Part shown: positions 1 to 64,000 of the stretch, piece after piece
How positions within the stretch are numbered: the stretch's first letter is position 1
Layout of the letters: each line of letters starts with the position of its first letter
NCBI GenBank assembly: GCA_020831625.1
Contig: JAFIGD010000016.1
Coordinates: 1 to 64,000 of the forward strand
Length of the DNA stretch: 64,000 nucleotides
Origin: Verrucomicrobiota bacterium
GTDB taxonomy: Bacteria > Verrucomicrobiota > Kiritimatiellia > SS1-B-03-39 > UBA6053
Direction: 5' to 3'
Program-made: the position numbers and the translations under genes
Notes under the pieces: generated by a model
Told to the model about the DNA's origin: nothing
Seen by the model: the letters and a program-made list of their open reading frames with translations, nothing else
Database searches by the model: none

Positions 1-86
1 TGACGAGTGGGGGGAGTTTCGAGTGACGAGTGACGAGTGTCGAGTGACGAATGACAAGTGACGAGTGAGGAGTGGGGAGTGGGGAG
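1..86. repeat. Heptamer tandem array (TGACGAR family), copy 1
   Basis: About twelve near-contiguous 7-base units with consensus TGACGAG/TGACGAA, mixed with TGGGGAG and TGAGGAG variants. One 9-base unit lies near the left end. The same family, in the same orientation, recurs at 35551-35711. Read on the minus strand the unit has no stop codon in any frame, and the upstream GHMP kinase frame runs straight into it. The array continues to the window edge, so its full length is unknown. Confidence 0.9.
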
Positions 87-635
87 TGACAGCGGGGCGA
101 AGGATCCGTTTTGCCCGAAGACGGGGACGGCATGGAGGCAGGCGGCGACATCGAGACCGCTGGAGCGTCCGTGTTGGAAGTGTTCGCAGCGGAGGGCTAG
201 CTCGTAAAGGGTTTTGGGGTCGGGATCTTTGAGGAGCCCTTTGAGAAGGGTGAGAATGACGGCGGCGGAGGAGCCGAGGCCGGATCCGGGGGGGAGGGTG
301 CTTTGGAGATGAATTTCGCAGCCGCTTTGGGGGCGGGCGAGGGCGGCGGCGGCGAGGAGCAGATCGGTGTCGGCGGGCAGGATGGCCGTGACCGGGAGTT
401 TATCCTCCAGGAACGCCGCGTGCCGCATGTTTACGGCATTCAGGTGTTCTGCCAGGGCGGTCAGGGGGAACTGTATGGTGGGAAGCGGCGGGGCGTGGAT
501 GCGGAGTTCGGGGGCGGAGATCGGGGTGAAGGTGCCGGTGACGCCGGCGCGGAGGGAGGCGGCGATTGCGGGACGGCCGTGGACGATGGCGTGTTCGCCG
601 GAAAGAATGACTTTGCCGGGGGTGAAGACCTTCAT
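1..635 (-). CDS. GHMP kinase, mevalonate-kinase-like (3' end runs off the window through a repeat)
   Basis: ATP-dependent sugar/mevalonate kinase of the GHMP superfamily, cytosolic. Reading down from the ATG at 633-635, the N-terminus carries GKVILSGEHAIVHGRPAIA, the mevalonate-kinase start motif. The ATP-binding motif PPGSGLGSSAA follows at about residues 115-125, then GRSSGLDVAA, resembling the family's SG-D motif. After about residue 180 the frame enters the heptamer array and becomes Ser/His/Thr-rich (TPHSSLVT, RHSSLE) with no stop before the window edge. Family members are about 300 residues, so the C-terminal GHMP domain is missing, displaced or lies beyond an in-frame insertion. The ATG overlaps the stop of the upstream phosphodiesterase gene (ATGA), so the two are probably co-translated. 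The substrate could be mevalonate or another small alcohol or sugar. Confidence 0.8.
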   Translation of the reverse strand, partial: MKVFTPGKVILSGEHAIVHGRPAIAASLRAGVTGTFTPISAPELRIHAPPLPTIQFPLTALAEHLNAVNMRHAAFLEDKLPVTAILPADTDLLLAAAALARPQSGCEIHLQSTLPPGSGLGSSAAVILTLLKGLLKDPDPKTLYELALRCEHFQHGRSSGLDVAACLHAVPVFGQNGSFAPLSLPTPHSSLVTCHSSLDTRHSSLETPPTR

Positions 636-1360
636 TCGACCTCGAAATCGCAGACCAGGGGCAGGTGGTCGGAGTAGAGGACCTGCGGGGCGCGGAAGGC
701 GGTGACGCGGATGCCGGGGCTGTGGAAAACGAAGTCGAGGCCCATGCGGGGTTTCCAGCTCGGAAAGGTGGGGGTATCGTCGGGGGCGGCGGACTGAAGT
801 CCGGAGGCCTCCATGAAGAGTTCCAGTTCACCGCGGCCGGTGAAGACGTTGAAATCGCCGCCGACGATGCAGGGTTTGTCGAGACCGCGGACGATGTTTT
901 TGATTTCGCGGAGCTGTTCGTGGCGGGTGCGGTAGGAGAGGGCGAGGTGCACGAGAATGAAAACGACGCGGTCGAGTTCGAGTTCCATGACCAGGCGTTT
1001 CATGCCGCGGGTGACGTAATGGAAATGCTCGCGGGTGATGCTGTCGCGGCAGATGAAGGCGTTGCCCTGTTTGTTGAGGACGGGCAGACATTTCAGGAGC
1101 CGGTTGCTGTCGGGGTATTTGCCGCGGTAGGTGTGGTAATGTCCGAGCGATTCGGCGATTTGCTGGGCCTGATTGAGGCGTCCGGAGCGGTAGCTGCCGG
1201 CGTCCACCTCGATGAGGCCGATGACGTCGGGGTTGGTTTCGTTCAGGAAGTGTGTGATTTCCTGAAGGTGCAGACGGGTTTTGCCGATGTAGCCGCTCAG
1301 GGGAAAGCGGTTCATGTTTCCGCCGGTTCCGTAGCGGATATTGTAGAGTAAAAATCGCAT
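632..1360 (-). CDS. Endonuclease/exonuclease/phosphatase (EEP) family protein
   Basis: Metal-dependent phosphodiesterase-fold protein of 242 residues. Family landmarks occur in order: LLYNIRYG at the N-terminus, IGLIEVDAG (metal-binding Glu), LVHLALS (His), GGDFNVF (Asp/Asn pair), LDFVFHS and the C-terminal SDHLPL catalytic His. No signal peptide is evident. The start is placed at the ATG at 1358-1360, directly before MRFLLYN; an upstream in-frame ATG at 1396 would add 12 residues with no clear homology. The gene precedes and overlaps the GHMP kinase. EEP proteins act on nucleic acids, phospholipids or sugar phosphates, and the substrate here cannot be read from sequence. Confidence 0.85.
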   Translation of the reverse strand: MRFLLYNIRYGTGGNMNRFPLSGYIGKTRLHLQEITHFLNETNPDVIGLIEVDAGSYRSGRLNQAQQIAESLGHYHTYRGKYPDSNRLLKCLPVLNKQGNAFICRDSITREHFHYVTRGMKRLVMELELDRVVFILVHLALSYRTRHEQLREIKNIVRGLDKPCIVGGDFNVFTGRGELELFMEASGLQSAAPDDTPTFPSWKPRMGLDFVFHSPGIRVTAFRAPQVLYSDHLPLVCDFEVE

Positions 1361-1414
1361 GGGGGGATCATAAACACTTTTTTTGAAAATTCCCATAGCG
1401 AAACCGCTTGAAAT

Positions 1415-1436
1415 CCTTTCCTTTTTGCAGGAAAGG
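1415..1436. other. Short inverted repeat in a divergent promoter region
   Basis: CCTTTCC and GGAAAGG are separated by 8 bases between the divergent EEP gene and the glycosyltransferase fusion. It is followed on the plus strand by GGAGG and T-runs. It could be an operator or the leader hairpin of the plus-strand gene. No function is shown. Confidence 0.35.
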
Positions 1437-1466
1437 GGAGGAACCGTTTTTTAACCCTTTTTTGGT

Positions 1467-2756
1467 ATGCCTCCTATGAAATGCTCCATTTTTATTCCTG
1501 TCACCAATGAACGCGACGCGTTGCGCCGCACGCTCCGCAGTCTGATTCCCGAAAAAGGCACCCACGAAGTGTTCGTGGTGGACCGCGGCAGCGCGGACGG
1601 GAGTCTTGAGGCCGCGGCGGAACATGACTGGGTCAAGGTGATTTCCCCCAAAGACGGGATGCTGTCGGTGGCGCTGAATCAGGCGGTTTCCGAAGGCGAC
1701 GGCGAGGCGCTGTTGTTTTTGTTGCCGGGAAGTGTGCCCGAACGGGGCTGGTCGGAGGCTGTGAACGCTTTTTTCAGTCAGAATGTGGACGCGGGCTATT
1801 TTGATCTCCGGGAAACGGACGGTTCTTCGCAATTGATCGGCAGGGCGCGGCGTCTGGCGCACAAACTGGGGCACCGACTGATCGGCGGCCCGGCGGGCCT
1901 GAGCGGTCTGGCGGTGCGGCGGTCGACCTTTGAGTCGATTCACGGGTTCACGCCGGTGCCGGATTTCGAGTGGCTGGTGTTCGCCAAGCGGATCGAGGAA
2001 ACCGGCGGCAGTCTGAAGCCGATTCCGCACGGGATTCAGCTCGCGCCGCGTCCGGGCGCGCGTCAGGCGGACGCCTGGGACGATTTGATGGACGATCTCA
2101 AGGCGGCCTGGCGGTATCGCAAGACCGAGAGTTTTGACGCGGTGCGCTGCCGGCGGAACGCCTGTTCGGTGGTGCTGCTGGGGTATGATCTGGTGAATAA
2201 CGATCCGGTGAGCGATTATTTCGGCTATGCGCGGGAGAAACTGACGCTGTTCAATGTAGAGCGGGTTCAGTCCTACCGCTCCGCGGGCGCCAGGGTGTTT
2301 TTGGGTGGTCAATCGACCACCAAGCTGGTGGGTCAGCCTTCGGGATTCCGGGTGGACAATCATTACCGCACGGATCTGGGCAAGCGGCTGGGTCACCTGT
2401 TCGAAGACCTTCAGGTTCAGGGAAGCGACACGTTTCTGGTGGTGCGGGACAGTTGCAAGGAGTTGTCGCACAAAACCCTGCGCGGTCTCAGCGAGACCAA
2501 CGACGGATACCCCTGCAAGGCGCTCACGAACGCGGCCGGCACCGAGTGGATGGTGCTGTGGTTCGAGGCCCGGGCGCTGCCGGCGTTCCTGGGTCTGGAG
2601 GGTGATTTTTCCATGCAGGCCTTGCAAAAAGCGTTTTATGACGCACATCTTAAGATCGATGTTCTGGAATCGGTCGCTTGTTTGGAAACCGAGCACGATG
2701 CCCGGGCCCTGTATTACTCCGGGCTGGTGGACCGCCTCCCCGGTGCTACGGCCTGA
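1467..2756 (+). CDS. GT2-like / DUF2064 (GT-A fold) fusion protein
   Basis: A 429-residue protein made of two GT-A-like halves. Residues 1 to about 215 resemble family-2 glycosyltransferases of the TIGR04283 type: CSIFIPVTNERDALRR at the N-terminus, VVDRGSADGS in place of the usual DDGS nucleotide motif, and a C-terminal GLAVRRSTFESIHGF. Residues about 225-429 resemble DUF2064 (TIGR04282): LGKRLGHLFEDL then VVRDSCKEL where family members have a D-S/T-P-x-L motif. That second motif looks degenerate. An internal ATG at 1476 is an alternative start. rseP follows 11 bases downstream, so the genes may share an mRNA. TIGR04282/04283 proteins are linked to sugar transfer, including arsenosugar pathways in some bacteria, but no partner gene for that is present. 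Confidence 0.7.
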   Translation: MPPMKCSIFIPVTNERDALRRTLRSLIPEKGTHEVFVVDRGSADGSLEAAAEHDWVKVISPKDGMLSVALNQAVSEGDGEALLFLLPGSVPERGWSEAVNAFFSQNVDAGYFDLRETDGSSQLIGRARRLAHKLGHRLIGGPAGLSGLAVRRSTFESIHGFTPVPDFEWLVFAKRIEETGGSLKPIPHGIQLAPRPGARQADAWDDLMDDLKAAWRYRKTESFDAVRCRRNACSVVLLGYDLVNNDPVSDYFGYAREKLTLFNVERVQSYRSAGARVFLGGQSTTKLVGQPSGFRVDNHYRTDLGKRLGHLFEDLQVQGSDTFLVVRDSCKELSHKTLRGLSETNDGYPCKALTNAAGTEWMVLWFEARALPAFLGLEGDFSMQALQKAFYDAHLKIDVLESVACLETEHDARALYYSGLVDRLPGATA

Positions 2757-2767
2757 TTGAGATCTTT

Positions 2768-4183
2768 ATGAACCCACTGCCCCTTATCTATTCTGTCGTG
2801 ATGGTGTTGCTCCTGTTCGGAGGCACCGTTTTGGTGCATGAACTGGGGCATTTTATGACCGCCAAGTGGTTTAAGCTCCGCATTGACGCATTTTCCATCG
2901 GCATGGGACCGGCCATCTGGCAGAAGAAAATCAAGGGTGTGGTGTACAAGCTGTCCTGGCTGCCGATCGGGGGCTATGTGGCTCTGCCGCAGATGGACAT
3001 CACCGGGTCCGCGTTCGAAAACGACGACGCCAAACAGGGGAAACTGGAGCCGGTGGAGCCCTGGAAGCGGATTATCATCGCGGTGGCGGGTCCGGTGATG
3101 AATGTGATCACCGCGTTTTTGCTGTGTGTGATCGTCTGGGCGGTGGGCAAGCCGTATGACGCCGGTCCGGGGCCGGCGGAGGTGGGCCGGGTGCATCGGA
3201 ACAGTCCCGCGTATGAGGCCGGGTTGCGGGCCGGGGATCTGATCACCCATGTGAACGGCGACCGGGTGTTGTTCTGGACGGATGTGGATATCGCCTCGAG
3301 TCTGAATGAACAGGTGCAGCTCCGGATTGTGCGGGACGGGGAATGGAAGGAATTGCCCGCAGTTCCCACGATACGGAACCGGATCGGCTTTTTACAGCTT
3401 CCCGGCGTGCGCCCGGTGGAGCATGTGGAGTATGTCCGGGTCGGCGGACTTCAGAAAGATTCGCCCGCGGACCGCGCGGGGCTGTTGCCGGGGGATATCC
3501 TCAAAGAGGTGAACGGCGAGCCGGTCGGTAATTCGGACGCGTTTATTTTGGCGGTTCAGTCCAGTGACGGGCGGCCGCTGGAGCTGGGGATTCTGCGCGG
3601 GGAGGCGCGGGAGCCGCTGGAGATCACGCTGGTGCCGGAATTTCATGCGGATGTGGAGCGGTATTTGATCGGGGTGTTTATGGACGAGGTGCACGCGGAG
3701 GTGACCATTCATCCCAATCCAGTGACGCAGTTGCAGTATTTCAGCGGATCGATTTTCCGGACGCTGCGGGCCTTCGGACGTCCGCGCGAACGGCGGGAGG
3801 CCTCGCAGGGTATCGGCGGTCCGGTGATTATGCTGGGAAGTATTCACAGTCAGGTGCAGACCAGCTTTATGCAGGCGCTGTGGTTCACGGCGCTGATCAA
3901 TGTGAATCTGGCGATCATTAATCTTCTGCCGTTCATTGTGTTGGACGGCGGGCATATTCTGGTGTCGGTGTATGAGATTGTGTTCCGCAAGCCGCCGCAC
4001 CGCAAAGTGATTATCGCGCTGGCGAATACGATGGTGGTTCTGTTGATCAGTTTGATGATCACGCTTACCTTCCGGGATGTCTTGCTGATGCGGCGGATTC
4101 ATCAGGAACTGAACGGCGATGAAGCGCAGGCTGAGCAAACCCCGACGCCCGAGCCCGCGGAGGATGCGGGCGATGAGGACTAA
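2768..4183 (+). CDS. rseP: RIP metalloprotease RseP (site-2 protease)
   Basis: Inner-membrane zinc protease that cuts transmembrane anchors in regulated intramembrane proteolysis, classically anti-sigma factors in the envelope stress response. The zinc motif HELGH sits at residues 24-28 inside the first membrane segment. Two PDZ regions follow (PAYEAGLRAGDLI and SPADRAGLLPGDIL), and the second active-site motif, LDGG at about 392-395, lies in NLLPFIVLDGG. The tail is acidic. The start at 2768 is chosen because the hydrophobic segment and HELGH follow at the normal spacing; upstream in-frame codons overlap the preceding gene. cinA overlaps the 3' end by 11 bases. Confidence 0.95.
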   Translation: MNPLPLIYSVVMVLLLFGGTVLVHELGHFMTAKWFKLRIDAFSIGMGPAIWQKKIKGVVYKLSWLPIGGYVALPQMDITGSAFENDDAKQGKLEPVEPWKRIIIAVAGPVMNVITAFLLCVIVWAVGKPYDAGPGPAEVGRVHRNSPAYEAGLRAGDLITHVNGDRVLFWTDVDIASSLNEQVQLRIVRDGEWKELPAVPTIRNRIGFLQLPGVRPVEHVEYVRVGGLQKDSPADRAGLLPGDILKEVNGEPVGNSDAFILAVQSSDGRPLELGILRGEAREPLEITLVPEFHADVERYLIGVFMDEVHAEVTIHPNPVTQLQYFSGSIFRTLRAFGRPRERREASQGIGGPVIMLGSIHSQVQTSFMQALWFTALINVNLAIINLLPFIVLDGGHILVSVYEIVFRKPPHRKVIIALANTMVVLLISLMITLTFRDVLLMRRIHQELNGDEAQAEQTPTPEPAEDAGDED

Positions 4184-5408
4184 GCGGCGGATCGCGGGCT
4201 CGGAGGTGATTGCGACCGGGGCGGAACTGCTCCAGGGCCGCACGCTCAACCGGCATGGATATACGCTGGGGGCTCTCCTGGTGGGCGCGGGAATTCCGTT
4301 GTTGCGGGAAACGGTGGTGCCGGATGATATTGAGCAGATCCGGGAGGCGGTGGCGGCGGCCTTGAAACGGGTGGAACTGGTGTTTGTGACTGGCGGGCTG
4401 GGGCCCACGGAGGATGATGTGACCCGCGAGGCGGTGGCGTTGGCAACGGGGAGGGCGGTGGTGTCCCATGCGGAGGCGGATGCGCATTTGCAGGCGTACT
4501 TTGCGCGGATAAACCGGGAGCCGACTGCGGCGCAGTGTCAGCAGGCGCGGGTGCTGGCGGGGGCGGAGGTGTTTATGAATCCGGTGGGGATCGCGCCGGG
4601 TCAGTGTCTGACCCTGGAGGGCGGCCGGTCGCTTTGGCTGCTGCCGGGGCCGCCCCGGGAACTGAACGGATTGATTGAAACCGCGCTGGCCCCCTGGTTG
4701 TCCGAACAGGTGGAGCGGGCGGATATGCACCAGCGGGTGTTCCGGATTCTGGGGCACAGCGAGTCGCGGGTGCAGGAGCGTTTGCGCACGGAGACGGAAA
4801 TTCCGGCTGAGGTGGCGGTGGCGTATTGTGCCCGTCCGGGGAGTGTGGAGCTGCGGTTTCACGGACCTGAGGCGGCGGTGGATTTGTTGACGGAGTGGGT
4901 GCGTGAGCGGTATGCGGAGGATCTCCTGAATGAAACCGGAGAGGCGGTGGAGGCGGTGGTGGGAAGGCTCTTGCTGGAACGCGGTGAGACGCTGGCGACG
5001 GCGGAGTCCTGCACGGCGGGAGGCATCGCGGAGCGGGTCACGGATGTGCCGGGAAGTTCCGGCTATTTTGTGGGCGGGGTGGTGGCGTACGCCAACGGGG
5101 TCAAAGTGCGGGAACTGGGCGTGGACGCGGCGGTACTGGAGCGGGAGGGCGCGGTGAGCGAAGCGGTGGCCCAACAGATGGCGGCCGGCGTGCGGGCGCG
5201 GCTGAAGACAACCTGGGGGCTGAGCATCACCGGCGTTGCCGGACCCGGCGGAGGAACGCCGGAGAAACCGGTGGGCCTGTTTTACGTGGGGCTGGCGAAT
5301 GCGGAGCGGGCCTGCGCGACGCGGTTTCAGGTGAACGGCGACCGGCAGCAGATCCGGGATCACGGCATCCAGCGGGCGCTGGAGGTGTTGTGGCATTCAA
5401 TTCGTTAA
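4173..5408 (+). CDS. cinA: CinA family protein (competence/damage-inducible; NMN amidohydrolase type)
   Basis: A 411-residue two-domain CinA. The N-terminal MoCF-like domain has EVIATGAELLQG and VTGGLGPTEDDVTREA. The C-terminal PncC-like deamidase domain has TLATAESCTAGGIAERVT, PGSSGYFVGGVVAY and SITGVAGPGGGTPEKPVG. The family handles nicotinamide-nucleotide salvage and ADP-ribose pyrophosphate hydrolysis. The chosen ATG at 4173 lies inside the end of rseP; earlier ATGs would add an Arg-rich tail from the overlap. The stop codon shares bases with the stop of the convergent gene (TTAA at 5405-5408). Confidence 0.93.
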   Translation: MRTKRRIAGSEVIATGAELLQGRTLNRHGYTLGALLVGAGIPLLRETVVPDDIEQIREAVAAALKRVELVFVTGGLGPTEDDVTREAVALATGRAVVSHAEADAHLQAYFARINREPTAAQCQQARVLAGAEVFMNPVGIAPGQCLTLEGGRSLWLLPGPPRELNGLIETALAPWLSEQVERADMHQRVFRILGHSESRVQERLRTETEIPAEVAVAYCARPGSVELRFHGPEAAVDLLTEWVRERYAEDLLNETGEAVEAVVGRLLLERGETLATAESCTAGGIAERVTDVPGSSGYFVGGVVAYANGVKVRELGVDAAVLEREGAVSEAVAQQMAAGVRARLKTTWGLSITGVAGPGGGTPEKPVGLFYVGLANAERACATRFQVNGDRQQIRDHGIQRALEVLWHSIR

Positions 5409-5776
5409 CGGGAATGCGCCAGATCCTTGGCGGTGCCGATGCGGGCGTGGTGGTCTTTGTTGTGGCAGTTGTCCCAGATGGAATCGCCGTCGGGGCCGAT
5501 CGCTTCGATGGCGTAGCGGATGCGGGTTCCGGCGGGGAAGGTGCCGAGATTGACGTGCCAGACATCCTGTTCGCCGAGCACGCAATTTTTCTCCATGGGG
5601 AGATGTTGCCAGGGTGATTCCCCTTCGGGATCAGTGGTAAAGAGAATGTTCGCGCCGGAGGCGGTTCCGACCGGCGTGGTGAAGGTGGTCACCCAGAATT
5701 CGGTCCACGGACGGCTTTCGCCGTCTGCCGGCCAATGGTAGGTGTTCTCAATCGTTAGAGGGTTTTCAGTTTGCAT
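5405..5776 (-). CDS. Small carbohydrate-binding-module protein, CBM25/53-like
   Basis: A 123-residue protein consisting essentially of one beta-sandwich module. Starch-binding CBM25/53-type features are TYHWPADGESRPW near the N-terminus, a central PWQHLPM, a WHVNLGTFPAGTRIRYAIE strand pair, and GDSIWDNCHNKDHHAR near the C-terminus (compare the family's D-x-WDNN-x-NY motif). There is no signal peptide, so the protein should stay in the cytosol, perhaps on glycogen. The ATG at 5774-5776 is preferred over one 14 residues earlier because homology begins there. No glycogen enzyme is adjacent. The module call rests on motif recall. Confidence 0.6.
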   Translation of the reverse strand: MQTENPLTIENTYHWPADGESRPWTEFWVTTFTTPVGTASGANILFTTDPEGESPWQHLPMEKNCVLGEQDVWHVNLGTFPAGTRIRYAIEAIGPDGDSIWDNCHNKDHHARIGTAKDLAHSR

Positions 5777-5909
5777 AATGAAACAAGCGCTTCCTTGTTT
5801 ATTTTTAAACCGTGACAAACCAGAGGCAACCTAAAAAACGATGCGATTTTTGTGAGTATAGGCGGGGGCTTCAAAAATGTACTGCGGATGAAGGCGGGGG
5901 AGGGGTCTT

Positions 5910-5996
5910 CAACGGATGGCTTGCGCCGGACAACGGATGTCTCTTTTCTCAATGCGCAACGTCACGCAGGTCTTAATCTTAATCCTAATCTTTATC
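5910..5996 (+). repeat. Composite intergenic repeat, copy A
   Basis: Contains the 20-base core GCTTGCGCCGGACAACGGAT at 5919-5938, then about 30 bases of spacer and a short run of CTTAAT-like hexamers (5971-5996). The same core and hexamer run recur at 28413-28585 and 32943-33103 in the same orientation. It lies between two minus-strand genes. Confidence 0.85.
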
Positions 5997-6011
5997 AATT
6001 TCGTGCAGGCT

Positions 6012-6214
6012 GAGCTTGCTCGGCCGACCGCACGCATCTCATATCCGGACCGAGCGGCCCTCTCTCCCCCGCGCATCGAGCTTGCTCGTTGCGCGGAAGC
6101 ATCTCATTCCGTTGGATAAGATGGGTTGCGCTCCACGAGCAAGCTCGAAGAGCGCTTTTTTTTGGGGGGGCGGTTCGTGGAATGAGATGATTGCGCCCTT
6201 GCCCGAGCAAGCTC
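6012..6214. repeat. Cluster of GAGCTTGCTCG palindromic elements
   Basis: Four copies of an 11-base near-palindrome: GAGCTTGCTCG at 6012-6022 and 6078-6088, and its reverse complement CGAGCAAGCTC at 6136-6146 and 6204-6214. The flanks also share GCATCTCAT and its inverse-like AATGAGATG. The paired inverted copies could fold into a large hairpin. No gene is supported between 5777 and 6285. The short reading frames here cross the repeats and look spurious. Confidence 0.75.
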
Positions 6215-6285
6215 GTAGGGCGCGGGAGAGCCCACGGATAGAAGGCCTCGGAGGGGTATGTCTCCGTGTGTGTATCGTAGCGCGG

Positions 6286-6789
6286 TTAAGGGGTGGCCGG
6301 TTTTGGTGGGGAGGCTGATTCAATCAGCTTTTCATTTGCTGTGTGCAGGGCTTCAAGAAGCTCGCGGGCTTTATCCGCATCATCGGCATCCAGCGCTTCG
6401 ATCACTGCTTGGAGGACAGAATTGGTTTCTTGAGCGGAACGAATTCGGGCGGCAGTCATTGGATCGCCGGCGGGGGCGATAGTATAGGCTCCGGGCGAGG
6501 GTTCATTTTCCAAAAGCACATAGCCAAAGGGAAACAACAGTCCGCGCAGGACGGTGGGCCAGGGCTGATTTTGTACATGCAGAGAGACGCGTTCTCTATA
6601 GACATTCTCCTCGGGCGAATAGTGGATGGACGTCCCGGTAGACGTCGACACAATGCGAATAAAATCCACCAACATGACCCTGTCCATGGAAATGGAAATT
6701 TCTTCCGACTTCTGAGGCTGTGCATCTGCGAAGGACATGATCGTCAGCAGGATACAGGATGTTATGAATACTGGAGTGCTGATTTTCAT
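6286..6789 (-). CDS. Secreted protein with a lone STN/N0 (secretin-TonB N-terminal-like) domain
   Basis: A 167-residue exported protein. Residues 1-23 form a signal peptide ending at SFADA. Residues about 32-105 resemble the STN/N0 domain of secretins and TonB receptors: ISISMDRVMLVDFIRIVS, then the GTSIHYSPEE and VSLHVQNQPWPTVLRGLL strands. The last 60 residues are a helical, charged linker with a Pro-rich end. No secretin channel or TonB barrel is attached, and there is no neighbouring secretin gene. It lies 39 bases downstream of the epimerase and could be the last gene of that unit. The role may be a periplasmic adaptor. Confidence 0.6.
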   Translation of the reverse strand: MKISTPVFITSCILLTIMSFADAQPQKSEEISISMDRVMLVDFIRIVSTSTGTSIHYSPEENVYRERVSLHVQNQPWPTVLRGLLFPFGYVLLENEPSPGAYTIAPAGDPMTAARIRSAQETNSVLQAVIEALDADDADKARELLEALHTANEKLIESASPPKPATP

Positions 6790-6828
6790 GAATCGTCCGG
6801 GTTTGGGGCGAGGAAATAAGATTGCTTG

Positions 6829-7839
6829 TTACACCTGATAATAGTCGCGGTACCAGTTCACAAAGCGGGCGACGCCGTCTTCGACGGTGACCCGGGGGGT
6901 GAAGCCGGTGTGGTCGGCGAGCTGGCTGACATCGGCCATGGTGTCGGGAACATCGCCGGGCTGGAGGGGTTTGAGGTCGAGTTCGGCTTTGCGTCCGAGG
7001 TTGGCTTCGAGGAGTTCGATGTAGCGGAGCAGGGGGGTGTTTTCGGCGCTGCCGATGTTGAAGATGCGGTAGGGCGCGTTGCTGGTGGCGGCGTCGGGAT
7101 TGGCGCTGTCCCACTTCGGGTTGGGTGCCGGGGGGCGGTCGAGGGTGCGGATGATGCCTTCGACGATGTCGTCGACATAGGTGAAGCTGCGCGAGTGTTT
7201 GCCGTGGTTGAAGACGGGAATGGGCTTTCCGGCGAGAATGTTTTTGGTGAAGAGGAAAAGGGCCATGTCCGGGCGGCCCCAGGGTCCGTAGACGGTGAAA
7301 AAGCGGAGGCCGGTGCAGGGGAAGCTGTAGAGGTGCGCGTAGCTGTGGGCCATCATTTCGTTGGCTTTTTTGCTGGCGGAGTAGAGGGTGAGGGGGTGTT
7401 CGGTGTGGTGATGCTCCGCGAAGGGCATGGTGGTGTTGGCGCCGTAGACGGAACTGGTGGAGGCGAAGACGAGGTGCTTCACGCCGTGGTGCCGACAGCC
7501 TTCGAGGATATGGAGGAAGCCGACGAGATTGCTTTGCACATAGACGTGCGGGTTTTCGGCGGCGTAGCGGACTCCGGCCTGGGCGGCGAGGTTGACGACC
7601 CCGTCGGGCTTGTGCGCGGCGAAGAGGTTCTCGACGGTTTCGCGGTCGGCGAGGTCGCCGTGTACGTGCGTGTATCCGGGGCAGGCGGTCAGCCGCCGAA
7701 GCCGGGCCTCTTTGAGGCTGACATCGTAGTAGTCGTTCATGCAGTCGATGCCGACCACTTTATTCCCGCGCTCAAGCAACTTGAGCGCGAGGGTGGAGCC
7801 GATGAAACCGGCGGAGCCGGTGACGAGAACCGTTTGCAT
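6829..7839 (-). CDS. NAD-dependent epimerase, UDP-glucuronate 4-epimerase type
   Basis: Extended short-chain dehydrogenase of 336 residues. The NAD-binding motif TGSAGFIG is at residues 7-14, the catalytic Ser region FASTSSVYG at about 126-133, and the Y-x3-K pair in YSASKKAN at Tyr153/Lys157. [16 protein letters not shown] and the [13 protein letters not shown] block match the UDP-glucuronate/UDP-galacturonate epimerase branch. It would supply UDP-galacturonate for surface polysaccharide. The ppiD-like stop is 7 bases upstream, so the two are probably co-transcribed. Confidence 0.9.
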
Positions 7840-7846
7840 AGGGATG

Positions 7847-9511
7847 TCAGTCTTCGGTGGCGCGTTCCGGAGTGTTCACCCGCCGGATCATGGGTTGAAG
7901 GACGCTTTCCTCAAACGCTTCGGCAATGCCCTGGAACTGCAGATGGATCGCCAGTTCGTTTTCAAGCCCAGGCATCATGTCGGCGGCATCCTCCTCACGC
8001 GGTTCGCGGGAAAGCACATATCCGAGGTAAACCCCTCCGAAGCGGGTGTCTTCGACAGGACCGATGAGGTCTCCGGTGGTGTGGCCGATCAGGGTCTCCG
8101 CCAGCGCAAACGGCACCGAGGGCATGTTGGGGTTGAGGTTCATGCGCTGGAAAGGCGGGGGATCGGTCAGTTCAACCCCTTCGAGATCCCGCGCGGCTTC
8201 GGCGATGGACTGGCCGGCGTCGAGACCTGCCTGCAGGGTTTCACGGACCGAGGCGGCGAAGTCCAGCAGTTTTTGGTGGCCCTGCTCCTGCGTCCACTGT
8301 TGAGCGACCTCTTCACGGACTTCGTCGAAGTCGGGAATGCGGGGTTCCTCAATCTCGATGAGCTGCACGATGAACACCTTCTCGCGTCCGGGGACCGGCT
8401 GTGAGGTTCTGCCGACCGGGGTGAGATCCAGTTCAAAGGCGGCGCGCACCAGCGCCGAGGAACCGGGGAGATTGGGAAGGGTGCCGTTGCGGTCGAAGAA
8501 ATCGGATTCGGTGACCGACAGGCCGAGATCATTGGCGACATCCGCCATTTCCGGCGCGGGGCGGCCCCGGCGGGGCGTGAGGCGCACGGAAAGACCCATG
8601 GCTTCATCGTTGGCGCGGCGGCGGGCCTGTTGGGATTTGTGATTGGCGATAATTTCGTCTTTCACTTCCTCGAATTCACGGGGTTCGCGTTTGAGTTCGA
8701 AGCCGCCCTCTTCGGTCATGACCGGGGTTTGACGGTCAAAGCGGGACGGATTGGCCTCATACTGTTCGCGGGCCTGTGCTTCGGTCAGGGCATCTCCCCC
8801 GCGTTCGAAGTCGCTGAGATTCAGGGTGAGGAAACGGATGCGGCGCAGTTCGGGGATTTCGAAGTCGGCGGTGTTTTCGTCGAAATAGGCGCGCAGGGTG
8901 TCTTCATCGGCGGCTTCGGGTTCCGGCAGGGCGTCACCGGTGATTTCGAGCACGGCGAGGGCGAACTCATCGGTTTGCATCGCGGCCCAGCGTTCGGCGT
9001 CGAAGGGGGCAATCATGGCGAAGGCGGACAGAATTTTTTGGAGTTCCTCGAGAATGAGTTCCTCGCGGGTGTAGTCGATCAACTGCGACTCGGTCATGTT
9101 CTGGCTGCGCAGATACGTGCGGAAGCGTTCCATGAATTCGGGATCTTCGGCGGCTCCCTGAGCGATGGACTGCCGGAGGTCGTTTTCCGCCACGGCGCGG
9201 GGCACCCGAATACCGAGCTGTTTGGCTTTGGCGAGGCGCGCGAACCGGCTGAACACGAGTTCGTCGAGCTGTTCACGGTCGACGGGCTGGTTGAGGCTCT
9301 GCTCGATTTGGCGGCGGGCGATATCAAATTCCAGAAACCGGAGGGGCTCGCCGTTGATATGGGCCACGGGCTGGCGGAGCTGGCGGGAGACGCCGGCGTC
9401 GCCGCCGGAGGATGCGAAATCCATGAAAACAAAGCTGATCACGACCACGCCGAGGAAGGTGAGCCACATAAGGCGGGATTGTATCAATTTGTGAAAGCGC
9501 ATGATCATCAT
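7847..9511 (-). CDS. PpiD/SurA-like periplasmic folding factor
   Basis: A 554-residue membrane-anchored protein. An N-terminal transmembrane helix (about residues 13-31, [15 protein letters not shown]) is followed by a periplasmic SurA_N-like region containing [20 protein letters not shown] long charged region follows, then a weak parvulin-like segment around [12 protein letters not shown] and a C-terminal [12 protein letters not shown]. The classic parvulin catalytic motif is not clear, so isomerase activity is doubtful and chaperone function more likely. GGAGAC lies about 8 bases before the start. It heads the unit with the epimerase. Confidence 0.8.
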
Positions 9512-9610
9512 AAGCGTAAGTCTCCGGTATCAGGGGTGTTTTTTAAAATCGGGGTATTGTTAACCGCGAAAGGGGCGCGGGTCAATCGGAAAGCGGGGCA
9601 TGAGGCAGTG

Positions 9611-10015
9611 TTATAAGCACCAGTCTTCCCATTTCAGATTCTCGATTTTTGAAAAATCATGATGATTGAGCGTTGCCACGGTCCAATCAAAGACCATGGC
9701 GGTGGATGCGATGAGCAGGTCGAGGTCCGCGACAACGCGTCCAATTTTCTGTTGCCGGGCTTTAACCCTGGCAAAGCGCTGCCAGATTTGCATTCCGCAG
9801 GGAACGATTTCCAGTCGATTTTGTAAGAGAGATTCGTATTGTGTTTGTCGGGCTGTGCTCCGTTCCAGCTCGAGACCGAATTCAATTTCCGCCAACGTGA
9901 CGACAGAGATTTTGCAGTTTGAGTCCCCGGCTTTCGCCCAATGCTTTAGCGCGGATATAACCGGTTTACGTCGGAGAGGTTGGGAATATACGCTTGTGTC
10001 CAGTAGATAGGTCAT
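9611..10015 (-). CDS. PIN-domain toxin (VapC-like ribonuclease)
   Basis: A 134-residue PIN nuclease. The first acidic residue is in YLLDTSVYS, the second in VTLAEIEFGLE, and the third in VADLDLLIASTA, the standard PIN order. It would cleave RNA when free of antitoxin. The ATG at 10013-10015 is chosen because MTYLLDTSV is the canonical PIN start; a longer frame to 10120 overlaps the antitoxin. It lies 8 bases downstream of the Phd-like gene. Confidence 0.88.
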   Translation of the reverse strand: MTYLLDTSVYSQPLRRKPVISALKHWAKAGDSNCKISVVTLAEIEFGLELERSTARQTQYESLLQNRLEIVPCGMQIWQRFARVKARQQKIGRVVADLDLLIASTAMVFDWTVATLNHHDFSKIENLKWEDWCL

Positions 10016-10023
10016 GCGTGTGA

Positions 10024-10296
10024 CTATTCGAAGGATTTCGCAGGTTTTGTGATCCTTAAGGCGGTCACATCCGGGAAGTCGGTTTGATCCTCCGGATGAC
10101 CGGCGTTCCACCGCTGCCATGCGGAGAAAATATCCTCTCCCTCTTGCTCCTGCCGGGTTTCCACTGGAGAAATCATAACCAATGCTTTTCCTCTGCGCTG
10201 GACGAGCAGGGGTTGCCGGGTGAGGCTGACTTGATCACACAACTGAGAAAAATGTGTTTTGGCTTCGAAAATTCCTACGGTTTGGGCGGTATTCAT
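10024..10296 (-). CDS. Phd/YefM-family antitoxin
   Basis: A 90-residue antitoxin. The N-terminal DNA-binding fold has VGIFEAKTHFSQLCDQV followed by RQPLLVQRRGKALVMISP, typical of Phd/YefM. The acidic C-terminal part (QEQEGEDIF to the end) should wrap the toxin. It is the first gene of a two-gene module with the PIN toxin. Such pairs are normally autoregulated through a palindrome upstream of the antitoxin. Confidence 0.88.
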   Translation of the reverse strand: MNTAQTVGIFEAKTHFSQLCDQVSLTRQPLLVQRRGKALVMISPVETRQEQEGEDIFSAWQRWNAGHPEDQTDFPDVTALRITKPAKSFE

Positions 10297-10307
10297 TTTT
10301 TAAACAT

Positions 10308-10317
10308 ACCAACTGGT
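10308..10317. promoter_or_regulatory. Candidate antitoxin operator palindrome
   Basis: ACCAACTGGT has ACCA/TGGT arms and lies 11 bases upstream of the antitoxin ATG, where Phd-type autorepressors bind. AT-rich sequence around it could hold the promoter. The palindrome is short, so this is a suggestion only. Confidence 0.35.
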
Positions 10318-10327
10318 TAGTTTGTTG

Positions 10328-11671
10328 TCAATTTTGTTTGCCTGTTTGTTCAGGCGGGAGGCTGACGGTTTCGCCGCCTTCGAGTTCCTCCCGGGGGATG
10401 CGGCGGCCGGTGGGGTCGCGGCGGGGCTGGCCGAGATCCTCGGCGAGGCGTTCGCGGAGGGCCGGGTCGGTGATGTGTTCGAGCGCTTCGGCGGGCATGT
10501 GGAGGTGATCGAGGGCGGTGGCGGTCTTTTCGTGGAGCCATTCCTCCCAGAGGCGGTGACTGCGGAGGAGTTCGGCCCCGGCGCGGAATCCGCGGTGGGT
10601 GAGGGTGCGGTCGGGGGCGAGGTGTCCGCGGCGGATGAGATTGCGCAGGGCGAGGCGCTGCAAACCGCCGGGAAGGTCGGGCGCGGCGGCGGCGGGGCGG
10701 GGATCGTCGAGTTCGGCCTGACGGTAGAGGGTGCCGAGGAGGTCCTCCTCGATGGTGCGGAGGGCGAGGTGGCGGCGGTGCAGGGCTTTGCGGATGAGGC
10801 CGTGGCGGGGGGCGAGAAAGGCGGAGAGGAAAAAGAGGAGTCCGCCGACGGCGGCCATCGCGCCGGCGCTGGAGGTGTCGGCGAAGCCGAGGGCCTGCGG
10901 CACGATCAGGGCGGCGGCGTGCCCGAGCACGGCGGCGGCGATGGAAAAGACGGCGGCGAGGAGGAGGGTGGACGAGAGTCGGTCGGTGAACATGCGGGCG
11001 CAGGCGACGGGAACGATGAGCATGGCGATCACGAGTATGCTGCCGACGATTTCGAAGCAGTACACGGCGGTGACCGCGGTGACGGTCATGAGCAGGAGGT
11101 GCAGTTTGGAGGTGGAAAAGCCGAGGGCGTCGGAGAGGGCGGGGTCAAAGGAACTGATTTTCCATTCCTTGTACAGGAGGAACAGCAGGGCGAGGTTGAG
11201 GAGGAGCACCACGCCGAGCCGTGCGACCGGGGCGGGGACGCCGGGGAGCCAGGCGGTCGGGGCTTCGAGGGGCACGAGTTCGACCGCGCCGAAGAGGACG
11301 CAGTCGAGGTCGAGATCGACGTGTTTGCCGACGAGGGGGGAGTCGAGAATGAGGAGTCCGGCGGCGAACATGAGGGTGAAGACCACGCCCATGGAGGCGC
11401 CTTCCTCGACATCGGCCCGGCTGTGGAGGAGCTGGGTGAGGGCGGCGGAGAGGACCCCGGCGAGGACGGCGCCGAGGAGGAGGGCGGGTCCGCCGCGGGA
11501 CTGGGAGATTACAAAAGCGATGGCGATGCCGGGGAGGACGGCGTGGCTGATGGCGTCGCCCATCATGCTCATGCGGCGAAGCAGGAGGAAGGTGCCGGGA
11601 ATGACGCAGGTCAGGCCGGCCAGGGCACCGGCGATCACGATCCAGAAATCGGTGGCGGTCCAGGCGGTCAT
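10328..11671 (-). CDS. Metal ABC transporter permease fused to a DtxR/MntR-like domain (permease 2)
   Basis: A 447-residue protein. Residues 1 to about 280 are an ABC-3 family permease for Mn/Zn/Fe with multiple membrane helices (VIPGTFLLLRRMSMMGDAIS, AGVLSAALTQLL, VGSILVIAMLIVPVACARMF). The cytosolic C-terminus is a DtxR-like winged helix (LRNLIRRGHLAPDRTLTHRG) followed by a metal-binding dimerisation domain with His372 (SHRLWEEWL), Glu395, Glu398 and His399 (AEALEHI), and the DtxR-type ending DPTGRRIP. These match the MntR ligand pattern. The start overlaps the preceding permease stop (ATGA). It is the last gene of the importer operon. Confidence 0.9.
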   Translation of the reverse strand: MTAWTATDFWIVIAGALAGLTCVIPGTFLLLRRMSMMGDAISHAVLPGIAIAFVISQSRGGPALLLGAVLAGVLSAALTQLLHSRADVEEGASMGVVFTLMFAAGLLILDSPLVGKHVDLDLDCVLFGAVELVPLEAPTAWLPGVPAPVARLGVVLLLNLALLFLLYKEWKISSFDPALSDALGFSTSKLHLLLMTVTAVTAVYCFEIVGSILVIAMLIVPVACARMFTDRLSSTLLLAAVFSIAAAVLGHAAALIVPQALGFADTSSAGAMAAVGGLLFFLSAFLAPRHGLIRKALHRRHLALRTIEEDLLGTLYRQAELDDPRPAAAAPDLPGGLQRLALRNLIRRGHLAPDRTLTHRGFRAGAELLRSHRLWEEWLHEKTATALDHLHMPAEALEHITDPALRERLAEDLGQPRRDPTGRRIPREELEGGETVSLPPEQTGKQN

Positions 11672-12993
11672 ATGCCGTCTCCCCAGTGAACGGGGTGGGG
11701 GCTGAGGGGAACGCGGGGTTCCTCCTGCCGAAGGAGGGTCTCGAGTTCTTCGAGGAGGGAGGCGTCGAGGACGTGCTCGATGCGGTCGGCGCCGCGGTCC
11801 ACCCGCGCCGGGGCGATGTCGGCGTGGTGGATGAGGAAGAGTTCCCAGAGGCGGTGGTTGCGGGCCATGCGGGCGGCTTCGGGCCAGCCGTCCCGGGTGA
11901 GGCCCCAGGTGCCGTCGGGATGCCGGTAGACCAGGCCCTGCCACTGCATGCGGAGGAGCATCAGGGTGAGGCGGAAGCGGGTCCAGGAGCGGGCCTGAAG
12001 CAGGGTGTTGAAGGGGAGGCGGGCCAGGGTTTTCTCTTCTGGGAGGGTGCGGGGCTCAAAGGCCTCGTAAAAGGTGCGGAGCACGTGCTGGCGGCGGATG
12101 GACCAGCGGAGGCGTTGATGGCGGAAGGCTTTCTGGAGCAGTCCGCTGCGGCGGCCGATGAGGAGGCTGATGACAAAAAAACCGCCCTGGGCGAGGACGA
12201 TGACCGCGCCGGCGGGGGCGTCGGCGGCGGTGACGGAGATCCAGCCCCCGATCAGGGCTCCGAGTCCGCCGAAGGCTCCGGAGAGCAGCAGGAGGCGGGA
12301 GAGGCGGTCGGTCCAGAAGCGGGCGGCGGCGGGCGGGACCACCAGCAGGGCGATCATGAGAATGAGACCGACGGCCTGGAGGCCGATGACGGTGACCGCG
12401 ACCACGGTGCCCATCATCAGGCCGTCGAGCAGCCGGACCGGCCAGCCCTGACTGCCGGCGAAGCCTTCGTCGAAGCAGAGGATTTTGAATTCTTTGTAGT
12501 TGAGGGCGGTGAGGAGAAGGATGAAGAGGGCGGCCCAGGCGATGAGTTGCGCGTCGGCGGTGACCATGGCGGCGGTTTTGCCGAAGATGAAGCCTTTGAG
12601 TCCGGCGGACGCGCCCTGTTCCATGCGGAGGATGATGCCGAGCAGGCAGATGCCGAAGCCGTAGAACACGCTGAGCACCATGCCCATGGCGGCGTCCTCG
12701 CGGATGCGTCCGACGCGCTGGATGGCCTGGATGCAGAGCATGCCGAGGAGTCCGCTGAGCAGGGCCCCGAGGAGGAGTCCGGGGAGAAATTTCCCGGGCA
12801 GGCCGAGGAGGGGTTGGAGGAGGAAGGCGAGGGCGATGCCTGGGAGGGTGGCGTGGCTGGTGGCGTCGGCCATGAGCGAGCGGCGGCGGAGGAGCATGAA
12901 AACGCCGATCACCCCGGAGGCGACCCCGAGGAGGGACACGCCGGTGAGCACCACGCGGGTGTTGTGGGCGAGGAGCATCTCCCAAAGGGTCAT
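11668..12993 (-). CDS. Metal ABC transporter permease fused to a DtxR/MntR-like domain (permease 1)
   Basis: A 441-residue protein. The N-terminal ABC-3 permease has [31 protein letters not shown] and [20 protein letters not shown]. From about residue 290 the cytosolic tail resembles a DtxR-family protein: a winged-helix-like segment, then NHRLWELFL with His380 and ADRIEHVL with Asp403, Glu406 and His407. Spacing is identical to the partner permease, with Asp in place of the first Glu. It lacks the DPxGxxIP ending. Overlaps of 4 bases on both sides show tight coupling with the ATPase and the other permease. Confidence 0.9.
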
Positions 12994-13781
12994 CGTCCGG
13001 GTTTCTCCTGGCGCGGTCCGGGCTGTTCGCGGTTGACGAGGGCCTGGGTGGCTTCGTCAAGAAGGGTCAGGCGGCCGCCGTAGGTTTTGCGGAGGTTGTC
13101 GGTGGTGAAGGTTTCGGCGGTGGGGCCGGACGCGACCACGCGGGTGTTGAGGAGGAGCACATGATCGAAGTAGGCGGGGACGGTCTGCAGGTCGTGATGC
13201 ACGACGAGGATGGTGCGGCCCTGTTGACGGAGGGTGCGGAGGGTTTCGATGATGGCCTGTTCGGTGGCGGCGTCGACGCCGGCGAAGGGCTCGTCCATGA
13301 AATAGAGTTCGGCATCCTGAACGAGGGCGCGGGCGAGAAAAACGCGCTGCTGCTGTCCGCCGGAGAGCTGCCGGATCTGGCGGCGGGCGAAGTCGGCCAT
13401 GCCCACCTGTTCGAGCGCGTGCATGGCTTTGAGGCGGTGGTCGCGGGTGACGCGGCGGATCCAGCCGATCCGTCCGTAGAGTCCCATGCAGACCACATCG
13501 AGGGCGTCCACGGGGAAATCCCAGTCCACGGTTTCGCGCTGGGGAACATAGCCGACGCGCTGGCGGGCCTTGTCGTAGGGACCGCCGAAAAAGCGGATCC
13601 GGCCGGAGGCGCGGGGCAGCAGATTCAGGGAGGCTTTGATGAAGGTGCTTTTGCCGGCGCCGTTGGGACCGAGGATGGCGGTCAGGCTTTGCGGAACGGC
13701 GGCGAAATCGATGTCCCAGAGGACGGGTTTGCGGTGATAGGCGATGGTGAGATCGTCGACCTCAAAGGGGGACGCGCTCAC
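12990..13781 (-). CDS. Metal ABC transporter ATP-binding protein
   Basis: A 263-residue ATPase that powers Mn/Zn import with the two permeases. Walker A is GPNGAGKST at about residues 38-46, the Q-loop is in [12 protein letters not shown], the signature is LSGGQQQRV, Walker B is [12 protein letters not shown] and the H-loop is VVHHDL. The VDWDFP segment is typical of the Mn/Zn/Fe (TroB/MntB) family. The start overlaps the binding-protein gene by 4 bases. Confidence 0.94.
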
Positions 13782-14713
13782 GGGGTTTGGGCTCCGAGGG
13801 CTTCGGCGAGGGTGCGGGCGTTATGACGGATCATGCCGGCGTAGGTGCCCTCGGGGGTGCCGGGAGCGCCCATGGCATCGGAATACAGTTCGCCGCCCAT
13901 GCGGACGGTGTGCCCGCGGCTTGCGGCGCCCTCAATCAGTGCGCGGACGTTGCGGTCGGCGACGGTGGATTCGGTGAACACGGCGGGAATGCGGCGTTCG
14001 ACGATCTTGGCGACCAGGGCGTTGATGTGGCGGAGTCCGGCTTCGGAATCGGTGCTCATGCCCTGAATGCCCATGACTTCGAGGTTGTAGCGGCGTCCCA
14101 GGTAGCCGAAGGCGTCGTGGGCGGTGATGAGGATGCGGCGTTCTTCGGGGATGCCGCCGAGGATTTCCATGACTTCGCGGTCAAGGGTCTCCAGATCGGC
14201 GAGGAGGACCGCCAGATTTTGATCCAGGGTCTCCCGGGCGTCGGGGAGCCAGTCGGCAAGCACGGCGTGGACTTCGCGGGCGACATCGGCCCACAGGGAC
14301 ACATCCATCCAGAGGTGGGGGTCGATGTTGTCATCCTCGTCCAGCAGCAGTTTTTCTTCGGGAATGCGTTCGGCCAGGGCGGCCACGCGTTTGCCCTGAG
14401 CGGCCTGGCGCTCGAAGACCGGCTGGAGACGGCCTTCAAGATGGTGGCCGACAAACAGAACCGCATCCGCGGACTGAATGCGGCGCACATCGGCGGCGGA
14501 GGGGGAAAAGAGATGCGGATCCACGCCCTCGCCGATAAGACCGGAGACATCGGCGGTGTCTCCCGCGACCGTGCGCACAATATCGGTGAGCATGCCCACC
14601 GTGACCAGGATGGTCATGCGGTCCCCGGATTCAGAGGCGTCGGGCTGGCGGCAGCCGGAGAGAAGCAACAGGGCGGTCAAAAACGGAAAAATCGGGTTTT
14701 TGAAGAAATTCAT
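13778..14713 (-). CDS. Metal-binding lipoprotein of a Mn/Zn ABC importer (TroA/ZnuA family)
   Basis: A 311-residue solute-binding protein, first gene of the importer operon. The lipobox LLSGC places the lipidated Cys at residue 21. Metal-ligand regions appear in order: VDPHLFSPS (His), NIDPHLWMD (His), [10 protein letters not shown] (His) and a late Glu/Asp region around [12 protein letters not shown]. There is no long His-rich loop between the first two His motifs, which is more common in Mn-type than Zn-type members, but the metal is not certain. Confidence 0.92.
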
Positions 14714-14728
14714 AGGCTCGCTTTAGGT

Positions 14729-14743
14729 TTAAATGGCATTTTA
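14729..14743. promoter_or_regulatory. Candidate metalloregulator operator upstream of the importer
   Basis: AAATG-G-CATTT (14731-14741) is a palindrome with partly matching flanks. It lies 18 bases upstream of the binding-protein start and next to a TATATAAAAT stretch that could be a -10 region on the minus strand. DtxR/Fur-type repressors use AT-rich palindromes at such places. No regulator gene lies nearby. Confidence 0.3.
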
Positions 14744-14876
14744 TATAGGTAAAGGGTTTAGTTTGGTTAATCAAAGTCATAGAGGAATCCCAGAAAAGGT
14801 CAAGTGGTTTTTAATCGACATCCCGGGTTGGAAATTCTTGACGGACGGGGCTGCACATGTGAGTTAAGGGGGATTC

Positions 14877-16118
14877 ATGGCGTATACTTTTTGGTTTGAA
14901 TTAACGGGTTTTCTTCTTCTATTGACGGCCTCCGCCTTTTTTTCCAGCGCGGAAACGGCCCTGTTTTCGCTGGACCCCCATGAGGTCAACCGTATCGGTG
15001 AAACGGACGAGGCGAAGGCGGAGGTGATCCGGGAACTGCTGGCGCAGCCGACGCGGCTTTTGTCGACGATTCTGATCGGCAACACGCTGGTGAACGTCAA
15101 TTTATGGCTGCTGGGGGCCCTGTTGATGGACGGGCTGGGGTTCAGGCATCCGGTGTGGCAGGTGCTGGTGTTGACGGTGTTGACGCTGCTGATCGGTGAA
15201 TTCGGTCCGAAGCGGCTGGCGATTCTGTTTTATGAGCGCATGTCGATTCTGTATGCGCGGCCGTTTTTGATGCTGGTTCACTGGCTGCGGCTTCCGAGAG
15301 CGGTGCTGGAAAGTTTCACGGGAACCTTTTCGCATTTTTTTATGCCGAGCGGGCATATTCTGTCGCGGGCGGAATATGACACGCTGATGGAGGCGAGCGA
15401 GGAAACCGGTGAGCTGGACGATCATGAGCATGTGATGGTGCAGTCGATTTTGTCGTTGGAGCGTTTGACGGCGGGGGATGTGATGACGCCGCGGGTGGAT
15501 ATCGAGGGGATTGATCTCGCGGATCCGGATGTGGATGTGACCGCGGAGGCCAAAAAGGCGCGGACCCGGCATTTGGTGTTGTACCGGGAGCAGCTGGATG
15601 AGATTGTCGGGTTGCTGGATGTGCGCTCATATCTGTTTGATCCCAAGCGGGTCCGGGCGAAGGCGACACTGAAGCCGGTGTTTGTGCCGGAATTCGTGAC
15701 GCTGGACAAGCTGCTGTCCCGGCTGGTGTCCGCGCGGCAGCGTTCGGCGATTGTGGTGGACGAGTACGGCGGCACCGCCGGGATCATCTCCCGCGGGGAT
15801 ATTCTGGAGGAACTCACGGGGGAAATGGATGTGGAGGACCGCGACCGGCTGATATGCGAGCCACTGGCGGAGAACGCCTGGCTGATGGATGCGCAGATGA
15901 GTCTCCACGATGTCAACCGGATCACGGGCCTGCGGCTGGAGTCGGAGACTGCGGACCGGCTGTCGGGCTGGTTTATTGAGAAGGCGGAGCATTTGCCGAA
16001 GCTGAACGAAATCATCCGTGGGCCGGGATACAAAGCCATGGTGCGGCAGATCCGGCGGAACCGGATTCTGCTGATTCTGGTGGAGCGCCGCATGGACGGA
16101 ATGGAGGACACGCAATGA
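14877..16118 (+). CDS. CNNM/CorC-type membrane protein (DUF21-CBS-CorC_HlyC), full length
   Basis: A 413-residue hemolysin-family protein, thought to act in Mg2+ or Na+ efflux at the inner membrane. The DUF21 membrane domain opens with FFSSAETALFSL (residues 20-31). Two CBS motifs follow from about 195 (VMTPRVDIEGIDL and SAIVVDEYGGTAGIISRGDI). The CorC_HlyC domain closes the protein. It begins a two-gene operon: its stop overlaps the next start by 4 bases. The importer operon runs away from it in the opposite direction. Confidence 0.9.
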   Translation: MAYTFWFELTGFLLLLTASAFFSSAETALFSLDPHEVNRIGETDEAKAEVIRELLAQPTRLLSTILIGNTLVNVNLWLLGALLMDGLGFRHPVWQVLVLTVLTLLIGEFGPKRLAILFYERMSILYARPFLMLVHWLRLPRAVLESFTGTFSHFFMPSGHILSRAEYDTLMEASEETGELDDHEHVMVQSILSLERLTAGDVMTPRVDIEGIDLADPDVDVTAEAKKARTRHLVLYREQLDEIVGLLDVRSYLFDPKRVRAKATLKPVFVPEFVTLDKLLSRLVSARQRSAIVVDEYGGTAGIISRGDILEELTGEMDVEDRDRLICEPLAENAWLMDAQMSLHDVNRITGLRLESETADRLSGWFIEKAEHLPKLNEIIRGPGYKAMVRQIRRNRILLILVERRMDGMEDTQ

Positions 16119-17107
16119 GTCCGCTGACCCAGTTGATCTTGGTGTTCCTGTTATTGACGGGCTCCGGATTTTATTCCGGGATGGAAACGGGCATTGTTTC
16201 GGTGAACCGGGTGCGGCTGCGTCATTTGGTAAAACGCAAAAATCGCCGCGCGCTTTTGGTGAAGCGGTTCATGGATCATCCCGACGACATGCTGGCCACG
16301 ACGCTGGTGGGGACGAATTTGTGCAACACGGCGCTGACGGTGCTGGGCACGCATTTGATTGTGTCCCAGCTCGGGAATCCGCGCTGGGGCAATGTTCTGG
16401 CGAGCACAAGCCTGCTGATTCTGATCCTGGTTTTCGGCGAATACCTGCCCAAAGCCTGGTTTCAGAGTCATCCGCTGGACCGCAGCGGACGGTATATTGA
16501 CCTGCTGCGCTTTTCCGCCTGGCTGTTCCGGGGGATCAGCGTTCCGGTGATCGGATTGTCCAAGCTGTTGATTCCCGCGCCCGGCCGGGAGGCCGCGGAG
16601 GAGAAGAAGAACCGAATCACCCGCAAGGACATTCAGTTTCTGTTGAGCCGGGAGAGCGGGGCGACCCCGGATCTCAGCGAGCCGCGGCGGCGGATGGTGG
16701 AGGGGGTGTTCCGCTTGTCGGAGAAAACGGCCAAAGATGTGATGCTGCCGCGCGAAAAGATGATTGTGATCCGGCCGGAGATGGCGATCGAGGACATTCT
16801 CGGGCTGGCGTCGCAGACCCCGGCGCAGAGTTTTCCGGTCTTTTCCTCCACGGAAAAACGATTCACGGGCATCCTGAAGCTGAGCGATTTGTATGCGCAT
16901 CTTGACGAGCCGGATGTCCGGGTGCCGCAGCTGCTGCGGCCGCCCCAGTATGTGTCTGAGGACACCCCGGGAGATGATTTGCTGCCCAGATTGCGGCTGA
17001 GCCGTCAGCCGATGTTGCTGGTTCGGGACGATCATGACCGGGTAACGGGATTCGTTACCACGGAAGTGGTGCTTGAAGAAATTGTCGGTCCGCTGTATGA
17101 GAGGTGA
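16115..17107 (+). CDS. CNNM/CorC-type membrane protein, second paralogue without CorC_HlyC domain
   Basis: A 330-residue paralogue of the upstream protein. The DUF21 domain begins with GSGFYSGMETGIVSVNRVRLR. A CBS pair follows (VMLPREKMIVIRP and PMLLVRDDHDRVTGFVT). The protein stops just after the second CBS motif, so the usual C-terminal CorC_HlyC domain is absent. The pair may form heterodimers. Translational coupling (ATGA) with the first paralogue supports a joint complex. Confidence 0.88.
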   Translation: MSPLTQLILVFLLLTGSGFYSGMETGIVSVNRVRLRHLVKRKNRRALLVKRFMDHPDDMLATTLVGTNLCNTALTVLGTHLIVSQLGNPRWGNVLASTSLLILILVFGEYLPKAWFQSHPLDRSGRYIDLLRFSAWLFRGISVPVIGLSKLLIPAPGREAAEEKKNRITRKDIQFLLSRESGATPDLSEPRRRMVEGVFRLSEKTAKDVMLPREKMIVIRPEMAIEDILGLASQTPAQSFPVFSSTEKRFTGILKLSDLYAHLDEPDVRVPQLLRPPQYVSEDTPGDDLLPRLRLSRQPMLLVRDDHDRVTGFVTTEVVLEEIVGPLYER

Positions 17108-17108
17108 T

Positions 17109-17975
17109 ATGAAGATCCTTTCACGCTTCGTTTTTGTTCTGCTGTCCGCATTTGTCTTGAGTCCCGCTTTTGCCCAGCGGGCGGTGATCGCCCATGATCC
17201 GCCCCCGTCGGTGGCCGCGGGACAGCGGCTGCGTCTAATCGCCCGGGTGAGCGCGGCGGATGAGCTGGAGCGGGTGACGCTGCATCTGGCGCAAAGCGGC
17301 GGCGTGGCTCCGGTCACTTTGCCGATGGAGGCCAGCGGCGGCGGAATTTATTCCGCGTCCATCAACCCCTCACTGTTTTCCGGTGCCTCCTCGTTCCGGT
17401 ATTATATTGAAGCGCACACGGTTGACGGCGACTGGGTGGAGACGGACTGGATGACCGTCCGGGTGATTGGAAACGTGGAGGAGGGAGCGCCGGAGCGGAG
17501 CTGGCTGCGGCCCGCGCTGATCGGCGTGGGTGTGGTCGGCGGTGTCGGGGCCGCGATCATTTTGTCGGACAGCGACAGCGGCGGCGGGGGAGGAGATGAT
17601 CTTCCGCCGGGGGTTGATCCCGCCGATCAGATTATTGTGCGCTCCGTCAGCGACACTGTAAACGCGCCGGGCGGCGCCGCTCCCCGGGAGCGGTCGGTGG
17701 ATGTGGCGGACGAATTGCGCGGACGGCGGATCAACCGGGTTCGCATCCGGATTGAATTTGATCCCGTGGACGCGGGGGAGGAGCTGTACGAAGTGGTGTA
17801 CAACGGCCGGGCCGTGTTTGCCGGCGTGGCCCGGAACGCGCCGCGGACGGATCAGGTGGATGTGGCCGGCGCGGCGGACAGCCGGGTGCTGATCCGGGTG
17901 CTGACTTCCGAAGCGGTGGAGGGTGTTTTCGCCTACCGATGGAACGCCACCGTCACGTATTTCCTCAGCCCCTGA
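17109..17975 (+). CDS. Exported protein with Ig-like region and Gly-rich linker, unknown function
   Basis: I do not recognise this 288-residue protein. It has a clear signal peptide ending SPAFA. Residues about 25-130 form a beta-rich, Ig-like region (ERVTLHLAQSGG, FRYYIEAHTVDGDW). A hydrophobic helix follows (ALIGVGVVGGVGAAIIL), then a Ser/Asp/Gly run and a C-terminal beta-rich region. The start at 17109 is one base past the previous stop. The layout suggests a periplasmic or cell-surface protein held by the internal hydrophobic segment. Confidence 0.65.
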   Translation: MKILSRFVFVLLSAFVLSPAFAQRAVIAHDPPPSVAAGQRLRLIARVSAADELERVTLHLAQSGGVAPVTLPMEASGGGIYSASINPSLFSGASSFRYYIEAHTVDGDWVETDWMTVRVIGNVEEGAPERSWLRPALIGVGVVGGVGAAIILSDSDSGGGGGDDLPPGVDPADQIIVRSVSDTVNAPGGAAPRERSVDVADELRGRRINRVRIRIEFDPVDAGEELYEVVYNGRAVFAGVARNAPRTDQVDVAGAADSRVLIRVLTSEAVEGVFAYRWNATVTYFLSP

Positions 17976-18055
17976 ATTTTCTTTCGTTTCCGCTTGCACG
18001 CAACCGGAAACCTGACACACAAAGTGAAGTAACTTCTTAACCAGGACAGTATCGT

Positions 18056-18418
18056 ATGAGCTATGAAATGACAGGCACCGTAAAACAGGTGAACGATGTA
18101 ATGACCTTTCCCAGCGGATTTTCCAAGCGGGAATTTGTGGTGACCACCCCCGAACAGTACCCTCAGGATGTGGTGTTTGAGACCGTGAAAGAAAAAACCG
18201 GCCTGCTGGATTCTCTGAAACCGGGGCAGGAGGTGACGGTTCACTTTGATATCCGCGGCCGTGAATACAACGGACGTCACTTTGTCAATCTGAATGCCTG
18301 GCGGATTCAGACCGACGGCCAGGGCGCCGCCGCCGCGCCGGCTCCGGCAAGCGAAGACATTCCGCCGATGGACACGGATCTGCCCGACAGCAGTGACGAG
18401 TCCGATTTCCCGTTTTGA
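18056..18418 (+). CDS. DUF3127 protein (OB-fold-like, possible ssDNA binder)
   Basis: A 120-residue protein. MSYEMTGTVKQVNDVMTF, SKREFVVTTPEQYPQDV, TGLLDSLKPGQEVTVHFDIRG and GRHFVNLNAWRI match the DUF3127 family, common in Bacteroidota. The fold resembles single-strand-binding proteins, and the acidic tail (MDTDLPDSSDESDFPF) mimics the SSB C-terminal peptide, which also ends in acidic residues plus PF. A role in DNA metabolism is therefore suggested but unproven. Confidence 0.82.
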   Translation: MSYEMTGTVKQVNDVMTFPSGFSKREFVVTTPEQYPQDVVFETVKEKTGLLDSLKPGQEVTVHFDIRGREYNGRHFVNLNAWRIQTDGQGAAAAPAPASEDIPPMDTDLPDSSDESDFPF

Positions 18419-18453
18419 TCCTGTTTCTTTTCCAAGAATTCCGAGGTTTTTCC

Positions 18454-18957
18454 ATGAATACACGTTTCACGATTTTGCTCCTGGCGCTGGCATCCTTTTT
18501 TGTCACCGCCCGTGCTCAACATTTGCCGATTTATTACGGTCATTCCGAAATCAGCGGGGCGGGAAATTTCCATGGCGGCCGCTCTGAATTCTCGTTCCGC
18601 TACGGCCGGTATATCGAGAACCTCGTGCAAATGGGGTTTTATGCCGATTATTTGGATTCCAGCTTTTACTCGCGGACCGCGATGGGGGCTTTGTTTATCC
18701 GCAGCTTTGACACTCCGTCTTATTTGATTCCGTACGTCGGGGCCGGCCTCGGTTATGGTCAATTCGAGCGCGGGGACATTGACGCGTCCGGTATCGAGCT
18801 GTCGTTTTTACTGGGGCTGCGGTATTTCATGACCAACAACGTGAGCCTGAACGGTGAATTCCATGTGGGTGTAAGCAGTGATGACACCTTCCTGGACGGC
18901 TCGGATTTGGACTCCATCGGAATGGGCTTCCGGTTCGGCCTTGGATATTCCTGGTAA
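18454..18957 (+). CDS. Small outer-membrane beta-barrel protein
   Basis: A 167-residue protein with signal peptide MNTRFTILLLALASFFVTARA. Alternating aromatic strands follow (RSEFSFRYGRYIENLVQMGF, LIPYVGAGLGYGQFE, FGLGYSW). The C-terminal Trp is the typical sorting signal of outer-membrane barrels. The size suggests an eight-stranded OmpA/OmpX-like barrel. GAGG lies 9 bases upstream of the ATG. It sits 35 bases after the DUF3127 gene. Confidence 0.8.
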   Translation: MNTRFTILLLALASFFVTARAQHLPIYYGHSEISGAGNFHGGRSEFSFRYGRYIENLVQMGFYADYLDSSFYSRTAMGALFIRSFDTPSYLIPYVGAGLGYGQFERGDIDASGIELSFLLGLRYFMTNNVSLNGEFHVGVSSDDTFLDGSDLDSIGMGFRFGLGYSW

Positions 18958-18962
18958 GCAGC

Positions 18963-20330
18963 CTATTCGTTTTCTTCCAGCGCGCGGCGGCGGTTCAGGA
19001 TCAGAATCAGGGGCGCGCCGGCGAGGCCGAAGGCCTCCCGGAGACAGCGCTGGAGGTATTTCTGATAGGTGCCGGGGAGAAGGGACGGACTGTTCACGAA
19101 GATCTTGATGCGGATCGGGCGCACACCGACCTGGGTGGCATAGTACATTTTCAGGCGGCGTCCTTTGACCATGTGCGGGGAGGTCTTCTGAAAGGCTTTT
19201 TGCAGAACCCGGTTCAGAACCCCGGTGGAGAGCTGGGTGGAGACACTGCGGGCGACTTCATCAATGGCCTCAATGATTTTCCGCATGTTGTATCCGGTCA
19301 GGGCGGATCCGTAGAAAATCGGCACGTGGTCGAGATAGGGGAGTTCGCGGCGGAGCGCCTCCTCGTATTGACGCTGGGTGGTGATGTTTTCGGCGAGATC
19401 CCATTTGTTGACCAGCACGATGCAGCCGGATTCCGCCTCTTCAATGAGGGATAGGATTTTTTTATCCCGCACGGTGGGGCCTTCGGAGGCATCGAGCACC
19501 AGCAGGGTAATGTCGGCGCGTTTGATGGCGCCTTCGGTGCGGAGGTTGCTGTATTTATCGACGGCCTCTTTGACTTTCCCCCATTTGCGCAGTCCGGCGG
19601 TGTCGATCAGCTTGTAGTGGCGGGCGCTGTCGCCGTGGCCGACCTGAAAGGGGACTTCGATGCTGTCGCGGGTGGTGCCGGCGATTTCGGAGACGATGAC
19701 CCGGTCGGATTTGGTGAGGCGGTTGATGAAACTGGATTTCCCGGCGTTGGGGCGGCCCACGACCGCGATTTTGACCGGGTCGGCGATGGTCAGGTTTTCC
19801 ATCTCGGGCAGGCGCGCGAGAATATCGTGAACCAGATCGCCGATTCCCCGGTTATGGAGGGTGCTCACCGGGTAGACGGGGAACGCGAAGCGCTCGAATT
19901 CGGCGGCGTCCTCATCCAGTTTGGGGTTGTCGGATTTGTTGGCGATGAGCAGCACCGGGCGGCCTGCCTCGTGCAGACGCTTGGCGACCTCCTCGTCGAG
20001 CACCACGGCGCCGGCCATGCAGTCGACCACAAACAGGATGAGCCCGGCGTCCTCGATGGCCGCGTCCACCTGATCGAGAATGCCGGAGTCGATGGAGTCT
20101 TTGGCGGCTTTGCGGTCGATATATCCGATGCCGCCGGTGTCGATGAGTTCAAACCGCTGGTCGCGGGAGGTGACCTCGGCGCTGAGGCGGTCGCGGGTGA
20201 CCCCGCTTTCTTCGTGAACGATGGCGATACGGTGACCGGCAAGCCGGTTGAACAGGGACGATTTGCCCACATTGGGACGACCGACGATGGCGACGGTGCG
20301 GTTGCGGACGGTATCAGGGAAAGTTTGCAT
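18963..20330 (-). CDS. der: GTPase Der (EngA), 50S ribosome assembly
   Basis: A 455-residue double GTPase. The first G domain has GRPNVGKSSLFNRL, DTGGIGYI and NKSDN. The second has GRPNAGKSSFINRL, DTAGLRKWGK and NKWDL. The C-terminal KH-like domain ends around LILNRRRALEE. It is an essential 50S maturation factor. The ATG at 20328-20330 matches the family's usual start; the longer frame would add 28 unrelated residues. The stop is 5 bases from the convergent barrel gene. Confidence 0.96.
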   Translation of the reverse strand: MQTFPDTVRNRTVAIVGRPNVGKSSLFNRLAGHRIAIVHEESGVTRDRLSAEVTSRDQRFELIDTGGIGYIDRKAAKDSIDSGILDQVDAAIEDAGLILFVVDCMAGAVVLDEEVAKRLHEAGRPVLLIANKSDNPKLDEDAAEFERFAFPVYPVSTLHNRGIGDLVHDILARLPEMENLTIADPVKIAVVGRPNAGKSSFINRLTKSDRVIVSEIAGTTRDSIEVPFQVGHGDSARHYKLIDTAGLRKWGKVKEAVDKYSNLRTEGAIKRADITLLVLDASEGPTVRDKKILSLIEEAESGCIVLVNKWDLAENITTQRQYEEALRRELPYLDHVPIFYGSALTGYNMRKIIEAIDEVARSVSTQLSTGVLNRVLQKAFQKTSPHMVKGRRLKMYYATQVGVRPIRIKIFVNSPSLLPGTYQKYLQRCLREAFGLAGAPLILILNRRRALEENE

Positions 20331-20382
20331 GTGCGCTTCTCTATACAGGTCGGCGCTGGAAAGAAAGCAAAGATTCTCCGGA

Positions 20383-23300
20383 TTATGCCCCGAGGGTCCC
20401 TGCCAGCGCTTCAAGTGCCGCGCCGGGGTTCTGTTCCAGTTTGCCCAGGGTGTCGCGCGCGGCCAGGAGTTTGCCTTCGATGTCCTGACGTTTCACCTCT
20501 CCCGCGGGCTGATCCTGTTTAAAGGTTTCCAGGGACAGGATCTGTTTTTGCAGGGCGGCCACTTCGAGATCGTATCGTTTTTGCAGGCGGGCGGCATACC
20601 AGTCGCTGTCCAGAAGGGTTTCGAGAGTGAACATGCCGCGGATTTCGGGATTTTCGATGGTTTTCCCCTCAAACTCGCCGTAGGCCATGATGTGCAGCAG
20701 GGCTTTCAGCGGCGGAATGGCGAGGTCGATGCCGCCGTCCTCGAAGTAGTTGAGGGCGGCTTTGCGCTGGGCCTCGACAATATTCTGAATGCCGTCGACA
20801 AAGTATTCGAGGCTCTGCAGTTCGGGTTTCAGCATTTCTTCGGTGAGGACGAGGCCGGGATGGCTGAAGATCCGTCCGAAAAAACTGCGGGCGAAGGCGG
20901 CGGTGATGCGGTAGCCCAGACGGCTCGCGAGGATGGTTTCGCCTTCGTGTTCGAAATCCTCGAGTTTTTCGAGGAATCCGTTTTCGATCAGATAGTCCGG
21001 ATGCTGTTCGCGGGCCTTCATGCGGCACCAGAGTTCGGGCATCAGGAGGCTGATGTCATGATCGACCCGGTATTTGTGTCCCACATAGCCTGCGGCGGTG
21101 GTGAAGCCGTGGCTTTGGGTGAGAATATAGCTGACCAGGGCGTTGTTGAGATCAATCACCGGCAGGAGCATGTTGAAGGGTCCTTTTGTGAGGGCTCCCT
21201 CGGATCCGGCCCCGGTGGTGGAGGGGGATTTTCCGGTGAGACTGGCGACATAGTCCATGAACAACTCCGGCACCTCCTGATAGTGGATCGGATTGTAGAC
21301 CGCCAGCGGGCGGATCCCGAGTTCCTTCTGGGGCGGATTGTTGCGGCGGCCGGGCAGCACGGCCCCGACCGGGGTATACACGGTCACGCCGTCGGGCGCT
21401 TTGCGCCGGAGACGGGCCCCGAGTTCGGCGAGATAGGTTTCACGCTCTTTGCCGAGGTCGGGACGGTTCTGCAGGTAGCGCGGATTCTGGGTGGGCTTGC
21501 CGTCGACCAGCCGGGGGCTGTTGTTGCAGACGAAGAAGCGGGGCCCTTCGGGATTGCTGACAAACTCTTTCAGGGCCGCCTGCATGTCGGGGGTGAATTT
21601 TCCGAACAGAATCACGTCGTCGACCATGGCCTGAACCTGCTCGCGTTCGAGCGGCTCGTAGTTGGAGAAGAAGTTGCCGTCGCCGGAAAACTCCAGCTCG
21701 GTATACTTGTCGTATCCGGGAATGATGGCGTCGTCGGGGCGCTGAAACAGGCGGAACTCGCAGTTTTGCAGGAATTTGCAGGATGCGCCTTTGTAACGTT
21801 CGGGCAGATAGGGAATGTTGTCGGAGGGAACCACGACCGAGGCGGTGATGTCGTCTTCGGTCTGCAGCTTGGTGGCCGGCCAGAAGTCTTTCCGCAGGCT
21901 GAAGAGCCGCCAGGAGTGGTCCTCGGCATAGCCCAGACGCACGTACCCGGCGATGACGGGATTGCCGCGGTAGCGCAGTTCGTAGCCGGGCATACCGTTG
22001 ATCATGTCCACGTGGAACCGTTCGCGCCAGGAGGTGCCCCAGTGCGGGCGGTAATACCGTTTGACGGTCAGGACCAGGTCTTTGACGCGCTGGGGAATGG
22101 ATTCGAGCCAGGCGTTGTATTCCGGGGTGTGCTCGGGATTCGGGGTGAGCAGGCGGATGACGGACCCCAGGGAGCGGTCGGCGCTGAGCACGGTCCGGCT
22201 GGCTTTTCCGGGTTCTTTGGGGACTTTGAAGCGGTCGGAGTAATCCCTGCTCAGAATCATGTCGACCTGATCCATGTCCTCCTGGAAATTGGGGGTGAAC
22301 ACCGGTGCGGTGACCATGGCGTCGGTGATGGGCTTGGAAATTTCCGATTTCCCGCCCCCGGAGACGGTGCAGGGTTTGTGACAGACCAGGCCTTCGGCGG
22401 TGGTGCCGATGAGCCGCCAGCGCTGACCGGTGAGCGGATTGATCATCTGCACTTTGTAGCCGTTGGGGAAAACATAGTGGGTGTAGGGACGGAGTTTCAG
22501 GGTTTGCTCCTGCCCGTCTTTTTCCCAGGTGATTTCCTGCGCGCGAAGCTTGAAGTGCGCGTCTTCGGGCACGTAGACAATGTCGGAATAGATTTTGTCG
22601 ATACCGCAGCCCTCCGGCAGAACCCGCATCCGTTCAGGGAACAGCGCCGCGATTTCCGCGAACGTGTTGTCATCCGGAGTCTGACCCCGAAGCTGACTGA
22701 GGCGGAAATCCTCGCCCAAATCGAAACTGGAAAAGGCCTGGGTGCCGCCCGCGTGCTCCTCTTCCACCAGACCGAAAAGATTGGCGGCGTAGCTGAGCTG
22801 GGTTTTGACCTCTTTTTTGCAGTAGCCGAAATAGTTGTCGGCGATGAGGGTGACGACCACGCCGCGGGCGTCGCGGCAGGTGACCTTGAAGGCGCCGCCC
22901 TCGTTGTAGAGTTCGTCTTCGGATTCCCAGCACATGCCGTCGCGCTTCTGGCGGTCGGTGGCTTCGCTGATGTTGGGCAGTCCGAGTTCTTTTTTGGTGA
23001 GCCGGATGAGGTGGGGGGCGAGGATCACGCAGCCGGTGTGGCCGGACCAGCCCTCGGTGTCCAGGCGGGCGTCATTTTCGGGCAGCATGGGATTGCCGGC
23101 GTTGCCGAAGATACTTTCCACGAAGTCCAGGTTCGCGACCATGCTGCCGGGGGCGAAGAAACGGACCTCCATGCGTTTTTCGGCGGCGAAGCCCGGAACC
23201 TCAGGGCAGACAAGCGGACGCAGCAGAAGGGAGACCCAGGTGCGGGCCTTTTCCGCCTGGGTGCTGGTGAACGGAAGTTCAAGCAGATCCTCGGGAGGAT

Positions 23301-23844
23301 TGACCGCCGCCTTCAACATGCGGGCAAAGGCCTGGACCGGGACCGATTTTTTGTCGTTGGCGATCGGCAGACCGCCCTCGCAAACGTGGAACACACCTTT
23401 GGTGGTGCGACGGTCACTTTTGGGATTGTGGAGAACCCCGTGACGGGTGCGGTAGCTGGTGATAATCGAAGACGTGAAAGAATCGTCGTCCACCGGCAGG
23501 GAGAGGGCCCGGGCCAGACCGTGCCGTTCCAGAGCGAATCCTTTGGAGGGAAGGAAAGGGCCTTCCGTGTCCACGCCGTTTTCCGCGAGATAGTTCTCAA
23601 TGAAGTTGTGAATGTACTGATCCGCGGGGGGAAGATAATCGGCGAGCAGCCGGTCCTTCGCCTGAATGGAGGCCAGCAGGGACTTGCCGATTTCCAGAAA
23701 GGGGTAATCCTTCTCGTCCCCGAAAATCGGAAGATCCAGCGCGGCGAGTTTAAGATTGATGAACTGGACCAGATCCTGATCTTTTTCGGCGGGATGTGAG
23801 CCTTTACCGGTGAACCCGATGCTTTCAGTGAGGGGACGATTCAT
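20383..23844 (-). CDS. Large conserved-looking protein of unknown function (1153 residues)
   Basis: I cannot assign this protein. It has no signal peptide or membrane helices and looks cytosolic. Possible functional blocks are Arg/His/Asn-rich SYRTRHGVLHNPKSDRRTTK (130-149), WSGHTGCVILAPH (266-278), NYFGYCKKEVKTQ (337-349), CHKPCTVSGGGKSEISK (488-504), WGTSWRERFHVDMINGMPGY (602-621), LTGKSPSTTGAGSEGALTKG (869-888) and KYRVDHDISLLMPELWCRM (924-942). The last 70 residues are a probable coiled coil (LEVAALQKQILSLE onward). Codon use matches its neighbours, so it is probably a long-resident gene. It lies 52 bases upstream of der on the same strand and may share its mRNA. The Cys/His/Lys-rich blocks suggest an enzyme. 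Confidence 0.85.
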   Translation of the reverse strand: MNRPLTESIGFTGKGSHPAEKDQDLVQFINLKLAALDLPIFGDEKDYPFLEIGKSLLASIQAKDRLLADYLPPADQYIHNFIENYLAENGVDTEGPFLPSKGFALERHGLARALSLPVDDDSFTSSIITSYRTRHGVLHNPKSDRRTTKGVFHVCEGGLPIANDKKSVPVQAFARMLKAAVNPPEDLLELPFTSTQAEKARTWVSLLLRPLVCPEVPGFAAEKRMEVRFFAPGSMVANLDFVESIFGNAGNPMLPENDARLDTEGWSGHTGCVILAPHLIRLTKKELGLPNISEATDRQKRDGMCWESEDELYNEGGAFKVTCRDARGVVVTLIADNYFGYCKKEVKTQLSYAANLFGLVEEEHAGGTQAFSSFDLGEDFRLSQLRGQTPDDNTFAEIAALFPERMRVLPEGCGIDKIYSDIVYVPEDAHFKLRAQEITWEKDGQEQTLKLRPYTHYVFPNGYKVQMINPLTGQRWRLIGTTAEGLVCHKPCTVSGGGKSEISKPITDAMVTAPVFTPNFQEDMDQVDMILSRDYSDRFKVPKEPGKASRTVLSADRSLGSVIRLLTPNPEHTPEYNAWLESIPQRVKDLVLTVKRYYRPHWGTSWRERFHVDMINGMPGYELRYRGNPVIAGYVRLGYAEDHSWRLFSLRKDFWPATKLQTEDDITASVVVPSDNIPYLPERYKGASCKFLQNCEFRLFQRPDDAIIPGYDKYTELEFSGDGNFFSNYEPLEREQVQAMVDDVILFGKFTPDMQAALKEFVSNPEGPRFFVCNNSPRLVDGKPTQNPRYLQNRPDLGKERETYLAELGARLRRKAPDGVTVYTPVGAVLPGRRNNPPQKELGIRPLAVYNPIHYQEVPELFMDYVASLTGKSPSTTGAGSEGALTKGPFNMLLPVIDLNNALVSYILTQSHGFTTAAGYVGHKYRVDHDISLLMPELWCRMKAREQHPDYLIENGFLEKLEDFEHEGETILASRLGYRITAAFARSFFGRIFSHPGLVLTEEMLKPELQSLEYFVDGIQNIVEAQRKAALNYFEDGGIDLAIPPLKALLHIMAYGEFEGKTIENPEIRGMFTLETLLDSDWYAARLQKRYDLEVAALQKQILSLETFKQDQPAGEVKRQDIEGKLLAARDTLGKLEQNPGAALEALAGTLGA

Positions 23845-23940
23845 GTGTTACTTTCGTTTAGGAGATGAAATAGGACATCCCCATGCCGAATTGTCCGCAA
23901 AAAAGCAACCGGAAACCGATGTGGATTTGGTTAGACGTTC

Positions 23941-23989
23941 TTTCCGAGGATCGGAAAATCGGTTCGACGGTTTTCCGAGGTTCGGAAAA
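23941..23989. repeat. Twin hairpin repeat TTTCCGA-TCGGAAA
   Basis: Two copies of a small hairpin: TTTCCGAGGATCGGAAA at 23941-23957 and TTTTCCGAGGTTCGGAAAA at 23971-23989, with 3-base loops, separated by 13 bases. They lie between the end of gcvT and the start of the 1153-residue gene. They could be a REP-like element or affect transcription past gcvT. Confidence 0.8.
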
Positions 23990-24001
23990 TGCCGGGAAAC
24001 T

Positions 24002-25240
24002 TTATGTCGCAGGCCAGGGACGCCGGGCGGTGCGGTCGGGGCGGATGTCGTCGGTGAGGGAGACGGGCAGGGCGCGGCGTTTGTCCTGGAGGGTGAGGGA
24101 TGTTCCGGGGGGCAGGGCTCGGTTGATTTTGATGAATCCGCAGGCGAGGCCTTTGGGGGCGAAGTTTTCGGGGGCGCCGGGGGAGGCGAGGCTGAGGATT
24201 TCGCCGTTGACGCGGTCGACCGCCATGTCGGTGGCGCAGGTGAGGACGGCGCCGATGTCCTCGCCGTCGAGGAGGACGCGGGCGCCGGGATCGACTTTGC
24301 GGCCGTTCTCGCCGATAAAGGTGAAGGTGTGGTCGGCTTCGGGCATGGCGGCGAGCAGGGCTTCATCCCCGTGGAAGCTTTTGCTGAATTTACCGCCTTT
24401 CCACGGCAGCGCGAAGCGCCAGGGATGGTTGACGGCGGGCCAGTCGCCGAGATCCTGGTGGCTGAGCGGCAGGACGGCTCCGGTGCGGAGGCTGTCGCGG
24501 GCGCCGAGTCCGCAGGGAATCAGGCCGTCTTCGGCGCCGGCTTCAATGAGCTGTTCCCAGAAGCGGAGCAGATCGGGGGGGCGGACAAAAAGTTCGAATC
24601 CGAACTCGCCGGTGTAGCCGGTGCGTGAAACCATGACCGGAAAGCCGAGGGTACTGGAAATCCCGCGCTGAAGCTGATCGTAGTGACCGATAAAGCCGAA
24701 ATAGGGCATGCCGGTTTCGAGTTTTTTGTTCGGTTTGAGGACCTTTTTGAGGATGTTCAGCGCGGCGGGGCCCTGGAGATCGATTTTGCCGAGGCGTCCG
24801 GTGAGGTCGCTGACGGTGACATCGAGATCGTCTCCGAGGTGGAGGAGATGTTTCGTGACGGTTGCGCCCGTGCCGGCATTGACCACGAGCAGGAAGCGCT
24901 CGCGCTCCTCCATCATGACGATGGCGTCATCGATGAGGTGTCCCTGTTCGTTGAGGATGAAGCCGTAGGTGGCGCGGCCGGGTTCGAGCGGGTGACCGCC
25001 GAGGCAGGCGCGGAGATCTTTGGTCAGGGCGCGCTGGATGAGTTCCCGGGCATTGGGCCCCTCGATGAGCAGTTCGGCCATGTGGGAGGTGTCGAACAGT
25101 CCCGCCTGGGTAATGACGGCGCGGTGCTCCTGAATCGGGCCGGTTTTGTACCAGAGGGGCATGCGGTAGCCCCCGAATTCCGCGAGGTTCGCGCCGTGTT
25201 GCTGATGCCATTGGGTGAGCGGGGTGTCTTTTAAGTCCAT
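24002..25240 (-). CDS. gcvT: Glycine cleavage system T protein (aminomethyltransferase)
   Basis: A 412-residue folate-dependent aminomethyltransferase. It releases ammonia from the lipoyl-bound aminomethyl group and makes methylene-THF. Family blocks are FGGYRMPLWYKTGPIQEHRA, GLFDTSHMAELLIEG, the folate Asp region SDLTGRLGKIDLQGPAA, SRTGYTGEFGFELFV and GLGARDSLRTGAVLPL. The start at 25238-25240 follows gcvP by 16 bases; a longer frame to 25357 overlaps gcvP. The C-terminal extension beyond about 365 residues is unusual. Control comes from the riboswitch upstream of gcvP. Confidence 0.93.
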   Translation of the reverse strand: MDLKDTPLTQWHQQHGANLAEFGGYRMPLWYKTGPIQEHRAVITQAGLFDTSHMAELLIEGPNARELIQRALTKDLRACLGGHPLEPGRATYGFILNEQGHLIDDAIVMMEERERFLLVVNAGTGATVTKHLLHLGDDLDVTVSDLTGRLGKIDLQGPAALNILKKVLKPNKKLETGMPYFGFIGHYDQLQRGISSTLGFPVMVSRTGYTGEFGFELFVRPPDLLRFWEQLIEAGAEDGLIPCGLGARDSLRTGAVLPLSHQDLGDWPAVNHPWRFALPWKGGKFSKSFHGDEALLAAMPEADHTFTFIGENGRKVDPGARVLLDGEDIGAVLTCATDMAVDRVNGEILSLASPGAPENFAPKGLACGFIKINRALPPGTSLTLQDKRRALPVSLTDDIRPDRTARRPWPAT

Positions 25241-25256
25241 GTGATTATACCGGTGA

Positions 25257-28118
<2,862 letters not shown>

Positions 28119-28149
28119 GGTGAGTCCGGGGTGGAAGGGTTAATGATAG

Positions 28150-28310
28150 ACCCCGCTCTGTTCGGATACCTGAGAGGATGACTCCTTCGGTGAACGCATG
28201 CGCTGCTCTCCAGAGATTGACGGCCCGCAGAGGTCCTTTTGCCTGAGAGCTTCCGGGGCAGGTTTCACCTTCGGCGGACGGCTCGGGGCCGCCTCTCTCC
28301 CTCGTGCGGA
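28150..28310 (-). promoter_or_regulatory. Tandem glycine riboswitch controlling gcvP-gcvT
   Basis: Two consecutive glycine aptamers read on the minus strand. Each has the CCGAAGG element (plus-strand 28268-28274 and 28184-28190) and the CTCTCAGG element (28242-28249 and 28169-28176) in the right order. The first aptamer is roughly 28310-28229 and the second 28218-28150, joined by a short linker. The second ends 32 bases before the gcvP start. Such riboswitches usually switch the glycine cleavage genes on when glycine is abundant. Confidence 0.93.
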
Positions 28311-28327
28311 AATTGTCAATAATTCTG

Positions 28328-28355
28328 TTTGTAGAGGATTGCGCCGGAAAGTCAA
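28328..28355 (-). promoter_or_regulatory. Sigma-70-type promoter for the gcv leader
   Basis: On the minus strand, TTGACT (complement of 28350-28355) and TACAAA (complement of 28328-28333) are 16 bases apart. They lie 18 bases before the first aptamer, so transcription would start just upstream of the riboswitch. Position and fit make this the likely promoter. Confidence 0.6.
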
Positions 28356-28412
28356 GCGGGCTTCCAGGCGGATGCGGATGAAAAAGGGGACATCGGATCG
28401 ATCCAACGGATC

Positions 28413-28585
28413 GCTTGCGCCGGACAACGGATGAAGAAATGGGGGGGGGGCGCGAATATCTTTGCCGTCCCGCGAATAAAGTGGAGGAAAAAAGGGGTGG
28501 GGAGCCAGCGGATCGCTTGCGCCGGACAGCGGATGTTGTTTTTAAACTCTTAATCTTAATCTTAATCTTAATCTTAATCTTAATC
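28413..28585 (+). repeat. Composite intergenic repeat, copy B (two cores plus CTTAAT hexamers)
   Basis: The 20-base core GCTTGCGCCGGACAACGGAT is at 28413-28432, and a copy with one change is at 28515-28534. A run of ten or so G and a G-rich segment lie between. Six perfect CTTAAT hexamers follow the second core (28549-28585). The block fills the gap between the gcv promoter and the end of hrpB; no gene is supported here. Confidence 0.9.
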
Positions 28586-28593
28586 GCAACCGC

Positions 28594-31119
28594 TTACGGT
28601 TTTTCGGGCCAGTTGTGTTTGGGGTAGCGGCCTTTGAGGTCTTTGCGGACGAGTTGGTAAGCCCCGGTCCAGAAATTGGCGAGGTCTTCGGTGAGGGCGC
28701 AGGGGCGGTTGTTGGGGGCGAGAAACTCAATGCGGCAGGGCACGGCCCCGGCGGCAACGGTCGGCGCGGCGGTCATGCCGAAGAAGTCCTGCAGTTTCGA
28801 GGAGACGGTGGGGGGCGCGCCCTCCTCGTAGCGGACGCGGGCGCGGCGGCCGCCGGGGAGGTCGATGCGCTCGGGGGCGTGTTCGGCGACGAGCTGCCGC
28901 TGCATGGGGGAAAGCCAGTTTTCGATATGGCAGCGGACATCAAGGGATTTGACGTCTTTGCGGGTCCGGCAGGCGGAGAGCATGTGTTCCAGGAGGATGG
29001 CGCGGTCTTCGGGCTGGATGGGGGGGAGTTCCCAGTCGGGCCGCCAGGCGGCGAGGCAGTTGAGGCGGATGATCCAGCGGTCCACGCTTTCGTCCCAGCC
29101 GGGGAGGGGCACGGTCCCGGCGTTGACGGCCCCGGTGAGGAGCCGGCCCGCATCCTCGTCGCTCACCTCATGGCTGATGCGGCTTTCGAGGATGAGATCG
29201 CCGAACTGTGCGCGGGTTTCGCGGAGGAGGCGCTTGCTTTGTTCGTCGTAGCGGACCTCGTTGGTTTCGTGAAAATGTTCCGGCCAGAAGTCTTTGAGCC
29301 AGGTTTCTTCGATTTGTGTGACTCCGAGGAGAATGGGGACCTTGCTGCGCGCAAGGTCGCGGATTTCGGCGGCAACCAGGAGCCGGGCGTTTTGGCAAAC
29401 GCTGTCGGCATCGAGTTCCGCGACGCGGCCGTCGACGAGATCGCAGCGGCGGGTTTCGGGGGAACGGCGGAGGGCAAGGCGGTCGGCAAAAGCGACGGCG
29501 ATACATTTGCGCAGGGCGGTTTCGGGGCTGTCGCCCTGGTTATCCTCCGCGCGTTTGTCGCCGATGCGGGTGAACTGTCGGGCGGTCTGCACCGCCTGTC
29601 GGGCGGAAACGGCGTGGAGGCCGATGTCATCGCAGAATCCCCGGTCGAAGCGCTGGTGGGCGGCGGCGGTGACGGCGTGCACCTGCTGGATGAGGTCGGA
29701 GGTTCCCTCCCCGCCGAAGAGTTCCTGACGAAGCTGTCGCTGTTTGGATCCGACTTTATGGAGAAAAACGGGGCGTCCCTGAAGAATGCCGGCGATGAGG
29801 GCTGCGGGTTCGTGCACGCCGCGGGCCTCGGCCTCGAGCATGAGGCGGGCGATGCGGGGATGGGCGGGGTATTCAAGCATTTGCCTGCCCATCGGGGTGA
29901 TCGCCCCCTGTTTGCTCAGCGCTCCGAGATCGTGGAGGAAGGCTTCGGTGCGTCGGAGCACCGACTCCTCGGGAGGATCGGGGAGGGCGAGGGTGTTCCA
30001 GTCACTGACCCCCAGGGCGCGCAGGGTGAGGACGGCCTCGCTGAGATCGACGCGGTGAATTTCCGGGGTTTCGCGCGGGGGGCGGCGGGTGTGGCCGGCC
30101 TGCGTCCAGAGGCGGACGCATTGACCCGGCGCGGTGCGGCCGGCTCGTCCGGCGCGCTGATCGGCGGAGGCCTGGCTGATCGGCTCTATGTCGAGCTGAT
30201 CAACGCCCCGGGCGGGATCAAAGCGGGCGATGCGGGAGAGACCGCTGTCGATGACCGCGCGGACGCCGTCGATGGTGAGCGAGGTTTCGGCGATGTTGGT
30301 GGCGACGATAATGCGGCGGCGGGGTGAGGGGGCGAGGGCGCGGTCCTGATCCTCGGGGGACAGGTCGCCGTGGAGCGGGAGCAGGTCGGTGGTTTTGCCG
30401 ATGTCCCGGCGGCGGAGGGCTTCGAGGGTGCGGTCGATTTCGTAGCGGCCGGGCATGAAGATCAGCATGTCGCCGTCGGTGCGGGCGGCGAGGGACTGGG
30501 CGGCGTTGGCGGCGGAGTCCCAGATGTCGGTGCCGGAGGCGCGGGGATCGCGGTCGAGGTAATGGATGTCGACGGGGAAGGTGCGGCCTTCAGAGGACAG
30601 CAGGGCGGCGTCGGGGAGGAAGGCCTGGAGCGGATCGGTGTCGAGGGTGGCGGACATCAGGAGAATGCGCAGCTCCGGGCGTGAGGAGGCCTGAAGGCTC
30701 AGGGCCTGCGCGAGGCTGAGATCTCCGTAGAGATGGCGTTCGTGGAATTCGTCGAACACCAGACAGCCGATGTGGGGCAGTTCGGGTTCCCGCAGCCATT
30801 CGCGGAGCAAAATGCCTTCAGTGACATAGCGGATGCGGGTTTTGGAGGAGGCGCGGCGGTCGAGGCGGACCTGGTAGCCAATTTCATCGCCCAGGGCGGT
30901 CCCGCGCTCGTGGGCCACCCGGCGGGCCAGCATTTTCGCGGCGATGCGGCGTGGCTGCATGACCACAATCTGGCGGGATTCCGGGATCAGGCCGGCATCC
31001 AGAATCATTTGCGGCACCTGCGTGGATTTGCCGGATCCGGTGGGGGCCTGGAGGATGATCCGGGGGGTGGTTTGCAGGCGGGCGGTCAATTCGGATTGAA
31101 TGTCGTGAATGGGAAGCAT
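28594..31119 (-). CDS. hrpB: ATP-dependent RNA helicase HrpB
   Basis: DEAH-type helicase of 841 residues. Motif I is APTGSGKSTQVP (about 25-36), motif II is DEFH in VFDEFHERHLYGD, motif III is LMSATLD, motif VI is QRAGRAGRTAPG, and the HrpB-specific C-terminal domain ends in RYPKHNWPEKP. DEFH instead of DEAH is characteristic of HrpB. The ATG at 31119 is chosen because LPIHDIQSEL is the normal beginning; an ATG at 31137 is a close alternative. The stop codon sits 8 bases from the CTTAAT repeat. Confidence 0.93.
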   Translation of the reverse strand: MLPIHDIQSELTARLQTTPRIILQAPTGSGKSTQVPQMILDAGLIPESRQIVVMQPRRIAAKMLARRVAHERGTALGDEIGYQVRLDRRASSKTRIRYVTEGILLREWLREPELPHIGCLVFDEFHERHLYGDLSLAQALSLQASSRPELRILLMSATLDTDPLQAFLPDAALLSSEGRTFPVDIHYLDRDPRASGTDIWDSAANAAQSLAARTDGDMLIFMPGRYEIDRTLEALRRRDIGKTTDLLPLHGDLSPEDQDRALAPSPRRRIIVATNIAETSLTIDGVRAVIDSGLSRIARFDPARGVDQLDIEPISQASADQRAGRAGRTAPGQCVRLWTQAGHTRRPPRETPEIHRVDLSEAVLTLRALGVSDWNTLALPDPPEESVLRRTEAFLHDLGALSKQGAITPMGRQMLEYPAHPRIARLMLEAEARGVHEPAALIAGILQGRPVFLHKVGSKQRQLRQELFGGEGTSDLIQQVHAVTAAAHQRFDRGFCDDIGLHAVSARQAVQTARQFTRIGDKRAEDNQGDSPETALRKCIAVAFADRLALRRSPETRRCDLVDGRVAELDADSVCQNARLLVAAEIRDLARSKVPILLGVTQIEETWLKDFWPEHFHETNEVRYDEQSKRLLRETRAQFGDLILESRISHEVSDEDAGRLLTGAVNAGTVPLPGWDESVDRWIIRLNCLAAWRPDWELPPIQPEDRAILLEHMLSACRTRKDVKSLDVRCHIENWLSPMQRQLVAEHAPERIDLPGGRRARVRYEEGAPPTVSSKLQDFFGMTAAPTVAAGAVPCRIEFLAPNNRPCALTEDLANFWTGAYQLVRKDLKGRYPKHNWPEKP

Positions 31120-31239
31120 GGCTGTTTCTTCTATCATGAAATCATGAAAAGAGGGATTCCTTTCTCGACGCGGGGCGGTTTTTTTGTCAGGTGCGCTGGT
31201 GATTTTTCCGAACACAATGCTAACGAAAACCCAATCCAT

Positions 31240-32919
31240 ATGAAAATTCTGTTTACGGCGCTCGAGATTCTGGGCAGTCTGGGAATGTTTTTATTCGGCA
31301 TGAAAATTATGTCGGAATCGCTGCAAAGACTTTCGGGGGAACGCCTGCGGGGCATCATGCACGCGATGACCGGGAACCGGTTTTCGGGGCTGACGACGGG
31401 GTTTACGGTGACCTGCCTGGTGCAGAGTTCCTCCGCGTCCACGGTGATGATTGTGAGTTTTGTGAATGCGGGACTGCTGACGCTGTTTGGTGCGATTGGC
31501 ATGATTCTGGGGGCGAATCTGGGCACGACCACCACCTTTTGGATTATTTCGATTCTGGGCTTTAAATTCAGTATTTCCGCGATCGCACTGCCGATGATCG
31601 GGGTGGCGCTGCCGCTGATTTTCTCCCGCAAGCCGCGAACGAAGGACTGCGGGGAATTCATGATCGGGTTCGGTCTGTTGTTTTTGGGGCTGATGTTTTT
31701 GAAGGATTCGGTGCCGGATATCCAGAACAATCCCGAGGCGCTGGAGTTTATCACCAGTTTCACTGGAAAAGGGATCTTTTCGGTGATCAGTTTCATCCTT
31801 TTCGGGGCGATTTTGACGGTTCTGGTGCAATCCTCCTCGGTGGCGGGGGCGATCACGTTGACGATGGCGTACAAGGGATGGATTGATTACCCGAGCGCCT
31901 GCGCGATTATTTTGGGTGAAAACATCGGCACCACCATTACCGCGAACCTCGCCGCCATCGGCGGAAACGCCAACGCCAAGCGCGCGGCCCGGGCGCATTT
32001 GATTTTCAACCTGATCGGGGTGAGCTGGGCGATTGTTCTGTTCAATCCGCTTTCGGAGTTGATTCTGCTGATGGTGGGGCCCCGCGACACCGGGCCGAAT
32101 TCGCTGCCGATTTTGATGGCGGCGTTTCATACCACGTTTAACCTGATCAATATCGGGCTGGTGATCGGGTTTGTGAAGCAGCTGGAGCGGCTGGTGGTGC
32201 GTTTGGTGAAAGAACCGGAGGGGCCGGGGCTGCTGGCGCCGCAGAAGAGTCCGCACATGACCTATGAGTCGGCGATGATTCCGCACACTGGCGAGTTGAA
32301 CATCGCTGAAGCGGAACGGGATGTGGACCGGATGGGGTCCATCACCCGGGAATTGCTGATGCTGTTTACCGATCTGTTTGAGAATGGCGGCGAGGACATG
32401 CCCTCGTTGGTGCTCAAAGCGAAACAGTTGGAGCAGGAAAGTGATATCCTTTCCTTTGAAACCACCGCCTATCTGCTGCGGTGTTCCTCCTCGGGGCTGA
32501 GCGAGGCGACCCTGGGGCGGATCGCGTCACTGTTGCGCGTGGTCGCGGAACTGGAGGAGGTGTGCGACAGCGGATACCGTCTGGTGATGATGGCGGAGCG
32601 GAAACACCGTAAGAACCGGGTGCTGCCGCCGGAGACCCTGGGGCAGGTCCGCGAGTTCTCCAATATCATTCTCCAGTTCATGGATTTCTACAGCTCCCGT
32701 CTGCGCGGTCCGGTGAATGCGACCGATATGGAAACGGCCTATCAACTGGAGAAATTCATCGATTCGTTCCGCAAGCGGCTGCGCAAGGATTCGATGAACC
32801 GGATGCAGTTGAGCGGCGACGCGGTGAAGGCGGAAATGCTCTACGTGGATATTCTCAATAATATGGAGAGCATCGGAAACCATTCGATCAATATCCTTCA
32901 GGCGCTGCGGCACGCCTGA
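31240..32919 (+). CDS. Na/Pi cotransporter family protein (NptA/YjbB-like) with PhoU-like tail
   Basis: A 559-residue inner-membrane protein. The transport domain has the two inverted QSSS repeats, LVQSSSASTVMIVSF and LVQSSSVAGAITLTMAY, plus GANLGTTTTFWI and GENIGTTITANLAA, the standard SLC34-like pattern. From about residue 340 a helical PhoU-like domain follows (MGSITRELLMLFTDLF onward). It probably moves phosphate with sodium. The ATG at 31240-31242 gives the usual N-terminus. It diverges from hrpB with a 120-base gap. Confidence 0.92.
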   Translation: MKILFTALEILGSLGMFLFGMKIMSESLQRLSGERLRGIMHAMTGNRFSGLTTGFTVTCLVQSSSASTVMIVSFVNAGLLTLFGAIGMILGANLGTTTTFWIISILGFKFSISAIALPMIGVALPLIFSRKPRTKDCGEFMIGFGLLFLGLMFLKDSVPDIQNNPEALEFITSFTGKGIFSVISFILFGAILTVLVQSSSVAGAITLTMAYKGWIDYPSACAIILGENIGTTITANLAAIGGNANAKRAARAHLIFNLIGVSWAIVLFNPLSELILLMVGPRDTGPNSLPILMAAFHTTFNLINIGLVIGFVKQLERLVVRLVKEPEGPGLLAPQKSPHMTYESAMIPHTGELNIAEAERDVDRMGSITRELLMLFTDLFENGGEDMPSLVLKAKQLEQESDILSFETTAYLLRCSSSGLSEATLGRIASLLRVVAELEEVCDSGYRLVMMAERKHRKNRVLPPETLGQVREFSNIILQFMDFYSSRLRGPVNATDMETAYQLEKFIDSFRKRLRKDSMNRMQLSGDAVKAEMLYVDILNNMESIGNHSINILQALRHA

Positions 32920-32934
32920 TTCTGAGGGGAATCC

Positions 32935-33103
32935 AACGGATGGCTTGCGCCGGACAACGGATGAAGACAGGGAGACCACGGAATGAAGACCACGGATGAA
33001 TACGGGGAAAGAACCACAGATAGCCTTGCCGGACCACGGATGTCCGTTTCTTAATCTTAATCGTAATCTTAATCTTAATCTTAATCTTAATCTTAATCGT
33101 AAT
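32935..33103 (+). repeat. Composite intergenic repeat, copy C
   Basis: The core GCTTGCGCCGGACAACGGAT is at 32943-32962. Several CCACGGATG-like words follow, then a degenerate second core (GCCTTGCCGGACCACGGAT, 33023-33041). Nine hexamers run from 33050 to 33103, seven CTTAAT and two CGTAAT. The layout matches copy B: core, spacer, second core, hexamers. It fills the gap after the Na/Pi gene. Confidence 0.9.
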
Positions 33104-33149
33104 CGCTTCCGATTAAAAGAGCTTTACGCAGGCTGTTTTCAGGGCGGGC

Positions 33150-33177
33150 TTGCATACGGATTTCGGCGTGGTATAGA
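33150..33177 (+). promoter_or_regulatory. Promoter upstream of the rhomboid-like gene
   Basis: TTGCAT (33150-33155) and TATAGA (33172-33177) are spaced 16 bases. The ATG begins 8 bases after the -10 hexamer, so the transcript would have almost no leader. It follows the hexamer repeat. Confidence 0.5.
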
Positions 33178-33184
33178 GTGAACC

Positions 33185-33958
33185 ATGTCACTTCTAGATC
33201 GTTTAGAGCGTGTGTTTGGTCGGTTCACCTTGCCGAATCTGTTGCCGATTTTGCTGATGGGCCAGGTGTTGGTGTATCTGTTTCTGGCCACGGGCGCGGT
33301 GGAGACGTATCAGTTGTTGTTGAACGCGGGGATGATGATGGAGGGCCAGGTCTGGCGGGCGGTGACGTTTATGCTGCTGCCGTTGAGCGACAGTCCGATC
33401 TGGTTCGCGCTGGGGGTGTACATTACCTGGCTGATGGGTTCGGCGCTGGAAAAGCAGTGGGGCGAAGTCCGGTTCGCGCTCTATCTGTCGACCGGATGGT
33501 TTCTGACGGTGGTGTCATCGTTCATTTTTCCGGGCGCGGTGTTCGGGAATCAGTTTATCATGGGGCTCTTCACCCTTGGGTTCGCGAAGCTGTATCCGGA
33601 TTTTGAGTTTTTGATGTTCTTCATTATTCCGATGAAAGTGAAATACATCGGCTGGATCACCTGGGGGATGTACGCAATGGCGTTTTTGGGCGGGCCGTGG
33701 CCGGTGCGGGCGATGGTGCTCAGCGCGACAGCGGCCTGGCTGCTCTTTTTCGGCGGCGAGGTGGCGCGGACGGCGGAAAGCAGGAAGCGGAAGACCGCGT
33801 TCACCCGGCAGGCCAAAATGAACGAGCGGATTCCCATGCACACCTGTGAAAAATGCGGGAAAACCAATTTGAGTCATCCGCAGATTGATTTCCGGTATCA
33901 GGGCGGCCGCTGTTATTGTGAATCGTATTTATCGAAAGGAGTGTGTGAGGATGTGTAA
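33185..33958 (+). CDS. Rhomboid-like membrane protein without the catalytic GxSG, with Cys-rich tail
   Basis: A 257-residue protein with about six membrane helices and the rhomboid/derlin-like WRAVTFMLLPL motif in loop 1. Where active rhomboids have G-x-S-G, this protein has GNQFIMGLF, so it should not cleave peptides. The C-terminal 40 residues form a probable zinc-binding tail (TCEKCGK, then RCYCES and a last Cys). The downstream oligopeptide-binding gene starts inside the end of this gene (8-base overlap). The family is DUF1751/TMEM115-like at best; function is unknown. Confidence 0.65.
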   Translation: MSLLDRLERVFGRFTLPNLLPILLMGQVLVYLFLATGAVETYQLLLNAGMMMEGQVWRAVTFMLLPLSDSPIWFALGVYITWLMGSALEKQWGEVRFALYLSTGWFLTVVSSFIFPGAVFGNQFIMGLFTLGFAKLYPDFEFLMFFIIPMKVKYIGWITWGMYAMAFLGGPWPVRAMVLSATAAWLLFFGGEVARTAESRKRKTAFTRQAKMNERIPMHTCEKCGKTNLSHPQIDFRYQGGRCYCESYLSKGVCEDV

Positions 33959-35567
33959 GCTTTTCGTTTTTTTGGGAATTTTGAGTGCGCTGGCGGCCGG
34001 CCCGGTGTCGGCGCGGACGCGGGTGGCCCAGGGAAACCGCGAGGGGATTCTGCATTTGGGCAACGGCAGTGAGCTGGAGAGTCTGGATCCGCATCTCACC
34101 ACCGGGGTCCCGGAATACAATGTGATCAGTGCGTTGCTGGAGGGGTTGATCCGCGAGGATGCGGAGACGCTGGAGCCGGTGCCGGGCGTGGCGGAACGCT
34201 GGACGGTTTCGGAGGACGGGCGGGTCTACCGCTTTTATCTGCGGGAAAACGCCCGCTGGTCCAACGGCGATCCCGTGACCGCGGATGATTTCGTCTACAG
34301 TTTCCGCCGGATTCTTTCGCCCCGGCTGGGTGCGCCGTATGCCTATATGCTGCACGGGATCGAAAATGCGCGGGCCTACAACGCCGGGGAGCTGGAGGAT
34401 GTGAACGCGGTGGGGGTGAAGGCGGAGGACGCGCGCACGCTGGTGGTGACGCTGGAGAAACCGGCCCCGTATTTCATCCGCATGCTGAATCATTATTCAT
34501 TTTATCCGGTTCATCCCCCCACCGTCGAGGCGCACGGCGGGGCGCATGACCGCACCAACCGCTGGGCGCGGCCGGAGCACTATGTCGGCAACGGACCGTT
34601 CACGCTGACATCCTGGCGGCTGAATCAGTCGCTGAGGGTTGATAAAAATCCGCGTTATTGGAACGCGGACGCGGTGCGCCTGAACGGGATGGTTTTTTAT
34701 CCGGTGGAGGATCAGCAGGCGGAGGAGCGGATGTTCCGGAGCGGGGGGCTGCACAAAACCGACGGGGTGCCGCTTGCCCGGGTCGAACGCTACCGCCGCA
34801 CAAACGATCCGGCCTTTGTTTCGCATCCGTATCTGACCACCTATTATTACCTGATCAACACCACCCGGGAGCCGTTTGACGATGTCCGGGTGCGCCGGGC
34901 GCTGGCTCTGGCCCTGAACCGGGAGGCGATCACTGAACGGGTGCTGCGGGCGGGAGAGGCTCCGGCGCTGTGGTTCACTCCCCGGGGCACAGGGGGCTTT
35001 GAGCCCTCGCAGGCGCTGGGGGAGGATGTCGCCGAGGCCCGGCGGCTGCTGGCCGAGGCGGGTTTCCCGGAAGGGCGGGGCTTCCCGCGCTTCACGCTTT
35101 TGTACAACACCCGCGAGTCCCATCGGCTGATTGCCCAGGTGGTGCAACAGATGTGGCGGGAGAATCTGGGCATTGAATGCGAACTGGTGAATCAGGAATG
35201 GCAGGTCTACATGGTCTCGCGGCGCAATTTGGAGTTTGATATTGCCCGCGCCGGCTGGGCGGGGGATTACGCGGATCCGCACAATTTTCTGGATCTGCAC
35301 CTGAGCACCAGCGGGAACAATCACACCGGCTGGTTCGATCCGGAATACGACGATCTGATTCACCGGGCCTCGGGCCTGCGGGACACGGCAGAACGTTTCG
35401 CGCTGTACGATCAGGCCGAAGCCGTTCTGCTCCGCGATATGCCGTTGATTCCTCTGTATTGGTACACCCGCACCTATTTGTTGCATCCCTCGGTCCGCGG
35501 CCTGACGCCCAATCCGCTGGCCCGGCGCGATTACACCGCGATATGGCTTGAGGGGAGTGACGAATGA
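33951..35567 (+). CDS. Oligopeptide ABC transporter substrate-binding protein, OppA-like (copy 1)
   Basis: A 538-residue periplasmic solute-binding protein of family 5 (SBP_bac_5). The signal peptide ends at PVSA and lacks a lipobox. Landmarks include ESLDPHLTTG, VYRFYLRENARWSNGDPVTA, a central YVGNGPFTLTSWR, and RRALALALNREAI. AAGGAG lies 11 bases before the ATG at 33951. The last codons (SDE, stop) lie inside the heptamer array at 35551-35711. It is paralogous to the next gene. No opp permease or ATPase genes are adjacent. Confidence 0.92.
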   Translation: MCKLFVFLGILSALAAGPVSARTRVAQGNREGILHLGNGSELESLDPHLTTGVPEYNVISALLEGLIREDAETLEPVPGVAERWTVSEDGRVYRFYLRENARWSNGDPVTADDFVYSFRRILSPRLGAPYAYMLHGIENARAYNAGELEDVNAVGVKAEDARTLVVTLEKPAPYFIRMLNHYSFYPVHPPTVEAHGGAHDRTNRWARPEHYVGNGPFTLTSWRLNQSLRVDKNPRYWNADAVRLNGMVFYPVEDQQAEERMFRSGGLHKTDGVPLARVERYRRTNDPAFVSHPYLTTYYYLINTTREPFDDVRVRRALALALNREAITERVLRAGEAPALWFTPRGTGGFEPSQALGEDVAEARRLLAEAGFPEGRGFPRFTLLYNTRESHRLIAQVVQQMWRENLGIECELVNQEWQVYMVSRRNLEFDIARAGWAGDYADPHNFLDLHLSTSGNNHTGWFDPEYDDLIHRASGLRDTAERFALYDQAEAVLLRDMPLIPLYWYTRTYLLHPSVRGLTPNPLARRDYTAIWLEGSDE

Positions 35568-35711
35568 CGAATGTGGAGTGACGAATGACGAATGGGGAGT
35601 GACGAATGGGGAGTGACGAGTGACGAATGACGAATGAGGAATGGGGAGTGACGAGTGACGAGTGACGAATGACGAGTGACGAGTGACGAATGACGAATGA
35701 CGAATGGGGAG
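35551..35711. repeat. Heptamer tandem array (TGACGAR family), copy 2
   Basis: Twenty-three in-phase 7-base units (161 bases), mostly TGACGAA or TGACGAG, with TGGGGAG, TGAGGAA and TGTGGAG variants. It begins inside the oligopeptide-binding gene and supplies its TGA stop. Read on the minus strand it gives an open, meaningless heptapeptide repeat (LVTRHSS). No spacers of other sequence occur, so it is not a CRISPR array. The rest of the gap to 35786 holds nothing recognisable. Confidence 0.95.
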
Positions 35712-35786
35712 TGACCCGTCATAACCCCATAAAACGATCCCACCTCAACAGATGCTCACCGGAGCAGATCGAAAAAATGACAAGAT

Positions 35787-37409
35787 ATGAATTTGATTAA
35801 ACGATTTAGAATAGAACGGCTGGCATTAGCCGGTCTCTGTATGGCTATGGCCTTTTCGGGCTGCGGGCGGCGGGAGCGGCTGACCCGGGCGGACGCGGCG
35901 CGGGCGGAGGGGGTGTTGCTGCGCGGAAACGGTCAGGATCCGGACAGCCTGGACCCGCATTTGGCGACCCTGGTGAGCGCCGGCAATGTCTTGTTCAATG
36001 TGTTTGAAGGACTGGTCCGGTTTCACGCGGAGACGCTGGAGCCGGAACCGGCGATGGCCGAGTCCTGGGAGATTTCGGAGGACGGACTGGAGGCGGTTTT
36101 CCAGTTGCGCGAAGCGAGATGGTCGAACGGCGATCCGGTCCGCGCCTCGGATTTCGTCTTTGCCTGGCGGCGGATGCTGCATCCGGATCTGGCGGCGGCG
36201 TATGCATACATGCTCTATCCACTGGCGAACGCCCGCGAGGTGAACACGGGGGAGTTGCCGCCCGACGCGCTGGGCGTGGAGGCAGTCGATGAACGGACCC
36301 TGCGGGTGACCCTGCACCGTCCGGTTCCCTATTTGTTGTCGTTACTGGCTCATTGGACCTGGTTTCCGCTGCATGAGGAGAGTTTGGCGAACCTGGGCGC
36401 GGTGACGGACCGGACCGTTCTCTGGACCCGGCCGGAAACCATGGTGGTGAACGGTCCGTTCCGCCTGAAAACCTGGCGGCCGGAACGGGAGCTGGTTCTG
36501 GAGCGAAACGAGCAATATTGGGATGCGGATTCGGTTCGGCTTAACGGCGCTGTTTTCCTGCCGTACAGCGATCCCACCACGGAGGAGCGGGCCTTCCGGA
36601 GCGGAGGACTGCATGTGACCTATACGCTGCCGCGTCAGCGCCTGAACCATTACCGGGATCAAGACGGCGGTGTGCTGCGGATTGATCTGAATCTGGAGTC
36701 GGTGGGCTGGGTGGTGAATGTGCGGCGGCCGGATCTCGACCGGGTGGACATGCGCCGGGCTCTGAGTTTGGCGCTGGACCGCGGCGCGATTGCGGAGCGG
36801 GTTCTGGGCGGAACCCGGGAACCGGCGTTCAGCCACGTGCCCCCCGGCACCGGCGGGCACCGTTTGGAGGGCGGGCTGCGGGAGGATTTGGCGGAAGCGA
36901 AAGCCCTGCTGGAGGGGATTGGGTTTTCGGAGGAACGGCCGGTCCGTGAACTGGAAATGATTCTGCCGAACCGTGCCGACTGGGTGCGGGTGGCGGAAGT
37001 GATGCGGGAGCAATGGGCGCGGGCCGGTATTCCGGTCGTGATCAACAGCATGGAACGCAGCACCTACTTCGCCCGCAGGCGTGAAGGGGCGTTTGATCTC
37101 TGCTTTTTGGGGTGGGTTGGGGACTATCCGGATCCGACAACCTTCTTAAGCCTGTGGCTCAGCGATGCCGGCAACAATCTTTCCGGATGGAGCTCCGGGG
37201 AATATGACGCCCTGTTGGATGCCTCGGCCAGAAATCCCGATGCCCGTGCCCAAATCCTCCGCGACGCGGAAACGCTGCTCCTGGAGGAACTCCCGGTGAT
37301 TCCCCTTGTGTTCGGGGCGTCTCTTTACCTGCTGGATCCCACAGTCCAGGGGTGGCACACAAACCTGCTCAACCACCACCCCCTGCGGGCGGTGTGGTTT
37401 CAGGAATGA
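35787..37409 (+). CDS. Oligopeptide ABC transporter substrate-binding lipoprotein, OppA-like (copy 2)
   Basis: A 540-residue family-5 solute-binding lipoprotein. The lipobox FSGC places the lipidated Cys near residue 27. It shares with copy 1 the PDSLDPHLATLV start, the ARWSNGDPV strand, VNGPFRLKTWRPE and MRRALSLALDRGAI. Copy 1 is a soluble form and this one is membrane-tethered. The pair probably arose by duplication. Another opp unit begins at the right edge of the window, 26 kb away. Confidence 0.92.
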   Translation: MNLIKRFRIERLALAGLCMAMAFSGCGRRERLTRADAARAEGVLLRGNGQDPDSLDPHLATLVSAGNVLFNVFEGLVRFHAETLEPEPAMAESWEISEDGLEAVFQLREARWSNGDPVRASDFVFAWRRMLHPDLAAAYAYMLYPLANAREVNTGELPPDALGVEAVDERTLRVTLHRPVPYLLSLLAHWTWFPLHEESLANLGAVTDRTVLWTRPETMVVNGPFRLKTWRPERELVLERNEQYWDADSVRLNGAVFLPYSDPTTEERAFRSGGLHVTYTLPRQRLNHYRDQDGGVLRIDLNLESVGWVVNVRRPDLDRVDMRRALSLALDRGAIAERVLGGTREPAFSHVPPGTGGHRLEGGLREDLAEAKALLEGIGFSEERPVRELEMILPNRADWVRVAEVMREQWARAGIPVVINSMERSTYFARRREGAFDLCFLGWVGDYPDPTTFLSLWLSDAGNNLSGWSSGEYDALLDASARNPDARAQILRDAETLLLEELPVIPLVFGASLYLLDPTVQGWHTNLLNHHPLRAVWFQE

Positions 37410-37535
37410 CTGTCTGCTGCAAATCTTACTGCCTTTCCGGCGCACAAGTCCTCATCGTAATCCTGACGCGGATTTCATCCACAACCCTATTTCGTGGAAC
37501 TCAATGTGACAGGAGACGCAGCGTCATCTCCCCGG

Positions 37536-37678
37536 ATCGCGACGGCTTTGGGGCAGGTGGAAGGGAAGACCACGGATGCAGACCCCGGATCGTGCCGGCT
37601 TTGGGACAGAGGGAAGGGAAGACCCCGGATGCAGACCCCGGATCGTGCCGGCTTTGGGGCAGGGGGGCGGGAAGATTA
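37536..37678. repeat. 53-base tandem repeat upstream of mreB
   Basis: Two full 53-base units (37536-37588 and 37589-37641) and a partial third (37642 to about 37678). Each unit begins ATCG, contains CGGCTTTGGG and ends in GATGCAGACCCCGG. It contains CACGGATG words similar to the composite repeats. The gap 37410-37809 has no supported gene. Confidence 0.9.
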
Positions 37679-37749
37679 CGAATACCAAAACGTATGCTTT
37701 TCAGCGATTCCGGGGTGCGCCGATGCGAGAAAAATTTCTTTGAACTTGA

Positions 37750-38835
<1,086 letters not shown>

Positions 38836-38911
38836 TCGGATCGTTTAGTTTGCGGCCGGTTTCACCGCCACTGCATCGGTTCCCGTCACAGGTTGGGAAC
38901 GAAACGTACAG

Positions 38912-39733
38912 GTGAAACGAAAAGGTTGGACATTCTGGCTGGGACTGGGCGCGATCATTCTGATCGTGCTGAATCTTCCTGACGCATCATCCGCCGCGCT
39001 GAAGCGCGCGGCGCGTGATGTGTTGTCGCCGCTGCAGAGTGTGGTTGCCTCTTTTACCAACCGTCTTTCCGCGGCCCGCGATGTGCTTGCGGCCCGGGGC
39101 GGGATGCCCGATGAACTGAGCCGCCTGCGCGAGGAAACCGTGCTGCTGAAACATCAGCTGGTGGAATTTGAGGATCTGCAGCAGGAAAATCTGCGGCTGC
39201 GCCATGAACTGGGCTTCATGCGCCGGACGGAGCGGCTGCCGGTGGCGGCGGAGGTGCTGGCGCGGGACATCAGCGGCTGGTGGCAAATGATCCGGGTCGA
39301 CCACGGGGGCGGACTGGGGGTTCAGCCGGATCAGGCGGTGATCTCCTCCGAGGGTCTGGTGGGGAAGGTGGTGGACACCTCCCGCAGAACGGCGGACATT
39401 CTGCTGATCACGGATCCGGCCTGCCGGGTGGCGGTGCGCATCGGGGAGCGCGGCGTTTTCGGAATTCTCAGCGGCCAGGGGCTTTCGCTGCGCGGCCGGC
39501 CGGTCTGCCGTCTCGAACTGTTGAACAAGGACATCCGCCTCCGGCGCGGGGACGCCGTGTACACCTCGGGTCTGGGCGGCATTTTTCCCCGCGGGCTGCT
39601 GGTGGGGCATCTGGACGAAATTACCCTGGATGAAAGCGGGCTGCATCAAAGCGCAACCGTGATTCCGGCGGCCAACGTCTCGGACCTGAGGGTTGTTTTC
39701 ATTTTAACCGCGATTGAGGAGGCGGCGCGGTGA
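38912..39733 (+). CDS. mreC: Rod shape-determining protein MreC
   Basis: A 273-residue bitopic protein. One membrane helix lies near residues 5-22 (FWLGLGAIILIVLNL). A coiled coil follows (LSRLREETVLLKHQLVEFED), and then a two-barrel periplasmic domain with GLVGKVVDTSRRTADILLI. The start is GTG at 38912. A small GTTCCC/GGGAAC hairpin sits just upstream (38878-38899). It links MreB to PBP2/RodA. Confidence 0.94.
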   Translation: MKRKGWTFWLGLGAIILIVLNLPDASSAALKRAARDVLSPLQSVVASFTNRLSAARDVLAARGGMPDELSRLREETVLLKHQLVEFEDLQQENLRLRHELGFMRRTERLPVAAEVLARDISGWWQMIRVDHGGGLGVQPDQAVISSEGLVGKVVDTSRRTADILLITDPACRVAVRIGERGVFGILSGQGLSLRGRPVCRLELLNKDIRLRRGDAVYTSGLGGIFPRGLLVGHLDEITLDESGLHQSATVIPAANVSDLRVVFILTAIEEAAR

Positions 39734-40242
39734 ACCGTCTCCTGATGATTGTGGGGCTTTGCCTCTGCGCGATTGTGCAGGCCATTCTGCCGCCCTGGCT
39801 GGCCATGGGACAGGCCAAAGCGCCGCTGCTTCTCGCCGGTGTGGTGTACTACGCCCTGACCCGCGGCACCCTGCAAATGGCGGAGGCGGCGATGCTGGGC
39901 GGTCTGCTTCAGGACAGCCTCGGCCCGATTCCGCTGGGCTTTTCGGTGGTGGCGTTCGCGGGGGTCGCGATTCTGATCCATCAATTCCAGGACCGCATTT
40001 TCGCGGACAGTTTTCTGACCCATGTGCTGACCGGCTTTATGGCCCCCGTGCTTGTGTCCATCATTCTCTATGTCCTTCTGGTCAGCGGCGGATACCGGGC
40101 CGGCGTTCCGTTTTCGTTTGTGATGAGCAAAACCCTGGGGATGTCTCTGCTGGGTCTGGTGACGTTCCCTCTGGTTTTCCGTTTCATCCGGGCTTCGGAA
40201 GAGCGGCTGGGGATTCAATCTCTCCGGAGGGCGAACGGATGA
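39730..40242 (+). CDS. mreD: Rod shape-determining protein MreD
   Basis: A 170-residue polytopic protein with about five membrane helices. GTG start at 39730 overlapping the mreC stop (GTGA). Family features include GQAKAPLLLAGVVYYALTR and GLLQDSLGPIPLGFS. Its stop overlaps the PBP2 start. It bridges MreC and the synthases. Confidence 0.92.
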   Translation: MNRLLMIVGLCLCAIVQAILPPWLAMGQAKAPLLLAGVVYYALTRGTLQMAEAAMLGGLLQDSLGPIPLGFSVVAFAGVAILIHQFQDRIFADSFLTHVLTGFMAPVLVSIILYVLLVSGGYRAGVPFSFVMSKTLGMSLLGLVTFPLVFRFIRASEERLGIQSLRRANG

Positions 40243-42071
40243 GGAAGCTGAGCGATACCGACCGCGTGCGCCTGAGAATCCGTCTCTTATTGGGACTGAT
40301 GCTGTTTCTGCAGGGGGGCATTCTGGCGTTTCTCTGGAATCTTCAGGTTGTGCAGGGGCACACGTTTCAGGATCAAATCAGTTCGCAAAGCCTGCGCCGG
40401 GTGCGGCATCCCGGACATCGGGGGCGCATTCTGGACCGCAACGGGATGGTTCTGGCCGACAACCGCCCCTCGGTGGGCATCGCCCTGTATCCGGAAGAGC
40501 TTCGGCTTCCCGGCCGTCAATCCCGCACCCTGGACCGGATTGACGCGCTGCTCGATGAAATTTCCGAAAAAATCGGAATGCCGCGCACCCTGACCCGTGA
40601 GCAGGTGGCCCGCCATTATCAGAACGAGCGGATGCTGCCGCTTTTGGCCTGGCGGGATCTGGATGACCGCACTGTCGCCCGCTGGGCGGAACGGGTCGGC
40701 CCGCGCGAGGGGGTGGATCTGCTCATCGAACCGGTCCGCTTTTATCCGCTGAACGATCTGCTGGCGCAGACGCTGGGCTATGTGGGCCGCGGCGGCATGG
40801 CGGATCCGGACGAGGGCCGGTTCCATTTTCAAATTCCGGAAATGGAGGGCAAAGCCGGCTTGGAGCTGGTGTTTGACGGGATGCTGCGCGGCGAGGCCGG
40901 CGCGGAGCTGGTCCGGATCGATGTGGCCAGTTACAAACACAATGTCGAGGTGCTGGTGCCGCCGGTTCCGGGGTATGATGTGCATTTAACCCTGGACGCC
41001 CGGTTGCAGAATCTGGCTGAACGGGTGCTGGGCACCGAGACGGGCTCGATTGTGCTGATGGATCCACGGAACGGCGAGGTCCTGGCCCTGGCCACCTATC
41101 CCCGCTACAATCTGAACGACATGGTGCCGTTTATTTCCCACACGGTCTGGAACACCCTGATTCAGGATCCGCGCCGTCCGCTGGTCAACCGGCCGGTCCG
41201 TGAACATTACGCCCCGGGCAGCACCCTTAAACCGTTCATTTGTTTGGCCGGCCTGCTGTCGGGTCAGGTGACCGAGGATACGACCTACACCTGTCACGGT
41301 TCGTATCAGCCCGGCCCCAACGCGGCTCCGATGCACTGCAACAACCGCTTCGGTCACGGCACGCTGGACATGCGGGAGGCGATAGCACGCTCCTGCAATG
41401 TGTACATGTGGCGTCTGGCGGAGGACATCGGCTATGATCCGATGTTCGCGACCCTGGAAGGACTGGGCGCGGGACAAAAAACCGGCATCGAGACGGATTT
41501 TGAAGTGGCGGGAATTCTGCCCACCGATGCCTGGAAGCGTCAGCGGCATAACGATATATTGCGGCGCGGAGACATTGCGAATATCTCGATCGGCCAGGGG
41601 TTTTTGACCACAACGCCTTTGCAGATGGCGCTGATGACTGCCACCCTCGCCAACGGCGGGACGCATCACACGCCGACCCTGCTCCGGGGATTTCGGCGGT
41701 CGGAGGACGAGCCGTTGGAACGACCGGATCCCCGGCCCGCCCCGGTCGCCAAAAACTGGGATTCAAACAAAGTCGAGGCTATCCGGGAGGGGATGCTGGG
41801 CACGATCATGGGCGACCGCGGCACCGGACGGAATGCGCGGGTCGATGGCCTCGCTTATGCCGCGAAGACCGGCACCGCGCAATACGGTCCTCCGGGAAAC
41901 CGGCGGTACCGCTCCTGGATGATCGCCTTCGCCCCGTATGACAATCCGCGGCTGGCGGCGGTGGTGTTGATTGATTCCGGTCTGGGTTCGGGCATTGACG
42001 CAGCCCCGCGCATGCAGTTGATCATGCAGGCGCTTTTCGGCATAAATCGAAGCGAGGCGCCCCGTGGATAG
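40239..42071 (+). CDS. mrdA: Penicillin-binding protein 2 (elongasome transpeptidase)
   Basis: A 610-residue class B PBP. One N-terminal membrane helix is followed by the PBP dimerisation domain (GRILDRNGMVLADN) and the transpeptidase domain. The catalytic Ser is in APGSTLKPF, SxN is in ARSCNVYMW, and KTG is in AAKTGTAQYG. The ATG overlaps the mreD stop. It cross-links wall with RodA. Confidence 0.96.
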   Translation: MRKLSDTDRVRLRIRLLLGLMLFLQGGILAFLWNLQVVQGHTFQDQISSQSLRRVRHPGHRGRILDRNGMVLADNRPSVGIALYPEELRLPGRQSRTLDRIDALLDEISEKIGMPRTLTREQVARHYQNERMLPLLAWRDLDDRTVARWAERVGPREGVDLLIEPVRFYPLNDLLAQTLGYVGRGGMADPDEGRFHFQIPEMEGKAGLELVFDGMLRGEAGAELVRIDVASYKHNVEVLVPPVPGYDVHLTLDARLQNLAERVLGTETGSIVLMDPRNGEVLALATYPRYNLNDMVPFISHTVWNTLIQDPRRPLVNRPVREHYAPGSTLKPFICLAGLLSGQVTEDTTYTCHGSYQPGPNAAPMHCNNRFGHGTLDMREAIARSCNVYMWRLAEDIGYDPMFATLEGLGAGQKTGIETDFEVAGILPTDAWKRQRHNDILRRGDIANISIGQGFLTTTPLQMALMTATLANGGTHHTPTLLRGFRRSEDEPLERPDPRPAPVAKNWDSNKVEAIREGMLGTIMGDRGTGRNARVDGLAYAAKTGTAQYGPPGNRRYRSWMIAFAPYDNPRLAAVVLIDSGLGSGIDAAPRMQLIMQALFGINRSEAPRG

Positions 42072-43161
42072 TCTTCTGAAGCGATTCAAGCCTTTGCTGA
42101 AGCTGGACTGGGTCGCGGCGGGCGCCACCCTGTCGCTGTTGGCCCTGGGGGTGGTCTTTATTTACAGTGCCGGGTACGGCCGTGAGAGTGATCAGTGGTT
42201 GAAGCAGGTCCTGTTTATTCTCATCGGACTGCCCCTGTATCTGGGCGTGGCGATGTTTGACTACCGCCGTCTGCGGGAAATGGCGCCGGTGCTCTATGTG
42301 GTCGGCCTGATTTTGCTGGCGGGTCTTTTTTTCTTCGGCATGTCGATTTACGGGGCGAAGCGCTGGTACAATCTGCGGGTGATCTTTTTTCAGCCGGCCG
42401 AGATCGCGAAAGTCGCGGTCATCGCCCTGCTGGCCGTCTGGTTCGGGGATCCGCTCCGCAATCCCCGGCGGCTCCGATCCGTAATGCCGCCGCTGGTGAT
42501 CACGTTGATTCCCTTCGCGCTGATCGCCGCCCAGCCGGATGTGGGCACCGCCTTTATTCTCCTCTGCATTTACGGGGCGATGCTGTTTGTGAGCGGCACC
42601 TCCTGGCGCATTCTGGGGATGTTCGCGCTGGTGGGCGTCCTCTCACTGCCGGTCGCCTGGACGATGCTGCGCCCGTACCACCGCGACCGGATCATGGTGT
42701 TTCTGGAGCCGGACCGCGATCCGCTCGGACGGGGCTGGAATGTGCGGCAGTCGCAAATGGCGGTGGGCTCCGGCGGCCTGCACGGCAAAGGGTTCCGGCA
42801 GGGCACCCAGAACCTGCTGGGCTTCCTGCCCACCACGGTGGCCCCGACCGATTTTATCTACTCCGTCATCGCCGAGGAAAAAGGCTTTGTCGGAGCGACG
42901 ACGATGTTGATGTTATACAGTGTGATTTTTGTGGCGCTCGCCCGTTCGGCGTTGCGCTGTCCCGACCCTTTCGGACGCCTCTTGATTGTGGGCATCCTTG
43001 CAATGTTCTGCGCGCACGTGACGATTAACGTGGCCATGACCGTTGGATTGATGCCGATCATCGGGCTCCCACTCCCGCTTGTCAGTTATGGCGGTTCATT
43101 TGTGCTCAGCACGCTGCTGGCCCTCGGGCTGGCGCAAAGCGTGCATCTGCGCACCGGATGA
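42064..43161 (+). CDS. rodA: Peptidoglycan glycosyltransferase RodA (SEDS)
   Basis: A 365-residue SEDS protein with ten predicted membrane helices. GAKRWYNLRVIFFQPAEIAK, GSGGLHGKGFRQGTQNLLGF and the late GLPLPLVSYGGSF are family blocks. GTG start at 42064 overlaps the mrdA stop by 8 bases, so the pair should be made in fixed ratio. It polymerises lipid II. Confidence 0.95.
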   Translation: MDSLLKRFKPLLKLDWVAAGATLSLLALGVVFIYSAGYGRESDQWLKQVLFILIGLPLYLGVAMFDYRRLREMAPVLYVVGLILLAGLFFFGMSIYGAKRWYNLRVIFFQPAEIAKVAVIALLAVWFGDPLRNPRRLRSVMPPLVITLIPFALIAAQPDVGTAFILLCIYGAMLFVSGTSWRILGMFALVGVLSLPVAWTMLRPYHRDRIMVFLEPDRDPLGRGWNVRQSQMAVGSGGLHGKGFRQGTQNLLGFLPTTVAPTDFIYSVIAEEKGFVGATTMLMLYSVIFVALARSALRCPDPFGRLLIVGILAMFCAHVTINVAMTVGLMPIIGLPLPLVSYGGSFVLSTLLALGLAQSVHLRTG

Positions 43162-44801
43162 ACGGCGGGAGCCACCCCAAACAATGGAAACCTACCATGG
43201 CAACACCCCAAAACAGTAAAAAAATTAAAAAAGAAATCATCGCCAACGTTGAAAGTCTGGAGACGCGGATCGCGATTCTCGAAGATGGCAAACTGGAGGA
43301 TTATTTTGTGGAGCGGTCCAGCGACGAGCGGATCGTGGGCAGTATTTTCCGCGGCAAAATACAAAATCTCGAAGACGGTCTGCAGGCGGCGTTTGTGGAC
43401 ATCGGCCTGAAGAAAAACGCGTTTATCCACTACTGGGACATGATTCCGGAGGATGCGGCCCGTCTCGAAGCCGAGGAGGGCGTGAGCCAGGGCGGCCGCG
43501 GCGGCCGCAAGAAGAAATATCAGGGCGGCGAAATGCAGAAGCTTTTTCCCATCGGGTCGGAAATCATCGTTCAGGTCTCCAAGGCGGCTATCGGCACCAA
43601 GGGACCGCGGGTGACCGCGAACCTCAGCATCGCCGGCCGCTACCTGGTGATGATGCCCGGCTCCGGGCTCAAAGGCGTGAGCCGCAAGATCTCCGGAGAC
43701 CAGGAGCGCCGCCGCCTGAAGAAAATCCTCAGCCGCATGAAAACGCCCGACAACCTCGGCTTCATTATCCGGACCGCCGGAGAAGGGGCGCGCAAAACCG
43801 GATTTGCCCGGGATCTGCGGGCCCTGCTGGATATCTGGAACAGCATCGAGGACGGCATCAAAAACCGCAAAGCGCCCTGTCAGCTTTATCAGGAGCCGGA
43901 TCTGCTGGAGCGGGTCGCGCGCGACGCGTTGACCGAGGATATCGACCGGATTGTGATCGATCAGCCGGAGGAGGCGGAACGCATCAAGAAATCCATCAGC
44001 CGCGTGGCCCGCAACGCCAAACGCAACATCCATGTGTATGACGGCAACACGCCGATTTTCGAGCACTTCGATATCGAGCGCCAACTCAGCAACGCCTTCC
44101 GCCGCAAAGTGTGGCTGCCGGGCGGCGGCTATCTGGTGTTTGATGAAACCGAGGCGCTGGTGGCGATTGACATCAACACCGGACGCCACAAAGGCGGCTC
44201 CTCGCAGGAGGAGAGCATTCTGGAGGTGAACCTGGAGTCCGCCGACGAGATCGCGCGCCAGTTGCGTCTCCGCAATGTGGGCGGTCTGGTGGTGATCGAC
44301 TTCATCGACATGAAGCAGCGCAAGAACCGTCAGGCGGTGTACCGCCGGCTGCGTGAAGGGGTGCGCAAAGACAAGGCGCGGACAAACCTGCTCCCGATCT
44401 CGGATCTGGGCCTGCTGGAAATGACCCGTCAGCGCGCGAAGCAGAGCATCGGCTCCGCGGCGAACACGGACTGTCCCTACTGCAAAGGCCGCGGGATTGT
44501 GAAGTCGCCGCTGACCATGAGCGTGGAGGTGCAGCGCCACATTCACGAAGTGCTGCGCAAGCTCCGCGCGGAGAACAAACCTCTGAACACCCGGATCACC
44601 GTGCATCCGATTGTGATGGACCGCCTGCGGCGTTCGGATGAGAATCTGCTGGTGGAACTGGAGGAGAAATACGGCGGTCACCTCGCTTTTGTCTCCGACG
44701 CCCATCTGCACATCGAGGAGTTCGTAATTTCCAACCCGGAAACCCACGAAACCTACTACAGCAACATCGACCAGAGCCGCGTCCACCTTCAGTTGGAATA
44801 G
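43158..44801 (+). CDS. rng: Ribonuclease E/G family protein
   Basis: A 547-residue RNase G-type endoribonuclease for RNA decay and rRNA maturation. The S1-like domain covers about residues 48-130 (IVGSIFRGKIQNLEDGLQAA). The catalytic core has ALVAIDINTGRHKGG and GGLVVIDFIDMKQRKNR (Mg2+ residues). The zinc-link motif is CPYCKG. No long RNase E-type scaffold is present. The start at 43158 gives an ATGA overlap with rodA; an ATG at 43197 would drop 13 unconserved residues. It ends the elongasome operon, as often seen. Confidence 0.93.
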   Translation: MNGGSHPKQWKPTMATPQNSKKIKKEIIANVESLETRIAILEDGKLEDYFVERSSDERIVGSIFRGKIQNLEDGLQAAFVDIGLKKNAFIHYWDMIPEDAARLEAEEGVSQGGRGGRKKKYQGGEMQKLFPIGSEIIVQVSKAAIGTKGPRVTANLSIAGRYLVMMPGSGLKGVSRKISGDQERRRLKKILSRMKTPDNLGFIIRTAGEGARKTGFARDLRALLDIWNSIEDGIKNRKAPCQLYQEPDLLERVARDALTEDIDRIVIDQPEEAERIKKSISRVARNAKRNIHVYDGNTPIFEHFDIERQLSNAFRRKVWLPGGGYLVFDETEALVAIDINTGRHKGGSSQEESILEVNLESADEIARQLRLRNVGGLVVIDFIDMKQRKNRQAVYRRLREGVRKDKARTNLLPISDLGLLEMTRQRAKQSIGSAANTDCPYCKGRGIVKSPLTMSVEVQRHIHEVLRKLRAENKPLNTRITVHPIVMDRLRRSDENLLVELEEKYGGHLAFVSDAHLHIEEFVISNPETHETYYSNIDQSRVHLQLE

Positions 44802-44816
44802 GGCCGCGTCGTTTAT

Positions 44817-44848
44817 CCGCATGCCCCGTGTTCTTGCGGGGCATGCGG
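44817..44848. terminator. Bidirectional hairpin between rng and the rhamnosidase
   Basis: A 12-base perfect stem (CCGCATGCCCCG pairing with CGGGGCATGCGG) and an 8-base loop, placed between two convergent stops. There is no T-run after either arm, so it may act as an mRNA stabiliser or a weak terminator. Confidence 0.7.
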
Positions 44849-44849
44849 G

Positions 44850-47207
44850 CTATGGCAGTTCCTGAAGAACACCGGGGGCAAGCGGATACGTTTTGCCCTC
44901 CCAGTGCAGCGTGCCGGGAACCGGCGTTTCAATCGTGAAACGGCCTGCGTTTTCCCTGCGCGAGAAGCGGACGCTGATGCTGCCAAGCGGGTGGGGCAGG
45001 GCGGCGTCAAACGCGTCCAGATTTCCCGGACAGGGATGAACCGCGACCCGTTCAAATCCTGGCGCGTCCGGGCGGATTCCCGCCAGGCCGGTCAGGCTGT
45101 GATACAGCGGGTGACTTCCCCAGCCGTGACAATCGCTGCGGGAGGGTTCGGGCGCTTCGACCGTGGTCAGGAAGCCCTGCGCGCGCAAGGCCTCCCAGAA
45201 GGCGAGCCGCTCAATCAACGCCTGACTTTCCCCGTGGCGGATGAGGGCCCCGTGCACATAAAAACTGAAATAAATCGACGCGCGGGCGGTGTCATCGGAA
45301 GGATGCAGCAGTGAGCGGAGCATGGCGCTTCGTTTGGCAGTGTCCGGAAAGGGCAACAGCAGCGCGAGGGCCTGCGCGTGTTCACTCCAACAGGATTTGG
45401 CGGTGTCGTCCGCGAACTGATTGCGGGTACCGCACCAGAAACGGCGTTCGATCTCCGCATAGCTTGTCTGTGCGAGCCGCCGGTATCGCTCCGCGAGCAG
45501 CGGGTCGCCGGCGGCGTCCTCCACCTCCGCCGCCGCGGTCAGGGCCAGGGGAAGATGCAGCGCCACCGGGGCGGTGATTTCGCCGGTGCCGCCGCCCGGA
45601 ACACCCCCCTGCCAGAAGGGATGCTTGACCCAGTCCACAAACAGCCACCCCGGCAGATGATGCGGCAGCCCGTCGTCACCGACGCAGGCCAGGGCCGACT
45701 CCAACGCGGACCGCGTGCCGGGAAGAAATCGGCGCACGGTGTCCGGTTCCCGGCACCACCAGGTGAAATCCCGCAACAGCAGCGGGTACAGCAGGCTGTA
45801 GGTGGCGCTCATTTGCGGGTTGGCGGAGGGGCACCGCTCCGCGTGCAATCCGTTCACCCAGCGGGAGCGGTCGAAAAGTTCAAGCGCGCGGCCGACCGGA
45901 CGGGCGTCGCCGGTGGTAGCCAGCCAGGACAGGGCCTGAATCCGGGTGTCGCCCAAATACTGTAACTGCTCGTAGTACGGACAGTCGACAAAGGTTTCGT
46001 GCACGCAGTTCCGGAGTCCCCGCTCGCAAATTCTCAACATGTCGGCGGAGATGCCGGGGGCGGAAAACCGCCACAGCGGGTGAAAAGGATGGCCGGTGCG
46101 GCGGGGACGGAGATCGAGAATCTCCAGCGGCTCCTCCGCCGTACGGATTTGAATCCGCATCCAGCGGCCGCTCCGCCACCAAAGAACCTCATCGTTCTCT
46201 TCCCCGCCGGGGTGATGAATTTCGTCACCGAAACCGAGCCAGTGCTTCCCCGTGTATTCGCCCCGGTTCCCTTTGGGGCACATGGCGGCCGGTTCCGGAG
46301 AGTCGTAAAGAGACTCGGCCCACGCCATTTTCAAAACAGCGCCCTGACCGCCCCGCAGGCGCGCGCGCGGATAAGCGCAGAGATAATCCTCAAAATCCCA
46401 GAGCAGTTCGATGGATGTGTTCCCTTCAATCCGGACGGGTTGCCCGGAACAGATGCCCTGAAACGTTTCCGCGTTTTCGCCCCGAATACGGCCACCGCTG
46501 AACAGAACCCGTTCCTGCTCGGGCAACGGAGAGGGTTCGCAACGCCAGGGAGAATGGAGGATTCCGTTTATTTCATCCCTTGCTTGCTGAACGACAACCG
46601 GATCTACCGGCGGGCCTTCGCCGCGGGTGTCTCCGAGGCGAAACCCGCAGCCGATGACATGGTAGGAGAGCTTGCCGGATTTGGGGAGCGCGGAAATGCC
46701 CCGGAGTTCCCGGACGGACCAGGAGGCTTTCCCGGTGGTGAGGTCAGCTCCGCCCGCATCCACCCCCGCCAGCGCGAAACCGGGGCGCGCACTGACCTGC
46801 GCCTGCGGGGCAAGATGCGGAGCCAGCCACCAGCAGATCACGTCCAGTTCATGCGCGCCGGGCGGCAGGGAAATCCGGTACCGGTGAAAACTCCAGCCGC
46901 CCTGTTCCGCCCGGTCCGGCCCCCGTCCGATCTCCACGCCGCCGCAGCGGAGAATGTAGCGCTGATCGGCGCTGAGATCAACGATTCGTTCCCGCGCGGT
47001 CTCCGGAGGGATTTCCAGCGTGAACCGCATGACCTGCAGATCCGCGGAGGCTCCGTTCGCCGGATCGTCGCCGGGCGCGGGGTGCCAAATCCAGTCGGCC
47101 TGATCAATCGGATAACGGCAACGGATGCCCGCGTTTCCCGGACAGGGATCGGGCGTGACCGGAATACGGGCGGCGGTAAAAAGAGTCCGGGGGTTCGGGG
47201 ATGACAT
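44850..47207 (-). CDS. GH78-like alpha-L-rhamnosidase
   Basis: A 785-residue protein with GH78 architecture. Its N-terminal beta-sandwich has LDVICWWLAPHL. The six-hairpin catalytic core has ETFVDCPYYEQLQYLGDTRI, where the Asp/Glu pair serves as catalytic and binding acids, and SDCHGWGSHPLYHSLTGLAG. The C-terminal sheet ends in PHPLGSISVRFSR. No signal peptide is evident, so it may act on imported oligosaccharides. The ATG at 47205-47207 is chosen over one six codons earlier. It diverges from the DASS transporter. Confidence 0.82.
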   Translation of the reverse strand: MSSPNPRTLFTAARIPVTPDPCPGNAGIRCRYPIDQADWIWHPAPGDDPANGASADLQVMRFTLEIPPETARERIVDLSADQRYILRCGGVEIGRGPDRAEQGGWSFHRYRISLPPGAHELDVICWWLAPHLAPQAQVSARPGFALAGVDAGGADLTTGKASWSVRELRGISALPKSGKLSYHVIGCGFRLGDTRGEGPPVDPVVVQQARDEINGILHSPWRCEPSPLPEQERVLFSGGRIRGENAETFQGICSGQPVRIEGNTSIELLWDFEDYLCAYPRARLRGGQGAVLKMAWAESLYDSPEPAAMCPKGNRGEYTGKHWLGFGDEIHHPGGEENDEVLWWRSGRWMRIQIRTAEEPLEILDLRPRRTGHPFHPLWRFSAPGISADMLRICERGLRNCVHETFVDCPYYEQLQYLGDTRIQALSWLATTGDARPVGRALELFDRSRWVNGLHAERCPSANPQMSATYSLLYPLLLRDFTWWCREPDTVRRFLPGTRSALESALACVGDDGLPHHLPGWLFVDWVKHPFWQGGVPGGGTGEITAPVALHLPLALTAAAEVEDAAGDPLLAERYRRLAQTSYAEIERRFWCGTRNQFADDTAKSCWSEHAQALALLLPFPDTAKRSAMLRSLLHPSDDTARASIYFSFYVHGALIRHGESQALIERLAFWEALRAQGFLTTVEAPEPSRSDCHGWGSHPLYHSLTGLAGIRPDAPGFERVAVHPCPGNLDAFDAALPHPLGSISVRFSRRENAGRFTIETPVPGTLHWEGKTYPLAPGVLQELP

Positions 47208-47328
47208 GGTACAGCGATACACATGCCAATTCGGACCGTCAAGACCCGGCCGTTTGAGGAAGGGGAAAGATTACAGATATCGGCTTGTTTTCTTGCCTTT
47301 CAAACGGCGGGGCATAGAGGAAAGGCAT

Positions 47329-48747
47329 ATGTCAAAACCCTCTTTTCCTCTTAAAAAAATCATTGGACTTGTTCTGGGCCTCGGGGCGTTGATCCTGATG
47401 CCGTTTTTGTCTTTGGAGGGGCTTTCGCCCTCCGGGCATGTGGCGCTGGGCATTTTTGTCATGGCGGCGGTATTCTGGATCCTGGAGCCGATTCCGATCT
47501 ATGCGACGAGCATGGGGGTGATTCTGGCTCAGGTGCTGTTGCTCTCCGATCAAAGCCTGGTCGGCGGCTGGCTGGACCGGGCGCACGAGGGCGGATACAC
47601 CGCGCCGCCGTACACGCTTTTCTATGGAACGCTGTCGAATCCGATTATCATTCTCTTCCTCGGCGGGTTTTCGCTGGCGGCGGCGGCGGAAAAATACGCG
47701 CTGGATCAAAATCTGACCCGCATCCTCCTGAAACCCTTCGGCACCCGTCCGGTGATGGTTTCGCTGGGGGTGATGATGGTGACCGGGGTGCTGTCGGCGT
47801 TCATGAGCAACACCGCGACCACCGCGATGATGATGACGGTGGCGATTCCGATTGTGGCCATGGTCCCCAAAGAGGATCCGTTCCGGCGTCTGGTGGCCCT
47901 GTCGATTCCGGTGGGCGCGAACATCGGCGGCATCGCCACGCCCATCGGCACCCCGCCGAACGCGGTGGCGCTGGCGGCGCTGGCGCGTCAGGGCACGGTG
48001 GTGCCGTTCAGCACCTGGATGCTGATGGCCACGCCGCTGGTGGTGGTGACGATGCTGCTGACCTGGTGGGGCATGTGCCGGATGTTCAAACCGCAAATCG
48101 AGCGCTTCGAACTGACCATCAACACCACCTTTGACCGGAGCCCCAAGGCGATCGGCTGTTATGTGATTTTCGGGCTGACAGTGCTGCTGTGGGTGACGGA
48201 AAAACTGCACGGGGTACCCTCGGGGGTGGTGGCGTTTTTGCCGGTGGTGTTTTTGCCGGCGATGGGTATTCTGGATAAAAAAGAAATCCGCGGCTTTTCC
48301 TGGGAGGTCCTGTGGCTGGTGGCGGGCGGCATTTCGATGGGCTTGAGCCTGAGTCAAACCGGACTGGCCTCTTGGATGATCGGTCAGGTGAACTGGGACG
48401 GATTCGGAACGCTGGGCCTGGTGGTGCTGTTCTCACTGGTCGGCTTCACGGTGGCGAATCTGGTGTCGCACACCGTCAGCGCCACCATTCTGGTGCCGGT
48501 GGCCATCGCCCTGGTGCTGCCACTGGCGGACGGCGATCCAACGGCGCTGATCATTCCGATCGCGGTGATCGGGATCATTGTGAGTTACGCGAATATTCTG
48601 CCGATTTCCACACCGCCGAACGCCATCGCGCTTTCCACGGGTCTGATTGATACCAAGGACCTTGCAAAATCCGGGATTCTGGTGGGTATTTTAGGCTTTA
48701 TTTTTAGTATTTTCTTTGGCCTGATTGTCTGGCCGCACATTCTTTAA
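47329..48747 (+). CDS. DASS-family (SLC13) sodium/dicarboxylate symporter
   Basis: A 472-residue inner-membrane carrier. Both SNT-like motifs are present: FMSNTATTAMMM with the NIGGIATPIGTPPNAVAL block, and NLVSHTVSATILVPV with the late ISTPPNAIAL. These bind Na+ and the carboxylate in the family. Substrate may be C4-dicarboxylate, sulfate or another anion. GAGGAAAGG precedes the ATG at 47329. The response regulator follows 14 bases later, suggesting a signalling link. Confidence 0.9.
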   Translation: MSKPSFPLKKIIGLVLGLGALILMPFLSLEGLSPSGHVALGIFVMAAVFWILEPIPIYATSMGVILAQVLLLSDQSLVGGWLDRAHEGGYTAPPYTLFYGTLSNPIIILFLGGFSLAAAAEKYALDQNLTRILLKPFGTRPVMVSLGVMMVTGVLSAFMSNTATTAMMMTVAIPIVAMVPKEDPFRRLVALSIPVGANIGGIATPIGTPPNAVALAALARQGTVVPFSTWMLMATPLVVVTMLLTWWGMCRMFKPQIERFELTINTTFDRSPKAIGCYVIFGLTVLLWVTEKLHGVPSGVVAFLPVVFLPAMGILDKKEIRGFSWEVLWLVAGGISMGLSLSQTGLASWMIGQVNWDGFGTLGLVVLFSLVGFTVANLVSHTVSATILVPVAIALVLPLADGDPTALIIPIAVIGIIVSYANILPISTPPNAIALSTGLIDTKDLAKSGILVGILGFIFSIFFGLIVWPHIL

Positions 48748-48761
48748 TCCGGAGTCTGATC

Positions 48762-49259
48762 ATGAGTCAAAAAATTTATATTCTGTGTGTGGAGGATGAG
48801 GCCGACGTGCTGGATGTGGTGGTGCGCGAGTTGTCGGTGCTGGAGGATGTGTTTCCGATTGAAACCGCCGGCAGCGCCGACGAGGCCCGGGAGGCTTTGG
48901 CGCGCATTGAAGCCGAGGGCGACGCGCTGGGCGTGGTGTTCTGTGATCATATGATGCCGGGAGAGAACGGCGTGGAGTTGCTGGTCTGGATGCGGGAGCA
49001 TCCCGATTGGAACGTATCCAGAAAAGTGCTGCTGACGGGTCAGGCGGGGCTCGACGCCACCGTCAAGGCGGTAAACGAAGCGGGGCTTTCCCACTACATT
49101 GCCAAGCCCTGGGATCAGGATGAACTGGTCAAGGTGGCCCGGGAGCAGCTCAGCCGTTATGTGGCGGCCCGCAAACTGAATCCGCTGCCGTATCTGAAAT
49201 ATCTGGTGATGGATATTGTGGGCGACACCCTGCGGGCCAACAGCGCCTCGGACACCTGA
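48762..49259 (+). CDS. Stand-alone response regulator receiver protein
   Basis: A 165-residue receiver domain. The acidic pocket is in ILCVEDEAD (Glu11/Asp12), the phospho-Asp is Asp62 in VVFCDHMMPGENG, the Thr is in VLLTGQ and the Lys is in YIAKPW. There is no DNA-binding output domain, only a short C-terminal helix. It should act through protein contacts, possibly on the kinase that follows or on the transporter. Confidence 0.93.
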   Translation: MSQKIYILCVEDEADVLDVVVRELSVLEDVFPIETAGSADEAREALARIEAEGDALGVVFCDHMMPGENGVELLVWMREHPDWNVSRKVLLTGQAGLDATVKAVNEAGLSHYIAKPWDQDELVKVAREQLSRYVAARKLNPLPYLKYLVMDIVGDTLRANSASDT

Positions 49260-49264
49260 GCCCG

Positions 49265-50680
49265 ATGTCGGATCCGCTGCCCACCCTTTCAACCGCGGAC
49301 GCGCTGGCCCTCCTGGTGGAGCGGGCGCGGGCGCTGGGGCGCGAACCCGAGCACGTGACCGCCGGAGATTCGATTCTTAACGAAGGGGACACCAACACCT
49401 CGCTGTTTATTCTGCTGGAAGGAACCGCCCAGTTGCTGAAGCGAACGGCAGACGGACGCCACACGCCGGTGGATCTGCTGGGGCCGGGATCGCTGCTTGG
49501 CATCCTGTCGTTCTGGACGGGACGGCCTGCGTTTTCGGATTCAGTTGCCGCCAGCGATCTGAAAGTGCTGCGGCTGGATTTGAGGGACTTTGAGCGGGGC
49601 GTGGCGGAGGACGCGGAATTCGCCCGGGTCACCCAACAGCTTCTGGTCGCCAACTTGAGCGACCGCTACCGGCGGGTGGTGGGACTGAACCTGAAGGTGG
49701 CGGGGTTGACCAAAGAGCTGGAAACCGAGCGGAACGCGCTGCGGGAGGCGGTGGAGGATTTGCAGCGCACCCGCAACAAACTGATTCATCAGGAAAAACT
49801 CGCCACCATGGGACAGTTGCTGGCCGGGATCGCCCATGAGATCAACAACCCCTCCAGCGCGCTCATGAAGAATGTGGAGCAACTGACCCGCGAGCTGCCG
49901 GTGTTGTTTGCTGGGATGCCCGCCCATGCCGGCATGTTGCGCGAGGGAATGAACGCGCCGTATCTGAGCAGCGGCGAGGCCCGCGACCGGCTTCAGCTTT
50001 TGCAGGAGCGGTATCCGAACCTTTCCCGGTCGCTGTGCCGCAGACTGTCCCGTTTGCCGGAGGCCGCGATGGAACCGCTCTCGGCGGCCCTGAGCGCGAA
50101 AAACGAGGCCGAACTGGAGATGTTGCTGCGTATTTTCGAGGTCGGCACCGCGTTGCAAAGCATTCGGATTGCCGAAGCGCGCATGACCCGTCTGGTGAAA
50201 AGTCTGAAGAGTTACAGCCGACAGGAGGAGCGCGATGTGCAGTCGGTGCGTCTGGACGACTGTATTCGGGACACACTGACCGTCATGAATCACCGGCTGA
50301 AACTGTACGACTTGCAGTTGGAACCCGCGGACCTGCCGGAAGTGTCCTGCCGTCCGGGAGAGATCAATCAGATTCTGACCAATCTCCTCAGCAACGCCTG
50401 TGAGGCCACGCCGGAGGGGCGGGTCATCACCGTTCGAACCGGCATGGAGCCGGATGCGGTCTGGGTGGAGATCGAGGATCAGGGCCACGGCATCCCGGAA
50501 GACCTGATCGAGGCGATATTCCGCCCGAACGTGACCACCAAGCGGGGCGCGGGTGATTTCGGGCTCGGCCTGGGCCTGGCGATCTCGCGGGACTTGGCCT
50601 TGAAGCATCACGGCCGTCTCACCGCCAAAAACCGAAAAGAGGGCGGAGCGGTGTTCCGGTTGACGCTGCCGACCGTTTAA
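49265..50680 (+). CDS. Histidine kinase with N-terminal cyclic-nucleotide-binding domain
   Basis: A 471-residue soluble sensor kinase. Residues about 10-130 form a cNMP-binding-like fold (ILNEGDTNTSLFILLEGTAQ, LGPGSLLGILSFWTG). A coiled-coil linker covers about 150-180. The HisKA box has His191 in LLAGIAHEINNPSSAL. The HATPase domain has NQILTNLLSNACEA, DQGHGIP and FGLGLGLAIS. There are no membrane helices. It follows the receiver gene by 5 bases, making an operon of carrier, regulator and kinase. The ligand is unknown. Confidence 0.92.
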   Translation: MSDPLPTLSTADALALLVERARALGREPEHVTAGDSILNEGDTNTSLFILLEGTAQLLKRTADGRHTPVDLLGPGSLLGILSFWTGRPAFSDSVAASDLKVLRLDLRDFERGVAEDAEFARVTQQLLVANLSDRYRRVVGLNLKVAGLTKELETERNALREAVEDLQRTRNKLIHQEKLATMGQLLAGIAHEINNPSSALMKNVEQLTRELPVLFAGMPAHAGMLREGMNAPYLSSGEARDRLQLLQERYPNLSRSLCRRLSRLPEAAMEPLSAALSAKNEAELEMLLRIFEVGTALQSIRIAEARMTRLVKSLKSYSRQEERDVQSVRLDDCIRDTLTVMNHRLKLYDLQLEPADLPEVSCRPGEINQILTNLLSNACEATPEGRVITVRTGMEPDAVWVEIEDQGHGIPEDLIEAIFRPNVTTKRGAGDFGLGLGLAISRDLALKHHGRLTAKNRKEGGAVFRLTLPTV

Positions 50681-51757
50681 CTACCGTCCGATCCGCCAAT
50701 AGCACTTTCGCAGGCGGCCGGGGAGGCAGTGAATGTAGGTGTGGTCCAGCCGCATGATGCGATAGGGGTTCTGGCCGGGGACGGCGGCGCGGTAGCCGCC
50801 CACGCGGTCGGCAAAGACGCTTTGGTAGCCGGAGTCGGGCAAAAGAGATTGCGTGACACTGCCGCAGACGCCCCAGGGGAGGGCCAGGTGCCGGACTGGT
50901 TTTTTCAGGCGGGCCTCCAGTTCATCCTTTGAGGCGTGGAGTTCAAAGCGGATTGCGTTTTCGCGCTCCTCAAGGGTCTCGATTTGAAGGAAATGCTGGC
51001 GGAACAAATAGGGGGCGGCGTTCGGATCGTCGTGAATGCGGCGCACCATGGAGGCGTCCACATCGTGCTTCAGGGCGTCGCTGAGCCGCGAGCGGGTCGG
51101 CAGCAATGGATGAAACACATTGCTGGAGGACAGCGTTTTCAGGGACTCGTGCGCATCGCTGACAACGGGCCAGGAGAGATACGGAAGCACGGTTTCGGGC
51201 AGAATCAGGCGCTCGAACAGGTCACAGCAGAAGATTTTCGCATGGGACCAGGTGTTGGATTCGATGTCGATGCGCCCCTCGGCGGAGAGAGCTTTCAGTT
51301 CGGGCCAGGTGCAAAAGGGGTTTTTGCTGCGGTCGACATCGGGGTCATGCCCGGGTTGTCCCCAGGCGGGACGGGGGTCGGCCGCCTCCCGGATGCGACC
51401 CGGAACCGCAAAGGCCACCGCGCGCATGTCATAACGCCGCAGCAGCGGCCCCACGACGGTCCAAAGACTGGCCCAGGTGTTGTCAAAATGCAGCACCACG
51501 GACGGCATTTTAAGGGTTTTCTTGCCTGAAATATAGTCGGCGGTTTCAGAGGAGCCGAGGGTCTGATAGTTGTTTTCCAGGAGGTAGACCAGAAAAGGCT
51601 CGAGGTAGGGGAGGGTGACGTTGCGAAACGTGAAAACCGGCAGGATATTCCCCACCCGGGCTCCGAACAGAAACGCGGGGTAACGTCCCGTGAGCAGTTC
51701 CAGCGGTTTCTGGAACAGGTTCTCACGTTCGAGGAGCGGGACGGGATTGCGGAGCAT
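50681..51757 (-). CDS. Polysaccharide deacetylase family protein (NodB-like)
   Basis: A 358-residue protein with the carbohydrate esterase 4 pattern: VVLHFDNTWASL (metal Asp region), IESNTWSHAKIF (His motif) and late LALPWGVCGSVTQSLL. It could act on envelope or capsular polysaccharides. The start at 51755-51757 is one base from the pyrD stop. The stop abuts the convergent kinase stop. Confidence 0.75.
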   Translation of the reverse strand: MLRNPVPLLERENLFQKPLELLTGRYPAFLFGARVGNILPVFTFRNVTLPYLEPFLVYLLENNYQTLGSSETADYISGKKTLKMPSVVLHFDNTWASLWTVVGPLLRRYDMRAVAFAVPGRIREAADPRPAWGQPGHDPDVDRSKNPFCTWPELKALSAEGRIDIESNTWSHAKIFCCDLFERLILPETVLPYLSWPVVSDAHESLKTLSSSNVFHPLLPTRSRLSDALKHDVDASMVRRIHDDPNAAPYLFRQHFLQIETLEERENAIRFELHASKDELEARLKKPVRHLALPWGVCGSVTQSLLPDSGYQSVFADRVGGYRAAVPGQNPYRIMRLDHTYIHCLPGRLRKCYWRIGR

Positions 51758-51758
51758 G

Positions 51759-52769
51759 TCAGAGGCCTTCGAGAATCTCCCGGACCAGTCGGGGGCCTTT
51801 GTAAATGAGTCCGGTGTAGACCTGAACCAGCGAGGCGCCGGCGTCGAGCTTTTCGCGGGCATCGGCGGCGGTGAAGATGCCGCCCACGCCGATGATGGGA
51901 ATTTCGCCTCCCAGACGGCGGGAAAGGCCCCGGATGACCTCGGTGGAACGGGCGCGGACCGGGGCGCCGCTCAGTCCGCCGGGTTCGTTGGCGCGGGGAT
52001 GACCCTGCACGGCGGCGCGGTCAAGGGTGGTGTTGGTGGCGATGACCGCGTCCATCTTGACCCGCAGGAGCGCATCGGCGATGAAATCAAGCTGAGCCTC
52101 ATCCATATCCGGCGCGATTTTCACCGCGATCGGGGTGTTCTTGCCGGTTTTTTCGCGGAGGTCCCGCTTTTCCGCGAGGATGGCCTTCAGAAGGCCGGTG
52201 AACGCGTCGCCTTTCTGGAGTTCTCGCAGATTGGTGGTGTTGGGCGATGAAATATTGACGGTGATGTAATCGGCGTGGGTGTACACCGCGCGGGTGCAGG
52301 TGATGTAGTCTTCGGCGGCGGATTCAATCGGGGTGTCGAAATTTTTGCCGATGTTGATCCCGATCCGTCCGGCATAGGAGGCTTTATCCAGATTGGCCAA
52401 AAGCGCCTCCACGCCGTGATTGTTGAAACCCATGCGGTTGATGATCGCCCCGTGTTCGGGAAGCCGGAAAAGGCGGGGTTTGGGGTTGCCGGGTTGCGGC
52501 CGGGGGGTGACCGTGCCCAGTTCCAGGAACCCAAAGCCCAGCGAGCCGAATCCGTCGATGCATTCGCCGTTTTTATCCATGCCGGCGGCGAGTCCCACCG
52601 GATTTTTGAAGGTCATTCCCATGACCTCCACCGGTTTGTCCGGCACCGGGCCGACGAGGGGATGGGGTTTTCCGGGACGGGCGGTGCGTTGCAAAGCCGC
52701 AAGCGTCCGCTCATGCGCCCATTCGGGCGGGGTCAAAAAGGCCATGGATTTGAAAAGGGAATAGATCAT
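51759..52769 (-). CDS. pyrD: Dihydroorotate dehydrogenase (quinone), class 2
   Basis: A 336-residue membrane-associated flavoenzyme of pyrimidine synthesis, oxidising dihydroorotate with quinone. The N-terminal hydrophobic helix region IYSLFKSMAFLTPPEWAHE fits class 2. FMN/substrate blocks are KNPVGLAAGMDKNG, INRMGFNNHGVEA, NISSPNTTNLRELQ and IIGVGGIFTAADAREKL. The ATG at 52767-52769 gives the usual family length. Confidence 0.96.
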   Translation of the reverse strand: MIYSLFKSMAFLTPPEWAHERTLAALQRTARPGKPHPLVGPVPDKPVEVMGMTFKNPVGLAAGMDKNGECIDGFGSLGFGFLELGTVTPRPQPGNPKPRLFRLPEHGAIINRMGFNNHGVEALLANLDKASYAGRIGINIGKNFDTPIESAAEDYITCTRAVYTHADYITVNISSPNTTNLRELQKGDAFTGLLKAILAEKRDLREKTGKNTPIAVKIAPDMDEAQLDFIADALLRVKMDAVIATNTTLDRAAVQGHPRANEPGGLSGAPVRARSTEVIRGLSRRLGGEIPIIGVGGIFTAADAREKLDAGASLVQVYTGLIYKGPRLVREILEGL

Positions 52770-52892
52770 GAATCTCTCTTCGCGACTGTGCATAAAAAAA
52801 CAAGTCAAAGGAGAATGAAAGCCTCTATCTTTCATCTTGCTTTCTGATTTCGCCGACATATCCCACGGGCTTTACAATTTAAGGAGCTGTTT

Positions 52893-54020
52893 ATGAAAGA
52901 TATTCGAATCACATTGGCTGAATCCCTTCGCACACACGCCGCCCCGGTCGCGAAAACCCGGGTGGTGGCGGGATTTGACGGGTTTGTGGATCAGTTGGCG
53001 AAAATTGTCGAAGAACGTCAGGACCTGGAGCATTACACGCCGGTGCCGACGATTTCGCGGTTCGCGGAACTGCTGGGGCAGGCATCGGGCCGCAGCTCCC
53101 TCCGGGAATTTGTGGTGCAGAGTGTGGATGCGGGCGGCTGCGCGGTGAATCTTGGGGACGGCATCGCCAAACTGGGCGTGCAACTGGATTATTTCGGAAC
53201 CCTGGGCGAGCCGCTCCATCCGGCGTTTGCGGAGTTCGCGGAAACCTGCCGCTCCTGCACCTCGTGGGGGCGTGAGCCGGGGTTCACCATGGCGATGGAG
53301 TTTCAGGACGGGAAATATATGCTCTCCTCGGTCACACAGTTGACGGAGTTCTGTCCGGAGTCGATCCGGGAGTATTTGCGCGACGGACGTTTCGCGGAGG
53401 CCTGCGCGGCGGCGTCCCTGATCGCGATCACCAATTGGACGCTTTATCCCCACATGACGGATTGCTGGACATTGATGCAGCAGGAGGTCTTTTCCAAATT
53501 GACCCACCGCCCGTGGTTCTTTCTGGATCTGGTGGATCCGCGCAGCCGCAGTTTGTCGGAGACCCGGCGCATGCTGCCGGTGCTGTCCCGTTTTGAAGAC
53601 GCCGGCCGGTGTGTTCTGGGCGGCAATTTGAACGAGGCGAATGTGTTAGCGGGCCTGCTGAATGTGCCGGTGGTTCACGAAGAGGGCCCGGCGGTGGCGG
53701 AGCAGTGCGAGGCGCTGCGTCAAAAACTGAACATCAGCGAGGTGGCGATTCACTGTATCGCGGGCGGGGCGGTGGCCTCGGAAGACGGTGTGGTGTGGAT
53801 TGACGGCCCCTACACCGCGAACCCCAAAAAGAGCACCGGCGCCGGAGACCGCTATAATGCCGGGTACAGTCTGGGACGAATTCTGAATCTGCCCGCCGAA
53901 CAGCGCTGCCTTTTGGGCGCGGCCGCCTCCGGTTTCTTTGTGCGCAATGCCCGCAGCGGCACGCTGGAGGAATTGAGTGCGTTTCTGGAGCAGTGGGCGG
54001 ACGGCAACCTCAAAGATTGA
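52893..54020 (+). CDS. PfkB-family carbohydrate kinase
   Basis: A 375-residue sugar or nucleoside kinase of the ribokinase superfamily. AGFDGFVDQLAK starts the substrate domain and SVDAGGCAVNLGDGIAKLG the sugar-binding region. The C-terminal anion-hole/catalytic motif is KKSTGAGDRYNAGY (GAGD). The substrate cannot be told. It ends before a strong bidirectional terminator. Confidence 0.88.
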   Translation: MKDIRITLAESLRTHAAPVAKTRVVAGFDGFVDQLAKIVEERQDLEHYTPVPTISRFAELLGQASGRSSLREFVVQSVDAGGCAVNLGDGIAKLGVQLDYFGTLGEPLHPAFAEFAETCRSCTSWGREPGFTMAMEFQDGKYMLSSVTQLTEFCPESIREYLRDGRFAEACAAASLIAITNWTLYPHMTDCWTLMQQEVFSKLTHRPWFFLDLVDPRSRSLSETRRMLPVLSRFEDAGRCVLGGNLNEANVLAGLLNVPVVHEEGPAVAEQCEALRQKLNISEVAIHCIAGGAVASEDGVVWIDGPYTANPKKSTGAGDRYNAGYSLGRILNLPAEQRCLLGAAASGFFVRNARSGTLEELSAFLEQWADGNLKD

Positions 54021-54040
54021 AGCCGGGGATGTGGGGGAAG

Positions 54041-54172
54041 GGGGGAATGGGGTGATGAAGTGGTGGGGGAATGGGGTGATGAGATGGCTGCGCGGAACGG
54101 GGTGAACCCGTTCCTTGCTTCTCCATCACAACAACACAACAAACCCCCATCACTCCATCATCCCGTCACCCC
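54041..54172. repeat. G-rich direct repeats, C-rich inverted copy and nested hairpin
   Basis: An 18-base word, GGGGGAATGGGGTGATGA, occurs at 54041-54058 and 54065-54082 (24-base period). A C-rich, roughly complementary stretch (CCCCCATCACTCC onward) lies at 54145-54172. Between them is a perfect 8-base hairpin, GGAACGGG/CCCGTTCC (54094-54114). The whole region could fold into a large structure ending in the terminator. Confidence 0.75.
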
Positions 54173-54210
54173 ACAAAAAAAGCCCGGCAAATGCCGGGCT
54201 TTTTTTGTGG
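54171..54210. terminator. Strong bidirectional Rho-independent terminator
   Basis: An 18-base perfect palindrome with GCCCGGC core stem, AAAT centre, and A7/T7 tracts on both sides, flanked by CCAC/GTGG. It serves both the PfkB-like gene on the plus strand and pnp on the minus strand. Confidence 0.95.
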
Positions 54211-54224
54211 GGAATCCGCCGGAA

Positions 54225-56339
<2,115 letters not shown>

Positions 56340-56444
56340 TCGTTACTTCTTTCTTCTTATCTTCTTTGCGTACACCCCCGGTTCGCGTCGGTGCGATCCC
56401 GGAGGGATTGGCCCCGGATGGGCCGAAAGGAGTTGGGAGACACA

Positions 56445-56472
56445 AAAAACCCACCCGGACGGGTGGGTTTTT
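56445..56472 (-). terminator. Terminator hairpin between rpsO and pnp
   Basis: AAAAACCCACCC, a GGAC loop, then GGGTGGGTTTTT form a 7-base GC stem with A and T tracts. On the minus strand it lies just after rpsO, so it would end or attenuate the rpsO transcript before pnp. Confidence 0.88.
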
Positions 56473-56486
56473 GCTCGGGCCGCCTG

Positions 56487-56750
56487 TTAGCGGCGCAGAC
56501 CCAGTTTCTGGATCAAATCGAGATAGCGCGCGTGGTTGCGGCTGTCGAGGTAGTTCAACAGACGGCGGCGGCGGCTGACCATGTTCTGCAGGCCGCGGCG
56601 GGTGCTGTTGTCTTTTTTGTGAATCTTAAGGTGTTCCGTCAGTTCCCGGATGCGGGCGGTGAGAATCGCGACCTGCACCTCAACGGAACCGGTGTCGTTT
56701 TCGTGGGTGGCGTATTCTGTTTTAATTTCTTGCTTGGTGGTGGTATCCAT
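56487..56750 (-). CDS. rpsO: 30S ribosomal protein S15
   Basis: An 87-residue S15 that binds 16S rRNA and the platform. [20 protein letters not shown] and [13 protein letters not shown] are the family blocks. The ATG at 56748-56750 is chosen; a frame to 56801 would add unrelated residues. The gap from 56751 to 56911 shows nothing recognisable. Confidence 0.97.
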
Positions 56751-56911
56751 GTTTGTCCCGTTTAAAAGTGTCTCGTCAAAAATAGAAGGTGTCCGTTGCA
56801 CAGTGCTACGGAGAAATGTTAAGGTTTGATTTGTAAATCGCGGACACCTATAAGATTAATTTGCTCTTTTGGCAATGATTAGTTTTTGTTTTTTTAGGGG
56901 CCGGCAGACGG

Positions 56912-57694
56912 TTAGAGCCTGGGGACGGTCAAGCCGCCGTCGACCATGATCACCTGCCCGGTGGAGTAGGGGAAATCGCCCCGGGCGAGGGCCGCCACCG
57001 CCTTGCCCACATCCTCGGGATAGCCCCAGCGCGGGGTGACCGTAAGCCCTTCGGCGATCAGTTTGTCGTATTTTTCCGTGACCCCGGCGGTCATGTCGGT
57101 CGCGGTGACGCCCGGGCGGACTTCATACACCGGAATATGATACTCGCCCAGGCGCGCGGCCCAGAGGCCGGTGGCCATCGCCAGGCCGGCTTTGGAAATG
57201 CAGTATTCGCCGCGGTTGACCGACACGACGGTGGCGCTGACGCTGTTGACGTTGATGATCGAGCCTTCCCAGGCCGCATCGGCCTGTTTCTGCTCAATCA
57301 TCCAGCGGGCGGCGAGCTGGGTCAGAAAGTAGGGGCCCTTGAGATTCACATCCATGACCCAGTCATAGCTGTCGGCGGTTGCGTCGAGAATATCGGCGCG
57401 GACTTTGGGCGCGACCCCGGCGTTATTGACCAGCACGTGCAGCGCGCCGAAGGTTTCCCGGGTCGCCGCAATCAGGTTTTCCCGGGCCTGCGGGTCGGAA
57501 ATATCCCCCGCGCAATAGGCCACATCGCCACCGGTTTCGCGAAGGGTCTGGAGCACATCCGTCACGGATTCCTCCGGACGGACGCCGTTGAGCATGACGG
57601 AGAACTGATCCTGAAGGAGGCGTTTGACGATACCGAGGCCGATGCCGCGGCTGCCGCCGGTGACGATTGCGATGCGTTTGGGGGATGAAGTCAT
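56912..57694 (-). CDS. Short-chain dehydrogenase/reductase, 3-ketoacyl-ACP-reductase-like
   Basis: A 260-residue SDR. TGGSRGIGLGI binds NAD(P), NNAGVAP is the structural motif, and the catalytic set is Ser in NVNSVSA plus Y-x3-K in YCISKAGLAMA. Closest to the FabG-like group annotated as 3-ketoacyl-(ACP) reductase. The gene follows metX by 6 bases. Its true substrate may be a sugar or secondary alcohol. Confidence 0.85.
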   Translation of the reverse strand: MTSSPKRIAIVTGGSRGIGLGIVKRLLQDQFSVMLNGVRPEESVTDVLQTLRETGGDVAYCAGDISDPQARENLIAATRETFGALHVLVNNAGVAPKVRADILDATADSYDWVMDVNLKGPYFLTQLAARWMIEQKQADAAWEGSIINVNSVSATVVSVNRGEYCISKAGLAMATGLWAARLGEYHIPVYEVRPGVTATDMTAGVTEKYDKLIAEGLTVTPRWGYPEDVGKAVAALARGDFPYSTGQVIMVDGGLTVPRL

Positions 57695-57700
57695 AAAGAG

Positions 57701-58837
57701 TTACCAGGTGTATTCAAGGGTGTGACGGATATGGGGCGTGAAAAGATCGGGTTCCAGCAGGAAGCTGTCGTGTCCTTTCTCACTGTGGACGGTGACGCGC
57801 AGGCAGCGGACCCCGGCGGCCTTGAGAAGGCGTTCGAGATCGGCCTGTTCATCGGGATAAAAACAGACATCGGTGTCGATGCTGAAAATCATGTACCGCT
57901 GATGGGCGCAGCGGGGGAACACTTCGCTGATATCGTCCACCCCGGCGGTGTGTTTCAGACTGAAGCGCTGCCACATGGCCATGATGCGGAGATAGGTGTT
58001 CGCGTCGAAGCGCTGCACGAATTTCTTGCCGTGATGGAACATGTAGGACTCCATCTGGTGGCCGAGCTGATAAAAGCTGAAGCGGTCTTTGGGCTGGACC
58101 AGTTCGCCCCGGGCGCGTGAAGCCATGGTTTCCAGGGAAACATAGGTTTTGTGGGCGATCATGCGGGCCAGCATCAGGCCGCTGTCGGGCCGGGGCCCTT
58201 CGTAGTAATCCCCGCAATTAAAATAATGATCACTTTCGATGGCGGTGATTTGTTCAAAATTCTGGAGGCGCTGCAGGTTGGTCAGCCGGGGGCCGGTTCC
58301 CAGCGGCAGGACAATATCCACGCGCTCCGGAAACAGCGTGGCGAAGGTCAGGCAGAGCAGTCCGCCCACGGAAGGGCCGGTGACCGCATGGAGTTTCTCA
58401 ATGCCCAGATGGTCCAGAAGTTTCGCCTGACTGCGGACAATATCATCGGTTTTCAGGAACGGAAACCGGCTTCCATAGGGCTTGCCGTCGCCGGGATGCG
58501 GGGAGGACGGCCCGGTGGACCCGTAGCATCCGCCGAGGTAGTTGGCGCAAATGACGAAGAATTTATTCGTGTTGATGGCACGGTCGGGTCCGATAAAACT
58601 GTCCCACCAGCCCGGAACACATTCATCGGTCCAGTACGGCTCCGCCTCCGGGACATCTTCGCAGGTGCCGGCCGCGTGCTGACTGCCGCTGAGCGCGTGA
58701 AACACCAGAATGGCGTTGCTTTTGTCGGCGTTCAGTGTGCCGTAGGTCTCATAGGCGAGGGTGACTTCCGGAATGACGCCGCCCGCGCGGCAGGTGAAGG
58801 GTTCGGGAAGGGTGTAAAATAGAGGGTGGGTCTGCAT
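57701..58837 (-). CDS. metX: Homoserine O-acetyltransferase (MetX family)
   Basis: A 378-residue alpha/beta-hydrolase acyltransferase in methionine synthesis. VTLAYETYGTLNADKSNAIL and HALSGSQHAAG are typical, and the triad is Ser in TGPSVGGL, Asp in FSIDTDVCFYP and His in EKGHDSFLLE. The nucleophile elbow GPSVGG differs from the common GGSMGG, so acyl or acceptor specificity may differ. An ATG at 58837 is preferred over one four codons earlier because MQTHPLF resembles the family start. Confidence 0.88.
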   Translation of the reverse strand: MQTHPLFYTLPEPFTCRAGGVIPEVTLAYETYGTLNADKSNAILVFHALSGSQHAAGTCEDVPEAEPYWTDECVPGWWDSFIGPDRAINTNKFFVICANYLGGCYGSTGPSSPHPGDGKPYGSRFPFLKTDDIVRSQAKLLDHLGIEKLHAVTGPSVGGLLCLTFATLFPERVDIVLPLGTGPRLTNLQRLQNFEQITAIESDHYFNCGDYYEGPRPDSGLMLARMIAHKTYVSLETMASRARGELVQPKDRFSFYQLGHQMESYMFHHGKKFVQRFDANTYLRIMAMWQRFSLKHTAGVDDISEVFPRCAHQRYMIFSIDTDVCFYPDEQADLERLLKAAGVRCLRVTVHSEKGHDSFLLEPDLFTPHIRHTLEYTW

Positions 58838-58921
58838 ACCCGCCTCCATAGCGAATCAACCGCGCGTCGGGCAAGGTTTATTGAACTTGATTCTATTGTC
58901 CAAGTCTCTATTGAAAGCCTC

Positions 58922-59911
58922 ATGGATTTATCAGTTGTCATTCCGGTTTATCACGAAGAGGAAAACATCGACCTGCTTTGCAAGACGGTGCATGAAGCCC
59001 TTGCCCCCATCGGCAAGACATATGAGGTGCTGCTGGTGGATGACGGCAGTGAGGATGCCACCTGGCGCAAACTCACCGAAAACGCCGAAAAATATCCGAA
59101 TCTCCACCTCATCCGCTTTCGCCGAAATTTCGGGCAGACTGCGGCCATGGCGGCGGGAATCGAACACGCCCGCGGGGACATCATTGTCACCATGGACGCC
59201 GATCTGCAGAATGATCCCACGGATATTCCGATGCTGCTGGAGGCCATGACCGAAGACGTGGACGTGGTCAGCGGCTGGCGGAAAGACCGCAAGGACGCCT
59301 TTATTAACCGGAAACTTCCCTCCATGATCGCCAACGGCATCATCAGCCGGATCACCGGAGTGCATCTCCATGACTACGGCTGCACTCTGAAAGCCTATCG
59401 CCGCGAGGTGATTCAACATGTGCGGCTCTACGGCGAAATGCACCGCTTTATTCCGGCCCTGGCGCGCTGGGTGGGCGGGCATGTGGTGGAGGTGCCTGTC
59501 AAACATCACCCGCGCCGCTTCGGCCAAAGCAAATACGGAATCGGCCGCACCTTCCGGGTGGTGCTGGATTTGATTACCGTGAAGTTTCTCCTGCGCTACA
59601 GCACCGGGCCCATGCAGATCCTCGGAAAAATCGGTATGAATCTGGGTTTCTGGGGCGGGGCGCTGCTGGTGATGATTTTCGGCCTCAATATCGCCGGAAA
59701 TCTCTTCGGCGAGGAACTGATCTGGGGCGCGGATCTCGTTAAACGCCCGGTCTGGCCCATCATGGGCTTCATGCTGCTCGGCTTCGGCATCCAGTTTGTC
59801 GGGCTGGGACTGCTGGCGGAAATTCTGATCCGCACCTATCATGAATCCCAGAACAAACGAACCTACACCATTCGCGAGGAACGAATCCCTCCCGACTCCC
59901 TGAAGGATTAA
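58922..59911 (+). CDS. GT2 glycosyltransferase, polyprenyl-phosphate type (DPM1/ArnC-like)
   Basis: A 329-residue membrane-bound transferase that puts a sugar on polyprenyl phosphate. The GT-A domain has LSVVIPVYHEEENIDLL, VDDGSEDATW and the DXD motif MDADLQNDP. Two C-terminal membrane helices (LGFWGGALLVMIFGL and PIMGFMLLGFGIQFVGLGLL) anchor it. The ATG at 58922 is chosen; upstream residues are not conserved. Confidence 0.92.
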   Translation: MDLSVVIPVYHEEENIDLLCKTVHEALAPIGKTYEVLLVDDGSEDATWRKLTENAEKYPNLHLIRFRRNFGQTAAMAAGIEHARGDIIVTMDADLQNDPTDIPMLLEAMTEDVDVVSGWRKDRKDAFINRKLPSMIANGIISRITGVHLHDYGCTLKAYRREVIQHVRLYGEMHRFIPALARWVGGHVVEVPVKHHPRRFGQSKYGIGRTFRVVLDLITVKFLLRYSTGPMQILGKIGMNLGFWGGALLVMIFGLNIAGNLFGEELIWGADLVKRPVWPIMGFMLLGFGIQFVGLGLLAEILIRTYHESQNKRTYTIREERIPPDSLKD

Positions 59912-59914
59912 TTC

Positions 59915-60763
59915 GTGGACGGGGAGTTGAGCCAAGAATCGACCCGGCTGATGAGCCTGATTCTGATTCCGGGGTTTCTGGGCTGGATCGCGGTGTTCTG
60001 GAACAGCCGAAATGTCAAATCCAGTCTCCAAAACGGCTCGAACTGGCTGATGTGGCGGCCGTTGCCTTTCGGATTGCTGCCGGCGGTCTTTCTCGCAATC
60101 TCCCTGGGGCTGATTGCGCAAATCGCGCTGGTGTCCATGTTGAACGCGTTTGTCAGCGCGTCTCCGCCCGCCGTGTTCATGCACCTGATTGCAATCATGA
60201 CCTTTCATGTGCCCGCCGCCGTCATGGCCATGGCCTGGTTTCAACGGGCCCGGATCCCGCTGGCCCAGGGTCTGGGTCTGGAGACGGGCAGGGGAGGGCG
60301 GGAGCTGGCCGCCGGCATCGGAGGATATGTCCTGGCTTTCCCGGCCGTGGTGATTGCCGGGGCGGTGACCCTGTTCGTGTTCACCCGCTTCGGATTGGAA
60401 ATGAGCCTCCAGCCGACCGTCCTCGATTTGAAACAGCTTCAGCATCCCGTCGAATGGCTGCTGGTGTTTCTGCTGGTGGTGATGATCGGTCCTTTTTGTG
60501 AGGAAGTCGTTTTCCGCGGGGTGCTGTTTCCCTGGTTGTCCCATCGGCTGGGTCTGACCGCCGGCCTTTGGCTGCACAGCCTCATTTTCGCACTGATTCA
60601 TGGTCACGCCGCCTCGTCGTTTCCGCTGTTTGTTCTCTCCCTGTTTCTGGGGGGCATCTACATGGTCAGACGCAATCTCATGGCCGCGTTCTGGATGCAC
60701 GCGGTCTTTAACGGCGTGTCCCTGCTGAATGTGTACATGGCCGCCATCGGAGACCTGCCGTGA
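59915..60763 (+). CDS. CPBP-family intramembrane glutamic protease
   Basis: A 282-residue multi-helix membrane protein. The catalytic motifs are FCEEVVFRG (Glu-Glu and Arg), FALIHGHAASSF (His) and AFWMHAVFNG (His-x3-Asn), in the order of CAAX/CPBP proteases. Substrate is unknown; some family members process prenylated proteins, bacteriocins or signalling peptides. GTG start at 59915, 3 bases after the glycosyltransferase; its stop overlaps the tsaE start. Confidence 0.88.
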   Translation: MDGELSQESTRLMSLILIPGFLGWIAVFWNSRNVKSSLQNGSNWLMWRPLPFGLLPAVFLAISLGLIAQIALVSMLNAFVSASPPAVFMHLIAIMTFHVPAAVMAMAWFQRARIPLAQGLGLETGRGGRELAAGIGGYVLAFPAVVIAGAVTLFVFTRFGLEMSLQPTVLDLKQLQHPVEWLLVFLLVVMIGPFCEEVVFRGVLFPWLSHRLGLTAGLWLHSLIFALIHGHAASSFPLFVLSLFLGGIYMVRRNLMAAFWMHAVFNGVSLLNVYMAAIGDLP

Positions 60764-61206
60764 GCGAGGCCGCGTATACCTCCAACAGTCCGGAGGAGAC
60801 CCGGAACATTGCCCGAAACTTCGCGCGGGAGGTCAGGGGAGGGGACGTGGTCCTCCTGCTGGGCGATCTCGGGCTCGGTAAAACCTGTTTCGTGCAGGGC
60901 CTGGCGGAAGGTCTCGGCTGGGTAGGGGCCGTGCTGAGCCCGACCTTCGCGATTCTGCAGGAATACGAAACCCGTCCACCGCTCGCGCACGCGGATCTCT
61001 ACCGGCTCGAAACTCCCGGCGCGGTGTTCGGACTGGGGCTGGAGGAACTGACCGAAGCCGGTTTTATTCTGGCCGTGGAATGGCCGTCGCGCTGCCCGGA
61101 TGCCTGGCCGGATTCCGCCTGGCGGGTGGAACTGACCGCGGTTGCGAATCACGAAAACGCCCGGACCATCTCGATCCGCCGGAACGGAGACAAAACATGT
61201 CGCTGA
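60760..61206 (+). CDS. tsaE: tRNA t6A ATPase TsaE
   Basis: A 148-residue P-loop ATPase of the threonylcarbamoyladenosine pathway. Walker A is LGDLGLGKTCFVQGLAEGL, the switch region is SPTFAILQEYE, followed by HADLYRLE and LAVEWPSR. GTG start overlaps the CPBP stop (GTGA); it also overlaps tsaB by 10 bases. Confidence 0.95.
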   Translation: MSEAAYTSNSPEETRNIARNFAREVRGGDVVLLLGDLGLGKTCFVQGLAEGLGWVGAVLSPTFAILQEYETRPPLAHADLYRLETPGAVFGLGLEELTEAGFILAVEWPSRCPDAWPDSAWRVELTAVANHENARTISIRRNGDKTCR

Positions 61207-61784
61207 CCCTGGTCATCGAATGGAGCACCCGCCGCCTTTCGGTCGCAACCCGGCTGGACAACGGCGAGCCGACGGAGTCCTGCCTCCTGGTTGACCGTTT
61301 TCACGGACCCGCCGCAATCGGCCTGCTGGAGGATCATTTGGCGGACCAGAATCTTCGCCTCGATCAGTTGAGTGAAATCGTGATCGGCCGGGGTCCCGGA
61401 AATTTTTCCGGCATTCGCCTGGCCTTCGCCTGGTCGGCCGGATGCATGGCTCCCGGAAACATCACCTTGAAAGCGTTCTCTTCAGGACACGTCATGGCGG
61501 AGCGTCTGCTGCGCGACCGGACGGAGTGCTACGTGCTCGGCGACGCCAGGCGCGGGCAGTGGTGGGGATGCCCTGTGAACCGGCAACACCTCGGGGACTG
61601 GGAGCTGCACACTCCGGACATCTGGCGCAAGCGCATCGGTCAGGACGAAACCTTCAGTGCGGAAACCTCCCGGCTGGACGGCGTCCCGAATCTTCACGAA
61701 GCTTTCCCGCACGCAACCGATCTCCTGAATACCCGGCTGGAACCCGAAATCCCCGAACCGCTGTACCTACACCCGGCGGTTTGA
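61197..61784 (+). CDS. tsaB: tRNA t6A accessory protein TsaB
   Basis: A 195-residue ASKHA-fold partner of TsaD. GRGPGNFSGIRLAFAWSAG stands for the family's GPGSFTGLR motif. IEWSTRRLSVATRL at the N-terminus corresponds to the usual D-T-S start of the fold, with Glu-Trp-Ser here. Followed by an AT-rich gap. TsaD is not in the window. Confidence 0.9.
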   Translation: MSLTLVIEWSTRRLSVATRLDNGEPTESCLLVDRFHGPAAIGLLEDHLADQNLRLDQLSEIVIGRGPGNFSGIRLAFAWSAGCMAPGNITLKAFSSGHVMAERLLRDRTECYVLGDARRGQWWGCPVNRQHLGDWELHTPDIWRKRIGQDETFSAETSRLDGVPNLHEAFPHATDLLNTRLEPEIPEPLYLHPAV

Positions 61785-61816
61785 AATCAATACAGGATAT
61801 AACCCGTCAGCCGGGA

Positions 61817-61921
61817 GCAACGCCCTGACGAGTATACACATTTTTCTGAGTCATATCGGACCGTTGGTCCGAACACACTGGATCAACACTTCCTACTGTA
61901 TACTCGTCATCAGGGCGTTGC
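61817..61921. repeat. Large imperfect inverted repeat with central hairpin
   Basis: GCAACGCCCTGACGAGTATAC (61817-61837) faces its inverse, with a 3-base insertion, at 61898-61921. The 60 bases between them hold a perfect 6-base hairpin, CGGACC-GTT-GGTCCG (61857-61871). It could be a terminator after tsaB, a MITE-like element or a recombination site. There is no T-run. Confidence 0.8.
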
Positions 61922-62151
61922 ATCTGCTGGCTCTTGTGAATATTCAGAAATCGCTAAAGACCTAAACATCTAAAGGCCCTGATGCGGGAGATTATAACGT
62001 CGCATAATATATATTATGTATAACATTGTGTAGCGTAAAGCGTTGTAGTTCAATAAATTAAGTATGCTGTTAATAAATAATGTCAGTAACTGTTGAAATC
62101 CTTGGTCGCACGGGCCCTGTTTGCTGAACCATCCGTCCGGATGCCAATCCG
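61922..62151. other. AT-rich intergenic region
   Basis: About 230 bases of clearly lower GC than the surrounding genome, with runs such as ATAATATATATTATG. GGCCCTG occurs twice (near 61974 and 62113). No reading frame, tRNA or recognisable RNA is seen. It may be a promoter-rich region or an insertion scar before the downstream glycosyltransferase, which is on the opposite strand. Confidence 0.6.
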
Positions 62152-63069
62152 CTACTTGGCGGATTGGCTTAGATACCGGCGGCGCTTCCAGGATTCGATC
62201 CAGCCCTGACTTCGAAACGCGTTGCGAAACCGCTCCTGCAACTCCGTGTCCGCTTCCAGGTGTTTCGGAAACACCGGAGCCTCCATCGCATCCCGGTGGC
62301 TGTCGAGAATATGAAACGGATTCCAGAACGTGTTCATTCCGCTGCCGTCGTAACCGATGTGCCGGACGTACGAACGCCGCGGGAGCAGCGAAAAACGTCC
62401 GCTGACAAAGTGCGCGTATGAAAAACGCGCCGCCCAGAGATCCCGCCCCTGATCGATCGCGTTGAGCAACGCGGGGGTCAGATCCGGTCCGCCCAGATTA
62501 AAACGCTGCTGCGCTTCGGGATCGCTCCGGAACGTCTCCAGGGATTCGACCAACCAGTCCACCGTGGACCATTTCTCCGACCACGTTCCCCACCCGGCGG
62601 AAAGATTTCTGCGGGACAGCCACACATCATGCGGATACCGTTTGGGAATCCGCATCCGGAGCCGGTGCGGCATGGACCCGGAGACCGATAGAATTCTTGA
62701 ATCGTCTGTATAGTTTTCTAAAGCACCGTTCATGTACCGCAAAAATGCCGGATGGGTCACCAGATCGTCTTCAAGAACAATCACCCGGCCGAATGCGTTC
62801 AACACCTCGCTCACGCCGCTGAGGATATTCCCGGCCAAACCGAGACGTTTTTCCCGCTCGACGATTCGAACGCTTTTGAAGCCCCTGACCATTTGCAATA
62901 GCCGTCGAACCTCCCGAACATTCTCTTCTGTATCCGGATGATCCGATGCATCGCTGAAGACAATCAGCGGCGTATCCTCCGCGCCGAAATTCCGGGCCAG
63001 AGCCTTCAGCGTTTTGCGGAGATGATCCGGACGCTGATACGCGAACAAGGCTGCCGGGGCGGAGGCCAT
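62152..63069 (-). CDS. Glycosyltransferase (GT-A fold, GNT-I/GT2-like)
   Basis: A 305-residue protein. ALFAYQRPDHLRKTLKALAR, IVFSDASDHPDTEENV, EKRLGLAGNILSGVSEVL and the acidic VIVLEDDLVTHPAFLRYMN (metal-sugar motif) fit GT-A proteins of the GNT-I/GT2-like group, often found in polysaccharide clusters. A WGTWSEKWSTVDW block follows. The start at 63067-63069 is 8 bases from the oppD stop. Substrate is unknown. Confidence 0.85.
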   Translation of the reverse strand: MASAPAALFAYQRPDHLRKTLKALARNFGAEDTPLIVFSDASDHPDTEENVREVRRLLQMVRGFKSVRIVEREKRLGLAGNILSGVSEVLNAFGRVIVLEDDLVTHPAFLRYMNGALENYTDDSRILSVSGSMPHRLRMRIPKRYPHDVWLSRRNLSAGWGTWSEKWSTVDWLVESLETFRSDPEAQQRFNLGGPDLTPALLNAIDQGRDLWAARFSYAHFVSGRFSLLPRRSYVRHIGYDGSGMNTFWNPFHILDSHRDAMEAPVFPKHLEADTELQERFRNAFRSQGWIESWKRRRYLSQSAK

Positions 63070-63077
63070 ATGTATCC

Positions 63078-63926
63078 TCAGGGTGCCCCGGGCGAATCGG
63101 ATTCCAGCAGTTCCGGCATCACCCGCAACGGATCGCCGGCCTGGTGCAGCGCCGGATGACAATTCAGCAGTCCGCGCGTGTACGGATGCGAGGGCGTCCG
63201 CAGAATGTCGGCGGTCCTCCCCTGCTCCACCATCACCCCGCGCCGCATCACCGCAAGGTGTTCACAGACATCCGCGACCACCGCAAGATCGTGACTGATG
63301 AACAGCACCGCGGTGCCGTGCTCGCGCTGCAGGGTTTTAATCAAATCCAGAATCTGCCGCTGTACGGTCACATCCAGAGCGGTGGTCGGTTCGTCGGCAA
63401 TCAGCAGCGCCGGCCGGGTGATCATGGCCATGGCGATCATCACCCGCTGGCGCATGCCGCCCGAAAACTCATGCGGCCAGGCGCGGGACCGCTTTTCCGC
63501 CTCCGGTATGCCGACCGCCTCCATGGCATCGACCGCCCGAATCCGGGCCTGTTTTCGGCTGAGTCCCTCGTGAATTCTCAACGGCTCCGCAATCTGATCC
63601 ACGATGCGGTGATACGGATTGAGGGAGGTCATCGGATCCTGAAAAATCATGCTGATCTCTTTTCCGCGAATCTTCCGCAGCGTTTCCGCCGGCGCATCCA
63701 GCATCGATACCCCTTTAAACATCGCTTTGCCCGAAATCCTCGCCGGAGGCGACGGCACCAGGCCCATAAGACAGGACACGCAGACCGATTTTCCGCTGCC
63801 GCTTTCGCCCACGATCCCCAGAGTTTCTCCCGCCTCCAGCGAAAAGCGTACCTGATCCACGGCCGTGAATTCTCCGGTGCGGAGCGGAAACACCACCGAA
63901 AGCGGATCGACGGAGAGCAGGCTCAC
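63078..63926 (-). CDS. oppD: Peptide ABC transporter ATP-binding protein (OppD/DppD family)
   Basis: A 282-residue ATPase. Walker A is GESGSGKSVC, the Q-loop is IFQDPMTSLNPYH, the signature is FSGGMRQRVMIAM, Walker B is LLIADEPTTALDV, and the end HPYTRGLLNCHP is the oligopeptide-family signature. Start is GTG overlapping the oppC stop (GTGA). Usual members are about 320 residues, so the C-terminus is short. It could serve the OppA-like proteins in the window. Confidence 0.92.
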   Translation of the reverse strand: MSLLSVDPLSVVFPLRTGEFTAVDQVRFSLEAGETLGIVGESGSGKSVCVSCLMGLVPSPPARISGKAMFKGVSMLDAPAETLRKIRGKEISMIFQDPMTSLNPYHRIVDQIAEPLRIHEGLSRKQARIRAVDAMEAVGIPEAEKRSRAWPHEFSGGMRQRVMIAMAMITRPALLIADEPTTALDVTVQRQILDLIKTLQREHGTAVLFISHDLAVVADVCEHLAVMRRGVMVEQGRTADILRTPSHPYTRGLLNCHPALHQAGDPLRVMPELLESDSPGAP

Positions 63927-64000
63927 CGCCGTCCCTCCGTCCGCCGCGGATCCAGCGCGTCGCGCAGGCCGTCGCCGAGAAAATTCAGCGCGAAAAGGGT
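63923..64000 (-). CDS. Peptide ABC transporter permease (OppC/DppC), C-terminal end only
   Basis: The visible 25 residues read LFALNFLGDGLRDALDPR then an Arg-rich end, the classic C-terminus of OppC/DppC permeases. The rest lies beyond the window. It precedes oppD with a 4-base overlap. Confidence 0.88.
   Translation of the reverse strand, partial: TLFALNFLGDGLRDALDPRRTEGRR

Follow-up and report, generated by a model that had tools for sequence, protein, structure and literature searches.

Results

A composite repeat occurs at three intergenic sites of the window

The window, i.e. the whole 64-kb stretch of DNA analysed here, contains three sites (copies A, B and C) at which a 20-base core is followed by an array of CTTAAT-type hexamers. 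Copy A separates cinA from a 167-aa ORF, and copy C separates a Na/Pi-cotransporter gene from a 257-aa ORF; neither ORF has a Pfam match. Copy B is flanked by an hrpB-like gene (28594-31239, minus strand) and by gcvP, which carries a tandem glycine riboswitch. The features of the three copies are as follows.

5919-5938, plus strand: core of copy A, forming the second half of a AACGGATG...AACGGATG word pair that begins at 5911
5972-5989, plus strand: short hexamer array of copy A, CTTAAT-CTTAAT-CCTAAT
5999-6252, plus strand: 254-bp long imperfect hairpin repeat of copy A with four CGAGCAAGCTCG-type palindromes, found about 30 times in the genome, in full or in part
28413-28432, plus strand: first core of copy B
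28452-28477, plus strand: word pair of copy B, CGCGAAT type (CGCGAAT-ATCTTTGCCGTCC-CGCGAAT)
28515-28534, plus strand: second core of copy B, one mismatch, directly before the hexamers
28549-28584, plus strand: six CTTAAT hexamers of copy B; the hrpB-like stop codon is some 9 bp away
32922-33147, plus strand: entire copy C, absent from the orthologous site of the congener G002 (net difference about 211 bp)
32943-32962, plus strand: core of copy C
33014-33041, plus strand: word pair of copy C, CCACAGAT-AGCCTTGCCGGA-CCACGGAT, directly before the hexamers and differing from the core by more than 3 mismatches
33050-33103, plus strand: nine hexamers of copy C, CTTAAT with two CGTAAT

Scanning the window identified the exact 20-mer at 5919-5938, 28413-28432 and 32943-32962 and a one-mismatch version at 28515-28534, all on the plus strand. 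These four matches (up to 3 mismatches) compare with 0.04 expected, and none of 100 shuffled sequences contained four or more. The hexamers at 5972-5989, 28549-28584 and 33050-33103 are all on the plus strand and 3' of a core, so that the order and strand proposed for the three sites in the preliminary description were borne out. The same description gave copies B and C two cores each, with the second immediately preceding the hexamers. This holds for copy B, where the second core has one mismatch, and does not hold for copy C, where the element preceding the hexamers is a related word pair more than 3 mismatches away from the core. With one mismatch allowed, CTTAATCTTAAT was found 15 times, where 0.05 were expected, and CCACGGATG by itself was barely above chance, with 4 occurrences against 0.97 expected and 2 of 100 shuffles reaching 4. 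A resemblance to the 53-base repeat near mreB, noted earlier, was confirmed; this repeat (2.8 copies, 37530-37675, upstream of mreB at 37810-38835) does contain CCACGGATG.

At the Rfam gathering threshold, the only matches across the whole window were the two glycine riboswitch aptamers. The tandem riboswitch (28151-28313, minus strand) precedes gcvP and adjoins copy B. None of the window copies is inserted in a 23S rRNA gene.

Copy C is missing at the orthologous site of a congener

Comparison with the congener G002 revealed that the two genes on either side of copy C are joined there by a short spacer, with flanks about 85% identical to those in the window. The limits of the missing stretch (32922-33147) are accurate to about 10 bp. 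At least one window copy is thus polymorphic between congeners. The preliminary description had suggested a search for associated ends or a target duplication; aligning copy C with the empty G002 site revealed neither a target duplication nor terminal repeats, including the terminal inverted repeats typical of MITEs, and copy C has no inverted hexamer partner. Copy C was also considered as a structured RNA, and this was rejected on account of a fold that is worse than that of shuffled sequences (z +1.94).

Copy A did not qualify as a second empty site. In G002 the interval 5753-6838, which includes copy A, is missing, and the absence also takes out about 600 bp holding an ORF; it could therefore be a deletion in G002, and gain and loss are indistinguishable at this site. 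At the place of copy B, the G002 contig breaks; G002 carries related words upstream of gcvP, and copy B may therefore be old. G001 and G003 have no synteny downstream of hrpB. The nearest named relatives of the hrpB-like gene are in Kiritimatiellaeota/Verrucomicrobia genomes, which suggests that this uncultured bacterium belongs to Kiritimatiellota; the four of nine such loci compared (L133-L136) have no downstream synteny with the window. A second gcvP 5' end with its riboswitch is present elsewhere in the genome (L241, G000:C76:129098-129519); it is 98% identical and stops at window position 28364, at the start of the copy B region, and is due either to duplication or to the assembly.

Core and hexamers are separate modules joined at a recurrent junction

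A genome-wide scan for core and hexamers, proposed in the preliminary description, was carried out on the 4.89-Mb genome (111 contigs) and gave a clear signal. The core (up to 3 mismatches) was found 43 times, 23 of them exact, against a single match for the reversed-pattern control. Hexamer triplets (up to 1 mismatch) were found 436 times, against 0 for the control. Among the 146 genomes searched, own genome included, the core (up to 2 mismatches) was detected in 9 and the hexamer triplet without mismatch in 21, indicating that the hexamers are spread across families and the core is nearly confined to the genus. In G003 (C164, 8809-8963), a core variant forms a tandem of four copies with 45-bp spacing.

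From 50 loci of the genome, we assembled 59 distinct hexamer arrays with 3 or more units, using array starts that fit one pattern. The arrays consist of head-to-tail, intergenic units within the 5-11 nt range of SSR/STRR sequences; 45 of the 59 are outside ATG-started ORFs of at least 150 aa, a weak test given the many spurious ORFs of this genome. Overall, the length of hexamer arrays ranged from 2 to 16 units. CTTAAT accounted for 223 units, CGTAAT for 85, CCTAAT for 30 and CATAAT for 7, and 22 units varied elsewhere, so that second-position variants made up 122 of the 144 variant units (54 arrays).

A junction of the form CGGATG-TTKYTT-[CTTAAT]n recurred among the arrays. The end of a word was located within about 20 nt upstream of 19 of the 59 arrays, as compared with 3.3% of random positions at the same loci, and the 254-bp repeat started within 60 bp after 9 of them; seven arrays had both. 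A core or related pair was present up to 200 bp upstream in 10 arrays, an inverted hexamer partner up to 60 bp downstream in 16, and a GAGCAAGCTC-type palindrome up to 150 bp downstream in 12. The paired words were identical in 33 of 59 cases against 15 expected (maximum of 24 in 1000 shuffles). The 254-bp repeat folds strongly (z -3.67), and its 32 distinct genome matches, overlapping and partial ones included, correspond to about 30 copies, found almost only in this genome.

About half of the 30 core loci examined had no hexamers within 200 bp. The proposal that core and hexamers form one spreading element is therefore only partly right. The conserved order and strand, the recurrent junction and the absence of copy C in the congener support it; its parts also occur alone, and this independent occurrence, which was to count against the proposal, was not accompanied by a loss of co-orientation. 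No partner transposase, also suggested earlier, could be linked to the repeats. Collectively, a kept junction and order together with parts that also stand alone describe a modular mosaic rather than one fixed element: core and hexamers are separate modules that often move or build up jointly and meet at an oriented junction that recurs.

Four-helix-bundle genes are bounded by matched inverted word arrays

Whether four-helix-bundle genes sit among short-word repeats was tested with the PF05635/TIGR02436 family, the 23S rRNA intervening-sequence protein family (23S_rRNA_IVP). TIGR02436 had matches in 50 of the 58 genomes searched, own genome included, and in none of 14 control genomes; the own genome had 11 hits, all on contigs other than that of the window. 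Flanks of 200 bp on each side were compared at 75 loci (70 of the 71 best-ranked matches in relatives and the 5 full-length own copies; G014:C62, at a contig edge, and the 6 partial own hits were left out), using an inverted-repeat score for matched and mismatched pairs of flanks.

The median score was 23 for matched flanks and 11 for mismatched ones, and 63 of the 75 loci exceeded the 95th percentile of mismatched pairs, as compared with 0 of 38 ordinary window genes. The own downstream flank ranked first of 75 at 40 loci and among the top three at 60. The observed mean of 24.1 was well above the highest value in 10,000 permutations (15.6), and inverted matching exceeded direct matching at 63 of 75 loci. 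Array words were 6-8 nt long, with a best period of mostly 7, followed by 8; they vary between cassettes yet match at both ends of each. Twelve loci remained under the 95th percentile, two of which (L064 and L200) look array-free. At the RNA level the pairing was weaker, with 26 of 75 loci below the 5th percentile.

Two of the five full-length own copies (L063 and L065) are bounded by the window-type hexamer word, so that the window hexamers are the terminal word of these cassettes. Another own copy, L061, is bounded by a CGAATGA heptamer. Inverted ACCACTGATG-type decamers, akin to the CCACGGATG words, bound the GxxExxY genes L073 and L075; this tight inverted pattern was not seen at the GxxExxY loci L072 and L074. 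The G035/G020 pair was considered a potential empty site of a chromosomal cassette and rejected, the two genomes carrying different words at one place. In G092, compact inverted hexamer arrays (L172 and L173) are nested in a larger element that ends in TAAGTTAAG/CTTAACTTA and is present in three copies, in both orientations.

Three plasmid cassettes match clean empty sites in relatives

A tblastn search with one four-helix-bundle protein (PF05635, E 5.7e-37; solved relatives 2gsc and 2rld) retrieved 32 plasmid records, 16 of which were compared. Median scores were 24.5 for matched flanks and 11 otherwise, and the own flank ranked first in 11 of 16; 9 of 16 loci exceeded a 95th percentile that is inflated by shared words. 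Three cassettes, all in named cyanobacterial plasmids, had clean empty sites. Trichormus variabilis plasmid C differs from Nostoc linckia NIES-25 by a 428 bp insertion with GTAAT on both sides, a 5-bp target duplication. Nostoc C052 pC052_D differs from pC052_B by 417 bp, and Nostoc ATCC 53789 pNsp_c differs from pC052_B by 506 bp, with ATG on both sides. In Trichormus and pC052_D, no more than about 10 bp separate the word arrays from the insertion ends; in pNsp_c, the right array is about 40 bp inside the insertion end.

A Scytonema plasmid carries the same insertion as Trichormus with a left array two heptamers shorter, the only cassette for which a difference in unit number was seen at one site. 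A decayed cassette with a one-sided array was found in Nostoc pC052_E, which kept the left array and a gene fragment and lost the right end. The cassettes L331, L328 and L335 (plasmids of PCC 7003, Aulosira and Nostoc edaphicum) are also lacking in a relative; they were not counted as clean empty sites because the exact junction is blurred. The PCC 7003 cassette sits between cas10 and cmr3. Four-helix-bundle genes are found inside CRISPR operons (cas10/cmr3, cas6/cas4) at three loci, L331, L333 and L334, on plasmids of Picosynechococcus PCC 7003, Anabaena 90 and Pseudanabaena galeata; at least the one in PCC 7003 is absent from PCC 7002.

Discussion

The window copies as possible derivatives of cassettes

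The modules of the mosaic are paired words, of which the core is one type, a (CNTAAT)n array and, at copy A only, the 254-bp hairpin. We tentatively favour, as something close to an even call, the reading that the window copies are cargo-less mosaics of these repeat modules whose hexamers are of the kind found at cassette ends, and that they derive from cassettes or were moved by them. The sharing of the hexamer word with L063 and L065 would fit such a descent or movement, and the copies may be leftovers of four-helix-bundle cassettes. By analogy, the one-sided state of pC052_E would be that expected of the window copies if they are cassette derivatives. Against a cassette origin, the hexamer word bounds only 2 of 5 full-length own loci and forms at least 59 arrays. 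Neither a four-helix-bundle gene nor a remnant of one was found inside copies A-C or next to them, their hexamers are in one orientation only, with no matched inverted arrays at both ends, and no core-type word was found to bound any four-helix-bundle gene.

Under the cassette-derivative reading, cassettes would insert between genes, perhaps through the four-helix-bundle protein and a host partner, and their ends would be recognised as self-complementary arrays and not by a fixed sequence. The gene would then be lost by deletion with the arrays staying behind; alternatively, array-only forms could be moved in trans. Slippage would alter the number of units, and new units would accrete beside old ones at tolerant intergenic sites, which could produce the oriented order of word, hexamers and hairpin. 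The four-helix-bundle family is homologous to Avd, the accessory protein of diversity-generating retroelements, according to the available text of PMC10053308, and our tblastn query has a weak bAvd match. An RNA or cDNA step is imaginable from this homology.

The idea that four-helix-bundle cassettes in general are widespread minimal mobile elements without a recognised transposase, with ends made of self-matching arrays of any short word, and that their decay or trans-mobilisation seeds intergenic repeats including the window hexamers, seems to us possible rather than probable.

Other explanations

Plain microsatellites and low-complexity intergenic DNA are one rival explanation: polymerase slippage would generate the hexamers and segmental duplication would spread the words, with nothing mobile involved. 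Array length is indeed free to vary (2 to 16 units), and the available text of PMC4692102 attributes the heptamers of Xanthomonas and Nostoc to slippage, generally without mobile elements. The recurrent oriented junction, the variation specific to position 2 of the hexamer, the empty site of copy C, the matched inverted words at cassette ends and the exact plasmid insertions argue against it; we consider this explanation unlikely. A regulatory role, transcriptional or post-transcriptional, has been proposed for the TAACTGA heptamers of Beggiatoaceae, and the window copies are likewise intergenic and beside gene ends, copy B having hrpB on one side and the tandem gcvP glycine riboswitch on the other. 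However, the genes beside copies A-C are unrelated, the copy C sequence is missing in a congener with 85% identical flanks, and this sequence folds worse than shuffles, which makes a regulatory sequence very improbable.

In a further scenario, a transposase encoded in the genome (RAYT/Y1_Tnp or other) would move the repeats as a family of the REP/BIME or MITE type, with word pairs and hexamers hitch-hiking on the 254-bp hairpin. The strong fold of this repeat, its roughly 30 copies and its near restriction to this genome fit such a family, and the genome has 10 PF01797 (Y1_Tnp/RAYT) hits, 3 of them strong. Nevertheless, the palindrome of the 254-bp repeat was present at 0 of the 10 PF01797 loci and hexamers at a single one, more than 1 kb from the hit; copies B and C have no hairpin, nor do 50 of the 59 arrays. 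A RAYT driver was rejected, none of the 10 loci having a RAYT gene bounded by the repeat, and the scenario as a whole appears improbable.

Relation to known repeats and elements

Short-word arrays, fixed variable positions, convergent pairs and rRNA intervening sequences (IVS) that carry a gene of the four-helix-bundle family are already known. STRR sequences of cyanobacteria are tandem intergenic heptamers; the window hexamers are also tandem and intergenic, and differ in word and host. The GGGAATC-type heptamers of Xanthomonas and Nostoc, as described in the available text of PMC4692102, are intergenic with fixed variable positions (GGGANTN) and often form convergent inverted pairs (70 in Xcc and 75 in Xac), all of which resembles the present arrays; that text links them to no gene cassette and generally to no mobile element. 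The word of the window is instead six bases long, and its arrays are linked to a hairpin repeat and to paired words. TAACTGA direct repeats of Beggiatoaceae, Cyanobacteria and Bacteroidetes, for which the accessible part of PMC4679880 considers a mobile origin, are likewise short-word intergenic arrays with a patchy distribution across phyla, whereas they are mostly directly upstream of start codons and, in that part, form no composite with a core or hairpin.

The 23S rRNA IVS with an S23 protein, such as that of Coxiella (428 nt with a 28-bp terminal stem, from the available text of PMC4990558), resembles the cassettes in its small size, its inverted ends and the family of the gene it encloses. 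In contrast to the IVS, the cassettes described here are between protein genes and end in tandem word arrays, and the window copies are geneless. REP/BIME-RAYT systems (PMC3733652) share modular intergenic palindromes and mosaics with the present repeats, which differ in that no RAYT gene is bounded by the modules and the hexamers are not palindromic. No report linking matched word arrays to free-standing four-helix-bundle genes was found in the literature searched, in which subscription papers and bioRxiv are poorly covered.

Intergenic repeats of short words have been on record for decades, and their origin is not agreed. A link to a mobile gene cassette, if true, would give them both a source and a test, and scattered "four helix bundle protein" genes, even those in CRISPR operons, would be insertions and not operon members.

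The window also contains two heptamer arrays of the word family that bounds the four-helix-bundle gene L061: about 21 TGACGAA heptamers in an intergenic region at 35555-35706, and ten CGAGTGA heptamers at 20-90.
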